Source: Bacilli bacterium (GTDB lineage Bacteria > Bacillota_I > Bacilli_A > RF39 > UBA660). From it: a DNA stretch of 58,653 nt. Numbering within the stretch: position 1 is the stretch's first letter; each line of letters starts with the position of its first letter. Location of the stretch: assembly GCA_017398945.1 (NCBI GenBank), contig JAFQES010000005.1, forward strand, positions 1 to 58,653, given 5' to 3'. A program made the translations under genes and the position numbers. A model generated the notes under the pieces. That model searched no databases and had not been told where the DNA came from. It saw nothing but the letters and a program-made list of their open reading frames with translations. Positions 1 through 58,653 of this stretch are shown piece after piece.

Positions 1-67
1 CTTTTATTATTTTTAATTTATCTTCCTTAGACCAATATCTATTTGGTTCTTTTCTTATTCTTGCCAT
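1..67 (-). CDS. 5' end of an IS3-like transposase orfA / helix-turn-helix protein (partial)
   Basis: Only the first 22 codons lie in the window; the gene runs off the left edge. The peptide starts MARIRKEPNRYWSKEDKLKI, a basic N-terminus followed by the kind of YSKEDKLKII segment seen at the start of the helix-turn-helix domain of IS3-family OrfA proteins. The start is well supported by GGAGG placed 6 bases upstream (71-78) and a TATAAT-like box at 84-90. An inverted repeat just upstream (95-125) would fit an IS end. With so little protein visible, another small HTH protein is equally possible. Confidence 0.45.
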   Translation of the reverse strand, partial: MARIRKEPNRYWSKEDKLKIIK

Positions 68-94
68 ATTTACCTCCGATTTTATTATAACAAA

Positions 95-125
95 AAATGT
101 AGACAGTTTTTTTCTGTCTACATTT
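95..125. repeat. 12-bp inverted repeat upstream of the transposase-like gene
   Basis: Perfect arms AAATGTAGACAG (95-106) and CTGTCTACATTT (114-125) flank seven T residues. The hairpin lies 28-58 bases upstream of the transposase-like start, where an IS left end would be expected, and its outer edge reads TGTAGACA into the element. It could instead be a terminator or an operator. That it marks an insertion-sequence end is inference. Confidence 0.5.
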
Positions 126-168
126 ATCTTACAACTTCACTTAAACTAGCTTAACAAAAAAAGATATT

Positions 169-213
169 GTGCATTTAAATCACCTTTCTGTTACATTTCT
201 ATTTTAAATGCAC
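169..213 (-). terminator. Possible terminator of the downstream end of the LRR-like gene
   Basis: Arms GTGCATTTAAA (169-179) and TTTAAATGCAC (203-213) form an 11-bp perfect stem with a 23-base loop, 20 bases past the stop codon at 234. Read on the minus strand the stem is followed by a T-rich run ending in seven T. The long loop is atypical for an intrinsic terminator. Confidence 0.4.
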
Positions 214-233
214 ATAGGATTGAAATCGTAAAT

Positions 234-1394
234 CTAATCATTTTTTCTTACTAAAATATAAGCTTGTTCTTTTTTATAAGAAACCTCTCCTTTTTCGTCG
301 TAAAGTTTTGGTTGACCATCTAAATTTTCTAAATTTAAACTACCATTGCCATGACAATAGATAGAAGAATTTACTTTTCCAGTGATGGTAACTTGAGGAG
401 CCATAGAAGCCTCAAAACTCAACGCCAAATAATCTGTTTCCGTTAATTTAATATTTTGACCAAAATTTTGTTTAATTGTAATACTTATTTTTTTACTAAC
501 TGGTAACTTTTTGCTAATAAAAATGTCATTTAATCTAATAAAGTCAAATTCACCTACTATATATGAGAGTTCTTCTAATTGTTCTAATTCTTTTTCAAAA
601 TCATAGTACAGACCATATCCCTCATAATTTAAAAGAGAAAAGCTTTTTAAGTTACGACAACTAGTTAAATTAATAAAATGAACACCAAAGGAAGTTAGTT
701 CACTTAAATTAGAAAAATTTTGTAGATCTACTATAGCATAGTCTTGTATATAAACATCTTCAAATTCTGCATAATCTAGTAAAGTGTATGTAGAATGTAT
801 CGAAATGTTTGTAATCATTTCAGCAAAATCTTTTGGCAATTTCTTGACTAAATCAGCCGTTAAGTCAAGATTTTTTATATTATACTTTTGACAAAAATCA
901 ACAATAAATTTAATTAAATTATCAGCTACATCTTCATCTTTTGGGCAAGCAAAAGATGATAATATTAATTCTTCATTTGTATAATCTAAACTTGGTTTAT
1001 AAATATCATTCAAATCAGTGAAAGCAAATTTTTCATCAAGATCGGCTTTCATTTTAACAAGTTTGGCTTCTGTTACCTTAGTATCTGATTCACCAAATTT
1101 AGTAATTTCAGGTAAAGTAGTTGTTAACTCACCCAAAGCACTTTCTGACAGAATTAAATCATCTTTCGTCATTTCTTCAATTCCTGTTGTTGGAATAGTA
1201 TTTTTATTATCTTGCTTTATTTCTTTTGTACCTTTTCCATTTAATAAAGCAACCAAACAAGCTACACAAAAAACCCCCACACCACATATTCCAGCTAAAA
1301 CGTTTTTTCTTCCTTTTTCACTATATTTTAATTCCAAAGTATAAAAATTCTGTCTTTCATAATAAGGTTCTTTATTATTGTCATCATTATTCAT
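234..1394 (-). CDS. Membrane-anchored LRR-like extracytoplasmic protein, unknown function
   Basis: I do not recognise a named family. The 386-residue protein has a charged cytoplasmic N-terminus (about 1-30), one transmembrane helix (about 31-52, rich in G, V, C and L) and a large outside domain. Residues about 150-300 show short leucine/asparagine-spaced repeats (phrases such as NLSELTSF and CRNLKSFSLLN) that resemble degenerate leucine-rich repeats; the C-terminus looks beta-rich. The start is supported by GGGAGGGG eight bases upstream. It is transcribed alone. A surface sensor or adhesin role would be a guess from topology only. Confidence 0.6.
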   Translation of the reverse strand: MNNDDNNKEPYYERQNFYTLELKYSEKGRKNVLAGICGVGVFCVACLVALLNGKGTKEIKQDNKNTIPTTGIEEMTKDDLILSESALGELTTTLPEITKFGESDTKVTEAKLVKMKADLDEKFAFTDLNDIYKPSLDYTNEELILSSFACPKDEDVADNLIKFIVDFCQKYNIKNLDLTADLVKKLPKDFAEMITNISIHSTYTLLDYAEFEDVYIQDYAIVDLQNFSNLSELTSFGVHFINLTSCRNLKSFSLLNYEGYGLYYDFEKELEQLEELSYIVGEFDFIRLNDIFISKKLPVSKKISITIKQNFGQNIKLTETDYLALSFEASMAPQVTITGKVNSSIYCHGNGSLNLENLDGQPKLYDEKGEVSYKKEQAYILVRKND

Positions 1395-1487
1395 AAAAGT
1401 TTTCCCCTCCCTTTAATGAAAAATATTATAACTTCCTCATCTATAAATGTCAAATTAATAAAACATTAAACAAAAAAGCAAAAATTA

Positions 1488-2495
1488 TTATAATTTTTGC
1501 AATTCATTTATAGCATCACTTAATGTCTTTGCCTTAATAATTATTAAATCATCATCAGTAGAATTTAGAGTTTTTACAGCTTCTTCATAATTTTCTTCTG
1601 GACAGATAAATACGTCCATATCATCATCGATTGCCCCTAAAACTTTATATTTTACTCCACCAATTTCTCCAACATTTCCTAATGCATCAATAGTTCCGGT
1701 TCCCGCAACTTTTTTTCCTTTAGTAATATCATCTTTTGTAAGTTTATTATAAATAGCTAAAGCTGTCATGAGTCCACCACTTGGACCTGATTCGCTATTT
1801 TTGCTTTCGATTTCAATTTTTGGATCAGTTTTAAAATCAACATCAGTTACAATCGTGACTCCTACTTTTAATCCGTCGTCTGTTTGATATATTTTTGCTG
1901 TTGTCATAACTTCTTTTTTATTTCGAATCACTTTAATGTCTAAAGTATCCCCTTCTTGGTACAAATTAACTATTTCTTTCATATTTTCTAATGAAGTAAC
2001 CTCTTTATCATTGATAGCTACTATTTCATCATATTCCTGTAATGTAGTATCTGCTTCATCTGTAATATAAGTAACGATATTATGATACTTAGTTATTTCT
2101 AAATCATGTTTAGTTAATTGGTAAGCAGCTATCGTTGCATTATCTTGGGATTCCTCCATTGACAACTTATCTTTTTTTATAGTTTCTTTAACTGAATCGC
2201 CATCATAAGTAACATTACTCGCCTTCTCTACGTCCCAATTTTTAATGATTTTTGATAACAAAATATTAGGGATTGTTCCTTTAACCATTGTTACATAACT
2301 CATATTAATTTCACCATCAGAATCATAGCCTTCATCGATTATTATTCTTTCATTTAAATTAATAGTTCCTCCTGGGGTATATATTACATAGGGAAGCTCT
2401 ATATAAAAAACTAAAAATATTACAAAAAGAACAATTAGTTCCCTATAACATTCTTTAATAAAACTTTTAATATATTCATATATTTTATTAATCAT
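1488..2495 (-). CDS. ylbL: YlbL-type PDZ / Lon-like (S16) membrane serine protease
   Basis: Single N-terminal transmembrane helix (about 20-40), a PDZ domain (about 110-195) and a C-terminal Lon-type S16 proteolytic domain. The Ser-Lys dyad is intact: serine in GPSGG (residue 239) and lysine in GGVKYK (282), 43 residues apart as in Lon. There is no AAA+ domain, so this is the membrane-tethered YlbL/SepM class, which acts outside the membrane; in streptococci SepM processes a peptide pheromone. I place the start at the ATG at 2495, not the ATG at 2507, because GGTGAT sits between the two as the ribosome-binding site; this gives 335 residues. It is divergent from ylbJ, its neighbour in Bacillus as well. 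Confidence 0.85.
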   Translation of the reverse strand: MINKIYEYIKSFIKECYRELIVLFVIFLVFYIELPYVIYTPGGTINLNERIIIDEGYDSDGEINMSYVTMVKGTIPNILLSKIIKNWDVEKASNVTYDGDSVKETIKKDKLSMEESQDNATIAAYQLTKHDLEITKYHNIVTYITDEADTTLQEYDEIVAINDKEVTSLENMKEIVNLYQEGDTLDIKVIRNKKEVMTTAKIYQTDDGLKVGVTIVTDVDFKTDPKIEIESKNSESGPSGGLMTALAIYNKLTKDDITKGKKVAGTGTIDALGNVGEIGGVKYKVLGAIDDDMDVFICPEENYEEAVKTLNSTDDDLIIIKAKTLSDAINELQKL

Positions 2496-2535
2496 TATTA
2501 TCACCATTCTAATTATATCAAATATTGGAGTATTT

Positions 2536-3414
2536 ATGAAAAAGAAACAAGATATTTTAATTATTACTACAATAATTTTAATAATAGCTTATGTTTTTGT
2601 AAATAATCAAGAAATAACTACTATTATTAAAAATTCAGCTTTACTTTGGTTTAATAAAGTATTTCCCTCTTTACTTCCGATGTTTATTCTAAATGATTTA
2701 TTACTAAGTTATAATTTAGATTATTATATATGTAAATTATTAAAAAATAGTGGCTTAAAATTTTATGTAATTATAATGAGTTTACTTTCAGGAAGTCCAT
2801 CTAGCGCTCTTATTATAAAAAGATTGTATGAAAATGAAATAATTGATGAAAAAAATGCTTCTAAGCTATTATCATTTACTTATTTTTCTAGCCCTATATT
2901 TTTAATTACTATGCTATCATCATTATTTACCAATAAAACTATTATAATAAAAATTATTTTAATTCATTATTTATCTAATATAATTATAAGTTTATTCTAT
3001 AAGATAAAAATTAATAAAACTATTATTTATCGCCACCCAAGTAGTTTTGGAAATAATTTTACTCAAGCTATAAATAAAGCAATGAATACGTTAATTATGA
3101 TATTGGGAACACTTATTTTTTATATAATTATTTCTTATATTATAGAAAATGTTTTAAATCTAAATTCGATAAATAATTCCATAGTTAAGGGGTTACTAGA
3201 AGTTACCCAAGGACTTAATTTTTTAAATGAGCTATTCATTAATAATAAGTTAAAAGCTATTTTAGCTACAATATTTATTAATTTTGGAGGATTTTCTATT
3301 CATAGCCAAATAAAAAGTATCATTGCTGATACTTCTATTAATTATAAATATTTTCTCAAAGGAAGATTAGTTCAAACATTAATTAGCTTTGGTTTATTAT
3401 TAATATTGCCTTGA
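2536..3414 (+). CDS. ylbJ: YlbJ-like sporulation integral membrane protein (gate domain)
   Basis: A 292-residue polytopic membrane protein with about eight hydrophobic segments. The region FPSLLPMFILNDLL followed by LLSGSPSSALIIKRLYE and SFTYFSSPIFLITML matches the layout of the nucleoside-recognition/gate domain of YlbJ, including the small-residue GSPSSA stretch and the F-T/S-S-P loop. In Bacillus subtilis ylbJ is sigma-E dependent and needed for normal spores. A TTGGAG site lies 7 bases before the ATG. The 41-base gap to divergent ylbL must hold both promoters. The 3' end overlaps the convergent prepilin gene by 15 bases. Family assignment is from pattern, not alignment. Confidence 0.75.
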   Translation: MKKKQDILIITTIILIIAYVFVNNQEITTIIKNSALLWFNKVFPSLLPMFILNDLLLSYNLDYYICKLLKNSGLKFYVIIMSLLSGSPSSALIIKRLYENEIIDEKNASKLLSFTYFSSPIFLITMLSSLFTNKTIIIKIILIHYLSNIIISLFYKIKINKTIIYRHPSSFGNNFTQAINKAMNTLIMILGTLIFYIIISYIIENVLNLNSINNSIVKGLLEVTQGLNFLNELFINNKLKAILATIFINFGGFSIHSQIKSIIADTSINYKYFLKGRLVQTLISFGLLLILP

Positions 3415-4107
3415 GTATGATAAAGTATTTGAATATGGTAAACTAGTATCTCTTGTTTCCGAAAAAATGTCAGGGCAATTAGATGTATTAGTATCTATAT
3501 TATTTCTACATTTTCTTTCATTAGTAGTATCCGTATATAATAATTCTGTTTTAAAATATAGAGGAATATTTATGGTATCCAAAACCTTTTTATTATCGTC
3601 ATATAAGTATAAATTTATTTGACAGAATAAGCTATCAATATAGCGATGGCAATTTTCATTAATGTTTATTCCTTGAACTTCGGAATCAAACTTCCATATC
3701 TTGTCATCTACCCAAGCATTATTTTTTTTATATCTAACTCGCACAGTTCTTCCTTTATCATTAATGCCAATGGATTTTTCATACCAAACTCCATCCATAT
3801 ATACATCTAGTCTTATATAATGACCAGTTACTTTACTATAATCATTAGTGTCATTTCCATTGAACCATAAATCATTCCAAACCCTTACTTTAGTCACTTC
3901 TTCTCTGCCAAAATCGAAATCGTTCATTATAGACTTTTGAATACCTGTTTCAATATCAACGATTTTCATAAGATTATCAGTATAGGCATCATTATCATTT
4001 TTTTTACGTTGTAAATTGGTCATTAACCCATACATAAATGTCATCGCTACACTTAACATCGCAATAGTTATGATTAACTCAATCAACGTCATACCTTTGT
4101 TATTCAT
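3400..4107 (-). CDS. Prepilin-like protein (fourth gene of pseudopilin operon)
   Basis: The N-terminus MNNKGMTLIELIITIAML is a class III signal: a short basic leader, then G-M-T-L-I-E with the invariant Glu at +5 and a hydrophobic helix of about 22 residues. A prepilin peptidase would cut after the Gly. The remaining 200 residues are polar and beta-rich with a few Cys near the C-terminus (CRNNI, CPDIF), plausible disulphides. It starts within the stop codon of the preceding gene (TAATG, 1-base overlap), so it is translationally coupled. Similar to the minor pseudopilins of competence or type II secretion systems, but none of the usual ATPase or membrane partners is in the window. Confidence 0.8.
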   Translation of the reverse strand: MNNKGMTLIELIITIAMLSVAMTFMYGLMTNLQRKKNDNDAYTDNLMKIVDIETGIQKSIMNDFDFGREEVTKVRVWNDLWFNGNDTNDYSKVTGHYIRLDVYMDGVWYEKSIGINDKGRTVRVRYKKNNAWVDDKIWKFDSEVQGININENCHRYIDSLFCQINLYLYDDNKKVLDTINIPLYFKTELLYTDTTNERKCRNNIDTNTSNCPDIFSETRDTSLPYSNTLSYSRQY

Positions 4108-6176
4108 TAACAGCCTCCGGCCCTTACAATGTATGGATTACTTTCTGTTCCATTACCAGAACAACGCTTCAGATCAACATTTACATTGATAACCGGTCTA
4201 ATATACGCTCCGATATTTGAAACATATAAAACGTCATCAATTGTTTCTCCATATTTATCATTTAAAGTAGTATATAAACTATCTTTAGGATAGTCGTTTA
4301 ACTGAACTATTGTCCCTTCAGATTTTTTTGTTTGCTTAACTGCAAAATAATATGCTCCCATTCTATTAGTAAGACTTGTATAATCAGCATATGATAATGT
4401 CATAGTCCAAAACATTTCATCGCTAGAGGCGCGATCTAGTAAATAACTTTTTGTTCCTGTACTATTATATTGTAATCCAGCAAATATTGCTTCATCAGCT
4501 GATAATAATCCAATCGGATAAGTTAAATCTCCATTTCCTAAATATTCAAGTGAAGATCTATAGCTGTAACCACTATACCCTCCAGGAGTAGTAAGAGTTG
4601 CGTATTGGTAATCATAATTATTGACTCCATTAAACAGATTTTTACTTCCCATGTTAACATTATTTACATTTCGATAAAACATTATATAGCCTATTCCTCC
4701 AGCTTGTTCTTTTTTTGTATAATCATAGCTTTTTTTAGCAGTCTTTTCGCTATATTTAGTTCCAACTGCAACATAAGGTAAATAAGAATATTCAGAATAC
4801 TTTCCGCTAGCATTAGCATATAACCTTAAGCGTTCTTCATACCCAGAATTAACTTGACTTGATAAATTCGAAACATTATATCGACTTAAGTTGTATACTC
4901 TGTTATCACTATTGGATGCGATGCTACCAGTATTTGGGCAGATAAAACTTGCTGTGTTATTTTGAACAATTCTTTCCCATCCAGAATAATAATATCTTTC
5001 TGATTTTTGGAAAGAACTTTCTATATTATTTTTTATTGTTTCTAGCCACGATTCCTCATCTGTATCGTTATCTTCCTCACAATTTCCAAATGTTACTTTT
5101 CCAGTACCATCAACACTTGCACATTTTGTTCTGTTTTTATCTCCGCAGAAAATGGTTTCGTTACTCAATACATTTGTATATGCACTAAGACCACTTTGTG
5201 TATACCAAAGGTCTACTTTTTCTTTTATATCACTGCTATTTTGATTATCATACTTACTATCGTATCTATACAATAATGCCTCTTCATTATTCATATATCC
5301 AATATTATGAAGCAAATGAGCACCATATTGATTCTTTGGTGACGCACACTGTGCTTTAAAGAAATCTTCATAACCTTCTTCTATTTCTTGAGCAATATTA
5401 AGACTTGCTTTTTTTATGTTACATTCGATATTTAAACAAGTAAGACGTCCCCAAAACTCCGGACAACTTGCTGCACAATTTTTTGATCCTTCATCCAATT
5501 TGTCAACAACTTCACTTGTCACATTCATTGCCAATTCAATAGCTGCACACTTATTAGAATTATACGAACTTGAGTTATACTTTGTTGATGTAGCAGTTCC
5601 TATGAAATCTCCGTTATCCTTGTAAAGATTAACAGTAATATAATCATTTCCTTTTACTTTTGATTGTTTTGCTCCAGCAGATGAGTTATATTCACCTTGA
5701 TATATTAATCTTACAGTCTCATTTCCATTTATCCTTACTATTCTCCAAATATAATCTCCTAATTTTACATAGTTATTATCAACATCACCACGATAATATA
5801 AACTAAGATGTTGCCCTGTTGCACTTCTCCATCTAGTGTAATCATCTGGTGCAGCATACAAACCGCTTTCCTCTACGTCATCAGTAAGTTGAGCAGGTGT
5901 TAAGATATTTTCATTTATGTATAATTTCTTTGTATCAGGTGTACCTTGCGCTGTAAAATACCCTTTCTTAGTAGCTTCTGTTTTTTTTATACACTCAGCT
6001 AATGAATCCCCACTATCACATGGGTCAATATTATCTGCTGGTACATCTAATAATACTTTATCTTTTAAATATCTTTTATTAGTATATGAAGCAAGCATAG
6101 CTAACATTATTATTAAAAAGATAATAAAGAATGAATACATTATTGATATTGATATAAATCCATTTTTCTTTTTCAT
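4107..6176 (-). CDS. Large prepilin-like surface protein, 689 residues
   Basis: Begins MKKKNGFISISIMYSFFIIF, a basic leader, Gly-Phe and a hydrophobic helix of about 24 residues. This resembles a prepilin start but lacks Glu at +5, so processing by a prepilin peptidase is uncertain. The outside part is huge for a pilin: many Cys residues (for example CDSGDSLAEC, CAASCPEFWGRLTC), a DYIWRIVRINGNETVRLIYQG segment near 140-165, and aromatic, Ser/Asn-rich sequence. It looks like a tip adhesin carried on a pilin stalk. It directly follows the previous gene (stop 6177-6179, start 6176) and overlaps the next by one base. Confidence 0.75.
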   Translation of the reverse strand: MKKKNGFISISIMYSFFIIFLIIMLAMLASYTNKRYLKDKVLLDVPADNIDPCDSGDSLAECIKKTEATKKGYFTAQGTPDTKKLYINENILTPAQLTDDVEESGLYAAPDDYTRWRSATGQHLSLYYRGDVDNNYVKLGDYIWRIVRINGNETVRLIYQGEYNSSAGAKQSKVKGNDYITVNLYKDNGDFIGTATSTKYNSSSYNSNKCAAIELAMNVTSEVVDKLDEGSKNCAASCPEFWGRLTCLNIECNIKKASLNIAQEIEEGYEDFFKAQCASPKNQYGAHLLHNIGYMNNEEALLYRYDSKYDNQNSSDIKEKVDLWYTQSGLSAYTNVLSNETIFCGDKNRTKCASVDGTGKVTFGNCEEDNDTDEESWLETIKNNIESSFQKSERYYYSGWERIVQNNTASFICPNTGSIASNSDNRVYNLSRYNVSNLSSQVNSGYEERLRLYANASGKYSEYSYLPYVAVGTKYSEKTAKKSYDYTKKEQAGGIGYIMFYRNVNNVNMGSKNLFNGVNNYDYQYATLTTPGGYSGYSYRSSLEYLGNGDLTYPIGLLSADEAIFAGLQYNSTGTKSYLLDRASSDEMFWTMTLSYADYTSLTNRMGAYYFAVKQTKKSEGTIVQLNDYPKDSLYTTLNDKYGETIDDVLYVSNIGAYIRPVINVNVDLKRCSGNGTESNPYIVRAGGC

Positions 6177-6824
6177 TTAATAACCTTCTTTCAAATTAGG
6201 ATAATATATAAATGCCTGATAATCTGTTGCTATTATCCCTAAATCATCATTTGCGGTATTAGAATCTTGGAATTCTCCAATTATACGATATGTTTGATAT
6301 TTATCATTATAATTTTCACAAGCTCCTAAAGATAATATATATTCCATAAATTCATTTGTTAAAAGCGCTGCTTGAGCTTCCATTTCATTTTTTAATTTCT
6401 CATTATCAATCTTACCGCCATCAGCTGCTTTACATCTTAAAATTACTAATGTTTTTAAATTATATGTATTCGCCATAACATTAAACTTTGACTCCGTATT
6501 ATCACTATTAAGAACCCAATCCGTAAAACTTCTTGCCTCTCCATCACTTTGTTTATTAATATATGAAGCCAAAACTTTAAAATTATTATCATTACGATTA
6601 GTATCTATGAATACTTTATCAGCTGATAGATCGACATCATTCGCAATTAGCCATTCTTTAATATAAAATAGTGCATATCGATAACCTTTTTTTTCATAAT
6701 CTGTAACTCTTTTTTCGTTACCTAATAAATTTACAAATACATTATAAAGTAATAGTAACACTGTAATCAAAACAGTTAAAGTCACAATCGTTTCTACAAA
6801 CATAAATCCATTTTTCTTTTTCAT
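6177..6824 (-). CDS. Prepilin-like protein (second gene of pseudopilin operon)
   Basis: From the ATG at 6824 the protein reads MKKKNGFMFVETIVTLTVLI: basic leader, Gly-Phe, the conserved Glu at +5 and a hydrophobic helix. The remaining 190 residues are mixed helix and strand without a recognisable domain; two Cys (near CKAADGG and GACEN) may pair. The in-frame GTG nine bases further upstream overlaps the previous gene; the ATG lies one base after that gene's TAA stop and is the simpler start. Its size and position recall ComGD/ComGE-type minor pseudopilins. Confidence 0.78.
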   Translation of the reverse strand: MKKKNGFMFVETIVTLTVLITVLLLLYNVFVNLLGNEKRVTDYEKKGYRYALFYIKEWLIANDVDLSADKVFIDTNRNDNNFKVLASYINKQSDGEARSFTDWVLNSDNTESKFNVMANTYNLKTLVILRCKAADGGKIDNEKLKNEMEAQAALLTNEFMEYILSLGACENYNDKYQTYRIIGEFQDSNTANDDLGIIATDYQAFIYYPNLKEGY

Positions 6825-6825
6825 A

Positions 6826-7236
6826 TTATTCACACTTTATCCCATTAAATATAGCTGTATACTTTCCTTCATTATAATTAACTATTACATAATAATTAGC
6901 ACTAGAACTAGCGGTGGTCGCATTACAGTTCCAACCATTATCACAACTAGTATTATCAAATGGGTTTACTAAATCTTCTTTTTCAATATAACCATTTTTA
7001 ATCAACATAGCTAAAGTAATCCATCTAGCATTATCTTCATTAGCATTATTATACAGTCCATTTGTATCTATAACATATTCTATAGCTAAATTTTCAATTT
7101 GTTTTTTTAAATTAATACATTGGTTCTGCTTATTTTTCTTACTTACTTTAGAATAACTACCACCAGCAATTACTATAATTAAACTTAAAATTATAAGGAC
7201 CGCTAAAAGCTCAACTAATGTAAATCCTTTCTTCAT
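6826..7236 (-). CDS. Major-type prepilin (ComGC-like), first gene of the pseudopilin operon
   Basis: A compact 136-residue pilin beginning MKKGFTLVELLAVLIILSLI, the best type IV prepilin signal in the operon (Gly-Phe-Thr-Leu-Val-Glu). A helix-rich spine (about 25-60) is followed by a globular part with Cys residues (CDNGWNC, IKCE at the end). First in an operon of four pilin-like genes that overlap or abut. A TATACT-like box lies about 30 bases upstream. The length and motif resemble ComGC, the major competence pseudopilin, but the other com genes are not here, so a competence role is unproven. Confidence 0.82.
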   Translation of the reverse strand: MKKGFTLVELLAVLIILSLIIVIAGGSYSKVSKKNKQNQCINLKKQIENLAIEYVIDTNGLYNNANEDNARWITLAMLIKNGYIEKEDLVNPFDNTSCDNGWNCNATTASSSANYYVIVNYNEGKYTAIFNGIKCE

Positions 7237-7287
7237 AAGATTACCTACTTTCTACTATATTTAGTATACAATAAATAAGCTAAAAAA

Positions 7288-7308
7288 AAAAGACAAAAAA
7301 CGTCTTTT
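7288..7308. other. Short hairpin in the divergent gap 7237-7357
   Basis: AAAAGAC (7288-7294) and GTCTTTT (7302-7308) form a 7-bp stem, flanked by an A-run and a T-rich stretch, so it could terminate on either strand. Its position between two divergent gene starts is odd for a terminator; it may be an attenuator or operator. Confidence 0.35.
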
Positions 7309-7357
7309 CTTATTTCCTTTTTTTATGATTTACATAAGTTATAATAGGTGATTTTTT

Positions 7358-7540
7358 ATGTGTCATAGACCTTTTGGTGGGGGATTATTTACTATCTTAG
7401 CTATCTTTGCTTTATGCGTCTTAATTTTTTATCAAGTTATTATTACATTAATACTTCCAATTAGATTTAATTGTTTTATTTTGCTTATTGAAGTATTTCT
7501 ACTATTTTTCTTGATTTTTAGAATAATATGGCCGAAGTAA
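7358..7540 (+). CDS. Small membrane protein, unknown function
   Basis: A 60-residue protein with a short polar start (MCHRPFGGG) and two hydrophobic segments (about 10-32 and 36-56) ending IIWPK. GGTGA lies 7 bases before the ATG and a TTATAAT-like box just upstream. The last 39 bases overlap the end of the convergent CotS-like gene. No family recognised. The good ribosome-binding site and membrane pattern make it plausible, but in an AT-rich genome hydrophobic open frames occur by chance. Confidence 0.5.
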   Translation: MCHRPFGGGLFTILAIFALCVLIFYQVIITLILPIRFNCFILLIEVFLLFFLIFRIIWPK

Positions 7541-8395
7541 TTCTTCTGTTTTAAAAACATAATCAAGTTTTTCTCTAATTTGTTTAGTATTTTGATACTC
7601 ATTTTCTAGCATTTTAATTTCTGGTGGTAAAGCAATTAGAATAAAAAAGAGTTTCTTTTCTTCTTCATTTAAAGGATATCTAGAAAAATACTTTTCTAAT
7701 AATGGTTCAAAATCATAATTAAAATATTCATTTTTATAAAGTTTAACAAGATCTATTATAGGTGTATCTACCTTAGCGTAGTCCCAACTTATTAAATAAT
7801 TATCTGAATTTCTAATCAAATGACTAACATCTAAATTATTATGAACAACGCTAACTCGTTGTTTTTTTTCATCTTTAACAACCTCAAACCATTCATTTAT
7901 TTCGCTTTCACAGAATTCTAAAGAAGAAAATATTTTAGATATATTTCTCATTAAAGTATACTCACTTGGGCTAAGATATTTTTTTGGTAAATAGATATCA
8001 TAATAGTTATTATATACATTTCTTAAATATTCAATATTATTTTTAATATTTTCATATATTTCTTGATATTTGTCTTCAGTTACTTCTTTATGATAACTTG
8101 TTTTATTATGTAGCATACTTACTAAATCAATTAAATCATCCATTTTTTGCTCTTTTGGCATTGGTACATCTTCTATCATTTCATACACATTTAAATCTTT
8201 TCTAGAGTCATCTATTAACTTAGGAAAATTATAAAAGCTCCTACTTTGTAAATAATTATATAAACTTCTAATATCATTATGTCGTTCTTTAACTACAAAA
8301 TCCCCACTTGTAGTTTGTAAAATAGTTGTTTTTCCTTTAATTGTATATTTTAAGGGTTTATAAATACTTTTTAAAACTTCTAATGAATTATTCAT
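7502..8395 (-). CDS. CotS/YsxE-family spore-coat kinase-like protein
   Basis: A 297-residue protein with the aminoglycoside-phosphotransferase/CotS fold: an N-terminal lobe with VVKERH, then a catalytic-loop-like VVHNNLDVSHLI (about 192-203) and a metal-site-like SWDYAKVDTPIIDLVKLYK (about 212-230). Asn-Asn replaces the usual Gly-Asp before the loop, and the key Asp lies in NLD, so activity may be reduced. In Bacillus ysxE, a CotS paralogue, follows spoVID; here the gene follows a spoVID-like gene with an 8-base overlap, the same arrangement. The context argues strongly for a spore-coat role in the mother cell. Confidence 0.75.
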   Translation of the reverse strand: MNNSLEVLKSIYKPLKYTIKGKTTILQTTSGDFVVKERHNDIRSLYNYLQSRSFYNFPKLIDDSRKDLNVYEMIEDVPMPKEQKMDDLIDLVSMLHNKTSYHKEVTEDKYQEIYENIKNNIEYLRNVYNNYYDIYLPKKYLSPSEYTLMRNISKIFSSLEFCESEINEWFEVVKDEKKQRVSVVHNNLDVSHLIRNSDNYLISWDYAKVDTPIIDLVKLYKNEYFNYDFEPLLEKYFSRYPLNEEEKKLFFILIALPPEIKMLENEYQNTKQIREKLDYVFKTEELLRPYYSKNQEK

Positions 8396-9122
8396 TATCT
8401 TCTTCAGGAATTATGAGTTTATCTCCTGCTTTTATTTCTGATACATCATTATAATTTGATAAAATACTCATATTGGAATTATACATTGTACACACTGCTT
8501 CAATATTATCATTTTCTTTTAATATATGCACATGATAAGTTTGATACGTATCATCATCAGTATTTACTGATTCAATTATGGTATTTTCTTCTTGTTTATC
8601 TTCAATATTTCTTTCTTCTATATTATTTTTCTCAATCACTTTAGTTTCTGATACCATTTTATCTTCTATCATTTCTCTATCTTCTTCAATCGGTAACTCA
8701 ATTTCGGATATTTCTTTTTCTGGCTTTACAAAAATTTCTTTTTGTTCTTCTATTTTTTCAAAAATTATTTCTCTTTCTTCGTCAACTTCTTCCTTTTTTA
8801 TTTCGGTTCCTTTTAAAGCTAGTTCAATTATAATCTTTAAAGTATCATTCTTTAGAATTTCATAAGTAAAATCCGTTATTTCAAATACAATTGTATCTTT
8901 ATCAATATTGTCTGCTATATCTATTGAAAAAGGCAATGTATATTCAAATGGTTCTTTATTAACACTTAATTCATGAGTTTTGTACTCTCCACTCACAATA
9001 AAATTCCCTAGTATTTCATTATCATTAATGTCCATTTCATGTTCCAATGAAATGCTATAAATCTCCGCTATTTTTGTTTTAAAAGTAATTTCTTTTGTAT
9101 AAGGTATTACAAAATCCATCAT
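8388..9122 (-). CDS. spoVID: SpoVID-like spore coat morphogenetic protein with C-terminal LysM
   Basis: The N-terminal 105 residues match the SpoVID beta domain in order: a YSISLEHE strand, a VSGEYKTHE segment, YTLPFSIDI, then FEITDFTYEILKNDTLKIIIELALKG. A long Glu/Lys-rich linker follows (about 108-190). The C-terminus is a LysM domain (about 193-244, starting YHVHILKENDNIEAVC and ending KAGDKLIIPEE). SpoVID anchors and spreads the coat around the forespore and its LysM binds lipid II. It is shorter than Bacillus SpoVID (about 575 residues), mostly in the linker. GGAGG lies 6 bases upstream of the ATG. A sigma-E-like promoter precedes it. Confidence 0.8.
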   Translation of the reverse strand: MMDFVIPYTKEITFKTKIAEIYSISLEHEMDINDNEILGNFIVSGEYKTHELSVNKEPFEYTLPFSIDIADNIDKDTIVFEITDFTYEILKNDTLKIIIELALKGTEIKKEEVDEEREIIFEKIEEQKEIFVKPEKEISEIELPIEEDREMIEDKMVSETKVIEKNNIEERNIEDKQEENTIIESVNTDDDTYQTYHVHILKENDNIEAVCTMYNSNMSILSNYNDVSEIKAGDKLIIPEEDNE

Positions 9123-9138
9123 ATCAATCCTCCTAACA

Positions 9139-9168
9139 ATTTATATGATTATTAAAATATATTTATGC
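9139..9168 (-). promoter_or_regulatory. Candidate sigma-E-type promoter of the spoVID operon
   Basis: On the minus strand GCATAAAT (9161-9168) and CATATAAAT (9139-9147) are separated by 13 bases. The first matches the sigma-E -35 pattern G-H-A-T-A-n-n-T; the second differs from CATACAnT at two positions. In Bacillus spoVID is transcribed by sigma-E. Such AT-rich motifs arise easily by chance here, so this is suggestive only. Confidence 0.35.
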
Positions 9169-9205
9169 AAAAAAAGCAGCCGACACCTTATATGGTATCA
9201 GCCAC
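9169..9205 (-). terminator. Strong intrinsic terminator upstream of spoVID
   Basis: On the minus strand a 12-bp stem (9194-9205 with 9176-9187, all pairs counting G-U) with a 6-base loop is followed by seven T (9175-9169). It lies between murF and spoVID. MurF has its own terminator at 9344-9376, so this one ends a separate short transcript or acts as an attenuator in the spoVID leader. Confidence 0.75.
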
Positions 9206-9340
9206 TTATTAGTTTTACCACTAGCTTTTTCTTATGTTTGCTTCTTTTAAATTTATTTTATTGATATATATATGGATTCCGTGTTTTCTAAATCAATATA
9301 TATAAAGCTTATTTTTAATTTAATTCAATCCTTTTAGTAT
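9206..9340 (-). ncRNA. Possible short leader or small RNA between murF and spoVID
   Basis: The 135 bases between the murF terminator and the 9169-9205 terminator hold no open frame. A TATACT box on the minus strand near 9335-9340 could start a transcript of about 150 bases ending at that terminator. The segment contains TATTGAT/ATCAATA arms and a conserved-looking GGTAAAACTAATAAG stretch, but it matches no riboswitch I know. It is either a stand-alone small RNA or a regulated leader. Confidence 0.3.
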
Positions 9341-9343
9341 ATT

Positions 9344-9376
9344 AGTAAAAAAATTAATGAATCACTCATTAATTTT
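9344..9376 (-). terminator. Terminator of murF
   Basis: AAAATTAATGA (9350-9360) and TCATTAATTTT (9366-9376) form an 11-bp perfect stem with a 5-base loop, followed on the minus strand by a T-run. The stem contains the murF stop codon. Confidence 0.7.
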
Positions 9377-10708
9377 TAGTTCTTCCACAATTTCTTTAAA
9401 GTTTAATCCGTGGCTTGCTTTTATTAAAACATAATCTCCTTTATGTAAAGTCTCCTTTAAAAAATTTATAGTATCTTTATTATTATCAAAATGATAGTTT
9501 AATGTATTGGTAATCTTTTTATTTATATTTAAAGAGTCATTTCCTACAGTTACTACTAAATCTAAATTAAGTTCGTTTATTTTTTCGCCAACTTTTTGAT
9601 GTAATTTAATAGAGTGTTCACCTAATTCTAACATATCTCCTAAAACAGCAATTTTTCTTTTATTTAAACTATTAAGATATTTTAAACAATAAATAACAGC
9701 ATCATAATTAGCGTTATAAGAATCATCTATTAAAGTATACTTGGTTGTTTTTATGATTTGCATCCTATTTGAACTTATCTGAAAAGTTAAAAGTCCTTTT
9801 TTTATATCTTCTATCGGAACTTTTAAAGTGGTACCTACTGCAATTGCTGCCAACGCATTATAAATAAAATGTTCTCCACTTATGTTTAAACTGATTTCTT
9901 CATCATTATATTTAAAAGAACTAGTTAAAGCTTCTAATTTAATATCTTTTCCTTGAAAATCTGATTTATTATTTATACCATAAGTTATAATGTTTTTTAG
10001 ATTGATCGCTTCTTTATTTAATAAATCATTATCATAATTTAATATGACTTGACCACCTGCACAAAGTCCATCTAATATTTCTAGCTTTGCTTTTAAGATA
10101 TTTTCTCTACTTCCTAAAATCCCAATGTGAGCAGTTCCGACGTTTGTAATAAGAGCAATAGTGGGTTTAGCAATTTTAGATAATAAACTCAGTTCTCCAA
10201 AATGATTCATACCCATTTCCACCACTAATACTTCATGATCATCTAAACTTAATATAGTAAGGGGAAGTCCAATGTGGTTATTTAAATTACCAGGCGTTTT
10301 TAACACTTTATATTTTTGAGCCAAAACATTTGCTACCATATCTTTCGTACTGGTTTTTCCCGCACTTCCTGTTATAGCTACTACGGGAATATCATATAGA
10401 TTTCTTTTATATATAGCTAACTCTTGTAAAGCTTTAATTGAATCTTCAACAATTATTAAATTCTTTTTATTCTCTTTAACATAAGAAATTATCTCATCAT
10501 TGGGATTATCACTAATAGCTAAAACTGCTCCATTTTTATATGCATCTATAATAAAATCATTTCCATCAAAACTTTCTCCTTTGATAGCTACATAAACTTC
10601 ACCAACTGCAATAGTTCTTGTATCTTTAGAAAATCCTTTGATTTCTTCATTATTATTTATATATTCGCTTATTAAAGGAATATTATCTTTTATTTCATAT
10701 ATCTTCAT
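9362..10708 (-). CDS. murF: UDP-N-acetylmuramoyl-tripeptide--D-alanyl-D-alanine ligase
   Basis: MurF adds D-Ala-D-Ala to the UDP-MurNAc tripeptide in the cytoplasm, the last soluble step of the peptidoglycan precursor pathway. The 448-residue protein has the usual three parts: an N-terminal substrate-binding domain with GFSKDTR, the ATPase domain with the P-loop VVAITGSAGKTSTKDMV and PGNLNNHIGLPLT, and a C-terminal domain with DDSYNANYDA and LGDMLELGEHS. Length is typical. GAGGATGATAAT precedes the ATG. It follows lon on the same strand but behind a terminator. Alr, which supplies D-alanine, lies close by. Confidence 0.95.
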   Translation of the reverse strand: MKIYEIKDNIPLISEYINNNEEIKGFSKDTRTIAVGEVYVAIKGESFDGNDFIIDAYKNGAVLAISDNPNDEIISYVKENKKNLIIVEDSIKALQELAIYKRNLYDIPVVAITGSAGKTSTKDMVANVLAQKYKVLKTPGNLNNHIGLPLTILSLDDHEVLVVEMGMNHFGELSLLSKIAKPTIALITNVGTAHIGILGSRENILKAKLEILDGLCAGGQVILNYDNDLLNKEAINLKNIITYGINNKSDFQGKDIKLEALTSSFKYNDEEISLNISGEHFIYNALAAIAVGTTLKVPIEDIKKGLLTFQISSNRMQIIKTTKYTLIDDSYNANYDAVIYCLKYLNSLNKRKIAVLGDMLELGEHSIKLHQKVGEKINELNLDLVVTVGNDSLNINKKITNTLNYHFDNNKDTINFLKETLHKGDYVLIKASHGLNFKEIVEELKINE

Positions 10709-10756
10709 ATTATCATCCTCTTAATTTTATTCTCTTTACTAAAATTTTATTAAATA

Positions 10757-10787
10757 AGAAAAGAAAAGTCAAAATCAATCACTTTTC
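10757..10787 (-). terminator. Terminator of lon
   Basis: GAAAAGT (10763-10769) pairs with ACTTTTC (10781-10787), followed on the minus strand by a T-rich tract. The lon stop codon (10775) lies in the loop. Confidence 0.55.
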
Positions 10788-13099
10788 TTTACAAATAAGT
10801 AGTCATATATTTCTTTATAATTTTTTACAGGAATTATAGTCATTTTGGATTTTATCTTATTATCAATTAAATCTAAATCTATAATATTCTCTTCTGGAAT
10901 AAATACAATTTTAATATTACTATTGTAAGCTCCAATTAATTTTTCTTTTAATCCACCTATTTTTAATATTTCTCCTTTTAATGATATTTCTCCTGTCATT
11001 GCAATATTCAAATCAACTTTTTTATTTAAGATAACACTTAATAAAGATGTAGTAATTGCACATCCGGCGCTAGGCCCTTCCTTTTTAACAGATGAAGCTA
11101 AAAAATGAATATGAATATCTTTTCTGTTCAATATATCTAAATCTATATCATACTTTCTAGCATTGCTTTTAAGATAACTTAAAGAAACTTCAATACTTTC
11201 TTCCATTACCGTCCCAAGACTTCCAGTAGCTTTTATTTTACCACTACCTTCTAACATTAAGGATTCAATTTGCATAACCACTCCACCAAAAGAAGTATAA
11301 GCAAGGCCATTAACTAAACCAAATGTATTTTTTATATTGGATAAAGCATTAGTGTATTCTTTTGCTCCCAGATAATTTTGAATTGTGTCTTTTTTTAGAG
11401 TTATCTTTAATTTGTTATTATGATTTAAATAACTTTGCGTTATTACTTTGCGAATGATCTTATCCAATTTTCTGGTTAAGTCTCTAACTCCTGCTTCTTT
11501 AGTGTAATTATTAATTATAACTTTTAGACTTTCGTTATTAAATTTAATTTCATTTTTAATTAAATTTTCTTCAAATAGTTTAGGTATTATATAATTATTA
11601 GCAATATCTATTTTTTCAAATTCACTATAACCACTAATTTTAATAATTTCTAAACGGTCTTTTAATGGACCGGGAATATCATCTTCATTATTTGCAGTTA
11701 AAATAAACAATACTTTTGATAAATCGAATGGTTCTTCAATATAATTATCAATAAATTTATGATTAGAGTTTGTATCTAAAATATCAAGTAAAGCGCTTGC
11801 AGGATCTCCTTTAATATCTTTTACCATTTTATCAACTTCATCAATTAAAATAACTGGATTATTAAATCCACATTTTTGCAATGCCAAAATAATTTTTCCA
11901 GGACTTGCCCCAATGTAAGTACGACGATTTCCTAATAGTTCAGTTGGATCATTAAGCCCTCCAACACTAATTTTATAAAAACTTTTTTTCAAAGCTTGTG
12001 CTATTGAAACTGCTAAGCTACTTTTTCCCACTCCTGGTGGACCTATCAAACAGATAATCGGACTTTTAATAATAGGATTTCTTTTTTTGGCGGCAATATA
12101 TTCAATAATACGTTCTTTGACTTCGTCTAATCCATAGTGCGACTTATTTAAAGTTTTTGCTATTTCTTTTAAATTTTCTTCGTCTTCACTATGTTTATTC
12201 CATGGCAAATTAAGAAAAGTGTCAATATAATTTCTGATCATAGCATTTTCAGGACTAGCTTCACTAATTAAAGAATACTTCTTTATTTCTCTTAAAATTG
12301 TTTCTAATGTTTTTACATTTAAAGAAAGGGACTCAGCTTTTCTAGTAAAAGAATTAACTTCCTCGTCTTTATAATCTTCTTCATTTAATTCTTTGCGAAT
12401 TTGTCTTATTTTTTCTTTTAAAATAAATTCTTTTTGACTTTCCTCTAACTCTTTTTGAAGATTATCTTCTATTTTTTCTTCCAACTTTAAAATTTCTATT
12501 TCAACACTTAAGTCTTTTATTAGATTTTGGGCACGATATAAAGGATTAATTTCTTGCATATAAGCAAGTTTTGAAGATGTTGAAAGCGATAAATAAGTAA
12601 TTACTGAATCAGTAAAATTATAAAAATTTTTAGTGTTTTTTAAATGATTTATAATATCATTAGATAAATTTGGTGATTTGGCAATATAGCATGTTATAAG
12701 TTCCAAAATTTTTCTTCTTAAAGCAATTTCTTCCTCTTTAGCAAATTTTGGTAAAGATACGTCTTCAATATTACTTTCTAAAACATATTTCAATTCTTCA
12801 TTATTACAATAAGATTTTACAGCCACTCTTTTTATTCCTTTTAGAGTTACTCGCAAGTTATCATTTGGTAACACTAATTTACTAGTTACTTTTGCTACAA
12901 CTCCAATACTAGGAAGATCATCTACATCAGGACTTTCTTCTATTTCATCTAAAGGACAAATAACTAGTATTCGTCCATCAAAATTTTTATTGGCTAAATT
13001 AATTATTTTCTTACTTATTTCATTATTAAGTTCAAGTTTGATTTCTTGATTAGGAAAGATAACAAAACTTTTTAAAAGTAAAACTGGTAACTTATTCAA
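10775..13099 (-). CDS. lon: ATP-dependent Lon protease
   Basis: Cytosolic AAA+ quality-control protease. From N to C: the LON substrate-binding domain starting NKLPVLLLKSFVIFPNQEI, a coiled linker, AAA+ with Walker A GPPGVGKSS and Walker B VILIDEVDK, and the S16 protease domain with serine in EGPSAG and lysine in GGLKEK. I place the start at the TTG at 13099, directly behind AAGGGAGGTGCAAGC, giving 774 residues, the family's normal length; the longer in-frame extension to 13186 spans the promoter. A TTTACA-17-TATAAT promoter lies at 13133-13161. In Bacillus lonA neighbours ysxC (engB); here they are far apart. Confidence 0.95.
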   Translation of the reverse strand: MNKLPVLLLKSFVIFPNQEIKLELNNEISKKIINLANKNFDGRILVICPLDEIEESPDVDDLPSIGVVAKVTSKLVLPNDNLRVTLKGIKRVAVKSYCNNEELKYVLESNIEDVSLPKFAKEEEIALRRKILELITCYIAKSPNLSNDIINHLKNTKNFYNFTDSVITYLSLSTSSKLAYMQEINPLYRAQNLIKDLSVEIEILKLEEKIEDNLQKELEESQKEFILKEKIRQIRKELNEEDYKDEEVNSFTRKAESLSLNVKTLETILREIKKYSLISEASPENAMIRNYIDTFLNLPWNKHSEDEENLKEIAKTLNKSHYGLDEVKERIIEYIAAKKRNPIIKSPIICLIGPPGVGKSSLAVSIAQALKKSFYKISVGGLNDPTELLGNRRTYIGASPGKIILALQKCGFNNPVILIDEVDKMVKDIKGDPASALLDILDTNSNHKFIDNYIEEPFDLSKVLFILTANNEDDIPGPLKDRLEIIKISGYSEFEKIDIANNYIIPKLFEENLIKNEIKFNNESLKVIINNYTKEAGVRDLTRKLDKIIRKVITQSYLNHNNKLKITLKKDTIQNYLGAKEYTNALSNIKNTFGLVNGLAYTSFGGVVMQIESLMLEGSGKIKATGSLGTVMEESIEVSLSYLKSNARKYDIDLDILNRKDIHIHFLASSVKKEGPSAGCAITTSLLSVILNKKVDLNIAMTGEISLKGEILKIGGLKEKLIGAYNSNIKIVFIPEENIIDLDLIDNKIKSKMTIIPVKNYKEIYDYLFVKKSD

Positions 13100-13132
13100 A
13101 GCTTGCACCTCCCTTTGAAATTGATGTTTTTT

Positions 13133-13161
13133 ATTATAGTAATTAAAGTTGAGTTTGTAAA
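13133..13161 (-). promoter_or_regulatory. Sigma-A promoter of lon
   Basis: On the minus strand TTTACA (13156-13161) and TATAAT (13133-13138) are 17 bases apart. Its position inside the upstream open frame supports the downstream TTG start of lon. No CIRCE element or clear CtsR operator is seen. Confidence 0.7.
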
Positions 13162-13186
13162 CACAATTCGACATAATTTGACACAT

Positions 13187-13211
13187 AAAAAACTGGCATT
13201 ATCTGCCAGTT
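13187..13211 (-). terminator. Terminator of the recA-alr operon
   Basis: AACTGGCA (13191-13198) and TGCCAGTT (13204-13211) form an 8-bp GC-containing stem with a 5-base loop, followed by a run of T on the minus strand. It lies 50 bases past the alr stop. Confidence 0.8.
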
Positions 13212-13260
13212 TCATTTAAACTACTAATTAAAATAAATTTAAAAAGGAGTTTCATCAAAT

Positions 13261-14388
13261 CTATTTATATTTTCTTGCTACTCTATTAGTAATTTTATTA
13301 AACAAATGATAAGAATTTAATCGGGTGTTTTCACATACTTTTAATAACGGAATGTTTTTGCCGATTATTTCTACTTTATCACCAATTTTTACTTTGGGTG
13401 ATACTTTAACTATAATCATATCCATAGTGTCTGCTAAAATTTCACAATAATTCCCATTAATAAAAACGTATTTAAAACTTAAATCCACTCCATCTGCATA
13501 ACCAATGGGAAGTGTTGCTATATATATATCAGTTTCAGCTTTATAAGTAGCATAACCAATATATTCCCCACTTTTTACTTTTCTTACACTCATTACCTCG
13601 GTATATAATTCAAAAGCGGGATTTAATGGTAACACTGCAGGATATTTAATTTCCTTACCTAATATTTTTTTGACAGAATCTTTTAACTTTTGTTTTCTTC
13701 CTAATACTGGTTTCTTTCCAGAAACTCCATACATCAACATACCAAAACGGCAAGCATTACAAAAAGGAATTTTTTCATTATTAATTAGAGTAATAGAACG
13801 ATCAAGATGAATCATAGGGATTTTTGCTAAATCAATTGTACTAGTGGTTTTTTTAAACGTTTCAATTTGATTTTTATAATATTCATCATTTAATCCACTC
13901 GTAGCAAAATGCGAATAAATTCCCTCTAAATTTAATTTTTTATTCTTATTTAGAAGATCATATGCTTGTTTTAATTCCGTCGCATTATTAAAACCTAATC
14001 TATTCATCCCTGAATCTACTTTAAAATGAATATTAATACCTTTATTCAATTTAATTTCTACTAATTCTTTAACATATTTTAAATTTTCTACCGTAACAGT
14101 AATATTATAATAATCACACTGATCAATGTATTTTAAATCAATAGGCTCTAAAACTAAAACAGGTATTTTAGAATAAGCTTTTCTTATTTGCAGAGCTTCA
14201 TCTAATGATGAAACAGCCAAATAATTTATACCGCCTTTAATCATGGAATTAATGGTGTTTATTCCATGATTATAAGCATTATTCTTTACAACCCCAATAT
14301 AGTAGTCGTATTGATAATTATTAACTACATATTTTACATTTTCATATATTTTTTTTGTATCGATTAATGCGTATGTATTTCGGTACAT
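13261..14388 (-). CDS. alr: Alanine racemase
   Basis: PLP-dependent interconversion of L- and D-alanine, supplying D-Ala for peptidoglycan. The 375-residue protein has the PLP lysine in VVKNNAYNHG (about residue 34), GMNRLGF in the barrel, YSHFATS, and the C-terminal domain with the catalytic tyrosine region LPIGYADGVD; the family motif GxGxR is replaced by CRFGMLMYG. The N-terminus ALIDTKKIYENV is typical of the family. It follows recA by 21 bases with GAAGGA before the ATG and has no promoter of its own that I can see, so it is probably co-transcribed with recA. Confidence 0.93.
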   Translation of the reverse strand: MYRNTYALIDTKKIYENVKYVVNNYQYDYYIGVVKNNAYNHGINTINSMIKGGINYLAVSSLDEALQIRKAYSKIPVLVLEPIDLKYIDQCDYYNITVTVENLKYVKELVEIKLNKGINIHFKVDSGMNRLGFNNATELKQAYDLLNKNKKLNLEGIYSHFATSGLNDEYYKNQIETFKKTTSTIDLAKIPMIHLDRSITLINNEKIPFCNACRFGMLMYGVSGKKPVLGRKQKLKDSVKKILGKEIKYPAVLPLNPAFELYTEVMSVRKVKSGEYIGYATYKAETDIYIATLPIGYADGVDLSFKYVFINGNYCEILADTMDMIIVKVSPKVKIGDKVEIIGKNIPLLKVCENTRLNSYHLFNKITNRVARKYK

Positions 14389-14409
14389 ACAATCACATCC
14401 TTCAATTTT

Positions 14410-15417
14410 CTATTTATTTTCTTTTAAAGATTCTCTAATTAAACCTTCTAGTTCTTCTTTTAATTCTGGCTTAGATTTTAATAACAGTTTAACGTTTTCT
14501 TTGCCTTGACCAACTTTTTCACCTTTATAAGAATACCAAGCTCCACTTTTTTCCATAATTCCTAGTTCGCTAGCTAAATCAACTATTTCACCCTCACGTG
14601 AAATTCCTTGTCCATACATAATTTCAACATTAGCAGTTTTAAATGGTGGAGCTACTTTATTTTTTACAACCTTAATAACAGTCTTATTTCCAATAACTTG
14701 ATCACCATTTTTAATTTGCTCAGCTCTTCTAATATCTAATCGAATTGTTGAATAAAATTTTAATGCTCTTCCTCCAGGAGTAGTTTCTGGATTTCCAAAC
14801 ATAATTCCTACTTTCTCCCTTAACTGATTAATAAAAATAGCAGTTGTTTTAGTTTTATTAATAGTTCCTGATAATTTTCTTAAAGCTTGACTCATTAATC
14901 TAGCTTGAAGCCCTACATGAGAATCACCCATTTCTCCTTCAATTTCAGCTTGAGGAACTAAAGCAGCAACTGAATCGATAACAACGATATTTACTGCTTC
15001 ACTTCTTACTAATGCTTCACAAATCTCTAAAGCTTGTTCTCCAGTATCAGGTTGAGATAATAGTAACTCATTTAAATTAACTCCTAAATTTTTGGCATAT
15101 ACAGGATCTAAAGCATGTTCGGCATCAATAAATGCCGCTCTTCCTCCTGCTTTTTGCGCTTCAGCTATCGCTTGTAAAGCTACAGTTGTTTTACCTGATG
15201 ATTCAGGTCCAAATATTTCAATAATTCTGCCTTTAGGAAATCCTCCCACCCCTAAAGCTTTATCCAAAAGTAAAGATCCACTTGAAGTTACATCTATATT
15301 TACATGAGAGTCTTCCCCTAATTTCATAATTGCGCCAGCACCAAATTGTTTTTGAATGTCAGCCAATACTTGTTCTAATGCTTTATCTTTATTTGTTTCG
15401 TCTTTTGATATTTTCAT
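14410..15417 (-). CDS. recA: Recombinase RecA
   Basis: Forms filaments on single-stranded DNA, drives strand exchange and triggers LexA self-cleavage. The 335-residue protein has Walker [10 protein letters not shown] (about 64-72), Walker [10 protein letters not shown], the loop L1/L2 region ([32 protein letters not shown]) and the C-terminal domain. GGGAGGA precedes the ATG. Upstream are a TTGACA-17-TAAAAT promoter, a LexA-like box and a 12-bp palindrome. Gene order rodZ-pgsA-recA matches ymfM-pgsA-(cinA)-recA of Bacillus, with cinA missing. Confidence 0.97.
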
Positions 15418-15438
15418 AAATCCTCCCTAATTTTTACT

Positions 15439-15475
15439 ACAAACTAATTTTAATATAAATAAATTAGTTTGTCAA
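15439..15475 (-). promoter_or_regulatory. recA promoter embedded in a 12-bp palindrome
   Basis: On the minus strand the -35 TTGACA (15470-15475) and -10 TAAAAT (15447-15452) are 17 bases apart. Perfect arms ACAAACTAATTT (15439-15450) and AAATTAGTTTGT (15461-15472) overlap both boxes, with a 10-base spacer. Such placement is expected of a repressor operator. Confidence 0.65.
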
Positions 15476-15484
15476 CATAATTTT

Positions 15485-15498
15485 CAAACGTTTGTTTG
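15485..15498 (-). promoter_or_regulatory. LexA (SOS) box upstream of recA
   Basis: CAAACGTTTGTTTG on the plus strand, read CAAACAAACGTTTG on the minus strand, matches the Gram-positive SOS box CGAACRNRYGTTYG at 13 of 14 positions. It lies 10 bases upstream of the recA -35 box. Confidence 0.6.
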
Positions 15499-15513
15499 GT
15501 TTGTCTTTTTTAT

Positions 15514-15551
15514 AAAAAAAGACAATTTTATTTACTAAAATTATCTTTTTT
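15514..15551 (-). terminator. Terminator of pgsA
   Basis: GACAATTTT (15521-15529) pairs with AAAATTATC (15537-15545, one G-U) with a 7-base loop and A/T runs on both sides, so it can work in both directions. It separates the rodZ-pgsA unit from the recA promoter. Confidence 0.7.
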
Positions 15552-15572
15552 GTTAATCGCTATACTATTAAA

Positions 15573-16169
15573 TTACTTTTTTGGAAATAAGAATTCTCGA
15601 CTATTATAATAATATTGACATCCTGATACAATAGATAACACAGTTGCTATCAATATTAATAATCCCCCAAGATTAAAATTAACTAATTCAAATGGTAAGT
15701 TATAAAACATCGTCAAAGTAAGTCCTACCATCATACACATAGTTTTGGCCTTACCCCACCAACTTGCAGCAACAACCTTTCCTTTATTTCCACTAATCAT
15801 TTTGCATGAATCTACAACAATATCTCTTGTAATTATAATTACTGGTACCGCTATAGAAATCATACCATCATACGCTAAAATAATAAGTAATCCATTAACC
15901 AATATTTTATCAGCTATTGCATCCATAACCTTTCCAAAGTCAGTTACTAAGTTTCTACTTCTAGCTAAATATCCATCAACAAAATCTGAAACTGATGCAA
16001 CAATAAATAATACTCCAGCAATAATATATTTTAGATTAATTCTTACTCTTCCACCTACTTCATAAATTGGAAACTCAATTCCTAATTCGTACCAAGGAAT
16101 CAACAGCATAACCATTATAGCAACCGCTAAAACTATTCTTCCCATCGTTATTTTATTTGGTAAATTCAT
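15573..16169 (-). CDS. pgsA: CDP-diacylglycerol--glycerol-3-phosphate 3-phosphatidyltransferase
   Basis: Makes phosphatidylglycerol phosphate, the committed step to phosphatidylglycerol, in the membrane. The CDP-alcohol phosphotransferase signature D-G-x2-A-R-x8-G-x3-D-x3-D is complete in SDFVDGYLARSRNLVTDFGKVMDAIAD (about residues 65-91). Several transmembrane helices; 198 residues, normal length. It follows rodZ by 14 bases with a ribosome-binding site AAAGGGTGTAGAGT, so the two form an operon as in Bacillus (ymfM-pgsA). Confidence 0.93.
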   Translation of the reverse strand: MNLPNKITMGRIVLAVAIMVMLLIPWYELGIEFPIYEVGGRVRINLKYIIAGVLFIVASVSDFVDGYLARSRNLVTDFGKVMDAIADKILVNGLLIILAYDGMISIAVPVIIITRDIVVDSCKMISGNKGKVVAASWWGKAKTMCMMVGLTLTMFYNLPFELVNFNLGGLLILIATVLSIVSGCQYYYNSREFLFPKK

Positions 16170-16183
16170 ACTCTACACCCTTT

Positions 16184-16657
16184 CTACTTCACATAACTAA
16201 TTATTGTAGCATTTTTACTATCTATAGTTATTTGTTTTACTGACCAAAAAATAGTCAAAATAATTAAGATAAATATGATTATATAAATTACTATATAAAA
16301 ATATTTATTATGTTTAGTTGGTTTTCTTGTGTACGGAGAAATAACTTTATTCTCAGCTTTTTGTTCTTTTGTCTGTTCTAAAACAGCTTTTTCGATTTCT
16401 TTTACAGGTATCTTCGAAGTATATTCAAATAAATATTCATTAAATTTATTTAAAATATTTCTTTCGTTTAGCCCTAAATATTTAGCATAATTTTCAATAT
16501 ATTCTTTTAAAATAAATATATCTTTAAACGCTCCGATCTTACCATCTTCAATATTTTCAATGATAACATCTTTAATATCTAAGTCATTACTTACCTCATT
16601 AACACTTATCCCTGAAGATTCTCTTGTAGCTTTTAACAGGCTACCTATCTCATTCAA
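16184..16657 (-). CDS. rodZ: RodZ/YmfM-like HTH membrane protein
   Basis: Residues 1-70 are a Cro/CI-type HTH of the RodZ kind (IGSLLKATRESSGISVNEVSNDLDI, then a KEYIENYAKYLGL helix), followed by a basic linker and one transmembrane helix (about 118-142). RodZ links the MreB cytoskeleton to cell-wall synthesis. The periplasmic-side domain is only about 15 residues, so the protein is truncated relative to long RodZ but like short Bacillus YmfM forms. The start is TTG, behind AAAGGAGTG at a spacing of 8; no ATG fits. The operon position before pgsA supports the call. Confidence 0.8.
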   Translation of the reverse strand: MNEIGSLLKATRESSGISVNEVSNDLDIKDVIIENIEDGKIGAFKDIFILKEYIENYAKYLGLNERNILNKFNEYLFEYTSKIPVKEIEKAVLEQTKEQKAENKVISPYTRKPTKHNKYFYIVIYIIIFILIILTIFWSVKQITIDSKNATIISYVK

Positions 16658-16680
16658 GTTTTTTCACTCCTTTAAAATTA

Positions 16681-17032
16681 AATAATATTTCATAAGCCAT
16701 GTTCTGTCCTTAAAATTAAGGGACAAATATTTATCTACCATTACTGGTCCTCTATTAGATTCTTTATTCTCCTCTAGAAGCTCCCCTACCATAATTTGGG
16801 TTTCTCGCTTGTGGGGTTTACCACGTTCCACTCTGTTTCGTTTCCAAAACAGCTCGTCTCTTTGGCACTTTTATATCTACTATAACCATTTAAGGTTATT
16901 TCAAAGCCGTTAGCATTACACTACCTTAGGTTATTTTTTCCCTAAGCACAAACACTACAACCATCACAGGTTGTGCGAGCATGGACTTTCCTCTACATAA
17001 TAAATTTATGCAGCATTTGTCTCGATATTATT
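16681..17032 (-). ncRNA. rnpB: RNase P RNA, type B
   Basis: Catalytic RNA that matures tRNA 5' ends. The conserved 5' element GAGGAAAGTCCATGCTCGCA (minus strand, near 16975-16994) and the 3' element ACAGAACATGGCTTA (near 16690-16705) are present, with a sequence between them that follows the Bacillus type B order. The terminal helix P1 is AATAATAT (17032-17025) pairing with ATATTATT (16688-16681), which fixes the ends. The 5' strand of P1 overlaps the gpsB stop codon, so gpsB and rnpB are fused end to end; gpsB-rnpB adjacency is conserved in Bacillus. Confidence 0.93.
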
Positions 17033-17360
17033 CGTTGTTCCCGTAAACTATTTTTTCTAGTTGACTAATTCTTCTTAGAAGGTCAACATTATTAATTGAA
17101 CGTGTTTGGCTTTCACTACTTTCAGCGGCTTCAATTGTTGTTTTAAGTCTTCTTAATTCTTGTTTTAACTTAATATTATCATCAGTTAAATCTTTAATAT
17201 CACGTTCCTGTTTTTTAATAATAGAAGCAAACTCTGTATAATCTCTTATGACCATATCTAAAAACTTATCAACCTCTTGAGGACGATAACCTCTAGCATC
17301 ATATTTAAATTCTTTCTCTAATATCTCCTGAGGAGTTAAAAAAATCTTATCATTATACAT
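17028..17360 (-). CDS. gpsB: Cell division protein GpsB (DivIVA-like)
   Basis: A 110-residue coiled-coil adaptor that coordinates PBP1 and other wall enzymes with division. The DivIVA-type membrane-binding N-terminus is clear (IFLTPQEILEKEFKYDARGYRPQEVDKFLD), followed by a coiled coil to about residue 75 and the short C-terminal helical domain (VDLLRRISQLEKIVYG). I use the ATG at 17360, which has AAGGTGA 6 bases upstream; a TTG eight codons earlier is less likely. Its partner PBP1 (ponA) is encoded 1 kb away, as in Bacillus. The stop codon lies in the rnpB P1 helix. Confidence 0.92.
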   Translation of the reverse strand: MYNDKIFLTPQEILEKEFKYDARGYRPQEVDKFLDMVIRDYTEFASIIKKQERDIKDLTDDNIKLKQELRRLKTTIEAAESSESQTRSINNVDLLRRISQLEKIVYGNNE

Positions 17361-17457
17361 GCTTGTCACCTTCTTACTAACCAATTATATAAAAAATTGT
17401 CTTATTTTGTCAATTGTCAAAAAAAGGTACACTAATGTAAAGTAAAAAAGAAAACAC

Positions 17458-17571
17458 TTACGTATTTTCTTCCTTTTTATCATTTTTACTAATATTTTGT
17501 GAAATAAATTCAATTTCAGCTTCTGTCAACTTACTTATTAAATCATTTAAAATATACTCTACTCTAATCAT
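17458..17571 (-). CDS. 37-residue micro-ORF, unknown function
   Basis: Starts ATG behind AAAGGAGCGAAAT, a strong ribosome-binding site, and a TATACT box lies near 17590-17600. The peptide begins MIRVEYILNDLISKLTEAEI and ends with a charged KNDKKEENT tail; it is amphipathic, not membrane-spanning. The pattern (one helix-turn, acidic/lysine tail) is like many small Bacilli proteins, but I know no family. It precedes gpsB by about 100 bases on the same strand. The gap 17572-17791 otherwise holds only the recU and micro-ORF promoter regions; I see nothing else there. Confidence 0.5.
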   Translation of the reverse strand: MIRVEYILNDLISKLTEAEIEFISQNISKNDKKEENT

Positions 17572-17768
17572 ATTTCGCTCCTTTTTCTAAAGTATACAAA
17601 AAAACAAACAAGAAAAGTGAAATTCGACAAAATATCTAAAAATTATTTTTTTATGATTTTTTCACAATCTTGTAATATCAAAACACACGGATAAGGACAC
17701 CCAAATACAAATTTTCAAGTTTAATGTCAAGTCGCAATCTCTAGTAGATATTTTAGCACTTTTATTGT

Positions 17769-17786
17769 ATAATTAATAAAGGTGAA
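17769..17786 (+). promoter_or_regulatory. -10 box and ribosome-binding site of recU-ponA
   Basis: TATAAT at 17769-17774 and AAAGGTGA at 17779-17786, six bases before a GTG start. No good -35 is visible. The very short leader suggests transcription starts almost at the ribosome-binding site, or that the -10 is fortuitous. Confidence 0.4.
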
Positions 17787-17791
17787 TATAA

Positions 17792-18346
17792 GTGAATTAT
17801 CCTAATAATATAAATAAATCATATAAAAAATTTGTTACTTATAATAACCGAGGAATGGATTTAGAAAATTCTATTAACGAAGCTAATGAATATTACTTGG
17901 AAAATAATCTTGCTTTAATCTATAAAAAGCCAACTCCAATTGGTATTGTTAAAGTAAGTTATGAAAATAATTCTAAAGTTATTGATAAAGCTTATTTTAA
18001 AGAACCATCTACTCTTGATTATAATGGAATATATAAAGGAAAATATATTGAATTTGAAGCTAAAGAAACTACCAACAAAACATCTTTTCCTTTACGAAAT
18101 ATTCATCCTCATCAAATAAAACATATTTCTAAAGTTTTAGAACATGGTGGTATTGTTTTTATAATCATTAAAATAAATCAACTTGATTATTTATTAGATG
18201 GAAAAGATTTTTTAGATTACATTGAAAATAATCAAAGAAATAGTATTACTTATGATTATATCAAGGAAAAGGGTTTTGTAATTAATTATAAATTTAATAA
18301 AGGTCTAGATTATCTAAGCATTCTAGATAAAAAATATTTTAGTTAG
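17792..18346 (+). CDS. recU: Holliday junction resolvase RecU
   Basis: Cuts four-way junctions in recombinational repair and chromosome segregation. The 184-residue protein shows the RecU signature in order: NRGMDLENSINEANEYY, ALIYKKPTPIGIVKV, a stretch ending STLDYNGIYKGKYIEFEAKET (with the catalytic D...ExK of the nuclease fold) and SFPLRNIHPHQIKH. The start codon is GTG behind AAAGGTGA. It precedes ponA by 9 bases in an operon; in Bacillus recU and ponA also form one operon. Confidence 0.95.
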   Translation: MNYPNNINKSYKKFVTYNNRGMDLENSINEANEYYLENNLALIYKKPTPIGIVKVSYENNSKVIDKAYFKEPSTLDYNGIYKGKYIEFEAKETTNKTSFPLRNIHPHQIKHISKVLEHGGIVFIIIKINQLDYLLDGKDFLDYIENNQRNSITYDYIKEKGFVINYKFNKGLDYLSILDKKYFS

Positions 18347-18355
18347 GAGATCAAA

Positions 18356-20950
18356 ATGAAAAAAACAAAACAAAGTAAAATAAAACCAAAAAAAATTAAA
18401 GTAAAAAAGAAGTTAAACAAAAAAATTGGTAATGCAATATTAATAATTCTTGCTCTCGGAGGTATATGCGTTGCTTCATTAGTACTGGCCTTTGCCTTAT
18501 ATATTATAATTGCTTCTCCTGATTTTGATCGTGATTTATTATATAAGCAGGAAGCATCTGTTTTATATGACGCTAAAAATAACGAAATTGCCAGAATTGG
18601 TTCTGAAAATCGTGTTTTAATAACTTATGATGATTTGCCTCAAGTTTTGATTGACGCCCTACTCGCTACGGAAGATTCAAGATTTTTCCAACACAACGGC
18701 TTAGATGGTGCAAGATTCTTAGTTGCCTCTTTCAAACAAGCTTTTGGGGATTCTACTGCTGGCGGTGCCTCTACTTTATCTATGCAAGTTATAAAAAATA
18801 CTTATACAGGAAAAGAAGCAAGTGGTATTGCTGGAATCATAAGAAAATTTACTGATATTTATATGGCAGTATTTAAGTTAGAAAGCGTTTATACAAAAGA
18901 AGAAATAATTGAATTTTATTTTAATTCTCAATGGTTAGGAAACGATGGAGACTTAAACTATTCTGGAATTTATGGAGTTGAACAAGCCAGTCAATATTAT
19001 TTCGGTAAATCTGTTGGAGATTTAAACCTTTCAGAAGCCTCAATGCTTGTCGGAATGTTCCAAAATCCAACTTTTTATAATCCATATAAAAATCCTGAAG
19101 GATGTACAAACCGTCGGAATACAGTTCTTAGTTTAATGGTAAAACATGGATATATTACCGAAGATGAAAAAAAAGCTGCTCAAGAAGTTGATATTAGAAG
19201 CTTATTAAAAAAGAAAAAAACTACTACCAAAAATGCTTTCCAAGCATTTATCGATTATGTAATTGAAGATGTTGAGATAACTACTGGCAATAATCCGGTA
19301 AAGACTCCAATGAAAATATATACAACTTTGGATCCAGACATTCAAAATGTTTTAAATAAAGTAGAAAGCGAAGAAATATATAATTTTCCTAATGACTCCA
19401 TTCAAATGGGAGTTGCAATTACTTCTGTTGAAAATGGTGCTATTCTCGCTTTAAGTGGCGGTCGCGATTATGCCGCAAAAGGCCTAAATCGAGCAACCGA
19501 TATATCCCGACAACCTGGATCAACAGCTAAAATATTATTTGATTATGGACCATATATTGAATATTTAAATGGTTCAACATACTCGATGTTCTTAGATGAA
19601 CCTTATACTTATTCAAATGGAACAAAAATTAATAACTTTGATAATTCATATAAAGGTTTAATTACTATGCGAGAAGCTTTAGTTCAATCTAGAAATATTC
19701 CAGCTTTAAAAGCTTTCCAAGATGTTTATGAAGAAAATTCTAATTATATATCTGATTTTGTTCATAGCTTAGGTATTGATTATGGTAATAATTTATTCGA
19801 ATCTTCTTCGATTGGTGGTTTTAACGGAACTAATCCACTTGAAATGAGTGCCGCTTATGCTGCTTTTGCTAGAGGCGGTTATTATATAAAACCATACTCA
19901 TTTAGCAAAATTGTTTATTTAGAAGATGAAAAAGAATTTGATAATAAATATACTAAATCAAGAGTAATGGGCGAAGAAACAGCTTATATGATTACCGATA
20001 TGTTAGTTACTGCAGGCGGAAGAAATGTTGGTGGGGACTTAAAAATTAGTGGAGCTGAAATTGCCACAAAAGGTGGTACAACCAATTTAGATAAAGCTGC
20101 TAGAGAAGAATTAGGACTTCCATCAGGAGTTACTCCAGACCACTGGAATATTTCTTATAGTACCGATTACTGCATTGCATTATGGAGCGGTTATGATACA
20201 ACCACAAAAGAACATTATTTAACCAACTCTCAAGGTGGAAAAATTCGTCGAGGAATCATGAGTGCAGTTGGTAAAAAGATTTATAAAAAAGATAAAAAAT
20301 TTAAAAAACCAAGTGGCGTTGTAGAAGTTAATGTTGAACTAGAAACTTTCCCTCCACAATTGGCGAGTGAATATACTCCATCTAGTTTAACTATTACCGA
20401 GTTATTTAAAAAAGGCACTGAACCTAGCGAAGTATCAACAAGATTTAGTACTTTATCTAATCCCAAAAATGGTTCTTATACGTTTGATGGCACTAGCATA
20501 AAAATAACTTGGAATGCTATAGATATTCCTGATGCTATAAACGAAAGTTACTTGCAAGAGCATTTCAATAAATACTATGGAAAAGATGCTTCAAAATATT
20601 ATCAAAAGCGCTTAAATTATAATCAGAGCAACATTGGAACTTTGGGATACCAAGTTTACTTAAAAGATGCAAACGGAAATCTTGTGCCTTTAGGATTTAC
20701 TAAGGACACATCCTTTACTTATCCTACTAACGCTTCTACTACTGCGTATACCTTTGTGATAAAATCAACTTATAGTATCTTTAAAAGCAATATGAGTTCA
20801 GGCTTAACAATTAATGCTTATGCTAATATGGATAGTAATATTGAAGATATTGTTGGTGGTAACAATATAGAGAATAACGTTAATAACGAAAATACTACTC
20901 CAACTCCTCCTACTAATTCAAGTTCTAATTCGGGAGAAAATTTAGATTAG
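18356..20950 (+). CDS. ponA: Bifunctional class A penicillin-binding protein (PBP1A/1B)
   Basis: Glycosyltransferase plus transpeptidase that polymerises and cross-links peptidoglycan. Residues 1-25 are Lys-rich, 26-50 a transmembrane helix, then the GT51 domain (ATEDSRFFQHNG, GGASTLSMQVIKN, EIIEFYFNSQWLG), then the transpeptidase with serine in RQPGSTAK, the SRN motif in VQSRNIPAL and KGGTTN as the KTG-like box. The C-terminus has a fibronectin-like segment and an Asn/Thr/Pro-rich tail (about 835-864). 864 residues, normal. GGAGATCAAA precedes the ATG. A shared terminator follows. Confidence 0.95.
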   Translation: MKKTKQSKIKPKKIKVKKKLNKKIGNAILIILALGGICVASLVLAFALYIIIASPDFDRDLLYKQEASVLYDAKNNEIARIGSENRVLITYDDLPQVLIDALLATEDSRFFQHNGLDGARFLVASFKQAFGDSTAGGASTLSMQVIKNTYTGKEASGIAGIIRKFTDIYMAVFKLESVYTKEEIIEFYFNSQWLGNDGDLNYSGIYGVEQASQYYFGKSVGDLNLSEASMLVGMFQNPTFYNPYKNPEGCTNRRNTVLSLMVKHGYITEDEKKAAQEVDIRSLLKKKKTTTKNAFQAFIDYVIEDVEITTGNNPVKTPMKIYTTLDPDIQNVLNKVESEEIYNFPNDSIQMGVAITSVENGAILALSGGRDYAAKGLNRATDISRQPGSTAKILFDYGPYIEYLNGSTYSMFLDEPYTYSNGTKINNFDNSYKGLITMREALVQSRNIPALKAFQDVYEENSNYISDFVHSLGIDYGNNLFESSSIGGFNGTNPLEMSAAYAAFARGGYYIKPYSFSKIVYLEDEKEFDNKYTKSRVMGEETAYMITDMLVTAGGRNVGGDLKISGAEIATKGGTTNLDKAAREELGLPSGVTPDHWNISYSTDYCIALWSGYDTTTKEHYLTNSQGGKIRRGIMSAVGKKIYKKDKKFKKPSGVVEVNVELETFPPQLASEYTPSSLTITELFKKGTEPSEVSTRFSTLSNPKNGSYTFDGTSIKITWNAIDIPDAINESYLQEHFNKYYGKDASKYYQKRLNYNQSNIGTLGYQVYLKDANGNLVPLGFTKDTSFTYPTNASTTAYTFVIKSTYSIFKSNMSSGLTINAYANMDSNIEDIVGGNNIENNVNNENTTPTPPTNSSSNSGENLD

Positions 20951-20951
20951 C

Positions 20952-20987
20952 AAAAAACTTCATTGAGAAAAATCAATGAAGTTTTTT
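20952..20987. terminator. Bidirectional terminator between ponA and nth
   Basis: AAAAAACTTCATTGA (20952-20966) and its exact complement (20973-20987) form a 15-bp stem with a 6-base loop. It ends ponA and nth from opposite sides; the last codons and the stop of nth lie inside it. Confidence 0.85.
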
Positions 20988-21599
20988 ATAATAATTACAA
21001 TCCTTTTGAAACCAACAAGATGAACACTTAGGTTTTTTTGCAACACAAATATATCTCCCAAACAAAACCAAACGATGATGTAAATCTTTTAAACTGTGAC
21101 CTTTAAATTTTTTTACTAATTTCTTTTCAATGGTTGTAACATCATCAGTTTCTAAAGCTAATCCCAGTCGTTTAGATACTCTTGTAACATGAGTATCAAC
21201 TGCCATACAATCTTCATCATACAAATTTGATAAAACAACATTACAAGTTTTATGGCCAACTCCTGGAAGACTCTCCAAATACTTTCGATCATTAGGAACA
21301 CTTCCGTTATGATTTTCTAATAACGAAGTAGCTATTTCTTTTAAATAAACAGCCTTCCTTCTAAAAGTCCCAAGAGGCCTTAAAATATCTTCTATTTTAT
21401 TTAAATCCAGTTTACTAATATCTTCTAAATTATAATTACTAAATAACTTTTTAGTGACCTTATTTACCCTTTTGTCTGTTGCTTGTGCACTTAATACTGT
21501 TGCAATCAACAATTCATAGTCTTTATTATATATAAGCTCACATTTGGCCTCTGGAATCATCTTTTCCAAAGCAGTTACAATCTCATTCGCTTTCATCAT
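20973..21599 (-). CDS. nth: Endonuclease III (DNA glycosylase/AP lyase)
   Basis: Removes oxidised pyrimidines and nicks at the abasic site. The helix-hairpin-helix LPGVGHKT carries the catalytic Lys117, VDTHV carries Asp135, and the [4Fe-4S] cluster ligands are complete as Cys185-x6-Cys192-x2-Cys195-x5-Cys201. 208 residues, normal length. It overlaps dnaD by 17 bases, with which it forms an operon as in Bacillus (dnaD-nth). Two adjacent ATG codons make the exact start uncertain by one residue. Confidence 0.95.
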   Translation of the reverse strand: MMKANEIVTALEKMIPEAKCELIYNKDYELLIATVLSAQATDKRVNKVTKKLFSNYNLEDISKLDLNKIEDILRPLGTFRRKAVYLKEIATSLLENHNGSVPNDRKYLESLPGVGHKTCNVVLSNLYDEDCMAVDTHVTRVSKRLGLALETDDVTTIEKKLVKKFKGHSLKDLHHRLVLFGRYICVAKKPKCSSCWFQKDCNYYKKLH

Positions 21600-22221
21600 C
21601 TAACCAATTATAATCAAATAATTCTTTTTGTTTATTATCCTTTGTTTTATTTTTTATATGATTATCAACATCTTTAGCATTCTTAAAGCCTTTTTTTTGC
21701 CACTCATATAAAATCTTATCAATGTATCTTAAATTAGTTACCCCATTATAAACAGCTTCCTTTAAAGCTGCTAAAATAATCTCTTCTGAAAAGTCTTTCT
21801 CCATCCAAGCATTAATAATTTCATATTCCATAGCAGTTATAGTACGGCCAAATTCTTTTTCAAATATAGTAAAGATATCTTCTCTTTTGGTCACGGATAA
21901 TTCACTTTTTATTTGTTCATTAAAAGTAGCATATAAACCTTCTAGATTAATTATTTCCATAATCTTTCCTTTATCATTTTTAACAGAATCAATCGAAATC
22001 AGCTTTTTTTCTATTAAAGAATTTAAGGCCTCTAATGTAATATTTTCTTTTAAATAGATACTTTTAACTATTTTATTAATATCAAATAACTTATTTTCAT
22101 CATTAATTAAGTAAATCAAAAGTAGAAATTCATTTAAAGATAAATTTAAAGAAACAATATTTTTTAAAAACATACTACTAATAATATACTTTTTATCTTC
22201 TAATACATCTTTAATTTTCAT
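21583..22221 (-). CDS. dnaD: Primosomal protein DnaD
   Basis: Helps load the replicative helicase at origins and restart sites. The N-terminal winged-helix domain is about residues 1-100 (FLKNIVSLNLSLNEFLLLIYLIN, with a wing SIDSVKNDKGK), and the C-terminal DnaB/DnaD domain holds EKEFGRTITAMEYEIINAWMEKDFSEEIILAALKEAVYNG and LRYIDKILYEWQKKG, matching the YxxxIxxxW motif. 212 residues. Overlaps cca by 11 bases upstream and nth by 17 bases downstream. Confidence 0.92.
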   Translation of the reverse strand: MKIKDVLEDKKYIISSMFLKNIVSLNLSLNEFLLLIYLINDENKLFDINKIVKSIYLKENITLEALNSLIEKKLISIDSVKNDKGKIMEIINLEGLYATFNEQIKSELSVTKREDIFTIFEKEFGRTITAMEYEIINAWMEKDFSEEIILAALKEAVYNGVTNLRYIDKILYEWQKKGFKNAKDVDNHIKNKTKDNKQKELFDYNWLDDESE

Positions 22222-23308
22222 TATTTTCCTCCCTAAATTTATCCAAATATTTATAAATACTTTTTGTGTCGTTTTTTAATTTACCTTTAAGAATTTGTAA
22301 AACCAAATCATCCAAAATCATTCCAACTTTTTTTCCCTCTTTAATACTCAAATACTTAATAATTTTTTCCGTCGAAACATTAATATCTTTTACACTATAA
22401 ATCGGCAAATTCTTATATATCATATTTATAACCTTACGATCTATTTTTAGTATTTCTGATGCTACTGAACATAAATAAAGTCCGTATTTATATACAGTTT
22501 CATTATCTATCTTTCCCTTAAATAATATTTCTTTAAGAGTACTTATATTATGCCTACTTTCTTTCGTAAAAGCAAGATAATTTTGAAAATTTATTTGAGC
22601 CCACATCCCATTTATATCATGTACTTTTTTGATACCTTCATTATATGACATGCCTAAGCATTCTAATAAGCCTAGCTCTTTTAATAAATTTAAGCCTACT
22701 TTAAAATTATCACTTAATAGTATTTTATCTAACTCTTCTTTTATTCTTTTTGAAGATAAAGTTTGAATTAAACTATTATTATCATATATTACTTGATAAA
22801 GATTTTTATCTAACTCAAAATTTAAAAGAGTTGCAAACCGAATAGCTCTTAAAATACGTAAAGGATCTTCTATGATTTTTGTCTTTTCATTCCCAATGCA
22901 TTTTATAACGTGATTATCTAAATCCTTTTTCGCATCCAATAAATCAATTACATTATCTTTTTGATTCATACAAAAAGTATTTATGGTAAAATCTCTTCTT
23001 TGTAAATCTTCTAATAAATTATTAATATAGATAACCTCGGTTGGATGACGATTTTCATATTTTAATTCTTTTCGATAAGTTGTTATTTCAAAAGAAAATT
23101 TCTTTATTTTAAAATCTACTGCCCCATATACTCCAACACGACTATTAGGAAATAACCTTATTAAATCTTTAGGAAGCGCATTTGTACAAATATCGATATC
23201 ATAAGATATATTACCTAATAACATATCTCTAACATAACCACCAACGATATATGCTTCAAAACCATCTTTTTCAATTGTGTTTATAACTTTCTTAATAATC
23301 TTTTCCAT
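22211..23308 (-). CDS. cca: CCA tRNA nucleotidyltransferase
   Basis: Adds or repairs the 3' CCA of tRNAs. GGYVRDMLLG (residues 23-32) and the metal-binding D37-x-D39 in YDIDICTNA form the polymerase active site; RRDFTIN and DPLRILRAIRFA are the next family motifs, followed by the helical tRNA-binding body. 365 residues, within range for the Gram-positive class. It overlaps the thermonuclease gene by 28 bases and dnaD by 11. All nine tRNA genes in the window already encode CCA, so its main job here would be repair. Confidence 0.92.
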   Translation of the reverse strand: MEKIIKKVINTIEKDGFEAYIVGGYVRDMLLGNISYDIDICTNALPKDLIRLFPNSRVGVYGAVDFKIKKFSFEITTYRKELKYENRHPTEVIYINNLLEDLQRRDFTINTFCMNQKDNVIDLLDAKKDLDNHVIKCIGNEKTKIIEDPLRILRAIRFATLLNFELDKNLYQVIYDNNSLIQTLSSKRIKEELDKILLSDNFKVGLNLLKELGLLECLGMSYNEGIKKVHDINGMWAQINFQNYLAFTKESRHNISTLKEILFKGKIDNETVYKYGLYLCSVASEILKIDRKVINMIYKNLPIYSVKDINVSTEKIIKYLSIKEGKKVGMILDDLVLQILKGKLKNDTKSIYKYLDKFREENNEN

Positions 23309-24291
23309 TTTTTAAACACCTTTTTGTTTTTTATTAAATACCCTATAACAACAATTAAGCAAGCTGCAATATAATATAAATAACTTATTTTTACATATTT
23401 AGCTTCTAATAATAAATCTTTGGTTACTTCTAAATCAAAATCATAAACTTTATCATCAAGATACCATCCAACAAACTTATAGCCTTCTTTTTCTTCAGGA
23501 TCAATACTACTTACTTGCATATTTTCTAAAACTTTGACTATTTTCTCATTGCCATTAGAACTAAATGTTACATTATAAGTATTAATCGTATTAGTATCTG
23601 TTTTTTCTACAGAAATTGTTTCACAATAACCGATTTCATCATGATATTGCCATATTCCTTTCTTTTCCTTAATAGCATTGTTTTGAACTTGACATAAATT
23701 ATTCAAATATTTATAATTCCCATATATATAAGCAACCTTGGCATAACCTTCTTGGACCATTATTTCTTGAAGTAATACATCATTTACCCAAATCCAAGCT
23801 AAATTACGATCATATTTATCAGTAATATCACTATTAGAATCATACTCGATTTCTATTTTAGAAGCATTTGTAAGCATATTACAAGTATAACCACTAGCTT
23901 CTTTGGCATAATCTTCTACTTCTTTAGTCGGATGAACACTTTCAGGAGTATCAACTGCTAAAAAACGAAACTTTACTTCTTCACCATCTTTTTGAAACAA
24001 AGCCGTATCTCCATCAACACATCTAATAAACTCGACTGCCTGTTTTTCATAATTAAAGCACGGATCTTGCGTAAAACTTTCTTCTGAATCTACAATTATC
24101 CATTTATCACCTTTATAAATGACTTCATGCCAATGATTTAAATTATCTTTTTTATGATAGCCATAAAATTTATTATGGCAAGATGAGATATATTCACTGT
24201 TCTCTTCTTTATATCCCTTTACATTTGCACTATGAGCATTAACGTTTGTTCTAAAACTAAATACCATTAAAATAAATAATAAGATTTTCAT
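23281..24291 (-). CDS. Membrane-anchored thermonuclease (SNase) with YHYH-like and InlB-type modules
   Basis: An N-terminal signal peptide (MKILLFILMVFSF..NAHS), then a Cys/His segment SCHNKFYGYHKKDNLNHWHEV like the YHYH module often found with nucleases. The SNase domain follows (about 85-220): RCVDGDTA, FRFLAVDTPES and YDRNLAWIWV supply the metal and catalytic Arg residues, with Glu in the helix between. After that comes an InlB-type beta repeat (YNVTFSSNGNEKI to VGWYLDD, about 235-295) and a C-terminal transmembrane helix. So it is an exported nuclease tethered to the surface, possibly for nucleotide scavenging. GGTGAAGTT precedes the ATG; it overlaps cca by 28 bases. Confidence 0.85.
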   Translation of the reverse strand: MKILLFILMVFSFRTNVNAHSANVKGYKEENSEYISSCHNKFYGYHKKDNLNHWHEVIYKGDKWIIVDSEESFTQDPCFNYEKQAVEFIRCVDGDTALFQKDGEEVKFRFLAVDTPESVHPTKEVEDYAKEASGYTCNMLTNASKIEIEYDSNSDITDKYDRNLAWIWVNDVLLQEIMVQEGYAKVAYIYGNYKYLNNLCQVQNNAIKEKKGIWQYHDEIGYCETISVEKTDTNTINTYNVTFSSNGNEKIVKVLENMQVSSIDPEEKEGYKFVGWYLDDKVYDFDLEVTKDLLLEAKYVKISYLYYIAACLIVVIGYLIKNKKVFKKWKRLLRKL

Positions 24292-24368
24292 AACTTCACC
24301 AATAAAATTATATCATCCTCTAACTAGAAAGTCATTCACATAAATGATTTATATTTGCTTTATTTACA

Positions 24369-24394
24369 TAAAAAAAACTCCTTTTTAAGGAGTT
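24369..24394. terminator. Terminator after the GNAT gene
   Basis: AACTCCTT (24376-24383) and AAGGAGTT (24387-24394) form an 8-bp stem; an A-run precedes it, read as a T-run on the minus strand. It lies about 60 bases past the stop of the GNAT gene and upstream of the thermonuclease start. Confidence 0.7.
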
Positions 24395-24455
24395 GATTTA
24401 TTAAATGGTCGGATATCAAAGGAAATTTCCAAATTTATTGTTTTGAATCTCCTTT

Positions 24456-24932
24456 CTATTTTTTAATATTATTAAATATAAAAATTCTATCAATAAATTC
24501 ATTATTATAATTTGTGTATTCATCAATTACTTTTTTCCAAAAATAAAATGCTGAATCACTACCAAACGAAGGAGAAACTTCCCAATTTCCTCTATATTTA
24601 TCAAAACATTTAAAAGCAACTTGCATACCTATTTTATTTCTTCTATATTTTGGTATTATCATAAATTCGGCAATACTATGTCCGTCAGATGATTTTTGCA
24701 TATATGTATTTATCATAACAAATCCTAATAATTTGTTTGTTTTTTCTTCTCTAACGAAAAATGCATCTCTATCATCATCGGTAAAATACGTATCAAAATA
24801 TTTATATTCAAATATTGCTTCGTTGTTCATTTCATTTCCATCATTTAAACTTTCTTCAAAAAGAGAATATTCAAGTAATCGAAATAATACTTCTTTATTT
24901 TCTTCTTTTACTTTATCTAAATATATATTCAT
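24456..24932 (-). CDS. GNAT-family N-acetyltransferase
   Basis: A 158-residue protein with the GNAT core: a beta strand LLGFVMINTYMQ, then AEFMIIPKYRRNKIGMQVAFKCFDKYRGNWEVSP, where the R-R-N-K-I-G loop corresponds to the acetyl-CoA site R/Q-x-x-G-x-G/A. Substrate unknown. I use the ATG at 24932 with GGAAGTGAT upstream; the ATG at 24947 would sit at the transcription start, since a TATAAT box lies at 24952-24958. Monocistronic with its own terminator. Confidence 0.85.
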   Translation of the reverse strand: MNIYLDKVKEENKEVLFRLLEYSLFEESLNDGNEMNNEAIFEYKYFDTYFTDDDRDAFFVREEKTNKLLGFVMINTYMQKSSDGHSIAEFMIIPKYRRNKIGMQVAFKCFDKYRGNWEVSPSFGSDSAFYFWKKVIDEYTNYNNEFIDRIFIFNNIKK

Positions 24933-24968
24933 AATTATCACTTCCATCTGTATTATAACATAAAAAAC

Positions 24969-24997
24969 AAAAAAAACGTTAGTCTTTGCAAACCAAC
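24969..24997 (-). terminator. Terminator of the tRNA-Arg/Pro operon
   Basis: On the minus strand GTTGGT (24992-24997) pairs with ACTAAC (24978-24983), followed by eight T. A second hairpin (ATCCGAA/TTCGGAT, 25014-25030) lies just before it, after tRNA-Pro. Confidence 0.6.
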
Positions 24998-25041
24998 ATT
25001 TTTAAGTATTAAAATCCGAAAAGTTCGGATAAATTTTTAAA

Positions 25042-25118
25042 TGGTCGGGAAGACAGGATTCGAACCTGCGACCCCTTGGTCCCAAACCAAGTGCACTACC
25101 AAGCTGTGCTACTTCCCG
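25042..25118 (-). tRNA. tRNA-Pro (TGG)
   Basis: 77 bases including an encoded CCA. The acceptor stem CGGGAAG/CTTCCCG is perfect, the T-loop is TTCGAAT and the anticodon loop TTTGGGA gives TGG. Second gene of the Arg-Pro pair. Confidence 0.95.
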
Positions 25119-25125
25119 TTATTTA

Positions 25126-25202
25126 TGGTGCGCCCAAAGGGAGTCGAACCCCTAACCTTTAGATCCGTAGTCTAACGCTCTATCCAATTGAGCTATGGGC
25201 GC
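25126..25202 (-). tRNA. tRNA-Arg (ACG)
   Basis: 77 bases with encoded CCA. Acceptor GCGCCCA/TGGGCGC, anticodon loop CTACGGA giving ACG, presumably edited to inosine by TadA. First gene of the Arg-Pro pair; its promoter is at 25228-25256. Confidence 0.95.
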
Positions 25203-25227
25203 ATATCCACATTTATAACGCAACATC

Positions 25228-25256
25228 ATTATATTATATGCACTAGCAAAATGCAA
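25228..25256 (-). promoter_or_regulatory. Promoter of tRNA-Arg/Pro
   Basis: On the minus strand TTGCAT (25251-25256) and TATAAT (25228-25233), 17 bases apart. Confidence 0.7.
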
Positions 25257-25271
25257 GTACCTATATCTAAA

Positions 25272-25292
25272 TAAAAACTGGAATAATCCAGT
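25272..25292 (-). terminator. Terminator of tRNA-Leu
   Basis: ACTGGA (25277-25282) and TCCAGT (25287-25292) with a 4-base loop, followed by TTTTAT on the minus strand, 12 bases past tRNA-Leu. Confidence 0.65.
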
Positions 25293-25303
25293 AAACATCT
25301 AAG

Positions 25304-25392
25304 TGGTGCCCAAGGCCGGACTTGAACCGGCACGGGTTTTAAAGCCCGCAGGATTTTAAGTCCTGTGCGTCTACCTGTTCCGCCACTTGGGC
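25304..25392 (-). tRNA. tRNA-Leu (TAA)
   Basis: 89 bases with a long variable arm (GCGGGCTTTAAAACCCGT) and encoded CCA. Acceptor GCCCAAG/CTTGGGC; anticodon loop CTTAAAA gives TAA. Confidence 0.95.
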
Positions 25393-25423
25393 AGGCACTG
25401 TCTTAATTTCATAAGACTTCTTT

Positions 25424-25452
25424 AGTATAATATTATTTTTTTAAAATATCAA
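25424..25452 (-). promoter_or_regulatory. Promoter of tRNA-Leu
   Basis: On the minus strand TTGATA (25447-25452) and TATACT (25424-25429), 17 bases apart, about 30 bases before the tRNA. Confidence 0.7.
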
Positions 25453-25542
25453 GTCTTTTTTAGAAAAAATTGCATTATTTTTATTTTTACTTCACCATTT
25501 TTGACAGTATTATAATATTTAAAAGAAAAATAACCTTTTTTG

Positions 25543-25572
25543 TTGACATTCAAAAAATACTTATGTTATAAT
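25543..25572 (+). promoter_or_regulatory. Near-consensus promoter of the Ser-Met-Asp-Phe tRNA operon
   Basis: TTGACA (25543-25548) and TATAAT (25567-25572) are 18 bases apart, and TG at 25564-25565 adds an extended -10. Strong promoter as expected for stable RNA. Confidence 0.85.
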
Positions 25573-25595
25573 CAATTTGTTGTCACAGACAATAC

Positions 25596-25688
25596 GGAGG
25601 AATACCCAAGTCCGGTTGAAGGGATCGGTCTTGAAAACCGACAGGTCGTTAACGCGGCGCAGGGGTTCGAATCCCTTTTCCTCCGCCA
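25596..25688 (+). tRNA. tRNA-Ser (TGA)
   Basis: 93 bases with a long variable arm and encoded CCA. Anticodon loop CTTGAAA gives TGA. The discriminator base is G, so the 3' end GCCA can pair with the TGGC of the serS T-box at 48926-49146. Confidence 0.95.
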
Positions 25689-25705
25689 TTTTAAATTTAT
25701 CATAT

Positions 25706-25782
<77 letters not shown>

Positions 25783-25783
25783 T

Positions 25784-25859
25784 GGTTCCGTGGTGTAGTG
25801 GTTATCACGTCTGCCTGTCACGCAGAAGATCGCCGGTTCGAACCCGGTCGGAACCGCCA
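25784..25859 (+). tRNA. tRNA-Asp (GTC)
   Basis: 76 bases with encoded CCA. Acceptor GGTTCCG/CGGAACC, anticodon loop CTGTCAC gives GTC. It starts one base after the CCA of tRNA-fMet. Confidence 0.95.
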
Positions 25860-25862
25860 TTT

Positions 25863-25938
<76 letters not shown>

Positions 25939-25950
25939 GAAATAAAATTA

Positions 25951-25974
25951 AACTCGATTTATCGAGTTTTTTTG
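25951..25974. terminator. Terminator shared by the tRNA operon and the DUF1003 gene
   Basis: AACTCGAT (25951-25958) and ATCGAGTT (25961-25968) form an 8-bp stem followed by seven T on the plus strand. The stop codon of the convergent DUF1003 gene lies in the loop. Confidence 0.8.
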
Positions 25975-26459
25975 TTTTTTATTATTTTTATAATTTTATT
26001 CTGATTATTTATTATTTGATGAATTTCATCATGTAGTTGCTCTAGTATTAATTCACTTTTTAAATCTACTTTATAATCATTTTTACTACGTAATGAATCT
26101 TTTTTTGCCGCCCTATTTTGACTCATCATAATAACAGGAGCCTGTAAAGCTGCTATACACGATAACAATAAATTTAAAAAAGTAAATGGATAAGGATCAA
26201 TATCCTCTACAATTAAATTAAATACAACCCAAACAGTCAAAAACAAAATAAACCCTATAATAAATCTCCAACTTCCTGCTACAGCAGTTATTTTATCAGC
26301 AAGCTTATCTGATTTTGTTTCATTTTCTTCCTCTTGTTTATCTACATCTACTGCTAAATTTTGATCAAATAAAAGTTGCATCATTTGTTCTTCATCTGAT
26401 ACATCTAAATCAGTATTTACTAACATTTTTACTATTTCTTTTTTTCTGTTTTTTTCCAT
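25959..26459 (-). CDS. DUF1003 membrane protein
   Basis: A 166-residue protein with the DUF1003 core: DKITAVAGSWRFIIGF, a first helix (about 68-90), DIDPYPFTFLNLLLSCIAALQAPVIMMSQNRAAKKDSLRSKNDYKVDLKSEL, where the invariant DPYPF, LNL and MMSQNR motifs are seen, then a LHDEIHQI helix. Two transmembrane segments with cytoplasmic ends. The function of the family is unknown. The C-terminus is Lys/Asn-rich and its last codons form part of the tRNA operon terminator. Confidence 0.88.
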   Translation of the reverse strand: MEKNRKKEIVKMLVNTDLDVSDEEQMMQLLFDQNLAVDVDKQEEENETKSDKLADKITAVAGSWRFIIGFILFLTVWVVFNLIVEDIDPYPFTFLNLLLSCIAALQAPVIMMSQNRAAKKDSLRSKNDYKVDLKSELILEQLHDEIHQIINNQNKIIKIIKNKKTR

Positions 26460-26539
26460 TTTAAAGCCCTCTAATAATATAATGGACTACTAACCTTTTT
26501 TTAATGCCTTTTTTCAGTTAAATTAACTAAATGACATAT

Positions 26540-26971
26540 CTATGTTTCACTGTCAAACGGCATTGGTACTCTCTCCCACCCAAAAAATTAGTAATTGTTT
26601 TTATTAAAGGTATTAAATTTTAAAGTACAAAATATTGATTTTTCTAAGTCTTTTCTAATATAATCAGCCATAGGCATGAAAATCAAAAAATAAACTTCTA
26701 GCCAACATAGGTAAGCCTCTTAATTTTGAACCGTGAACAAAATAACTACAATCTTTCTTACCTGATCTAACATCTAGCCAACTTTCAGCCGCCATAATTA
26801 GTTTTTTAGTCGGATCATCATGAATTTCTTCATCAACGTCATAATTAACCCAACGAACTTCTTCTTCATTATAATACTGACATATTTAGCTAACTTTTTA
26901 TAATCTATCTTCTCTTCTAAATGATCTTCAATATAATTAATTATCTCATTAAGTGATTTGTATATATTCAT
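26540..26971 (-). pseudogene. Decayed AraC-like regulator / unknown-domain remnant
   Basis: From the ATG at 26971 (GAGGTCT upstream) the frame reads MNIYKSLNEIINYIEDHLEE and continues to LAKYV, the start of an AraC-type HTH, then leaves the family. In another frame (26664-26885) the DNA encodes a protein-like stretch with MAAESWLDVRSGKKDCSYF and LRGLPMLARSLFFDFHA, and further frames continue as MADYIRKDLEKS and, past a stop, FFGWERVPMP. Several frameshifts and stops separate the pieces, so the locus is dead. I cannot name the C-terminal family. The surrounding gap 26460-27149 holds nothing else I recognise. Confidence 0.6.
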
Positions 26972-27149
26972 AGACCTCAACTCCACCGAAAATCTAAGAC
27001 TATTATACCCTATTTCCATTCTAAAGATAAATAAAAAACAAATATCAAAAAAAGATTAACTTATAAATACTTATTTATTATTAACAGCAAATTTATAAAT
27101 ACAGAATGAAATTTTTTATTTAGATCAAAATAATATTAAAGGTGAAATT

Positions 27150-27620
27150 ATGAATAAAAAGAAATTAAAAATATTAGGAATTATGTTAGCTTTTGGAATA
27201 TGTTTTCCCCTTCATTTTTTATATGATAAATTTCCATCATTTATCACAAGTATTTTTGCTCCCGTAAACGAAAGTATTTTAGAACATATGAAAATATTAT
27301 TTGGAAGCATTATTCTTTCGGGAGTTATTCAAAAAGTTATTATTTTAATAAAAAAAGAAAAAATCAATAATATTTGCTTTTCCAATTTTGTTGCAGCTAT
27401 TTCTTCTATACCCATATTTTTAGTTATGTTTTTACCGATTTATTCTATCATTGGTGAAAATATAATTATTACTATATTTATAATGCTTTTAGCCATTATA
27501 ATAGCTGAATTCATTTCATATATAATTATGAATAAAAAAGATTTTAAATTAGAAAAAATAACGATTATTTTCGTTATTCTCGTCTATGTAATATTTATGC
27601 TTTTAACTAAATTGTTTTAG
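27150..27620 (+). CDS. DUF6512-like polytopic membrane protein
   Basis: A 156-residue protein with four or five transmembrane helices. The N-terminal part holds FPLHFLYDKFP and PVNESILEHMKILF, the conserved loop of the small DUF6512-type family (His, Asn and Glu around the first periplasmic loop). Function unknown. AAAGGTGAAATT precedes the ATG and the gene is transcribed alone. Confidence 0.7.
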   Translation: MNKKKLKILGIMLAFGICFPLHFLYDKFPSFITSIFAPVNESILEHMKILFGSIILSGVIQKVIILIKKEKINNICFSNFVAAISSIPIFLVMFLPIYSIIGENIIITIFIMLLAIIIAEFISYIIMNKKDFKLEKITIIFVILVYVIFMLLTKLF

Positions 27621-27640
27621 CTAATTATATTATTCCTTTT

Positions 27641-28435
27641 TTACTTTGTATAATCTATAGCCAAATCGTCAACTACTTCAAACCGATGTTGTTGATGGGT
27701 AATGTTGCCTTTTTTATCAGGATCAATTTCTTCAAAAAACATATCAGCAGATCTAACCCAAGTATTTAATTCATTATGATTGTATAAACTTCTATATACT
27801 ACTACATATTCTTTTGTTTCTGAATCTAAACAAATATTTTCTATATAGTAATAATTACCTTTGAAATGTCTTACTACTTTCCCTATATAATCTTTGTATA
27901 CTTTAGATCCTTTTAATCCATCTTCATTTTGATATGAAGAATTTTTTTCATTACCATACAATAAATCCTCACTTACTGCTTCATTCATTTTTTCAAAAAC
28001 AACTTGAGCGATTTGCATTTTAGGCATCAAAATATATGTATTTGGAGAATGATTAGTTATTGTAATATTTAGTTTACCTTTAAAACCAGGATTTATATGT
28101 TGGATTGTTGTAAAAAGTCCCAATCTATTAAAAGATGTTCTACCACGAATAGAGCCACCTACATCGTCTGGCATATTAAACTCATCTTCTAAGCCAACTA
28201 GCAAACACTCTCCCGGTTTAAATTCATACCCATTAGATATATCTACTTTTTCATACATACTATCTATCTTTTGAACATCAATTAAAGAAATTTTAGAAGA
28301 TTCATTTTTAAACTTTAAAATATAATCATTAACAGTTAAATCATACGATGATGAATGAATATTATTATAATTTCCTTCTTTAATTAAAACATCATTTTGC
28401 ATTAATTTCTTTATTGTACTACCATTTAAAATCAT
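27641..28435 (-). CDS. dCTP deaminase/dUTPase-like protein fused to a DUF1653 domain
   Basis: Residues 1-165 have the dCTP deaminase fold: HSSSYDLTVND, the SIRGRTSFNRLGL segment with the catalytic-loop Ser-Arg, INPGFKGKLNITITNHSP and the conserved Gln in KMQIAQVVFEK. Deamination would feed dUMP synthesis; whether it deaminates dCTP or cleaves dUTP cannot be told. Residues about 185-255 match DUF1653 (GKVVRHFKGNYYYIENI, VVYRSLYNHNELNTWVRSADMFFEE). The fusion is unusual. Start at the second of two ATG codons (GGAGG then 5 bases). Next to rfbB with a 19-base gap, probable operon. Confidence 0.82.
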   Translation of the reverse strand: MILNGSTIKKLMQNDVLIKEGNYNNIHSSSYDLTVNDYILKFKNESSKISLIDVQKIDSMYEKVDISNGYEFKPGECLLVGLEDEFNMPDDVGGSIRGRTSFNRLGLFTTIQHINPGFKGKLNITITNHSPNTYILMPKMQIAQVVFEKMNEAVSEDLLYGNEKNSSYQNEDGLKGSKVYKDYIGKVVRHFKGNYYYIENICLDSETKEYVVVYRSLYNHNELNTWVRSADMFFEEIDPDKKGNITHQQHRFEVVDDLAIDYTK

Positions 28436-28454
28436 CATATCCTCCGTATGCTTT

Positions 28455-29405
28455 CTATCTATTTTTTAAAAACCAATTAATAGTTTCATGTATTCCTTTG
28501 TTAAAATCATATTTTCTATCCCATTTTAGTTGCTGTTCAATCTTTTTGGAATTTATAGAATATTTTAAATCATGCCCCGGTCGATCTTCTGTATAACAAA
28601 TTAGCGATTCATTACCATTCACTAACTTTAATATTCTTTTTATTACATCGATATTTTTCTTTTTTGATTGACCACTTACATTATAAATTTCTCCAATTAC
28701 TCCTTTATGAAGTATTAAATCAATTGCTGTAACATGATCGTAAACATAAATCCAATCTCTTACATTTTGCCCACTACCAAAAACTGATATAGGCTCATTA
28801 TTTAATGCTCTTTTTATTACTAATGGTATTAAAGCTCTATCAGATTGATGAGGTCCATAATTATTCGTACACCTTGAAATTGTAACATTTAACCCATATG
28901 TTCTGTAATAAGATAAAACTAGCATGTCAGCAGCCGCTTTACTTGCCGAATAAGGATTAGATGGTTTTAAAATGGCTTGTTCCGTAAAACTTTTTCTAGA
29001 ATCCAAAGGTAAATCACCATATACTTCATCAGTAGAAATTTGATGAAATCTTTTAACACCATATTTTAAACATGCATTCATTAAAATTGCTGTACCTATC
29101 ACATTAGTTTGTATAAAAACATTAGGATTTTCAATTGAATAATCAACTGCAATTTCAGCCGCAAAATTGACAACACAATCAAATTTTTCTTTTTCAAACA
29201 AATTATCAATTAAAGTTTTATCAGTTATATCACCTTTTATAAATTTAAAATTAGAATAATTCATTATATTTACTAAATTTTTTTCATTTTGTTTATAAAC
29301 CAAACTATCAATGCAAACAAAACTATAATTTTTATATTTATTTAACATATATTCTAAAAAGTTGCTACCAATAAACCCGGCACCACCTGTAACTAATAAC
29401 TTCAT
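28455..29405 (-). CDS. rfbB: dTDP-glucose 4,6-dehydratase-like NAD(P)-dependent SDR
   Basis: Extended short-chain dehydrogenase of 316 residues with the Rossmann motif TGGAGFIGSN, the catalytic STDEVYGD (Asp-Glu after Thr), YSASK with the Tyr-Lys pair, NNYGPHQ and SVFGSGQNVRDWIYVYDH. This set points to the dTDP-glucose 4,6-dehydratase subfamily of surface-sugar synthesis. The usual FAAESHVDRSI segment reads FAAEIAVDYSI, so the conserved His and Arg are lost and the substrate may differ. No rfbA, rfbC or rfbD is nearby; the neighbour is the nucleotide deaminase fusion. Confidence 0.8.
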   Translation of the reverse strand: MKLLVTGGAGFIGSNFLEYMLNKYKNYSFVCIDSLVYKQNEKNLVNIMNYSNFKFIKGDITDKTLIDNLFEKEKFDCVVNFAAEIAVDYSIENPNVFIQTNVIGTAILMNACLKYGVKRFHQISTDEVYGDLPLDSRKSFTEQAILKPSNPYSASKAAADMLVLSYYRTYGLNVTISRCTNNYGPHQSDRALIPLVIKRALNNEPISVFGSGQNVRDWIYVYDHVTAIDLILHKGVIGEIYNVSGQSKKKNIDVIKRILKLVNGNESLICYTEDRPGHDLKYSINSKKIEQQLKWDRKYDFNKGIHETINWFLKNR

Positions 29406-29486
29406 AATCTCTTCCTAACTTCTTAAACATATTTATTATAACATATATTATATATTTATTCCGGTTATTTCCTAAAAATTTATATC

Positions 29487-30182
29487 TTATTTTTCTATAT
29501 TTTTATTTATATAAATCGCGTAAACTAAAGGAACTATTATTAAAAACGCAGACGCTATATATGATGACATTGCATTTTCAACATTAAATATCGAAAGAGA
29601 ATTAACTAAAGAGTGTGTTATTATGCAAGGAATAAGTGATTTACTTTTATAAAATATAATAACAAATAAATACCCTATCGATGTTGCATAACATATTTGC
29701 AACAAAGTCGGGATAATCTCTGCGCCATTAAGTAGATTAATAATATGTCCCACCCCAAAAGTAATTGCGCTTACAATTATTGCCATTTTAATGTTATCCT
29801 TTGCCATCATTTTAAATAAAAATCCTCTAAAAATAATTTCTTCTATAAATCCAATATTAATCATCGTTAAAATATGAAAAATAATTTCACTTGCTGAATT
29901 ATTAATATTAATTCCGTTCCAAAGATTAACTGATACAATAAAAAATAAGGGGATAAAATACAAATAATCTTTTGCCTTTGTTACTTTTGTCAATCCATAA
30001 TATGTTGTTCTTTTTAGTATTATTATTAACGTAATTAAAAATATAGAAAATATAGTATTTATAATTGCACTTCTATAATCCTCAATCCCAAAATTTTGGA
30101 TACAATACGAATTTATTAAAATATAAACTAATATTAATAATACACAAAACAAAGGTTCATTTTTTTCAAATGTTTTTTTCAT
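29487..30182 (-). CDS. CPBP-family intramembrane glutamic endopeptidase
   Basis: A 231-residue polytopic membrane protein with the CPBP/Abi signature: FIEEIIFRGFLFKMM (E-E-x-x-x-R) near residue 120, FGVGHIINL and the later ITHSLVNSLS, giving the catalytic Glu and His set. Homologues process prenylated proteins or give bacteriocin immunity; no bacteriocin gene is nearby, so the substrate is unknown. Gap of 27 bases to the upstream Nudix gene suggests one transcript. Confidence 0.85.
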   Translation of the reverse strand: MKKTFEKNEPLFCVLLILVYILINSYCIQNFGIEDYRSAIINTIFSIFLITLIIILKRTTYYGLTKVTKAKDYLYFIPLFFIVSVNLWNGININNSASEIIFHILTMINIGFIEEIIFRGFLFKMMAKDNIKMAIIVSAITFGVGHIINLLNGAEIIPTLLQICYATSIGYLFVIIFYKSKSLIPCIITHSLVNSLSIFNVENAMSSYIASAFLIIVPLVYAIYINKNIEK

Positions 30183-30209
30183 AAATATATCTCACTTTCA
30201 AACTACGTC

Positions 30210-30707
30210 TCATAAAATAATTTCAAATATTTTATTAAAAACATATAAATCCTTGGCAAGTAAATTTGAATCAATTATATTTTTTAATTCGTTGGCTGTA
30301 ACTAATTTAAAGCATTCTACTTCTTTTTTTTGAATCGTAATTTTTTTAACATCTATTTCTTTTTTTACTATAAAAACATCGTGAAATTGATACTTATCAT
30401 CAAAACCAATATTTGAATACATTTGTTTTAAATCTCTTTCGCTCAAATCAAGATTTAGTTCTTCTTTTGCTTCTCTAAGTATTGCATCTACCGAATTTTC
30501 ACCAGAAAGAACGTGTCCTGCTACCGCACAATCCCATAAACCAGGATTACTTTTTTTATTAAAAGACCTTTGCTGAATTAATATTTTTTCATTTGTAATG
30601 ATCCACAGGTATACAATTCTATAAATATCTTTAGCCTTTGAAGCATCTTGTCTCGACTTAACTCCTATTTTATTCCCGTCCATATCTAATATATCTACAT
30701 ATTCCAT
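30210..30707 (-). CDS. Nudix hydrolase (YfcD/IDI-like)
   Basis: A 165-residue protein with the complete Nudix box G-x5-E-x7-R-E-A-K-E-E-L-N-L in GHVLSGENSVDAILREAKEELNL (about 66-88). The N-terminal EYVDILDMDGNKIGVKSR and the WDCAVAGHV segment place it with the YfcD/isopentenyl-isomerase-like branch, whose substrates are uncertain. A TATAAT with an extended TG lies upstream of the start (about 30749-30756). Confidence 0.88.
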   Translation of the reverse strand: MEYVDILDMDGNKIGVKSRQDASKAKDIYRIVYLWIITNEKILIQQRSFNKKSNPGLWDCAVAGHVLSGENSVDAILREAKEELNLDLSERDLKQMYSNIGFDDKYQFHDVFIVKKEIDVKKITIQKKEVECFKLVTANELKNIIDSNLLAKDLYVFNKIFEIIL

Positions 30708-30824
30708 ATTTTCTATCCCTTCAAAATATTTTTATTTATTTAATTATATTATACCATACGTTTTCGATTGTTTTTAGTTTTACTTTTGGCTTATCAGCTA
30801 AAATTTAATTAAAAAAAGAAAAGA

Positions 30825-30852
30825 TTGACATCCTTGATTTTATCTTTATAAT
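30825..30852 (+). promoter_or_regulatory. Promoter of the DUF3419-like gene
   Basis: TTGACA (30825-30830) and TATAAT (30847-30852), 16 bases apart, with AAAGGAG upstream of the ATG at 30876. Confidence 0.75.
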
Positions 30853-30875
30853 AAAAACAATTAAAGGAGAAGAAT

Positions 30876-31682
30876 ATGACCAGTCTAGAAAAAGATATAG
30901 AGGTAGCTTTAAAACTACTCTACAAAGAACAACTGACAGAGGAAGAATGGAATCATTACAACAGAATTTATCCATGGTCAAATGAAGACATTTATAATTA
31001 TTATAATTATGAAGATTTAACTAATAAAAACGCGTTATGTATAACTTCATCTGGAGACCACATTCTATATGCCGTTGCAGCAGGAGCAAATAATATAGAT
31101 GCTTTTGACAAGAATAGACTATGTAAATATTATGCCGCCTTAAAAATAGCTTTAATTTTATCTCAAGATGAAAAAACATTTTTTAAGCTAATCAATTGTA
31201 GAAGTAAATGCATTATTTCTAAAAGCATTAATTTACAAGAAATAGAACCATTTATAGATGAAACATACTATACATTTTGGAAAGAAATTACCAGTTCAAG
31301 AAAGTTTAAACATAATAAAATACTATTTAGATTCGATGGATCACCGCAACAAATTCGTTTAAATTATAATAATCTAAGAAATTCATTAAATGAAGCTACA
31401 ATAAATTATATCGATGCAGATGCAAATCTTTTTTTAAAACAAGCGCAAAAATACTATGACGCAATATTCTTGTCAAATATTATAGAATGGGAACATTATT
31501 TAGATAGGAATTTTATTTTATCCTCTTTTATTAATTTATTAAACAATAATGGTGTTATATACGATTATTGTCACAAAAGATTTATAAATTCGTTAAACTT
31601 TTGGAATAATGAACCAGAGTCTATAATTAATAACAGAGTACTAGTATACAGAAATAAAAAACAAACTATTTCTAGCAAATAG
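30876..31682 (+). CDS. DUF3419-like SAM-binding protein
   Basis: A 268-residue protein. The central segment ALCITSSGDHILYAVAAGANNIDAFDKNRLCKYYAALKIALIL is a Rossmann SAM-binding motif of the DUF3419 kind (T-S-S-G-D, then A-F-D). The family includes BtaA, which transfers the 3-amino-3-carboxypropyl group of SAM to diacylglycerol to make betaine lipids. The C-terminal half has a NIIEWEHYLDR segment and could be the acceptor side. A betaine-lipid role is inference: no BtaB methyltransferase is adjacent. It has its own promoter and a terminator that includes its last codons. Confidence 0.65.
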   Translation: MTSLEKDIEVALKLLYKEQLTEEEWNHYNRIYPWSNEDIYNYYNYEDLTNKNALCITSSGDHILYAVAAGANNIDAFDKNRLCKYYAALKIALILSQDEKTFFKLINCRSKCIISKSINLQEIEPFIDETYYTFWKEITSSRKFKHNKILFRFDGSPQQIRLNYNNLRNSLNEATINYIDADANLFLKQAQKYYDAIFLSNIIEWEHYLDRNFILSSFINLLNNNGVIYDYCHKRFINSLNFWNNEPESIINNRVLVYRNKKQTISSK

Positions 31683-31700
31683 AAAATAGTTTGTTTTTTA
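31657..31700. terminator. Terminator at the end of the DUF3419-like gene
   Basis: AAAACAAACTATTT (31659-31672) and its exact complement (31685-31698) form a 14-bp stem with a 12-base loop that holds the gene's last codons and stop (31682). It also lies downstream of tRNA-Thr on the other strand. Confidence 0.75.
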
Positions 31701-31711
31701 AATTTATAAAA

Positions 31712-31785
31712 TGGTGCCGTAACAGTGAATTGAACACTGATTAAAGCCTTACCATGGCCTCGTAATACCATTATACTATTACGGC
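31712..31785 (-). tRNA. tRNA-Thr (GGT)
   Basis: 74 bases with encoded CCA. Acceptor GCCGTAA/TTACGGC is perfect, T-loop TTCAATT, anticodon stem AGGCC/GGCTT with loop ATGGTAA giving GGT. The D-arm (GTAT/ATAC type) is short and the base before the anticodon T is A, not C, so folding should be checked. Confidence 0.8.
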
Positions 31786-31795
31786 AAGTAATTTA

Positions 31796-31824
31796 ATTAT
31801 ATCAGACAATTTAATTACTTGCAA
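31796..31824 (-). promoter_or_regulatory. Promoter of tRNA-Thr
   Basis: On the minus strand TTGCAA (31819-31824) and TATAAT (31796-31801), 17 bases apart with an extended TG. The -35 box abuts the stop codon of the CDF gene. Confidence 0.75.
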
Positions 31825-32682
31825 TTATTTTGGATTAACATGCACCATACAATGTTTAACACTACTTATTGTGTCTTCTATTTTATCATGAACATCATGA
31901 GCTATTTCATGGGCTTTTTCAAAAGTTAAATTACGATCGGCTGTTATTTCTAAATCAATATAAATTTTATTACCAAATATTCTCGTTTTTAATTCATCAA
32001 TACCTAAAACTCCATCAGTTTCAAAAACCAAATTTTTAATTTGATCTACTGTTTCATCATCACATGATTTATCTATCATTTTGGATATAGCTTCTTTAAA
32101 TATATCTATTGAAACTTTAATAATTAATAAAGCAATAATTATACAAGCCGCAATATCAAAATACCATAAACCCATTATTGTTCCCGCAATACCTATTAAA
32201 CTTCCCACAGATGATAACGCATCACTTCTATGATGCCAAGCATCGGCTTTTAAAGCATCAGAATTAATTTTCTTCGCAGCTTTGATAGTATAATGATACA
32301 TCCACTCTTTTACTGCTATCGATATAACGGCAACTCCCAAAACAAATTTTGAAGGAACAACATAATCATGAGCTATTAAATTATTTATCCCTTCAACTCC
32401 AATTAATACACCTGTTACAAGAAGACAAAAAGCTAAAATAATTCCCGCTACATTTTCAAATCTTTCATGACCATAAGGATGAGATTCATCGGATTTTTTT
32501 CTAGCAATAATAAGACCAATAATAACAATAATTGTACTAAAAACATCAGAAAAACTATGCACACTATCAGAAATCATCGCTGAACTTTTACCAATAATTC
32601 CTGCGATTAATTTAAAGATTGCTAAAACAGCATTAACAATTATTGTAACAATAGAAACTTTAATACCTATTTTTTCATTCAT
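31825..32682 (-). CDS. Cation diffusion facilitator (CDF) metal transporter
   Basis: Exports divalent metals such as Zn or Fe in exchange for protons. The 285-residue protein has six transmembrane helices; metal sites are visible as MISDSVHSFSD (Asp/His of helix II) and DAWHHRSDALSS (helix V, H-H-x-x-D), and HPYGHERFE lies in the linking loop. The C-terminal cytoplasmic ACT-like domain (about 205-285) carries MVHVNP at the end. Substrate cannot be told. A tRNA-Thr promoter directly follows. Confidence 0.92.
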   Translation of the reverse strand: MNEKIGIKVSIVTIIVNAVLAIFKLIAGIIGKSSAMISDSVHSFSDVFSTIIVIIGLIIARKKSDESHPYGHERFENVAGIILAFCLLVTGVLIGVEGINNLIAHDYVVPSKFVLGVAVISIAVKEWMYHYTIKAAKKINSDALKADAWHHRSDALSSVGSLIGIAGTIMGLWYFDIAACIIIALLIIKVSIDIFKEAISKMIDKSCDDETVDQIKNLVFETDGVLGIDELKTRIFGNKIYIDLEITADRNLTFEKAHEIAHDVHDKIEDTISSVKHCMVHVNPK

Positions 32683-32734
32683 ATTTACCCTATCCTATTC
32701 TTTATATAGTATGTTGAAATTTTTATTTTGTGAC

Positions 32735-32759
32735 AAAAAAAATGACTAATAAAGCCATT
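32735..32759 (-). terminator. Terminator of tRNA-Ala
   Basis: AATGACT (32741-32747) pairs with AGCCATT (32753-32759, one G-U), with an 8-base T-run following on the minus strand. Confidence 0.6.
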
Positions 32760-32770
32760 AACATTCTAAT

Positions 32771-32847
32771 TGGTGGAGAATAAGGGATTCGAACCCTTGA
32801 CCCCCTGCGTGCAAGGCAGGTGCTCTAGCCAGCTGAGCTAATTCCCC
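32771..32847 (-). tRNA. tRNA-Ala (TGC)
   Basis: 77 bases with encoded CCA. Acceptor GGGGAAT/ATTCTCC, carrying one G-U pair at position 3-70, the alanine identity element. Anticodon loop CTTGCAC gives TGC. Confidence 0.95.
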
Positions 32848-32899
32848 AAGAGAACAAAACTATCTTATCATATTAGATAATTTTAATCAAGTGTTTTTT

Positions 32900-33100
32900 T
32901 TACTTATTTGCAATTTTTACTAATTTTTTTTCAACTTCTTCAAGCGCTCTACCAAGTTCTCTTTTGTTTTGATACTCATTTTCCTTCATTTGATAATGAC
33001 GAGTATCTAACATTTCTTTACTTCTTTTTGAAACAACATGAACAAGTTTATACTTTGAATCCACAATATTTAATATTTTATCAATTGATGGATATAACAT
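32900..33100 (-). CDS. rpoZ: RNA polymerase omega subunit
   Basis: A small RNA polymerase assembly subunit. MLYPSIDKILNIVDSKYKLVHVVSKRSKEM is the omega signature (Pro-Ser-Ile-Asp, then the V-x-x-x-x-x-R motif), and the C-terminal NKRELGRALEEVEKKLVKI matches the GKALEE end. I use the ATG at 33100 (66 residues), with AAGGAC ten bases upstream; a GTG three codons earlier overlaps the ribosome-binding site. In Bacillus rpoZ sits with gmk and priA; here it stands alone next to the DUF2779 gene. Confidence 0.85.
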   Translation of the reverse strand: MLYPSIDKILNIVDSKYKLVHVVSKRSKEMLDTRHYQMKENEYQNKRELGRALEEVEKKLVKIANK

Positions 33101-33175
33101 TTTTATCACGTCCTTACACTTTTATAATACTAAAAAACATGTAAAGCATTCAACTAAATCGTCAACATTTGACAA

Positions 33176-35047
33176 TTATTTTACTAATTTTCTTAATGCA
33201 TCTAAAATTAAAACCATTGCCCACGTATCTTGTTTACAGTAAATTCGTAATGCTTCATATTTTAAAGCAAATTCTTCTTTTGACATTTTGTCATAATTAG
33301 CATACTCGACAATCGCTTCTGTTCCATTTTTTACTACTAAATTATCATATGACAAATCAGAAAAAACTGGAAGGGTTTTTTTTATAGAAAATGATCCACT
33401 TAAATTTTTATTATAGTAATTAAATAATTTTGCTCTTTCTTCATCATATCCTAAATCTTTATAAATATCTGATTTAGTATTAATAATCCATAATAAATCA
33501 AAACCACGCTCGTAAAGTTTCATTAAAGGCTCTTTATATTTAGGAAATATACTAGCTAGTTCTTTTATTCTCCCTTTTTCAAAAGCAACATTTTGCGCAA
33601 ACAAAGTTCCTTGATCAGGATCCATTAATTCAATCATCTTTTTAATCATTTCTTCTCTTTGATCTGATAAATCACTATTTAAAAAGACATAATTATCTTT
33701 ATCAAAATCACAAACACCAGGTTCTCTTTCTATATGTAAGCTAAATTCAAAAGGCGATTGAATATAAGGCCACTCTCCTTTAAATCTTGGCATTGGACAA
33801 GGGAAAGTTTCAAAATCCAAATGATAAATAGGATATTTTAAAAGTTTTAAACCAGCGGCAATTTTTTCTTTATCTATGTATTCGGAAGAAAAAGAAAGAC
33901 AATCTCTTTGAATTTTATGAGCTGGATTAACAATCCATTCCTCGGGAATACTTAACATATCAATATACCCTTTATTAATTAATTCTAATCCTTTGATCCT
34001 TTCACCATTTTCATTCTTAAACCCAAAACCATTATGAATATAATTTAAAGAAGAATTTTTTTTTGGAATACATTTTCCACATATAGGGCCAAAAAATTTA
34101 CAACAATTTTGTTTTTTGTAACCACACCATTTTCCTAAATCACATTCTTTAATCTGAGAATTTTTAATATTATTTTCTAATTTAATTGCGTCTTGTAAAA
34201 TTATTTTTTGAAATTCTTCGGTAATTTTAGTCATATCAAAAAACACTACTATTTCTTCATTATCCGCAGATTTATTATAAATAGCTTTCCCATCAATATA
34301 AGTTCCATCAAAAATATAAGAGCTATTTAATACAGCTAAATAATAATGGGTATTTTTTATAGCTTCTAAGTTATTACTTTCTTTGTATTCTCCTTCAATA
34401 ATAAAGCGTTGGACAGCTAAATCATAAATATAACTTCCTACCCCATAACGATCAAATAATTTTTCGCGTTGTTTGTAGTATTTATCTAAAGGCATTTCGC
34501 TTTCAATATCATAACCTTCTATATCCTCTTTTAAATAATAAGTATTATCTATTTTAGCAAAAATAGAATATTTATCTTGTTTTGGATAATTAGCTTTTAA
34601 ATCAACATACTTGCGATTAGTTGTCGCTTTTACTTCAATTATATTTGTACCATTTTCCATTTCGTTATAAACATCAATGTAACAAAGATATCTTAATCCA
34701 TGGCGATTAAAATCAAAACATTCTTGATCTTTAGTTTTATACGCATATTTTGTGTTGCCCCCAAAATATTTTTCTACTAATATCCCAGCTTGAATTTCTA
34801 CCTCATTGTAATAAGGCATCATAGCTTCTAATTGAATATTTTTTTTATCAATTAAATCAATTTCTTCTTCATCTTCACCAATTTCATACATGCCTCCAAG
34901 AATCTCAGCTAATTGTTCTGCTTTTTCTTCTTTTTTATACTCGTCATAAGAAATATCAGCCTCTAAACGATCTTTCTTGACTTGTTCTAACGAAAAATAC
35001 CTGGCGCACCTTGTATAATTTATGAAGTTAGTTTTTGTAATAGCCAT
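33176..35047 (-). CDS. DUF2779 protein: predicted PD-(D/E)XK, Cys-rich and DEDD nuclease domains
   Basis: A 623-residue multidomain protein. The N-terminus (FINYTRCARYFSLEQV) resembles the start of Cas4-like nucleases, and HGLRYLCYIDVYNEMENGTNIIEVKATTNRKY carries a plausible D...E-x-K site (about 115-145). A Cys-rich block (about 298-325: CDLGKWCGYKKQNCCKFF, CGKC) could bind Fe-S. The C-terminal DUF2779 domain has IYHLDFETFPCPMPRF (about 408) and YCKQDTWAMVLILDALR (about 603), the Asp/Glu pair and final Asp of an RNase H-like DEDD exonuclease. Role unknown; a DNA repair or defence nuclease is inference. It follows a prepilin gene by one base. Confidence 0.75.
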   Translation of the reverse strand: MAITKTNFINYTRCARYFSLEQVKKDRLEADISYDEYKKEEKAEQLAEILGGMYEIGEDEEEIDLIDKKNIQLEAMMPYYNEVEIQAGILVEKYFGGNTKYAYKTKDQECFDFNRHGLRYLCYIDVYNEMENGTNIIEVKATTNRKYVDLKANYPKQDKYSIFAKIDNTYYLKEDIEGYDIESEMPLDKYYKQREKLFDRYGVGSYIYDLAVQRFIIEGEYKESNNLEAIKNTHYYLAVLNSSYIFDGTYIDGKAIYNKSADNEEIVVFFDMTKITEEFQKIILQDAIKLENNIKNSQIKECDLGKWCGYKKQNCCKFFGPICGKCIPKKNSSLNYIHNGFGFKNENGERIKGLELINKGYIDMLSIPEEWIVNPAHKIQRDCLSFSSEYIDKEKIAAGLKLLKYPIYHLDFETFPCPMPRFKGEWPYIQSPFEFSLHIEREPGVCDFDKDNYVFLNSDLSDQREEMIKKMIELMDPDQGTLFAQNVAFEKGRIKELASIFPKYKEPLMKLYERGFDLLWIINTKSDIYKDLGYDEERAKLFNYYNKNLSGSFSIKKTLPVFSDLSYDNLVVKNGTEAIVEYANYDKMSKEEFALKYEALRIYCKQDTWAMVLILDALRKLVK

Positions 35048-35048
35048 A

Positions 35049-35411
35049 TTATTCCTTATTTAACACATTAGCTGTTACAGTTTTTCCATCATAAGATAAT
35101 TTTATTTTGCGTTCTAATAAATCTTCGCATCCTAAAACTTTATTATCTTCTTCAGCTAAAAGATATTGTACTTTTATTAAGTCGTTCACATCCATATAAT
35201 ATTCTTTTTTTTCTTTAAATAATTCTAAATTATTCTCTCCATATAACTTAGCTTGCTTTTCAATTATTTTAAATGCATTTTCCTCTACAGTTATCTCGTT
35301 ATTACTCGAAAAAGCGTAAGATGCTTTGTTTATTGAAACTATCGCAAACACTCCAATTACGAAACTTAAAACTACCATTTCTAAAATTGTATAACCATTT
35401 CTATTTTTCAT
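35049..35411 (-). CDS. Prepilin-like protein
   Basis: A 120-residue pilin with MKNRNGYTILEMVVLSFVIG: basic leader, Gly-Tyr-Thr-Ile-Leu-Glu (Glu at +5) and a hydrophobic helix, then a small polar domain (Asn/Glu/Lys-rich) with one Cys. I use the ATG at 35411 because GGTGG lies just before it. It is one base away from the DUF2779 gene and 23 bases downstream of the deacetylase-like gene, all on the same strand. Confidence 0.8.
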   Translation of the reverse strand: MKNRNGYTILEMVVLSFVIGVFAIVSINKASYAFSSNNEITVEENAFKIIEKQAKLYGENNLELFKEKKEYYMDVNDLIKVQYLLAEEDNKVLGCEDLLERKIKLSYDGKTVTANVLNKE

Positions 35412-35446
35412 TTTTACCACCATAAAAATTATAACATAAATATCTT

Positions 35447-36232
35447 TTATTCTCCATTATTATTTTCACTGATTATTTCACTTAAGTTAACTAGCTTTAA
35501 ATCTCGATATTGAATATCTTTTATTAATATCTTTAAATTTTCTAAACTAATATTGCTATTAATCAATAAAATATCTCCACTAGCTATATTACTTTTATAT
35601 GAAATAATAGTTTGGTTGTTTATATCATAAGTAGGTTTAACTAAATATTTTGCATTTTTTAAGCAAATATCATAATTTTTTTCATTTAATACACAAATGT
35701 TCTTATTACTATTATTATTATTTAGTAGTCTTTCTAGTGTATCAAAATGTTCTACTTCATTATTTATAAGTTCAAAATAATTACTTTTTAAATAATTATT
35801 AACATTAACTAAAATATTAGCGGGAATATTTTTTCCTTTCAAGTATTCTGTTAAATTGTTTTCTCCATCAAAAATAAAAGCTATACTTTTTTTGGCTTTA
35901 TTTCCTCTAATAATAATCTTATCTTTATTATTTTCTAATGATATTTCTGGTTCTATTTCTTTATAAACCAAATAATAATCATTAAATACTCCTAGTGTTT
36001 TCATTTTAGAAAAGCTTGAGGTTTTGTCAACTTCTAAACCATTTAAACCCGGTATAATTGTATTATCAATTATTATTGCACTTACGCTTTCCGTTTTTTT
36101 TCTCTCACTGTTTTTTTCAATTTCTTGCATTAAACTACTTTTAGATTGCATAATTAGTGCAATTTTTTCTGTATAATAAAAACTAAATATTGTTAAACAA
36201 AATAACCCTAAAAATTTATATATTTTTTTCAC
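35447..36232 (-). CDS. Exported protein with a polysaccharide-deacetylase-like segment
   Basis: A signal anchor (MKKIYKFLGLFCLTIFSFYY) is followed by an outside domain. AIIIDNTIIPGLNGLEVDKTSSFSKMK and KKSIAFIFDGENNLTEYLKGKNIPANILV resemble the first strands of a NodB polysaccharide-deacetylase fold (S-I-A-F-I-F-D), but the His-x-x-x-His metal motif is absent, so it is probably not an active deacetylase. 261 residues. A pilus-associated or wall-binding job is suggested only by its prepilin neighbour. Confidence 0.55.
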   Translation of the reverse strand: MKKIYKFLGLFCLTIFSFYYTEKIALIMQSKSSLMQEIEKNSERKKTESVSAIIIDNTIIPGLNGLEVDKTSSFSKMKTLGVFNDYYLVYKEIEPEISLENNKDKIIIRGNKAKKSIAFIFDGENNLTEYLKGKNIPANILVNVNNYLKSNYFELINNEVEHFDTLERLLNNNNSNKNICVLNEKNYDICLKNAKYLVKPTYDINNQTIISYKSNIASGDILLINSNISLENLKILIKDIQYRDLKLVNLSEIISENNNGE

Positions 36233-36285
36233 TCATTATTCACCTAATTAAATATATGAAAAAAAGCTCACTTTATAATGAACTT

Positions 36286-36642
36286 TTATCCAATTTTACT
36301 CTTAATTAATTTTGCACATTTTTTAGGATCTTCTAACAAGATATCATAAACCATTTTATTTTTCTTAAGTTCATCTAAAAAGATAACTTCTTCTTTAGTC
36401 AGCGCTTTAAAAGGAATTTCTTCATCTTCAACCACCTTAATAATCTTGTCACTACCTAATAAATAATCAGCATTTACACCAAAGATTTGAATAAAATCAA
36501 TAATTGTTTCAGATTTTGGAGCTCTAGTCTCATTTTCATAACAACTGATTGACGCTTTACTGACTCCTACAATTTCTGCTAACTCATCTTGGGTTAATCC
36601 TTTTTCCAATCTTAATTTTCTTAATCTATCACCTTTAATCAT
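36286..36642 (-). CDS. XRE-family transcriptional regulator
   Basis: Residues 1-60 are a Cro/CI HTH (RLRKLRLEKGLTQDELAEIVGVSKASISCYENETRAPKSETI), with recognition helix KASISCYENE. The C-terminal 55 residues are helical (LTKEEVIFLDELKKNKMVYDILLEDPKKCAKLI). I use the ATG at 36642 with GTGGTGAT upstream; 118 residues. A dyad GACAAAATGTC lies 25 bases upstream, in the promoter region shared with the divergent XRE gene, and may be its own operator. Confidence 0.85.
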   Translation of the reverse strand: MIKGDRLRKLRLEKGLTQDELAEIVGVSKASISCYENETRAPKSETIIDFIQIFGVNADYLLGSDKIIKVVEDEEIPFKALTKEEVIFLDELKKNKMVYDILLEDPKKCAKLIKSKIG

Positions 36643-36666
36643 ATTTATCACCACGATTTTAGTATA

Positions 36667-36677
36667 GACAAAATGTC
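36667..36677. promoter_or_regulatory. Candidate operator between the divergent XRE genes
   Basis: GACAAAATGTC, a GACA-n3-TGTC palindrome of the kind bound by Cro/CI-type repressors. A second dyad, CTACT-TTT-AGTAG, lies at 36696-36708. Confidence 0.45.
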
Positions 36678-36749
36678 AACAAATATGGCTCCATTCTACT
36701 TTTAGTAGACTAAAAATAAAATTATAGATATAATTTTATTGTGATAACT

Positions 36750-36935
36750 ATGAACAGATTAAAAGAATTAAGAGTAAAAAACAAATTAACAGTTGAAAAA
36801 ATGGCGAAATTAGTAGGTATTTCCTATACTTACTATTGGCAAATTGAAAACGGAAAAAGAAATCTATATTATTATCTTGCTATAAAAATAGCAAATGTTT
36901 TTAAATTGAAACCTGATGATTTATTTTTTTATTAA
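36750..36935 (+). CDS. Small XRE-family HTH protein
   Basis: A 61-residue stand-alone HTH: RLKELRVKNKLTVEKMAKLVGISYTYYWQIENGKRNLYYYLAIKIANVFKLKPDDLFF. The phrase YYWQIENGKRNLYY recurs almost unchanged in the gene at 49510-49722. The ATG at 36750 has GTGATAAC just upstream; the GTG at 36741 would be the alternative. Divergent from the larger XRE gene across a 98-base gap with two dyads. Confidence 0.75.
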   Translation: MNRLKELRVKNKLTVEKMAKLVGISYTYYWQIENGKRNLYYYLAIKIANVFKLKPDDLFFY

Positions 36936-36980
36936 GAATATTATCATGTAATTATTATTTCTTTTTTAAAGAAAAACAGA

Positions 36981-37310
36981 TTATTCATCCGCTTTCTTGT
37001 TTGATAAAAACGTAACTTTTTCTGCAATAACATCAGTAACATATTTTACTTCGCCAGCCTTTTCATAAGAAGACGATTGCAAACGACCTTTAATTCCTAC
37101 AATATCTCCTTTGTGGCAATACTCACTAGTGCTAGAAGCTACTCCATTCCATAAAATACATCTTATAAAATCAGATTCATATATTCCTTCCGGATTTTTA
37201 TAACTTCGCGGAATTGCCACACATACGGTCGTTTTCTTCTTCCCGCTTTCAGTTTTTATTACTTCTGGATCAGCTGTTAAGCGACCTACAATAACTACTT
37301 GATTTAACAT
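36981..37310 (-). CDS. ssb: Short single-stranded DNA-binding protein
   Basis: OB-fold of the SSB family: MLNQVVIVGRLTADPEV, TVCVAIPRSY, YESDFIRCILWNGVASSTSEYCHKGDIVGIKGRLQ, VTDVIAEKVTFLS. At 109 residues it has no linker and no acidic DDDIPF tip, which in the replicative SSB recruits partners. So it is probably a secondary SSB (SsbB-like, competence or repair); the main ssb should sit elsewhere, usually between rpsF and rpsR. AAAGGAG precedes the ATG. Confidence 0.85.
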   Translation of the reverse strand: MLNQVVIVGRLTADPEVIKTESGKKKTTVCVAIPRSYKNPEGIYESDFIRCILWNGVASSTSEYCHKGDIVGIKGRLQSSSYEKAGEVKYVTDVIAEKVTFLSNKKADE

Positions 37311-37416
37311 ATTTTTTCTCCTTTCGAAGACACTATAACAAGGAAAATATTTTTGGTCAAAAAGCTATAATTAAATTATTGTAAGTTTAAAAATTCTTAA
37401 AATCATTTTATATTAA

Positions 37417-37462
37417 ATAAAAATAAAGAAAGTGTATTCTAAAAAAAACCATTTCTTTATTT
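37417..37462 (-). terminator. Terminator of sufB
   Basis: AAATAAAGAAA (37421-37431) and TTTCTTTATTT (37452-37462) form an 11-bp stem with a 20-base loop and T-rich flank, just past the sufB stop. Confidence 0.6.
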
Positions 37463-37471
37463 TAGTTAAAT

Positions 37472-38758
37472 TTAATATTTTAATAAACGATTTAACTCTA
37501 CTGCATATTCTAAAGGTAATTCTTTTTTAAAGTCATTTATAAATCCCATTATTAAAAGCTCTTTGGCTTTTTCTTCATCAAGCCCTTTACTCATCAAATA
37601 AAATAATTTTTCAGCACTTAATTTTGACACTGTTGCTTCATGTTCAATGAGAGAATTACTATTCTCCAATATATTTTTAGGATAGGTATTACTTATAGAT
37701 TTATCATCTAAAATTAAAGTATCACATTTTATAAAAGCCTCACTATTTGTCGCATTTTCAGTAATTCGCGTAGTTCCTCTATAATTACTTTCTCCACCAC
37801 TTTCAGCAATACTTTTACTAATGATACTACTTTTTGTATTTTTCCCTAAATGAACCATTTTCGCACCAGCATCTAACACTTGGTAAGATTTGGCATAAGC
37901 AATACTTATTGAACTTCCTTTAGAATTATCTCCTTGTAATATACATGATGGGTACTTCATAGTTAATTTACTACCAACGTTGCCATCAACCCAACTCATT
38001 TGACCATTTTCCGCAACAATAGCCCTTTTCGTAACCAAATTATAAACATCTTTTGACCAGTTTTGAATAGTTGAATAACGCATAGTTGCATTCTTACCCA
38101 CGAATATTTCTACAACCCCAGCATGAAGCGAGTTAACTAAATGAGTTAAAGCGGTACAACCTTCAATATATTCTAATGAACTATCATCATCAACAATAAT
38201 TATAGTCCTTTCAAATTGACCAAGTGCTGCAGTATCAATACGAAAATAACTTTGTAACGGACGATCTAATTTAGTTTTTGGCGGAATATAAATAAAAGAA
38301 CCACCACTCCACACTGCACCATTTAATGCGGTATATTTATTTTCATCGTATTTTACTAAAGCGTTAAAATATTTCTTAAATAATTCAGGATATTTTTGTA
38401 AAGCTTCATCAGTACTTAAAAAGATAACGCCATCACCAAATTTATTTTTGTGATAAACAACTTCACTTTCATATTGATTAGTAACGCCTCCTAAATAATC
38501 TTGTTCAGCTTTAATAACCCCCAAATCACAAAAAGTCTTTTTAACATTAATATCTACTTTTTCCCAATCATCTACTTTATCTTGCGTTTTCTTATAATAT
38601 AATATTTTATCAAAATCGATGTTAATTTCAGGCCCAAAATCAGGATTATCTAATTCTAAGAATTTCCGAAAAGATTGCAAACGAAAATCACACATCCACT
38701 CTGGCTCGTTTTTTTCTTTAGATAAGTTAATAATAAATTCTTCATCCAATTTTTTCAT
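37472..38758 (-). CDS. sufB: Fe-S cluster assembly scaffold SufB
   Basis: Core of the SUF Fe-S scaffold (SufBCD). Family motifs are clear: EPEWMCDFRLQSF at the start, FIYIPPKTKLDRPLQSYFRI, the beta-helix core GCTALTHLVNSLHAGVVEIFVGKNATMRYSTIQNWSKDVYNLVTKRA, SNYRGTTRITENATNSEAFIKCDTLILD and the C-terminal EHEATVSKLSAEKLFYLMSKGL. 428 residues, a little shorter than usual (about 465). In Bacillus sufB ends the sufCDSUB operon; here it stands alone with its own terminator, so the partners must be elsewhere. Confidence 0.93.
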   Translation of the reverse strand: MKKLDEEFIINLSKEKNEPEWMCDFRLQSFRKFLELDNPDFGPEINIDFDKILYYKKTQDKVDDWEKVDINVKKTFCDLGVIKAEQDYLGGVTNQYESEVVYHKNKFGDGVIFLSTDEALQKYPELFKKYFNALVKYDENKYTALNGAVWSGGSFIYIPPKTKLDRPLQSYFRIDTAALGQFERTIIIVDDDSSLEYIEGCTALTHLVNSLHAGVVEIFVGKNATMRYSTIQNWSKDVYNLVTKRAIVAENGQMSWVDGNVGSKLTMKYPSCILQGDNSKGSSISIAYAKSYQVLDAGAKMVHLGKNTKSSIISKSIAESGGESNYRGTTRITENATNSEAFIKCDTLILDDKSISNTYPKNILENSNSLIEHEATVSKLSAEKLFYLMSKGLDEEKAKELLIMGFINDFKKELPLEYAVELNRLLKY

Positions 38759-38863
38759 AATATTATCCCTTTGCTAATTTATATCATACAATATTATTTC
38801 AATTAAAACAATTGTAATATTTTAAGTTTTTTGATATTATAAATTAAGATAGAGGTGAATCTA

Positions 38864-39634
38864 ATGGCAATCAATACTTTGAACTATATAATATACCAAA
38901 GACATATCAAAACCAATCCTAATCTAAGTGTTATTGAATATGGTAATGATTGCCTATATCTAACTAATCCTACTTTTAAAAAAATTGTTTTTACATCACC
39001 TAATGATTTAGGTTCAGTACCTACTGAATGTTTTATGATTAATTCTCCAAAAAAATTTTTAGATATAATTGAGCTTAACTTGAAAACAGATTTAGAATTT
39101 GATTTTTTTAAATCAAAAGATAATGAATTAGAAAAGAAATCAGATAAAGAAATATTTACTCTTTATTATATGCCAATTAGAAATATTTTAAATAAACAAG
39201 AAATAGATAAAAAGGATATTTTAATTATTCGTGAGTTTTTTGAAGAATATAATAAGCTTATTTCATATAATGGCTACTTATCACATAATGCTTTAAATAA
39301 ATTAAAAGAAATGTCAAGTATTTTAAACTGGACTTTAAAAACTGAAAATTACATTGAAAATAACTATGCTCAACAATTACTAAGACAATATATTAATAAA
39401 CTAAATAATAATGAATATGCTTCGTTTAATCAAATTGAAAGCGCTGAATTAAGCAATAATTCTCAAGCAAATGAAAAAGGATTATCCCGTATTAGAATTA
39501 ATCCTTTATTCCCATCTTCTTCTAGCGACGAAGAGCCCATATTCCAAAGTAAAGCTGGATTCTTAAGCTTTGCTGCTCTTATTTATATCTTCTTTAACAT
39601 ACTTATTATGTTAGTTGCAATAGCTATAAAATAA
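38864..39634 (+). CDS. Tail-anchored protein, unknown function
   Basis: Not recognised. From the ATG at 38864 (GAGGTGAAT upstream; a GTG three codons earlier lies in the ribosome-binding site) it has 256 residues: a mixed alpha/beta soluble part rich in Asn, Leu and Lys, a Ser/Glu-rich linker (PLFPSSSSDEEPIF), and one C-terminal transmembrane helix (about 233-254) with two residues after it. So it is a tail-anchored protein facing the cytoplasm. Its stop codon abuts that of the convergent gene at 39635. Confidence 0.6.
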   Translation: MAINTLNYIIYQRHIKTNPNLSVIEYGNDCLYLTNPTFKKIVFTSPNDLGSVPTECFMINSPKKFLDIIELNLKTDLEFDFFKSKDNELEKKSDKEIFTLYYMPIRNILNKQEIDKKDILIIREFFEEYNKLISYNGYLSHNALNKLKEMSSILNWTLKTENYIENNYAQQLLRQYINKLNNNEYASFNQIESAELSNNSQANEKGLSRIRINPLFPSSSSDEEPIFQSKAGFLSFAALIYIFFNILIMLVAIAIK

Positions 39635-41410
39635 TTAGCTATTTTTTTTACGTAATAATTTATTTGTTATTTCAATTGCTTGATGTAAATTATCGTTTTT
39701 AAATGTCTTTTTTTCTTCAAACTCCTCAAGTAAGAATTTTGTGGAAGCATTTTGATATTCACTGCTTATAACGCTATTATAATATAAGTCTCCATTTTGA
39801 TAATCCTTTACAATATAATATTGTCGAGCAATTAATAACTTTATAATATTAACTTGATATACGTCAGCGCCAAAATGCAAGCAAGCTATTTCTAAATTTA
39901 TTTTATGATTAAAATAGAATTCCAAAATTTCATATATATTTTCTATACCATAAAATATAGCTTCTTTTTCTAATCTGTCTTTATCAATCATTAATTTACT
40001 AGAGGTAATAAATTTAGAATAATTTAAGTTTATTCTTTCTTTTTTAGCCAACAAATTGGCTGCTAAAAAACATTTGTCTGAATTATTCTTTAAATTATGT
40101 TTGAAATTTACTAATCCTAAATATCCTAATACTTTAGGATTGATATTGGGATAATTTAATAGTTTAGTCCCAATTTTTATTACTTCTAAATCATTCCCCT
40201 TTCGATAATAACTTCGCAATTTTTCTAAATTGTCCTCATACTCTTTTCTAGAGTCATATTTTATTTTTCTTAAAATTATTATCAGTTCACCATCATACTT
40301 AATTTTTGTTATTTCAATTTCTTTATCTTTCATGGCCATTTCTAACAAATATATTTCTTTATTATTGAGTCTATCAATTATTACATAACTATCGTCTTTT
40401 TTTAGTTGTTCTAAAACATCTATTATAGTATCCTTATAATCTTCAACTTTTATTTTACTATTTCTTATTAAATTATAAAAATCCTCAAAAAAAGAAGTTA
40501 TTTTGTTTGTTTGAACGTCCAATTTACATAAAGATAAGCTTAAACATAAGCTTTTATAATCCTTACTTGCAACATGCTTTTTTATATCATTTATTAGCTC
40601 AAACTCTAAGTAAGATATAGCCTCACTATTTTTTATTTTAAAATATAATCTTAATAATGATAATAGTGTTTCATAATAAGTTGTTTGATATGCTTTAATT
40701 GATTGCATCGAATATAAATATTGATATAACTCGGCATATTTTTTATTGGTAATATATTCAAATATTTCATCTTTTATGTAATCTCGTTTTGTATAGACCA
40801 TACAAAACATTTTTTTTAATAATTCTATTTTTGGCACACTAAGTTCTAATATTTCTTTATCTGATTTTTTTTCTAACTGGTTAAATGCTTGTTCAAAGTT
40901 ATTTCTTTGACAATTTTCAATAATTTTTCCTAGTTCCGTTTTTGAATCAACTTTAATTTTTATTATATAATCCTTATATTCATTAGGTAACTTTATCAAA
41001 TAATCAAAAGTATATAATACTAAAATATTAAAATAACTTAAACCGCTATTTAAATTAATTAAGGTTTTAAAATATAAAAATGCATTTTCATAATCTTCTT
41101 TTAAAACATATAATTTAAATATTTGATAATTAACAGTTTGCCAAGCATTTTTCTCTATTTCTTTATATTCCAAAAACCCTACTAATGCTTCATCATATTT
41201 TCCAGTTCTACGCAATTGTTTTAAATAATAATACATGCCTTTATTACTAAAAATATAACTTCCTCGGCTTACTAGTTTCAAAATATTAAACTCTTTGAAG
41301 TTATTAATGTAGTTGTGAGTAATATTATATTTAGCCATAATTTTTGGAGTTAATTTCCTACCATTTTCTTTGACACATTTTATTAAACTTACAACCATAT
41401 CAAATTTCAT
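39635..41410 (-). CDS. Winged-helix plus TPR-like helical repeat protein, unknown function
   Basis: A 591-residue protein. The first 60 residues (GRKLTPKIMAKYNITHNYINNFKEFNILKLVSRGSYIFSNKGMYYYL) look like the winged-helix start of AbiEi-type regulators. The rest is almost all alpha-helical, with TPR-like pairs (KYDEALVGFLEY, DYENAFLYFKTLI, NFEQAFNQLEKK, DYQNGDLYYNSVI). It resembles TPR-containing sensor or scaffold proteins, but there is no clear catalytic motif. Its stop codon directly abuts that of the tail-anchored gene. Confidence 0.6.
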   Translation of the reverse strand: MKFDMVVSLIKCVKENGRKLTPKIMAKYNITHNYINNFKEFNILKLVSRGSYIFSNKGMYYYLKQLRRTGKYDEALVGFLEYKEIEKNAWQTVNYQIFKLYVLKEDYENAFLYFKTLINLNSGLSYFNILVLYTFDYLIKLPNEYKDYIIKIKVDSKTELGKIIENCQRNNFEQAFNQLEKKSDKEILELSVPKIELLKKMFCMVYTKRDYIKDEIFEYITNKKYAELYQYLYSMQSIKAYQTTYYETLLSLLRLYFKIKNSEAISYLEFELINDIKKHVASKDYKSLCLSLSLCKLDVQTNKITSFFEDFYNLIRNSKIKVEDYKDTIIDVLEQLKKDDSYVIIDRLNNKEIYLLEMAMKDKEIEITKIKYDGELIIILRKIKYDSRKEYEDNLEKLRSYYRKGNDLEVIKIGTKLLNYPNINPKVLGYLGLVNFKHNLKNNSDKCFLAANLLAKKERINLNYSKFITSSKLMIDKDRLEKEAIFYGIENIYEILEFYFNHKINLEIACLHFGADVYQVNIIKLLIARQYYIVKDYQNGDLYYNSVISSEYQNASTKFLLEEFEEKKTFKNDNLHQAIEITNKLLRKKNS

Positions 41411-41473
41411 AAAACCACCACTAATAATAATTATAATATACCATATCTTTTAAAACCAGAAAAGAAAAAGAGA

Positions 41474-41728
41474 CTATTTAGCCTCAACAATTAATTTTAT
41501 AGCAGTTTTTTGTTCACCATTAATGACAATATCATTAAATGCTGGAATAACTACTAAGTTTTCACCGCTAGGAGCTACAAATCCTCTTGTAATAGCTATT
41601 GCTTTAATTGCTTGATTTAAAGAGCCAGCTCCAATAGTTTGGATTTCCACCACTTTTTTTTCTCTAAACATATTGGCAATTGCTCCTGCCACTTTACTTG
41701 GATTTGATTTGCTTGAAACTTTTAACAT
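41474..41728 (-). CDS. spoVS: Stage V sporulation protein S
   Basis: MLKVSSKSNPSKVAGAIAN, VEIQTIGAGSLNQAIKAIAITRGFVAPSGENL and PAFNDI..GEQKTAIKLIVEAK match the highly conserved SpoVS (Alba-like) protein over the whole length of 84 residues. In Bacillus it acts at stage V and in coat assembly and is sigma-H dependent. The start is the ATG at 41728, behind AAAGGAGGAAATAAT; the longer frame to 41827 overlaps the methyltransferase gene and its terminator. SpoVS-like proteins are also kept in some non-sporulating bacteria, so alone this is weak evidence for sporulation. Confidence 0.9.
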   Translation of the reverse strand: MLKVSSKSNPSKVAGAIANMFREKKVVEIQTIGAGSLNQAIKAIAITRGFVAPSGENLVVIPAFNDIVINGEQKTAIKLIVEAK

Positions 41729-41773
41729 ATTATTTCCTCCTTTTATTAGTACATTAAAGTATATGAAGTTGTA

Positions 41774-41800
41774 CAAAAAAAATGAAGTTATTTCTTCATT
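41774..41800 (-). terminator. Terminator of the rRNA methyltransferase gene
   Basis: AATGAAG (41781-41787) pairs with CTTCATT (41794-41800) and eight T follow on the minus strand. The methyltransferase stop (41788) lies in the loop. Confidence 0.7.
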
Positions 41801-42663
41801 TTCTCCCATCTTGCATAAATTCCACACGGTAATATTAGGTTACTATCTTCCATTTTTATTCCTAATTCATCACTAGAAATAATTCCTTCGCATTTTTTGT
41901 TTACTGTCATATATAATATATCTTCTAAAACAGTTTTGGATAAACCGGTAGTATAAGAATTAATAATAAATAATAATGGATTATCTGAAAGTAATTGTGT
42001 ACATAAATATACTAATTCATACAAGCTATCTTCAATGTTCCATACTTCGCTTTTACTTCCTCTTCCAAAACTTGGAGGATCCATTAAAATAATATCGTAT
42101 TTATTTTCTCTTCTTATTTCCCTTTTGACAAATTTTAAGCAATCATCAATTAATAAGCGAATGTTTCTATTTTCTAAATTACAAGATTTTACATTTTCTT
42201 TGGCCCAGTCGACCATACCTTTAGATGCATCCACATGAACAACATCAGCATTTTCTTTTAAGGCAGCCATACTAGCGGCTCCCGTATAAGCAAATAAGTT
42301 AAGAACTTTCACTTTACGATTAGCATTTTTTATTACATCTCTTATTACATTCCAATTATAGGCTTGTTCTGGAAATAACCCAGTATGTTTAAAGCCCATT
42401 AATTTTAAATTAAAAGTCAAATCTCGATAATGAATTTGCCATGCATTTTTTAAACGTGGATTTTTAATATCCCACATTCCCCCGCCAGTTTTACTTCTCA
42501 TATAAATAGCATCAATATTATTCCATAATTCTGGTTTTTGTTTATCTTTCCAAATTATTTGAGGATCAGGCCTTAATAATTTGATTCCATTCCAACTTTC
42601 TAATTTCATACCACTAGCCATATCTAAAAGTTGATATTCTTTAAAATCATTAACATATTTCAT
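41788..42663 (-). CDS. Class I SAM-dependent rRNA methyltransferase (RlmI/RlmK-like)
   Basis: A 291-residue Rossmann methyltransferase. Motif I is VLNLFAYTGAASMAALKENADVVHVDASKGMVDWAKENV, motif IV is DPPSFGRGSKSEVW, the D-P-P-S-F of the RlmI/RlmL-C branch that makes m5C or m7G in 23S rRNA. The N-terminus has a short S1/PUA-like strand region. There is no PUA domain, so it is the short form. The gap of two bases to the upstream membrane gene suggests one transcript with it and uppS. Confidence 0.85.
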   Translation of the reverse strand: MKYVNDFKEYQLLDMASGMKLESWNGIKLLRPDPQIIWKDKQKPELWNNIDAIYMRSKTGGGMWDIKNPRLKNAWQIHYRDLTFNLKLMGFKHTGLFPEQAYNWNVIRDVIKNANRKVKVLNLFAYTGAASMAALKENADVVHVDASKGMVDWAKENVKSCNLENRNIRLLIDDCLKFVKREIRRENKYDIILMDPPSFGRGSKSEVWNIEDSLYELVYLCTQLLSDNPLLFIINSYTTGLSKTVLEDILYMTVNKKCEGIISSDELGIKMEDSNLILPCGIYARWEKMKK

Positions 42664-42665
42664 AA

Positions 42666-43187
42666 TTACCTCTTTAAGTATAGAATTAATGGGTCTATTA
42701 ATTCTAAAATTCCATTAATCAAGAAAAAATAACCAAACATTAATATTTGTACTTCGCTTTGGTAATATAAATTAATAGCAGTTAAAATACCAGTTAAAAT
42801 AAATACTCCTAAAGTAATTATTTGAACCTTCCATACTTTATTTTTTCGATCGTTATAAAAATCTGCTTTTTTTAGTCTTATTAAAGAAATTAATCCAACA
42901 AATAGCAAAAGTACTAACGCTAAATTTATCGGTTTATTTTCTAGAGCCAAATATAAGGCACAAGTAATAAGACTTATTAAAAATGTAGTAATGCTTTCCA
43001 TATCTTTATCTTTAGGACTTTTTATAAAACTACCAAAATTTATTAATGCAATAAAACCAAAGACAAAGCAAACTACTTCTTTAACATTTGTAATTCCTAT
43101 CATAGGTAACATTAATGTAATTGCTCCACTTATAATCATAAATATAGCAATAATTATTTCAATCAAATATTTTTGTTTTTTTTCCAT
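42666..43187 (-). CDS. DUF308/HdeD-like membrane protein
   Basis: A 173-residue protein with six predicted transmembrane helices arranged in pairs, with small-residue turns as in DUF308 (IISGAITLMLPMIGI, GYFFLINGILELIDPLI). Function unknown. It lies between uppS (1-base gap) and the rRNA methyltransferase (2-base gap) on the same strand; in Bacillus the gene after uppS is cdsA, but no CdsA motif is present here. Confidence 0.65.
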   Translation of the reverse strand: MEKKQKYLIEIIIAIFMIISGAITLMLPMIGITNVKEVVCFVFGFIALINFGSFIKSPKDKDMESITTFLISLITCALYLALENKPINLALVLLLFVGLISLIRLKKADFYNDRKNKVWKVQIITLGVFILTGILTAINLYYQSEVQILMFGYFFLINGILELIDPLILYLKR

Positions 43188-43188
43188 T

Positions 43189-43893
43189 TTAATCCTCCTT
43201 TATTTTGCCAAAGCGGCGATCTCTTTTATTATATTCTTCTAATGCTATATCAAAATCCTTTTCTTTAAAATCAGGAAAATAGGTTTTAGGAAAATAAAAT
43301 TCTGCATAACTAGCTTGCCACAACATAAATCCACTCAACCGATTTTCAGCACTTGTTCTTATAAGTAAATCTATTGGAGGCAATTCTTGATACAAGTATT
43401 TATTAAAAATATCTTTTGTGATAGGTAATTTTAAAGTACCATTGTTTACCTCTTCCACAAGTTTATTAGATGCATCTACTATTTCTTGTTGCCCATCATA
43501 GTTTAAACAAATATTAAGTATTCCTCGTGTATTATTACTTGTTTTTTCTTCAACCTCATCCATGACGGTAATTATCTCTTTAGGAAGCGGATACCCTCTA
43601 ATTCCAGAAAAAACGATTTTTATATTTTCTTCGGCCAATTCTTTTGCATATTTTTTTACTCCAACTAAAATTAAATTCATCAGAACATCTACTTCTTCTT
43701 TACTTCTCCCAAAATTTTCGGTAGAAAAAGCATATATACTAAAGACTTTAACCCCTTTATTTAAAATATATTTGCTTAGAGTCCTTAAATTTTTATAACC
43801 TTCTTCGTGTCCTTTGCTTCGTGACAATCCTCTTTCTTGGGCCCAACGTCCATTTCCATCCAAAATAAAAGCCACATGTTTCGGGATTTTCAT
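43189..43893 (-). CDS. uppS: Undecaprenyl diphosphate synthase (cis-prenyltransferase)
   Basis: Makes undecaprenyl diphosphate, the lipid carrier for wall and surface polymers. HVAFILDGNGRWAQERGLSRSKGHEEG contains the catalytic Asp and the P-loop-like region; FSTENFGRSKEEV and the C-terminal DLLIRTSAENRLSGFMLWQASYAEFYF, with the R-x5-R-x-S pattern, complete the signature. The usual Gly-Glu-Gln reads Ala-Glu-Asn, a mild change. I use the ATG at 43893 (GAGGTGGGCAAA upstream), 234 residues. Confidence 0.92.
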   Translation of the reverse strand: MKIPKHVAFILDGNGRWAQERGLSRSKGHEEGYKNLRTLSKYILNKGVKVFSIYAFSTENFGRSKEEVDVLMNLILVGVKKYAKELAEENIKIVFSGIRGYPLPKEIITVMDEVEEKTSNNTRGILNICLNYDGQQEIVDASNKLVEEVNNGTLKLPITKDIFNKYLYQELPPIDLLIRTSAENRLSGFMLWQASYAEFYFPKTYFPDFKEKDFDIALEEYNKRDRRFGKIKED

Positions 43894-43955
43894 TTTGCCC
43901 ACCTCTATATAAGTATATTATTAAAAAGAAAGTTAGTCAAATTTTAATCATTAAA

Positions 43956-43985
43956 TTGCAACATCTTAACGCAAAGTGTTATAAT
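43956..43985 (+). promoter_or_regulatory. Promoter of galE
   Basis: TTGCAA (43956-43961) and TATAAT (43980-43985) are 18 bases apart, with TG at 43977-43978 as an extended -10. GGAGATGA precedes the ATG at 44005. Confidence 0.75.
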
Positions 43986-44004
43986 TAATTTAGGAGATGA
44001 TTAA

Positions 44005-45012
44005 ATGAAAATATTAGTTACAGGTGGAGCTGGATATATCGGCTCACATACATGCGTAGAACTATTAAATAATGATTATGAATTAGTAATATTAGATAAT
44101 TTTTCTAACAGCAGCAAAGATGTTTTAGATAATATCAAAAAAATTACAAATAAAGATTTTACTTTTTATGAAGGAGATATGATTGATAAAAATTTACTTC
44201 AGACAATTTTTAACGAAAATGAAATAGAAGCAGTTATTGACTTTGCGGCATTCAAAGCAGTTGGAGAATCAGTTAGCAAACCAGTTGCTTACTATCAAAA
44301 TAATGTATCAACTATTTTAAATTTGCTTACTATAATGCAAGAACATAACGTTAAAAAGCTTGTTTTCTCTTCAAGCGCAACAGTTTATGGTAATCCTGCC
44401 AGCGTTCCAATTACTGAAGATTTCCCAATAGGAAATACGACAAACCCTTATGGGACTAGTAAGTTAATGGTTGAACAAATATTAAAGGATTTATATAATT
44501 CTGATAACTCTTGGGATATTGCCATTCTTAGATATTTTAACCCAGTAGGCGCCCATGAATCAGGCTTAATCGGCGAAGCTCCAATAGGGAAACCTAATAA
44601 TTTAATGCCATTTATTACTAAAGTTGCTAAAGGAGAACTTCCTAAATTAATGGTTTTTGGTAACGATTATAATACTGTTGACGGGACTGGAGTTAGAGAT
44701 TATATTCATGTTGTTGATTTAGCTATAGGGCATATTAAAGCCTTAGAAAAATTAAACAAAGAGAATAAAGGATTATTTATTTATAATTTAGGAACCGGTA
44801 CAGGCTATAGTGTATTACAATTAATTGAAACTTTTGAAAGAGTAAATAATATAAGGATTAACTATGAAATAACTGATCGACGTCCTGGAGATATTGATAG
44901 TTGTTATTCTGATCCTACTAAAAGTAAAAATGAATTAAATTTCCAAACAAAAAAATCACTTGATGATATGTGTAAGGATGCTTGGAATTTTGAAAAAAAT
45001 TATCATAAGTGA
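44005..45012 (+). CDS. galE: UDP-glucose 4-epimerase
   Basis: Interconverts UDP-glucose and UDP-galactose (Leloir pathway and surface sugars). TGGAGYIGSHTCVEL binds NAD; DFAAFKAVGESV, SSSATVYGNP, NPYGTSKLMVEQIL with the Tyr-Lys pair, and RYFNPVGAHESGLIGE follow in the family order. 335 residues, normal. Own promoter. Its end overlaps the convergent TasA-like gene by 10 bases. Confidence 0.95.
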   Translation: MKILVTGGAGYIGSHTCVELLNNDYELVILDNFSNSSKDVLDNIKKITNKDFTFYEGDMIDKNLLQTIFNENEIEAVIDFAAFKAVGESVSKPVAYYQNNVSTILNLLTIMQEHNVKKLVFSSSATVYGNPASVPITEDFPIGNTTNPYGTSKLMVEQILKDLYNSDNSWDIAILRYFNPVGAHESGLIGEAPIGKPNNLMPFITKVAKGELPKLMVFGNDYNTVDGTGVRDYIHVVDLAIGHIKALEKLNKENKGLFIYNLGTGTGYSVLQLIETFERVNNIRINYEITDRRPGDIDSCYSDPTKSKNELNFQTKKSLDDMCKDAWNFEKNYHK

Positions 45013-45626
45013 TTTTCGGTTGCCACTGCTTCCATGAAAACTATCGATTTAAAAGTTTTCTCCATAACCTCGTTGGTTGATTCTTTTGAAACCCACATTC
45101 TAAGTTCATATGTTTTAGATTCAGTTGGATTTAATACTCCACTTGATAAAATATATGAATTTTTTATTTGATCATTATTTTCAATCTCTATTTCATTTTT
45201 TATTGAACTATCAATCGTAACACTTGTCATATCATCAATCAATTGAGGCCCCCAAGTTATATTATCATCTACTCTACTAACAAAAATTTTTAAATTTTTT
45301 TCTGGTAAATCATTACTTACAAAAGAGCTTAAATATAATTTATAACTTGCTGCTAATGTGCATTCATTTTTTATAGTAACTTTATAGGGAGAAAGTTGTT
45401 TACCAAAATCATCATCAATAGGATAAGCATTAGGCAAGTTAATGCTAGTTGATTTTTTTTCTGCATCTAAATCATTGTAAGTTATATTTAAACACCCAGA
45501 AGCTACTAAATTTGTTCCGCTTTGTTTTTCTGTTATTATCCATAATGCATAACTACGTCCTATAGACGTAACAACAACTAATAATGACATAATAATCGTA
45601 ATACATATTTTATACCTTAGTCTCAT
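45003..45626 (-). CDS. TasA/camelysin-like exported protein
   Basis: A 207-residue secreted protein with an N-terminal signal (KICITIIMSLLVVVTSIGRSYALWI). The SYALW motif at the cleavage region, followed by SGTNLVASGCLNITYND, is typical of TasA/CalY proteins processed by SipW-type signal peptidase, which form matrix fibres or spore-coat-associated protein. The rest is beta-rich (YPIDDDFGKQLSPYKVTIKNECTLAASYKLYLSSF). No sipW or tapA is nearby. It overlaps galE by 10 bases. Confidence 0.6.
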   Translation of the reverse strand: MRLRYKICITIIMSLLVVVTSIGRSYALWIITEKQSGTNLVASGCLNITYNDLDAEKKSTSINLPNAYPIDDDFGKQLSPYKVTIKNECTLAASYKLYLSSFVSNDLPEKNLKIFVSRVDDNITWGPQLIDDMTSVTIDSSIKNEIEIENNDQIKNSYILSSGVLNPTESKTYELRMWVSKESTNEVMEKTFKSIVFMEAVATENHL

Positions 45627-45674
45627 AACAATCTCCTACTATGTTAATTATATCGTGTTTTTGTTAAATTGCAA

Positions 45675-45701
45675 ATAAAAAAGCAATATTAAATTGCTTT
45701 T
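45675..45701 (-). terminator. Terminator of miaB
   Basis: AAAAGCAAT (45679-45687) and ATTGCTTTT (45693-45701), 9-bp stem, 5-base loop, T-run on the minus strand. The miaB stop codon lies inside the hairpin. Confidence 0.7.
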
Positions 45702-47089
45702 CCATCTAAACTAAAACTCTTGGCATCAGTAATTTTTACTGCAATTATTTTTCCAATGTTATCTTTATTAGTAATTACATTAACTAATTTCATTGTTTCA
45801 GTATACCCATACAATTTTGAATTATCTTTTTCACTCTTTCCTAATAAGAGAACTTTTTCTATTTTGCCAACATACTTATAATTATTTTCTAAAGAATATT
45901 TATTAATAACTTCATTTAACCTTTGTAAACGCGATTCTTTTTCAGAATAGGTTATTTCATCTTTAATTTTACTAGCTGGTGTGCCTTCTCTTGGCGAGTA
46001 AATAAATGTAAAAGCGCTATCATATCGACATTTATTTACAATATCTAATGTTTCTAAAAAATCTTCTTCAGTCTCATTAGGAAAACCGACGATAATATCC
46101 GTAGTTACAGCTACATTAGGAATTTTTTCTTTTATTTTATTAAATAATGTTAAATATTCCTTTTTAGTATATCTTCGGCCCATTAATTTTAAAATTCGAT
46201 CAGAACCACTTTGTAATGGCAAATGTACGTATGGCATTATATTTTCATATTTAGCAATTAAAGATATCATTTCATCTGTAAAATCCCAAGGATGAGATGT
46301 CACGAATCTAACACGTGGAATACCTATTTTAGCAACATTTTCTAATAATGTACTAAAATCATATGATTCATCTAGATCTTTGCCATAAGCATTAACATTT
46401 TGACCTAATAAAGTCACTTCTTGGTAACCTAAAGCTTTTAACTCCCTAACTTCGTCTAAAATATTTTCCATTTTTCTACTTCTTTGCTTTCCTCTTGTGA
46501 AAGGAACTATACAATAAGTACAAAACTTATCACAACCATACATAATGTTTACCCAAGCAGTTATTTTAGAATCCCTACTATATTTAACATTTTCATAAAC
46601 ATTTCCTTCATATGAATAGACATTGATATTTAATTTTTTGTTGGCTTCCAAAATCATATTAGGAAGTTCATGAATATTATGAGTACCAAAAACGATATCC
46701 ACATAAGAATGTTTAGTTTTGATTTCGTTAGCAACACTTTCTTCTTGGCTCATACATCCACCTATAGCGATTATAAGTTCTGGTTTTTCTCTTTTTAAAT
46801 GCTTACATCTTCCTAAAAATCCAAATACCTTATCATGGGCATTTTCTCTAATTGCACAAGTATTTAAAACTACTATATCAGCTTCAGTTAACTCTTCAGT
46901 TACTGTAAATCCAAATTCTTCAAGATACTTTCTTATTTGCTCAGAATCATGCACATTCATTTGGCAGCCATAGGTTCTTAAAAAATATTTCTTCCCTTCA
47001 AAACTATTAGGAATATTATTTTCTAAATTAATATGTTCTACTTTATTATTTGTTCTAATTTTAGCTTCTTTCATATTTGGTAAATTCAT
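45689..47089 (-). CDS. miaB: tRNA-2-methylthio-N6-dimethylallyladenosine synthase
   Basis: Radical-SAM methylthiotransferase acting on A37 of tRNAs reading UNN codons. Two Fe-S clusters: the first with Cys in RTYGCQMNVHDSE, LNTCAIRENA and GGCMSQ; the radical-SAM cluster with the CxxxCxxC motif in YGCDKFCTYCIVPFTRG. A TRAM domain follows (about 400-466, KVLLLGKSEKD). I use the ATG at 47089; the GTG three codons earlier lies inside the ribosome-binding site GAGGTGAGTGA. 466 residues, normal. Confidence 0.95.
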   Translation of the reverse strand: MNLPNMKEAKIRTNNKVEHINLENNIPNSFEGKKYFLRTYGCQMNVHDSEQIRKYLEEFGFTVTEELTEADIVVLNTCAIRENAHDKVFGFLGRCKHLKREKPELIIAIGGCMSQEESVANEIKTKHSYVDIVFGTHNIHELPNMILEANKKLNINVYSYEGNVYENVKYSRDSKITAWVNIMYGCDKFCTYCIVPFTRGKQRSRKMENILDEVRELKALGYQEVTLLGQNVNAYGKDLDESYDFSTLLENVAKIGIPRVRFVTSHPWDFTDEMISLIAKYENIMPYVHLPLQSGSDRILKLMGRRYTKKEYLTLFNKIKEKIPNVAVTTDIIVGFPNETEEDFLETLDIVNKCRYDSAFTFIYSPREGTPASKIKDEITYSEKESRLQRLNEVINKYSLENNYKYVGKIEKVLLLGKSEKDNSKLYGYTETMKLVNVITNKDNIGKIIAVKITDAKSFSLDGKAI

Positions 47090-47123
47090 TTTAATCACTC
47101 ACCTCTTAACGCATGTATTATAA

Positions 47124-47151
47124 CAAAAAAAGAAGACTAATTAAAGTCTTC
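47124..47151 (-). terminator. Terminator of serS
   Basis: GAAGACT (47132-47138) and AGTCTTC (47145-47151), 7-bp stem, followed by seven T on the minus strand, just past the serS stop. Confidence 0.75.
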
Positions 47152-47159
47152 AAATAAAA

Positions 47160-48449
47160 TTATTTTTTATTAGGATAAATAACTTCTAAACCACCCATAT
47201 ATGGTTGTAATGCTTTAGGAATATTAACACTTCCATCAGCGTTAACATTATTTTCTAAAACAGCTATCATACCTCTTGGAGAAGCGATTACAGTATTATT
47301 AAGCGTCGATAAATAATAATTTCCATTTTCCCCTTTAGCTTTAATTCCTAATCGTCTTGCTTGAGCATCTCCTAGAGTTGAACAAGAACCAACCTCAAAG
47401 TATTTTTGTTGTCTTGGACTCCAAGCTTCAACATCACAAGATTTAACTTTTAAATCTGCCAAATCTCCACTACAACATTCTAGTGTGCGTACTGGAACAT
47501 CTAAACTACGGAAAAATTCTACTGTATACTTCCACATTTTATTATACCAATCCATAGCTTCTTCTGGTTTACATAAAACCACCATTTCTTGTTTTTCAAA
47601 TTGGTGAACACGATATAATCCTCTTTCTTCCAAGCCATGAGCCCCAACCTCTTTTCTAAAACATGGCGAATATGATGTTAAGGCAATCGGAAGTTCTGCT
47701 TCTTTAACAATTTGTCCTTTAAATTTACCAATCATAGAATGTTCAGATGTACCAATTAAATATAAATCCTCCCCCTCTATTTTATACATCATCGCATCCA
47801 TTTCCGCAAATGACATTACGCCAGTAACTACATCACTACGAATCATAAATGGAGGGACGCAATAAATAAAGCCTTTATCAATCATAAAATCTCTAGCATA
47901 AGAAATCATTGCTGAATGTAGTCTTGCTATATCTCCCATTAAATAATAAAAGCCATTACCACTAGTTCTTCCTGCACTTTCTTTATCTAACCCAGCTAAA
48001 GATTCACATATATCAGCGTGATATGGGATTTCGTAATTTGGAACAAATGGTTCGCCGAACCTTTCAATTTCTACATTTTCACTATCATCTTTACCAACTG
48101 GTACTGAATCATCAATAATGTTAGGAATTTGATACATTAATTCTTTTAATTTATTAGCAAGCAATCCTTCTTTTTCTTCAATTTCCACTAACTCATTATT
48201 GATTTGCATAACTTCAGCCTTTTTCCTTTCCGCTTCTTCTTTTTGACCATTTTTAAAACATATTCCAATTTCATTACTTATTTGATTTCTTTTATTTCTT
48301 AGTTCGTCGCCTTTTAATTGATTTTCTCTTCTTTCTTGATCCACTTCCAAAATAGTGTCCAACATTGGTATTTTCTCTTCTTGAAATTTCTTTTGTAAAT
48401 TTGTAATAACTTTGTCCTTTTCTTCTCTGATTAATTTAATATCTATCAT
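47160..48449 (-). CDS. serS: Seryl-tRNA synthetase
   Basis: Charges tRNA-Ser. N-terminal coiled-coil arm (about 25-105), then the class II core with motif 2 FRKEVGAHGLEERGLYRVHQFEKQEMV and motif 3 GGLEVIYPNK preceded by NTVIASPRGMIAVLENN. 429 residues, normal length. It starts within the stop of the upstream HD gene (ATGA overlap), and both are under the T-box leader at 48926-49146, so they are induced when serine is short. Confidence 0.96.
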   Translation of the reverse strand: MIDIKLIREEKDKVITNLQKKFQEEKIPMLDTILEVDQERRENQLKGDELRNKRNQISNEIGICFKNGQKEEAERKKAEVMQINNELVEIEEKEGLLANKLKELMYQIPNIIDDSVPVGKDDSENVEIERFGEPFVPNYEIPYHADICESLAGLDKESAGRTSGNGFYYLMGDIARLHSAMISYARDFMIDKGFIYCVPPFMIRSDVVTGVMSFAEMDAMMYKIEGEDLYLIGTSEHSMIGKFKGQIVKEAELPIALTSYSPCFRKEVGAHGLEERGLYRVHQFEKQEMVVLCKPEEAMDWYNKMWKYTVEFFRSLDVPVRTLECCSGDLADLKVKSCDVEAWSPRQQKYFEVGSCSTLGDAQARRLGIKAKGENGNYYLSTLNNTVIASPRGMIAVLENNVNADGSVNIPKALQPYMGGLEVIYPNKK

Positions 48450-48925
48450 AGTAATTCCTTCCTTCTTTTTTCAATTTTTATTTTAGCGTTTATATACTTT
48501 TCGTTTTCTATTAACCCACTTAATCTTTCTTCATTCATATTATGAGTTATATCAGCAAGTTTTATATCAAGAGCAACAGTATTGTCTGATAAGATTAATC
48601 GATCAATATACTCATCATATGTTTCAAAAGCTTTTTTCGTTAATAACATTATTGCTTCAATATACGATTCTCTAAAACCTAGAATTGCTAAATCTTTAGC
48701 AGTAATTTTAGTATCTTCAATTACATCATGTAACAACCCAACAGAATATCTCATCTCATCTTGAAAATTTCTTGCTACACTATATAAATAGTTTAAGTGA
48801 CATTCTCCGTTTTTATCAGTTATTGTTTCAAATAAATAATTAACTAACTTTTCTGCTTTTGCAGATTGTTTACCTTCTAAAGTTATTTCCATAACAAGAG
48901 ATTCCGGGATGATATCTTTTAACAA
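48446..48925 (-). CDS. HD-domain protein (RelA/SpoT hydrolase-like), co-transcribed with serS
   Basis: A 159-residue protein with an HD phosphohydrolase domain: KAEKLVNYLFETITDKNG, VGLLHDVIEDTKITAKDL (the H-D pair) and LDIKLADITHNMNEERL (second Asp), the pattern of small (p)ppGpp or nucleotide hydrolases of the SpoT/MESH1 type. There is no synthetase domain. I place the start at the TTG at 48925, behind AAAGGTGGTGAAACA; the longer frame runs into the T-box terminator. It shares the serine T-box with serS, an unusual link between uncharged tRNA-Ser and a possible alarmone hydrolase. Confidence 0.75.
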   Translation of the reverse strand: MLKDIIPESLVMEITLEGKQSAKAEKLVNYLFETITDKNGECHLNYLYSVARNFQDEMRYSVGLLHDVIEDTKITAKDLAILGFRESYIEAIMLLTKKAFETYDEYIDRLILSDNTVALDIKLADITHNMNEERLSGLIENEKYINAKIKIEKRRKELL

Positions 48926-49146
48926 TGTTTCACCACCTTTAAAATAAAAAAGACACCACACTTTGCTAGGAGCAAAAAATGCGGTGCCATCCTTACTTTT
49001 ACTTAATTTTTAGCTAACGGTTTTACCCGGGATATATTAAATCCATTTGAAAAGTAGATTCGTTAAGTTAAATTTATTAGTTTCCACCAAACACTAATTC
49101 TCTAGAAAATTGATACTTAATTACTAGTCTTTTCGCTTCATTTTAC
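48926..49146 (-). promoter_or_regulatory. T-box riboswitch (serine) upstream of the HD-serS operon
   Basis: Tandem stem I, antiterminator and terminator of a T-box leader, read on the minus strand. Stem I has AGAGA (about 49104), GGTGG and the base helix GAAAAG/CTTTTC. The specifier loop ends GAATCTA, giving TCT, a serine codon. The T-box itself reads GGATGGCACCGCA; its TGGC can pair with the GCCA 3' end of the tRNA-Ser seen at 25596. The competing terminator ends in a T-run (about 48951-48958). Uncharged tRNA-Ser should allow read-through into the HD-serS operon. Confidence 0.9.
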
Positions 49147-49152
49147 TTACTT

Positions 49153-49181
49153 AATATATCATTTATAAAAATATTTTTCAA
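49153..49181 (-). promoter_or_regulatory. Promoter of the T-box operon
   Basis: On the minus strand TTGAAA (49176-49181) and TATATT (49153-49158), 17 bases apart, about 7 bases before the leader start. Confidence 0.65.
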
Positions 49182-49223
49182 GCCTTTTGACCTAATTACA
49201 TAATAATTACTAGTTTATTCTAA

Positions 49224-49466
49224 TTAAAACATTTTATCTACGCCTTTTGGTACTTCATCATTAACAATTTTAGAAATTATTTTCTCCTCTTGCTCAGCAC
49301 TAACTTTTTTACCTGTCATTTTACTTAAAGTTTGAATTATTTCTTTTAAAGTTTTTTCATCTTTCATATTTCCGTTTTGTAGTTTTTGGGCCAAATTCAA
49401 AATAGTATTTTTATCAACCTTTGTTTTTTTCTCTACCTTTTTAAAAAATCCATCATTAAATGCCAT
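49224..49466 (-). CDS. spoVIF: SpoVIF-like sporulation protein
   Basis: An 80-residue protein that matches the short stage VI sporulation protein F family along its whole length: FFKKVEKKTKVDKNTILNLAQKLQNGNMKDEKTLKEIIQTLSKMTGKKVSAEQEEKIISKIVNDEVPKG. In Bacillus spoVIF is a late mother-cell gene that supports GerE-dependent coat genes. The pattern E-K-K-T, K-D-E-K-T and V-S-x-E-x-E-x-K-I is diagnostic. GGAGG precedes the ATG. It follows the T-box operon promoter region; transcription is separate. Confidence 0.8.
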   Translation of the reverse strand: MAFNDGFFKKVEKKTKVDKNTILNLAQKLQNGNMKDEKTLKEIIQTLSKMTGKKVSAEQEEKIISKIVNDEVPKGVDKMF

Positions 49467-49509
49467 GAGTAAACCTCCTAATTTAATATATGTAAGACAA
49501 ATAAAAAAG

Positions 49510-49722
49510 TTATTTTAAATCTTCATAAAATAACTCATCAGGTTTCATCTCAAATATTTCTGCTATTTTTTTTGCCATCTTATAGTAAAGATTTCGATTA
49601 CCATTTTCTATCTGCCAATAATATGCTTTACTAATATTAAGCTTTTGCGCCATATCTAAATATGATAAATTGTTTTTTATTCTTATTGATTCTAATTTTA
49701 TTAATTTACTTTTTTTATTCAT
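49510..49722 (-). CDS. Small XRE-family HTH protein
   Basis: A 70-residue HTH with KLESIRIKNNLSYLDMAQKLNISKAYYWQIENGNRNLYYKMAKKIAEIFEMKPDELFYED, paralogous to the gene at 36750 (shared YYWQIENG-x-RNLYY and KPD-(D/E)-LF). GAGGGAAG precedes the ATG. Upstream of spoVIF and divergent from another small HTH gene. A regulator of unknown targets. Confidence 0.75.
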   Translation of the reverse strand: MNKKSKLIKLESIRIKNNLSYLDMAQKLNISKAYYWQIENGNRNLYYKMAKKIAEIFEMKPDELFYEDLK

Positions 49723-49838
49723 TTATCTTCCCTCTATTAAAGAATAAAACATTTTTATTATTTTGTCAATTTCATCAAGTTATAACTAGGTGGACTTTTT
49801 TGCTATTAGGAAATATATTTTAATAAAGGAATGATGTA

Positions 49839-50102
49839 ATGACAACAAAGCAGTTAATTGGTCAAAACTTGAAATATATAAGATATAAAACTGGCCTTTC
49901 ACAAGAGGAATTTTATACTTCGCATAATCTTTCCTTTAAATATCTAGCAAGTGTTGAACGTGGCGAAGTAAATGTAACTGTTGATTTTCTAGATAGACTT
50001 GCAAAGAAATTAAAAGTGAATGTCAGTGAATTTTTTATTCAAGATAAAAAAAGAATAATAAAACAAAAGCGTATTGATTCAAAAATCATATCAAATCAAT
50101 AA
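49839..50102 (+). CDS. Small XRE-family HTH protein with basic tail
   Basis: An 87-residue HTH (LKYIRYKTGLSQEEFYTSHNLSFKYLASVERGEVNVTVDFLDRLAKKLKVNVSEFF) followed by a Lys/Arg-rich tail (KKRIIKQKRID). AAAGGAATGATG precedes the ATG. Its last codons form the first arm of the terminator it shares with der. Divergent from the preceding XRE gene, like the pair at 36286-36935. Confidence 0.75.
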   Translation: MTTKQLIGQNLKYIRYKTGLSQEEFYTSHNLSFKYLASVERGEVNVTVDFLDRLAKKLKVNVSEFFIQDKKRIIKQKRIDSKIISNQ

Positions 50103-50116
50103 CGCTTTTTATTTTT
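50065..50116. terminator. Bidirectional terminator between the XRE gene and der
   Basis: AAAAGCGTATTGATT (50065-50079) pairs with AATCAATAACGCTTTT (50094-50109) with one bulged base and a 14-base loop; A/T runs flank both sides. It includes the last codons of the XRE gene and the stop of der. Confidence 0.75.
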
Positions 50117-51419
50117 CAGCTTTGTTTTTAAATTGTAAAATAATTGGTGTTCCTGTAAAATCAAAATTCTCTCTAATTTTATTTTCTAGATATCTTTCGT
50201 AACTAAAATGAACTAATCCCTTATTATTAACTTGGAATGTAAACTTAGGCGGTTTAACTCCCGTTTGAGAAACAAAATATATCTTTAATCTTTTTCCTTT
50301 ATACGAAGGTGCTGGATGTAAGGCAGCTGCTTCTGTAATTATATCATTTAATAAAGACGTTTTTATCTCTTTATGATTATTTTCATATGCACTAATAATT
50401 TCTGGCATTAGCATATGAATTCTTTTTTTATTTAGCGCTGATAAAAATACTAACTTAGTATAAGGAATAAATTGAAAATTACTTTCAATATCCTTTTTCC
50501 ATTTTTTAATATCCATATTAGGATCTTTTACTGTATCCCATTTATTTACAACTAAAACAATAGCTTTACCAGCATCAGTTGCATAGCTAACTATATGTTT
50601 ATCATGTTCAATAATTCCTGTAGATGCATCAATGACAATAACACATACATCACTACGTTCAATTGCCTTCATACTACGAAGTAAACTATATTTTTCAACT
50701 TCTTCATATATTTTACCTTTTTTTCGCATCCCAGCAGTATCAATAGCAATATATTCTTTATGATCATAAGTAAATTTAGTATCGATAGCATCTCTTGTTG
50801 TTCCGGCTACATCACTTACAATTACTCTTTCTTCATTTAGTAAAGCATTTATTAAACTACTTTTACCGACATTAGGACGACCAATAATACAAAACTTTAA
50901 GATATCATCTTCTTCATTTTCGCTAGATACATTAATATTTTTAGTAATTTCATCTAAAAGTTCATTAAATCCTAGATTATGTTCTCCACTAACCGCAAAT
51001 ATTTTTTCAAAACCTAGTTCGTAAAATGCATAAATATTATCTTCTCTTTGTTTATTATCAATTTTATTGGCTACCACAATAACTTCTTTATCAGATTTAA
51101 TAAGCATATCTCTAATTTTAAAATCATTATTAGTTAAATCTTCTTTTCCATCAATAACAAATAAGATTAAATCAGATTCTTCAATCGCTAAAGAAGCTTG
51201 AACTTTAATATCTTCATTAAAATCATCTTTACCTAAGTCAATTCCCCCAGTATCAATTAAATCAAATTTTTTATCTTTGTAATTAACAGTTCCATAAATT
51301 CTATCTCTTGTTATGCCGGGAGTATCTAAAATAATTGATTTTTTTTCTTTAATCAATCGATTAAATATAGTACTTTTTCCTACGTTAGGTCTTCCAATTA
51401 AACAAACAGTTTTTGGCAT
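50109..51419 (-). CDS. der: Ribosome-assembly GTPase Der (EngA)
   Basis: Tandem-GTPase factor for 50S maturation. Two G domains: first with GRPNVGKS (about 8-15), DTPGIT, NKID; second with GRPNVGKSSLIN (about 182), DTAGMRKKGK, NKWD; then a KH-like C-terminal domain (LLNDIITEAAALHPAPSYKGKRLKIYF). 436 residues, normal. GGGTGTGGT precedes the ATG. Confidence 0.96.
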   Translation of the reverse strand: MPKTVCLIGRPNVGKSTIFNRLIKEKKSIILDTPGITRDRIYGTVNYKDKKFDLIDTGGIDLGKDDFNEDIKVQASLAIEESDLILFVIDGKEDLTNNDFKIRDMLIKSDKEVIVVANKIDNKQREDNIYAFYELGFEKIFAVSGEHNLGFNELLDEITKNINVSSENEEDDILKFCIIGRPNVGKSSLINALLNEERVIVSDVAGTTRDAIDTKFTYDHKEYIAIDTAGMRKKGKIYEEVEKYSLLRSMKAIERSDVCVIVIDASTGIIEHDKHIVSYATDAGKAIVLVVNKWDTVKDPNMDIKKWKKDIESNFQFIPYTKLVFLSALNKKRIHMLMPEIISAYENNHKEIKTSLLNDIITEAAALHPAPSYKGKRLKIYFVSQTGVKPPKFTFQVNNKGLVHFSYERYLENKIRENFDFTGTPIILQFKNKAEK

Positions 51420-51462
51420 AATACCACACCCTTTAAGTTTGATATTTTATCATATTTATTTA

Positions 51463-51852
51463 TTATTTACAAGCTTCACTTTCTATTGGACCCATTTTAC
51501 CAGTTAACTCTGTTTTATATCTACTATCTTTAGTAATTTTTATTGTACACTCTCCCATAGACATATTGTTTTTAGGATTTTTCAAACAATCATTACTATC
51601 AAGACCTTCGTCAGGAGATACATAACCATTTTCACAAAGCTTATTAATAGTAATCGTTGTTCCGGATGTTAGATTCATCTTTTCAGCATATAATATCGCA
51701 TTTTCTTTAATTAATTTAATTTTAGCATCATACATATTACCTTTAATTTTATTAGATGTTGCTATAATTGCAGGCGTTGCTATAGTAGCTAATAACGCTA
51801 AAATTGCAATAACTCCTAATAGTTCCACTAATGTAAATCCATTTTTCTTCAT
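51463..51852 (-). CDS. Prepilin-like protein
   Basis: A 129-residue pilin starting MKKNGFTLVELLGVIAILAL, a clean type IV prepilin signal (Gly-Phe-Thr-Leu-Val-Glu), then an alpha-helical spine and a C-terminal part with Cys pairs (LCENGYV, DSNDCLKN, GECTI, SEACK), as in ComGC- or TcpA-like proteins. It stands alone between der and engB. One of six prepilin-like proteins in the window. Confidence 0.82.
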   Translation of the reverse strand: MKKNGFTLVELLGVIAILALLATIATPAIIATSNKIKGNMYDAKIKLIKENAILYAEKMNLTSGTTITINKLCENGYVSPDEGLDSNDCLKNPKNNMSMGECTIKITKDSRYKTELTGKMGPIESEACK

Positions 51853-51905
51853 TTAAATCACCCTATCATATTTTTATTATAATTTAGCTTGGTTATTTTA
51901 ACAAG

Positions 51906-51929
51906 TAAAAAAGTTAACTTTCGTTAACT
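51906..51929 (-). terminator. Terminator of engB
   Basis: AGTTAAC (51912-51918) and GTTAACT (51923-51929) form a 7-bp stem with a 4-base loop, followed by six T on the minus strand. The engB stop (51914) lies inside. Confidence 0.7.
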
Positions 51930-52507
51930 AAGTGTCTTTCAATTTCTTTGTAAACTTCTTCTTTTCCTCTTTTTGTTATAGTTGAAAAATTAATAATTTT
52001 ATCATTCTCCGTCAATTTTAAAGTATCTTTAATTAACTTATCTTGTTTTGCCCGAGCATTTTTACTCACTTTATCAGATTTTGTAGCAATTAAAGTTATA
52101 TTTAAATTATAGTACTTTAAAAATTCAAACATTAAGCAATCATCTTCAGTTGGTTTATGGCGATAATCGATTAACATGAATACTTGTTTTAAATTTTCTC
52201 TTGTTTTTAAATACTCTTCAATCATAAGCCCAAACTTTTGGCGTTTATCCTTACCAGCGGCAGCATAACCATAACCAGGAACATCAACCAAATAAAATTC
52301 TTTATTAACTAAGTAAAAGTTCAGGGTTTGAGTTTTTCCAGGTTTAGCACTTGTTCTAGCAAAGTTTTTTCGTTCAATTAGAGTGTTAATAAAACTACTT
52401 TTTCCAACATTACTTCTTCCCACCAACAAAAATTCTGGTAAATTATCGGTTGGATATTGACTTACTCTAACTGCTATATTGGGTAAATCTACTGAATTTA
52501 TTTGCAT
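51914..52507 (-). CDS. engB: Ribosome-biogenesis GTPase EngB (YsxC/YihA)
   Basis: Essential GTPase needed for 50S assembly. G1 GRSNVGKSSFIN (about 29-40), the Thr of G2 in GKTQTLNFY, G3 DVPGYGYA, G4 TKSD, and the EngB-typical RTSAKPGKTQ. 197 residues, normal. In Bacillus engB follows lonA; here it is 39 kb from lon. Confidence 0.95.
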   Translation of the reverse strand: MQINSVDLPNIAVRVSQYPTDNLPEFLLVGRSNVGKSSFINTLIERKNFARTSAKPGKTQTLNFYLVNKEFYLVDVPGYGYAAAGKDKRQKFGLMIEEYLKTRENLKQVFMLIDYRHKPTEDDCLMFEFLKYYNLNITLIATKSDKVSKNARAKQDKLIKDTLKLTENDKIINFSTITKRGKEEVYKEIERHLVNES

Positions 52508-52556
52508 TTAAATCACCTATATATAATTATAGCTTATTTAAATAATTTTTGCAAAT

Positions 52557-53306
52557 TTAGCCTAGCACTATATCTAATGTCATCATTATTACAAAACCAA
52601 CCATTATCCCGATTGTTTTTAAACTAGTTTTATAATTATCATCATCGGGAATAAGTTCTTCTACGACTACATAAATCATTGCTCCAGCAGCAAACGAAAG
52701 TAGATATGGTAAAATTGGAACTAAATAAGCTGCTAGTAAGATTGTTATAATAGCAAAAATGGGTTCTACAATTCCTGATGCCATACCATAATAAAATGAT
52801 TTTAATTTATTAAATCCACTTGCTTTTAATGGTAAAGATATAATGGCACCTTCTGGGAAGTTTTGTACTGCTATTCCAATAGCTAATACGAGAGCACTTG
52901 CTAAATATAAAGAATTCCCATTCGTTAAATATGCTACAAATACCGCTCCCACGGCCATACCTTCAGGAATATTATGCATTGTAACAGCTAGATATAACAT
53001 GTTAGTTTTTTTGTTTTTAACATGACATTTGTTAATATATTTATCTAATACGAGCAAAAATAGCATTCCTGAAACAAACCCAATTACAGCTGGTAAGAAA
53101 CTTAATTTCCCCAAATGACTAGATTTTTCAATTGAAGGAATAATAAGTGACCAAATAGAAGCCGCTATCATAACGCCAGCAGCAAAACCTAAAAGAAATT
53201 TTTGTGATTTTTTATTAATATTATTTTTTAAAAAGAAAACCAAGGCTGCACCTAATGTTGTTCCTACAAAAGGAAGCATTATACCAATAATAGTTAAGTA
53301 ATCCAT
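52557..53306 (-). CDS. ZIP-family metal transporter
   Basis: Imports Zn, Mn or Fe. A 249-residue protein with eight predicted helices. The metal-binding transmembrane segments show MHNIPEGMAVGAVF (helix IV) and AVQNFPEGAIISLPL (helix V), the H-N-x-P-E-G and N-x-P-E-G motifs of the ZIP/GufA branch. The cytoplasmic loop is short with few His residues. GGAGGTT precedes the ATG. The gap 53307-53750 after it holds the toxin-antitoxin locus. Confidence 0.9.
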   Translation of the reverse strand: MDYLTIIGIMLPFVGTTLGAALVFFLKNNINKKSQKFLLGFAAGVMIAASIWSLIIPSIEKSSHLGKLSFLPAVIGFVSGMLFLLVLDKYINKCHVKNKKTNMLYLAVTMHNIPEGMAVGAVFVAYLTNGNSLYLASALVLAIGIAVQNFPEGAIISLPLKASGFNKLKSFYYGMASGIVEPIFAIITILLAAYLVPILPYLLSFAAGAMIYVVVEELIPDDDNYKTSLKTIGIMVGFVIMMTLDIVLG

Positions 53307-53384
53307 AAAAAACCTCCTACTTTTATAGTATGAGTTTTTTTTATTTTGGTTAAATAAGCAAAATGATTTAATATTTTGTCTTGA

Positions 53385-53413
53385 TTGTCAAAATAGATAA
53401 TATGTGTTATTAT
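53385..53413 (+). promoter_or_regulatory. Promoter of the antisense (antitoxin) RNA
   Basis: TTGTCA (53385-53390) and TATTAT (53408-53413) are 17 bases apart, with TG at 53405-53406 as an extended -10. Start expected near 53420. Confidence 0.65.
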
Positions 53414-53419
53414 TGGTAT

Positions 53420-53530
53420 GTAAGCAAGGAATCTTGCATAAAATAAAAAAGGAAACATTCAGTTTTAAGGCACTGAATGTCTACCTACATGGTGAGACAT
53501 TTAAGCTATATGCTTAAGTGTCATTTTTTT
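53420..53530 (+). ncRNA. Candidate antitoxin RNA of a type I toxin-antitoxin module
   Basis: About 110 bases from its own promoter to an 11-bp terminator hairpin (53496-53506 with 53512-53522, one G-U, 5-base loop) followed by seven T. Inside are a GCAAG/CTTGC hairpin and the hairpin ACATTCAGT/ACTGAATGT (53455-53480). It has no open frame with a ribosome-binding site. It overlaps the 3' end of the convergent toxin mRNA over about 80 bases of perfect complementarity, the layout of BsrG/SR4 and TxpA/RatA modules. The assignment as antitoxin is inference from layout. Confidence 0.6.
53446..53480 (-). terminator. Terminator of the toxin mRNA
   Basis: On the minus strand ACATTCAGT (53480-53472 region) and ACTGAATGT (to 53455) form a 9-bp stem with an 8-base loop, followed by TTCCTTTTTT. 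Confidence 0.6.
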
Positions 53531-53657
53531 ATTACTACTATCAAAATGATAAGGAGAAATAAAATGATAGTAATGAGCTTTAGAGCTTTTATTGTAAAAG
53601 TCTTAGTTTTCATTTTCTCAAACCTCCTCTCTATAAGAGATTTGGTAGACACTCAGT
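53472..53657. repeat. 14-bp inverted repeat joining the two ends of the toxin mRNA
   Basis: ACTGAATGTCTACC (53472-53485) and GGTAGACACTCAGT (53644-53657) are complementary with a single G-U. In the minus-strand mRNA the 5' leader and the 3' end would pair, as in hok and aapA toxin mRNAs, where this holds the message closed to ribosomes. Confidence 0.7.
53521..53613 (-). CDS. Candidate type I toxin: 30-residue hydrophobic peptide
   Basis: The peptide starts MKTKTFTIKALKLITIILFL and ends IVVIKK: a basic N-terminus, one membrane-spanning stretch of about 17 hydrophobic residues (L13-I28) and a Lys-Lys end, the design of Fst, Ldr and BsrG-type toxins. GGAGG lies 9 bases before the ATG. A TTGTTC-17-TATAAT promoter is at 53679-53707 and the leader is about 60 bases. 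No sequence family is recognised, so the toxin call rests on gene layout. Confidence 0.6.
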   Translation of the reverse strand: MKTKTFTIKALKLITIILFLLIILIVVIKK

Positions 53658-53678
53658 AACTAAATATTTCCTAATTTA

Positions 53679-53707
53679 ATTATACAATAAGTAGACCTAT
53701 CGAACAA
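53679..53707 (-). promoter_or_regulatory. Promoter of the toxin mRNA
   Basis: On the minus strand TTGTTC (53702-53707) and TATAAT (53679-53684), exactly 17 bases apart; start near 53672. The resulting mRNA would be about 230 bases long. Confidence 0.7.
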
Positions 53708-53718
53708 GATAACAAGTA

Positions 53719-53748
53719 AAAAAAACTTCGTTAAAATTGAAGTTTTTT
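53719..53748. terminator. Terminator of the ABC transporter operon
   Basis: AACTTC (53724-53729) and GAAGTT (53739-53744) with a 9-base loop and A/T runs on both sides, just past the permease stop. Confidence 0.65.
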
Positions 53749-53750
53749 GT

Positions 53751-56663
53751 TTATTCTACACTTTTTAATGATTCAACCATTTTTATTTTCTTTAAGGCAA
53801 AATAAGTGGTTATATTAACAATTAAAGTAAATACAATCGTTAAAACTATTCCATATAAATAACTAGTAATTTTAATCGTTGGATTAAACATTATCATATC
53901 TAGTTCACAAGTTTTAATAATAAAGGTTGTTAAGATTCTTCCTACTCCCATCCCAAATATTAAACTTATGATTGTTAAAATAGTTGTTTCTCTTCCAATA
54001 TAGTTGAATACTTCTTTGTTATAAAAACCTAAAACTTTAATAGTGGCCAACTCTCTTTGTCGTTCACTCATATTGACACTAGCCAAGTTATATAAAACAA
54101 CAAATGCCAATAAATTAGCTGCTACAATTAAAACAATAACAACATATTCAAAGTTTTCCATAGTATTATCAAAGGCATGAGACATAGTTGAAGTAAATGA
54201 TAAACTAGAAACTCCTTCTATTTCTTTTATTTTTTCGGCAAATACTTTTTCCTCTTTTTCCGTCATTTGGATAGTTTTAACTAATACTGAATTATATTCA
54301 TCAGAGTTGTAAACATCTTTATTCATATAAATAAAATGATATAAATAATTTTCCGTAATAGCAGAAACTTTAACTTCATAAGAATCTTCTCCAGATATAA
54401 CTAATTTATCATCTTGTTTTATTCCTAATAAGTTAGCTAACTTTTCACTAATAATTAATCCGTTGGATAAATCAAATGATTCTTGCGTTTTACGATCTTG
54501 TAGTTTAATAAAATTAGTTGTATTATCAAAAGGAACAACTAAAGTAATTGCTTGATTAGTATCATATTCATCTAAAGTAATAGATTCTTTATGAACTTTC
54601 AAAGTTTCTTTAACCTCATCTAATTGATTTAACTTGTTTATTACTTCATCTTTTTTATCATCACCTTCTAAAGAAACTTCTAATTCGTAAGTAAAGATAT
54701 CATTATATTGAGATCCAACCATGCCAGTTATACAATCTCTTAAACCAAAACCAGCAATAATTAATCCTGTACAACCTGAAACACCGATTATGGTCATTAA
54801 CATTCTTTTTTTGTATCTAAAGACATTTCGGAAAGTTACTTTTTGTGTAAATTTTAATCTTTTCCAAATGAATGTTATTCCTTCTAGAATAATTCTTTTA
54901 CCACTTTTAACACTTTTTGGACGCATCAACATAGCTGGTTGTTCTTTTAAGGATTTTTGAGCTACAATGATAGTCGCTCCTAAAGTACATGCTATTGCAC
55001 ATAAAGTTCCCAATAAAGCATAGTAAATATTAAAGCTAATTATTATATCACCAATATTATACATCATTGAATACATTTTAAAGATAATTGTTGGTAATAA
55101 TTTAAATCCAATATGTAAACCAATAATAGAACCAACTAATGTCGCGGTCAAAGCATAGATAATATATTTAAATAAAATCTGACTATTAGAATATCCTAAT
55201 GATTTTAGTGTACCTAATTGACTACGTTCTTCTTCAACCATTCTAGTCATCGAAGTTAAACAAACTAAAATAGCAACGACAAAGAATACTAAAGGAAATA
55301 TTTGACCTAAATTAGCTATTCTTTCCGTATCTTGTTTATACTGATAGTGACCAATATTTGTATCACGATCTAAAACATACCAAGTTGGTTTTTCTAAATT
55401 ATCTATTTCTTCTAATGCATCAACTAACTTTTCTTCAGCTTTAGCAAATTCTTTATTAGCTTTTTTGATATTTGTATTCAACTCTTTTTCAGATTCTTCT
55501 AAAGTTTGTTTCGTACTAACTAACGTTTTTTCAGCTTTCGCAAACTCATTTTGATAATTAACTTTCGTTTGTTCTAAAACTAATAAACCATTACTTATTT
55601 CTTCTTTTTGAATTTCTAAAACAAGCAAATTTTGATTTAAAGTATTTAATGTTTCTTCATCAGTTATGTATGGCAAACTATTTTCAATATTAGTTATTTC
55701 ATTGTTTATTTGAGTTAAACTATTATTTAAAGTTTCTTTTTGAGAAGAATACTCACTATTAAATTTGGTTTTATTAGCTTTTAATTCTTTTAAACCACTT
55801 TCATATTCTTTTTTACCATTACTTAGTTTTGTTTTAGCAGAAGTAATTTCTTTATTAAATTTATCTTTTTCTTTTTTTAATTTTAAAGCGCTATCATTAT
55901 ATTCTTCTAAAGCTTTATTTTTTTCATTGTCATATCTTTTCTCAGCAAATCCCGTAGTTATTTCTTCTAATTTTTTAACTTCTGTTTCTACTAACGCATC
56001 ATATTCTTTACTAAAAGTATCTAAATTGACCAGCCTTATTACTGCTTCCGTATAATAATCAGTATCAAATTCACTTTCTAAAACGTAAATAAAATAATTG
56101 ATTTTTCCGGAAGATAAATTAGTTGTACCTCTTTCTAAAGATATATATAAAGGGGTTTTAACTATACCAACAACTTCATATTTCTTAGTCTTTAAATTAT
56201 CATCATTAACAATTAATTCTTCACCTATTTGATGTAGTGTAGTAACATCGCTATAATCAACAACACATTCATTTTCACTTTCGGGAAGTCTTCCTTCAAT
56301 TACCGATAAATTATTAATTTTTTTGTCTTTATTATAAGATAAAACTTTAACAGCATCTTTATTTTCGTCTTCTTTAGAATTAACTAAAGCATCTAAAGTT
56401 TTTATTCCTTCTACGTTATAACCTTGTTCTTGTAAGTAAGCTATTTCTTCTTCAGTAACACCCCATGTAGACAATAGATTTATATCTTGAAAATTAGTTT
56501 CTTCATAATAATTATTTAAAGTATCTTGCATATCAGGACTAGTAGCTTTAATACCAGCAAAGAAACCTACTCCTAATAATACTATCGCTAATATTGATAT
56601 GAATCTTTTATAACTTTTTTTGATGGAAACAAAACTTTCTTTTATTAAAGTTTTCATTACCAT
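53751..56663 (-). CDS. FtsX-family ABC transporter permease with a long coiled-coil outside domain
   Basis: A 970-residue permease: one N-terminal transmembrane helix (about 20-40), a large outside region with a MacB-like core (about 40-230) and a long Lys/Glu coiled coil (about 230-420), then three FtsX helices (about 445-560), a second outside domain (about 640-800) and three more FtsX helices (about 830-960). FtsX domains are recognised by FVVAILVCLTSMTRMVEEERSQLGTLKSLGYS and ADLLAFVVLYNLASVNMSERQRELATIKVLGF-like segments. It forms an operon with the ATPase (7-base overlap). Substrate unknown; a mechano-transmission type transporter is likely. Confidence 0.88.
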   Translation of the reverse strand: MVMKTLIKESFVSIKKSYKRFISILAIVLLGVGFFAGIKATSPDMQDTLNNYYEETNFQDINLLSTWGVTEEEIAYLQEQGYNVEGIKTLDALVNSKEDENKDAVKVLSYNKDKKINNLSVIEGRLPESENECVVDYSDVTTLHQIGEELIVNDDNLKTKKYEVVGIVKTPLYISLERGTTNLSSGKINYFIYVLESEFDTDYYTEAVIRLVNLDTFSKEYDALVETEVKKLEEITTGFAEKRYDNEKNKALEEYNDSALKLKKEKDKFNKEITSAKTKLSNGKKEYESGLKELKANKTKFNSEYSSQKETLNNSLTQINNEITNIENSLPYITDEETLNTLNQNLLVLEIQKEEISNGLLVLEQTKVNYQNEFAKAEKTLVSTKQTLEESEKELNTNIKKANKEFAKAEEKLVDALEEIDNLEKPTWYVLDRDTNIGHYQYKQDTERIANLGQIFPLVFFVVAILVCLTSMTRMVEEERSQLGTLKSLGYSNSQILFKYIIYALTATLVGSIIGLHIGFKLLPTIIFKMYSMMYNIGDIIISFNIYYALLGTLCAIACTLGATIIVAQKSLKEQPAMLMRPKSVKSGKRIILEGITFIWKRLKFTQKVTFRNVFRYKKRMLMTIIGVSGCTGLIIAGFGLRDCITGMVGSQYNDIFTYELEVSLEGDDKKDEVINKLNQLDEVKETLKVHKESITLDEYDTNQAITLVVPFDNTTNFIKLQDRKTQESFDLSNGLIISEKLANLLGIKQDDKLVISGEDSYEVKVSAITENYLYHFIYMNKDVYNSDEYNSVLVKTIQMTEKEEKVFAEKIKEIEGVSSLSFTSTMSHAFDNTMENFEYVVIVLIVAANLLAFVVLYNLASVNMSERQRELATIKVLGFYNKEVFNYIGRETTILTIISLIFGMGVGRILTTFIIKTCELDMIMFNPTIKITSYLYGIVLTIVFTLIVNITTYFALKKIKMVESLKSVE

Positions 56664-57358
56664 TCAACCCTTTCAACATCTACTGGTTTTTGATTAATTT
56701 TTTCTTCGATAACAGTTCCATTTTTGAACGAAATTATTTTATCTGCTATTGGAGCTATAGCACTATTATGAGTGATTATAATTACAGTAATACCTTTTTT
56801 ATGAGCAGTATCTGCTAGTAGTTTTAAAATTTGTTTTCCCGTATTGTAATCTAATGCACCAGTCGGTTCATCAGCAAGTAAGATCTTCGGATTTTTTGCA
56901 ATGGCTCTGGCAATAGCAACCCTTTGCTGTTCTCCACCAGATAACTGGCTAGGAAAGTTGTTTAATCTTTTTGCTAGCCCAACGCTTTCTAGTACTTCTT
57001 TAGCAGGTAATGGTTTTTTACTAATTTCGGTTGCTAGTTCAACGTTTTCTAACGCAGTTAAATTTTGCACCAAATTATAAAATTGAAAAACAAAACCAAT
57101 ATCTTCACGACGATATTTAATTAATTTTTTCTTTTTATATTTAGTAATATCTTTATTTGCAACAATGATTTTTCCTTCCGTAGCATTATCCATTCCCCCT
57201 AAGATATTTAAAGCAGTTGTCTTTCCTGCTCCAGATGGTCCTAAAATTACAGCTAACTGTCCTTGCTCGATGGAAAAATTAGCATTATCTAAGGCGTGAA
57301 CCTTTACTTCTCCCGTATCATATATTTTTGAAACATTTTTAAATTCAATATAAGCCAT
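56657..57358 (-). CDS. ABC transporter ATP-binding protein (MacB/LolD type)
   Basis: The ATPase of the FtsX-type transporter. Walker [10 protein letters not shown] (about 40-48), Q-loop [11 protein letters not shown], signature [19 protein letters not shown], Walker [13 protein letters not shown] and the switch His in VIIITHN. 233 residues from the ATG at 57358; a GTG three codons earlier lies in the ribosome-binding site GAGTGAT. The permease start lies inside its end. Confidence 0.93.
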
Positions 57359-57421
57359 AATAATCACTCTTTCTTTAGTAATGTATTATAGCACTTTTTA
57401 ATCTAAAATACAAAAATTCAT

Positions 57422-58024
57422 TTAGATTATAGTTTCATCATCCACAATATAATAAATATTTTTATTTACAATTTGTTTTTTATGATATATGGCGTATGAA
57501 AACAATTCAATATTATGCTTGTGACAATAGCTTATTATTTTATCATTTATAAAGTCATTTATATAACAAATAAAATCATAATTATAATTAACTTCTGTAT
57601 TTATTAAGTAATTTAAAATTCCTAATTTAAATGGACAATTTAATTTTTTTAATTCTTTTATTACATTGCCATGAAAACTCATAACATAAATATCTTTATT
57701 AGAATATTTATTTAATACTTTTATAAAACTTTGATAATTTATTTTATAATCTTTTATTTCTATTAAAATAATTTTATTAGTATCTAGTTTTAAAACATCT
57801 AATAATAAAGGTATATCAGTTTTTATTTCATTGTAATCATAATTAGAAATAAATTTATCATTATGCAATAAATTATGATGAATAACAAATTTCTTGTCTT
57901 TGGTTTGTCTTACATCTAGTTCAAAACCAACATAATTTTCATCATAAATAGCTTTAATAAAAGCTGCTAAAGTATTTTCTTTTATATCTTTAGTTACAAC
58001 TCCACGATGAGCAATTAATTTCAA
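57422..58024 (-). CDS. Glycerophosphodiester phosphodiesterase (GDPD)
   Basis: Splits glycerophosphodiesters to glycerol-3-phosphate and an alcohol. LIAHRGVVTKDIKENTLAAF, GFELDVRQTKDKKFVIHHNLL and IEIKDY carry the catalytic His pair and the metal-binding Glu/Asp residues of the TIM barrel. At 200 residues it is shorter than the usual 240-250 and the later barrel strands are weakly conserved. I place the start at the TTG at 58024, with AGGTGATTTTT upstream, which leads directly into the LIAHRG strand. Cytoplasmic, no signal peptide. Confidence 0.82.
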   Translation of the reverse strand: MKLIAHRGVVTKDIKENTLAAFIKAIYDENYVGFELDVRQTKDKKFVIHHNLLHNDKFISNYDYNEIKTDIPLLLDVLKLDTNKIILIEIKDYKINYQSFIKVLNKYSNKDIYVMSFHGNVIKELKKLNCPFKLGILNYLINTEVNYNYDFICYINDFINDKIISYCHKHNIELFSYAIYHKKQIVNKNIYYIVDDETII

Positions 58025-58065
58025 AAAAATCACCTATTTAATTATATAGATGATTTTTTTATTTA

Positions 58066-58653
58066 TTAAACAATTGGTAATCCAACTAATAACTTTCTTG
58101 CTGCTATTAAATCAACCAAGCTTAGTTTTCCATCTTTGGTTAAATCTACTCTTGCTAATAATTCTGCACTTATCTGGGTTGGATTTACCATATATAATCT
58201 ATATTGGATTAAATCTATTAATGTATAACTCCCATTACCATTCCAATCCCCTAAGACTACTTCTTGTTCAATTGGTGGTGTTTCTCCTGTTTCTTCATCA
58301 GGTAGGTAGCCATATAGAGCTACATCATCTATTTTTATCCAATGTCCATCAGAAATATCAGTATGTACAAATATTATTTGAATATCTTTATCAATAAACT
58401 TTTTATCCACCCATGCTGTTTTTAAAATAAATTCATATGTACTTAATGTTTCATTATGGAGTTGCTGAGAAATACTTTTATCGGCTAATTTTTCTTTAAT
58501 ATTTTCTTTCGTTAATTCCTCTGATCCACTATACACATATACCGAGTAGTGTTCTTTAAAATAAGAGCTATTATATGCACCAACATACCATTCCAATTGT
58601 GCTTTTTGATACTTTGAATCTATTTTTATTTTAGGACTTATTATGTAATTTTC
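58066..58653 (-). CDS. Dockerin-bearing extracellular protein, C-terminal part (partial)
   Basis: The gene runs off the right edge; 195 residues are visible and the frame is open to the last base. The C-terminal about 60 residues are a type I dockerin with two Ca-binding repeats, GDWNGNGSYTLIDLIQYRLYMV and VDLTKDGKLSLVDLIAARKLLVG, in which the first repeat has the D-x-N-x-N-G pattern and the second D-x-T-K-D-G. Upstream, VGAYNSSYFKEHYSVYVYSG and HWIKIDDVALYG look like the cleaved-adhesin/choice-of-anchor-J fold. So it is a surface enzyme or adhesin docked to a cohesin scaffold. Confidence 0.75.
   Translation of the reverse strand, partial: ENYIISPKIKIDSKYQKAQLEWYVGAYNSSYFKEHYSVYVYSGSEELTKENIKEKLADKSISQQLHNETLSTYEFILKTAWVDKKFIDKDIQIIFVHTDISDGHWIKIDDVALYGYLPDEETGETPPIEQEVVLGDWNGNGSYTLIDLIQYRLYMVNPTQISAELLARVDLTKDGKLSLVDLIAARKLLVGLPIV

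What the first reader, a model, noticed from the sequence alone, without database searches (positions are those of the whole stretch)
3400..7236. Four-gene pseudopilin operon ending in a 689-residue pilin-anchored protein
Four genes, all with class III or near-class III N-termini, overlap or abut. The third is huge (689 residues) with many Cys and lacks the Glu at +5. This suggests a pilus with a large tip protein. No assembly ATPase, membrane platform or prepilin peptidase is visible in the window. The tip protein may be exported in a new way or depend on a distant com locus.
Basis: partly seen in the sequence, partly recalled or inferred. Interest (0 to 1): 0.5.

Follow-up and report, generated by a model that had tools for sequence, protein, structure and literature searches.

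The report
Pilus tip gene with lectin-like head
An uncultured gut bacterium carries a small gene set for the tip of a hair-like pilus, in which one tip subunit has grown a large, probably sticky, lectin-like head; relatives swap that head between subunits, so it looks like an interchangeable gripping tool rather than a new export route.

Summary
Four coupled minus-strand genes at 3400-7236 encode prepilin-like proteins. Three have Glu at mature position 5 (E5); the third (689 aa) has Ser. The operon does not end with the 689-aa gene: a fourth pilin follows it.

The machinery missing from the window lies elsewhere in the 1.21 Mb genome: PilB-type ATPase, adjacent PilC and PilD, and ComEA/ComEC. 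No new export route is needed.

In 32 operon loci, exactly one subunit lacks E5 (S/T in 32/32) and sits beside pilins with E5. This is the arrangement of GspHIJK, ComGD-GG and S. sanguinis PilABC tip complexes. The E5-less subunit ranges from a headless 47 residues to over 600, with different heads. The window's head is a DUF6273-like (C-type-lectin) domain with large insertions.

Best reading: a tip-cap modular pilin with an adhesive lectin-like head. None of 31 such caps matches the standard prepilin models, so motif-based censuses would miss them. In relatives the head sits on other tip pilins, and in one genome (L114) on a canonical pilin that is the target of a diversity-generating retroelement. 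The window's genus lacks the reverse transcriptase. Tip placement and binding are inferred, not shown.

The parts
6826..7236 (-). Gene 1: 136-aa prepilin, ComGC-like N-terminus (G|FTLVE). Seen in the window, L070 and L072, not in the other operon loci read.
6177..6833 (-). Gene 2: 218-aa minor pilin with E5 (G|FMFVE); homolog of the 'GFVFxET' pilin present in 32 of 32 operon loci.
4107..6176 (-). Gene 3: 689-aa E5-less pilin (G|FISIS, Ser at +5), proposed tip cap with grafted head.
6042..6176 (-). Prepilin signal and alpha-1 helix of gene 3 (residues 1-45). AF2 helix 4-44; pLDDT block means 63/81/68/42.
4110..5867 (-). Head of gene 3 (residues 104-689): DUF6273-like, C-type-lectin-type core with two large insertions.
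   Evidence: held-out profile E = 3.5e-32
4557..5684 (-). Approximate span that holds the two large insertions (about residues 165-310 and 345-540); 10 of the 14 Cys lie in this span.
   Evidence: alignment A6; Cys positions
3400..4107 (-). Gene 4: 235-aa minor pilin with E5 (G|MTLIE); homolog has E5 in 29 of 29 operon loci where it was found.

Best explanation
The operon encodes the minor-pilin complex that starts and caps the genome's type IV pilus. Gene products 2 and 4 are E5 minor pilins. Gene product 3 is the E5-less cap, the role of GspK or ComGG, but with a large DUF6273-like, C-type-lectin-type head grafted on its C-terminus. Steps: (1) the distant PilD cleaves the prepilins after Gly-6 (inferred; peptidase gene shown); (2) gene product 3, having no E5 to pair with a subunit above it, sits topmost with products 2 and 4 below (inferred from known tip complexes); (3) PilB and PilC extend a pilus of another pilin beneath it (inferred; genes shown); (4) the head is displayed at the pilus end and binds a ligand, most likely a glycan or surface protein of a gut neighbour or host (inferred). 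In relatives the same cap carries other heads or none, so the head is an exchangeable module.
For: Four coupled prepilin-like genes. Position 5 is S/T in the cap in 32/32 operon loci, E in gene 2 in 32/32 and E in gene 4 in 29/29; 31 of 31 cap N-termini have S (29) or T (2), with G6, Y14, F16 and F20 invariant. Machinery: PilD 263 aa (A24_N_bact plus Peptidase_A24), PilC 529 aa (two T2SSF), PilB-type ATPase 430 aa (T2SSE, 412 bits). T2SSF is in 36 of 37 genomes of the family. Head: a profile built without the window or its near homolog L013 finds the window protein at E = 3.5e-32 in collinear pieces at 121-204, 303-417, 472-608 and 653-685, with 0 hits on reversed sequences. An own-genome relative passes the DUF6273 cut-off (24.4 vs 23.5 bits). 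DUF6273 was modelled as C-type lectin in print (PMC10743442, passages). Head exchange: cap sizes and heads vary under one N-terminus. Known precedent: S. sanguinis PilA/B/C and pneumococcal ComGG (PMC9934059, PMC8727766, passages).
Against: The cap family matches neither N_methyl nor TIGR02532 (0 of 31), so pilin identity rests on motif, context and conservation. AF2 did not model the window protein (pLDDT 36.9), and the ortholog's confident head had no Foldseek match at E <= 0.001, so a pilin-type beta-sheet was not shown. DUF6273 itself was not called on the window protein. In S. sanguinis the heads sit on E5 pilins and the E5-less PilA is plain, so head-on-cap is not the studied arrangement. 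A good share of the cap-like genes read are solitary, away from other pilins (10 of 30, 9 of 20). No expression, localisation or binding data exist.
Confidence: 0.68

Rival explanations
1. The operon makes the DNA-capture tip of a ComG-like transformation pilus. The large head is secondary: it may anchor the pilus or shield it, while genes 1, 2 and 4 bind DNA.
For: ComEA (by eye) and ComEC (read as two ORFs) are in the genome. Genes 1, 2 and 4 resemble ComGC/GD/GE/GF weakly. Three T2SSE matches pass the cut-off, best named PilB, TadA and VirB11, none PilT. In S. sanguinis the DNA site lies on ComGD-ComGF at the tip (PMC12153270, passages).
Against: A 600-residue lectin-type head on the cap is not part of any Com pilus described in the passages read. 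The head also occurs on many non-pilin surface proteins of the same family, which points to ligand binding. comEC is interrupted in this assembly.
Confidence: 0.2
2. Gene 3 is a single-pass membrane surface protein that only shares an operon with pilins; it is never built into a pilus.
For: No prepilin model matches it. The same head is found on single-membrane-anchored proteins (53 of 82 head-bearing ORFs were classed neither pilin nor cap nor open-ended), including two in this genome. Solitary cap-like genes exist.
Against: Gly before an apolar helix with S/T5 is conserved in 31/31, stronger than a plain anchor needs; linkage with E5 pilins in 32 loci; a headless 47-residue version sits in the same operon (L182), which makes little sense for a mere anchor.
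Confidence: 0.1
3. The operon is a pseudopilus of a type II-like secretion system that pushes out soluble cargo, with gene 3 as a GspK-like tip.
For: The GspIJK-like logic (one E5-less cap) fits a pseudopilus as well as a pilus; PilB and PilC score close to GspE and GspF.
Against: Relatives are titled as Bacilli, which are monoderm, so no secretin step is expected (recalled); a big ligand-binding head at the tip is better suited to display than to pushing.
Confidence: 0.05

Closest known systems
Streptococcus sanguinis type 4 pilus tip complex PilA/PilB/PilC (modular pilins)
   Same: Operon of three minor pilins, one lacking Glu5; large ligand-binding modules grafted on pilin stalks; monoderm; proposed tip complex (PMC9934059, PMC8179133; passages, and section 9 of the latter).
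   Different: There the E5-less PilA is plain and the E5-type pilins PilB (vWA) and PilC (ConA-like) carry modules. Here the E5-less cap itself carries the head in 11 of 32 operon loci, and the module is DUF6273-like.
Competence pilus minor pilins ComGD-ComGE-ComGF-ComGG
   Same: Minor pilins in an operon, the single E5-less one (ComGG) essential for assembly and proposed at the tip (PMC8727766, passages).
   Different: ComGG has no large grafted head (as far as the passages read tell). Here ATPase, platform and peptidase are far away in the genome, not in the operon.
Type II secretion GspI-GspJ-GspK tip
   Same: A bulky, E5-less K subunit caps its partners (described in PMC9934059, passages).
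   Different: No match to a GspK model was found; the head is of another kind.
DUF6273 / C-type-lectin variable proteins of diversity-generating retroelements (tentaclins and Faecalibacterium prophage targets)
   Same: Same head family by motif and profile; its C-terminal end is the variable region (PMC10743442, PMC11792537; passages).
   Different: Those heads are on phage proteins. In the window's genus there is no reverse transcriptase (0 of 3 genomes).

Membership tests
Modular type IV pilin | Class III prepilin signal (Gly at -1, apolar helix) | tested here: met
   K/N-G|F plus about 20 apolar residues; G6 invariant in 31 of 31. By motif only; no signal-peptide predictor was at hand.
Modular type IV pilin | Match to the N_methyl / IPR012902 motif used in the published census | tested here: not met
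   0 of 31 caps match PF07963 at E <= 0.01 or TIGR02532 at E <= 0.05. The models centre on GFxxxE, which the cap lacks; that IPR012902 rests on these models is recalled.
Modular type IV pilin | Extra functional module grafted on the pilin part | tested here: met
   Held-out head profile E = 3.5e-32; headless form in the same operon context (L182).
Modular type IV pilin | Pilin fold: alpha-1 helix against a small beta-sheet | tested here: inconclusive
   Helix only in the window model; the ortholog model has helix 4-50 and a head with no clear PDB match.
Modular type IV pilin | Assembly into a filament by a T4P machine | not testable with these tools
   Machine genes present; assembly needs experiment.
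E5-less tip cap (GspK / ComGG / PilA type) | Only E5-less subunit in an operon of E5 minor pilins | tested here: met
   32 of 32 operon loci.
E5-less tip cap (GspK / ComGG / PilA type) | Located at the filament tip | not testable with these tools
   Inferred from the absence of E5 and from analogy.
DUF6273 domain (PF19789) | Scores over the Pfam cut-off | tested here: not met
   Window protein: 0 families. Own-genome relative L045: 24.4 bits vs 23.5; 3 of 13 aligned heads hit at E <= 1. Hence 'DUF6273-like'.
DUF6273 domain (PF19789) | C-type-lectin fold | tested here: inconclusive
   Window model failed; profile search of PDB sequences gave nothing better than E = 0.029. The fold is taken from PMC10743442 (passages).
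DGR target | Reverse transcriptase in the genome, TR/VR pair beside it | tested here: not met
   No RVT_1 match in the window's genome or in two others of its genus. Met in L112-L115 (reverse transcriptases of L112 and L114 checked).

The most novel reading that the evidence does not exclude
In this family of uncultured gut Bacilli the type IV pilus tip is a tool-changer: a hidden class of E5-less cap pilins, unseen by prepilin models, receives exchangeable heads (DUF6273-like lectin, laminin-G, ALK/LTK glycine-rich), and the lectin head also moves to the neighbouring E5 tip pilins. In at least one relative the same head sits on a canonical type IV pilin and is actively rewritten by a diversity-generating retroelement, so that the binding face of a pilus subunit is hypermutated by reverse transcription; the window's genus keeps a frozen form.
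Probability: 0.4. Interest if true: 0.75.

Novelty: new variant of a known kind. Interest (0 to 1): 0.5.

Why it matters
If true, it gives a rule for finding tip-cap pilins that motif searches miss (one E5-less, S/T5 subunit beside E5 pilins), and a natural series of the same operon with headless, small-headed and very large-headed caps. That makes the open question of how tip adhesins are displayed by monoderm type IV pili testable by comparison. The link between pilus heads and retroelement-mutated lectin domains suggests a way for uncultured gut bacteria to change what they grip.

Tried and rejected
Structure of the window protein: AF2 on a 10-row alignment gave pLDDT 36.9 and pTM 0.22; nothing was searched with it. 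Fold of the syntenic ortholog head (L091): Foldseek gave no match at E <= 0.001; VIA-align gave Z 5.3 only for the helix (S. islandicus archaeal flagellar filament, 48 residues) and Z 4.6 and below for other rows, among them an EF-P-like small barrel over about 60 residues. Both were treated as no result. Profile comparison of the small-headed caps (A4) with the lectin-type heads (A6): probability 18%, only the last 35 columns align, so common origin of these heads is not claimed. Solved-structure sequence searches: nothing useful. New export route: rejected because the ordinary machinery is present. DGR action on the window gene: rejected, no reverse transcriptase in the genus. Of 24 reverse-transcriptase loci scanned, 9 gave a TR/VR-like pair and 15 gave none; only the four chosen because a head lay on the same contig had head-type targets, and only one of the 24 (L114) has a target with a prepilin N-terminus. 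A possible second, remote target pilin in that genome (L158) has 11 non-A differences from the TR and is not claimed. The head on gene 4 of L095 is found only with the profile that includes the window (E = 1.2e-08), not with the held-out profile. The promoter scan found no more promoter-like sites than shuffled sequence.

Full report
WHAT IS THERE. Four minus-strand genes lie end to end at 7236-6826 (136 aa), 6833-6177 (218 aa), 6176-4107 (689 aa) and 4107-3400 (235 aa), overlapping by 8, 0 and 1 bases. Genes 1 and 4 pass the Pfam prepilin motif; gene 2 has the motif by eye (G|FMFVE); gene 3 matches nothing in Pfam or NCBIfam. Mature position 5 is E, E, S, E. The 689-aa protein has 14 Cys, as does its same-genus homolog. 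It is the third gene, not the last.

THE MACHINERY IS ELSEWHERE IN THE GENOME. The window is the start of contig 1 of a 1.21 Mb, 35-contig assembly, 95% complete. Contig 5 carries a prepilin peptidase (263 aa, both Peptidase A24 parts) directly beside a PilC/GspF (529 aa, two T2SSF domains); contig 13 carries a PilB/GspE-type ATPase (430 aa, T2SSE 412 bits). ComEA (by eye) and ComEC lie further along contig 5; ComEC reads as two ORFs. There are also a Tad-type set (contig 5) and a third ATPase set (contig 15). Six N_methyl prepilins were found genome-wide: two in this operon, one at window 51463-51852, two in tandem on contig 6 and one on contig 11. So gene 3 needs no new export route.

THE OPERON IN RELATIVES. 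A scan of the collection of 84,980 species genomes with the most conserved cap stretch gave 339 stretches, of which 30 were confirmed relatives. Their records are titled as uncultured Bacilli, Tenericutes, Erysipelotrichaceae, Mycoplasma or unnamed bacteria; some titles name goat rectum or water-deer cecum. Of the 30, 20 lie in an operon with E5 pilins and 10 are solitary. With the window, G036 (L060) and 10 further distinct loci (11 operons there, one of which, L189, is the same contig as L085 by length and gene sizes), I have 32 operon loci; L071 and L072 come from one genome. The 20 loci were picked by me from the 76 genomes with a match. The cap has S or T at +5 in 32 of 32, gene 2 has E in 32 of 32, gene 4 has E in 29 of 29 (L072 and L197 are cut; L188 has no pilin after its gene 2). 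The solitary cap-like proteins never have E at +5 (0 of 9), though some have Y, A or G. Many loci share the flanks of the window: YsxE-like and SpoVID-like genes on one side, YlbJ-like and a Lon/PDZ protease on the other. The order varies: gene 2 before the cap in the window's genus and some others, cap first elsewhere. Gene 1 is seen only in the window and its close relatives (L070, L072).

A CLASS THAT MOTIF SEARCHES MISS. Of 31 caps (window), none matches PF07963 at E <= 0.01 or TIGR02532 at E <= 0.05. The published census of modular pilins searched for the IPR012902 motif (PMC8179133, section 9 read), so caps of this type would probably have been passed over. In a sample of the window's order 76 of 193 genomes have a cap N-terminus at E <= 1e-6, in open frames of 52 to 752 codons.

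THE HEAD. The window protein alone finds related stretches in 27 of 60 relatives, mostly at residues 123-203 and 544-599. A profile of 13 heads (A6; it contains the window) matches 37 of 37 genomes of the family and 0 of 23 others of the class. A version without the window and its near homolog L013 still finds the window protein at E = 3.5e-32, in four collinear pieces, and nothing in reversed sequences. The core is therefore one domain, opened by two large insertions; the span that holds them contains 10 of the 14 Cys. A relative in the same genome passes the DUF6273 cut-off. Papers report that DUF6273 models as a C-type lectin and is the variable domain of phage retroelement targets (PMC10743442, PMC11792537; passages only). 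My own structural test did not settle the fold.

HEADS ARE EXCHANGED. Among the 32 operon loci, the A6 head is on the cap in 11, on gene 2 in 4 (L060, where it is doubled, L098, L191, L197) and on gene 4 in 1 (L095, full profile only). L098 and L095 carry it on two subunits each. Other caps carry a laminin-G lectin domain (L192 over the cut-off, L188 just under; also solitary L057), or an ALK/LTK glycine-rich domain (solitary L184, L193, L194). The cap ortholog L091 has a confident predicted head (pLDDT 86.4) with no clear match in the PDB. In 82 head-bearing ORFs found in the loci held (a sample chosen by me, not random), 12 were classed as caps (one, L051, is a fragment of the window's own protein), 9 as E5 pilins, 8 were open at the 5' end and 53 were other, mostly single-anchor proteins by eye.

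A RETROELEMENT LINK IN RELATIVES. Reverse transcriptase matches occur in 22 of 37 genomes of the family but in none of the three of the window's genus. At four loci picked because a head and a reverse transcriptase share a contig, a template/variable repeat pair lies in the expected place, the variable copy being in the C-terminal end of the head, and mismatches fall on template adenines: 11 of 11, 19 of 19, 11 of 12 and 15 of 15 in 80-base windows (the windows were selected by the scan, so the p-values there are not unbiased). In L114 the target is a 669-aa canonical type IV pilin (N_methyl 30.5 bits), followed by a MutS-domain-I protein, a bAvd-like protein (36.6 bits, cut-off 40) and the reverse transcriptase. 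Pilin-like retroelement targets have been mentioned in print: PMC6642488 speaks of putative pilin structures among DUF1566-linked targets and PMC6199706 of homology to a Bacteroides pilin tip (passages). No paper in the library holds both 'diversity-generating retroelement' and 'prepilin'; ten hold it with 'pilin', of which I searched three for the word.

HOW IT WORKS, MOST LIKELY. In known systems one E5-less minor pilin is placed first or topmost and its partners dock beneath (PMC9934059, PMC8727766; passages). By the same logic gene product 3 should sit at the very tip with products 2 and 4 below, and its head should be the part that first touches a surface. Shown here: the genes, their conservation, the machinery, the head family. 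Inferred: cleavage, tip position, binding. The rival that this is the tip of a DNA-uptake pilus cannot be excluded, since com genes are present; the two roles may coexist.

VERDICT. A new variant of a known kind: modular pilins, here with the module on the E5-less cap.

Noticed in passing
L114:528-4715 (G003:C8): Complete diversity-generating retroelement whose target is a 669-aa canonical type IV pilin with a DUF6273-like head; cassette of MutS-domain-I protein, bAvd-like protein, reverse transcriptase and template repeat.
   Followed up: partly
L112, L113, L115: Three more retroelements in the same family with variable repeats in the C-terminal end of DUF6273-like heads; the L112 and L115 targets have no prepilin N-terminus, the L113 target is cut by the contig end.
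   Followed up: partly
window 2536-3414, 7502-8395, 8388-9122: YlbJ-, YsxE/CotS- and SpoVID-like genes, all named after sporulation, flank the pilus operon in a 1.2 Mb genome; all score below their curated cut-offs.
   Followed up: no
L044:3447-10501 (G000:C15): A third GspE-type ATPase with two TadB/TadC-like membrane proteins (by eye) and a 987-aa Cys-rich secreted protein; kind of system not worked out.
   Followed up: no
L042:9243-14072 (G000:C5): Tad-type pilus locus (TadA/B/C, two TadE-like proteins, a short Flp-like prepilin, partly by eye) in the same genome.
   Followed up: no
L053/L054 (G002) = L071/L072: One genome has two contig ends that each carry part of the operon (gene1-gene2-cap cut at the end; end of a head, then gene2-cap-gene4), as if gene2-cap were duplicated; adjacency not shown.
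   Followed up: no
L184:3811-6027, L193:2265-4175, L194:2854-4128: Solitary E5-less cap-like proteins with an ALK/LTK glycine-rich domain (Pfam PF12810), otherwise known from animal receptor kinases (the latter recalled).
   Followed up: no
L178:4628-6718 (G000:C5): comEC reads as two ORFs in this assembly; whether that is real or an assembly fault is unknown.
   Followed up: no
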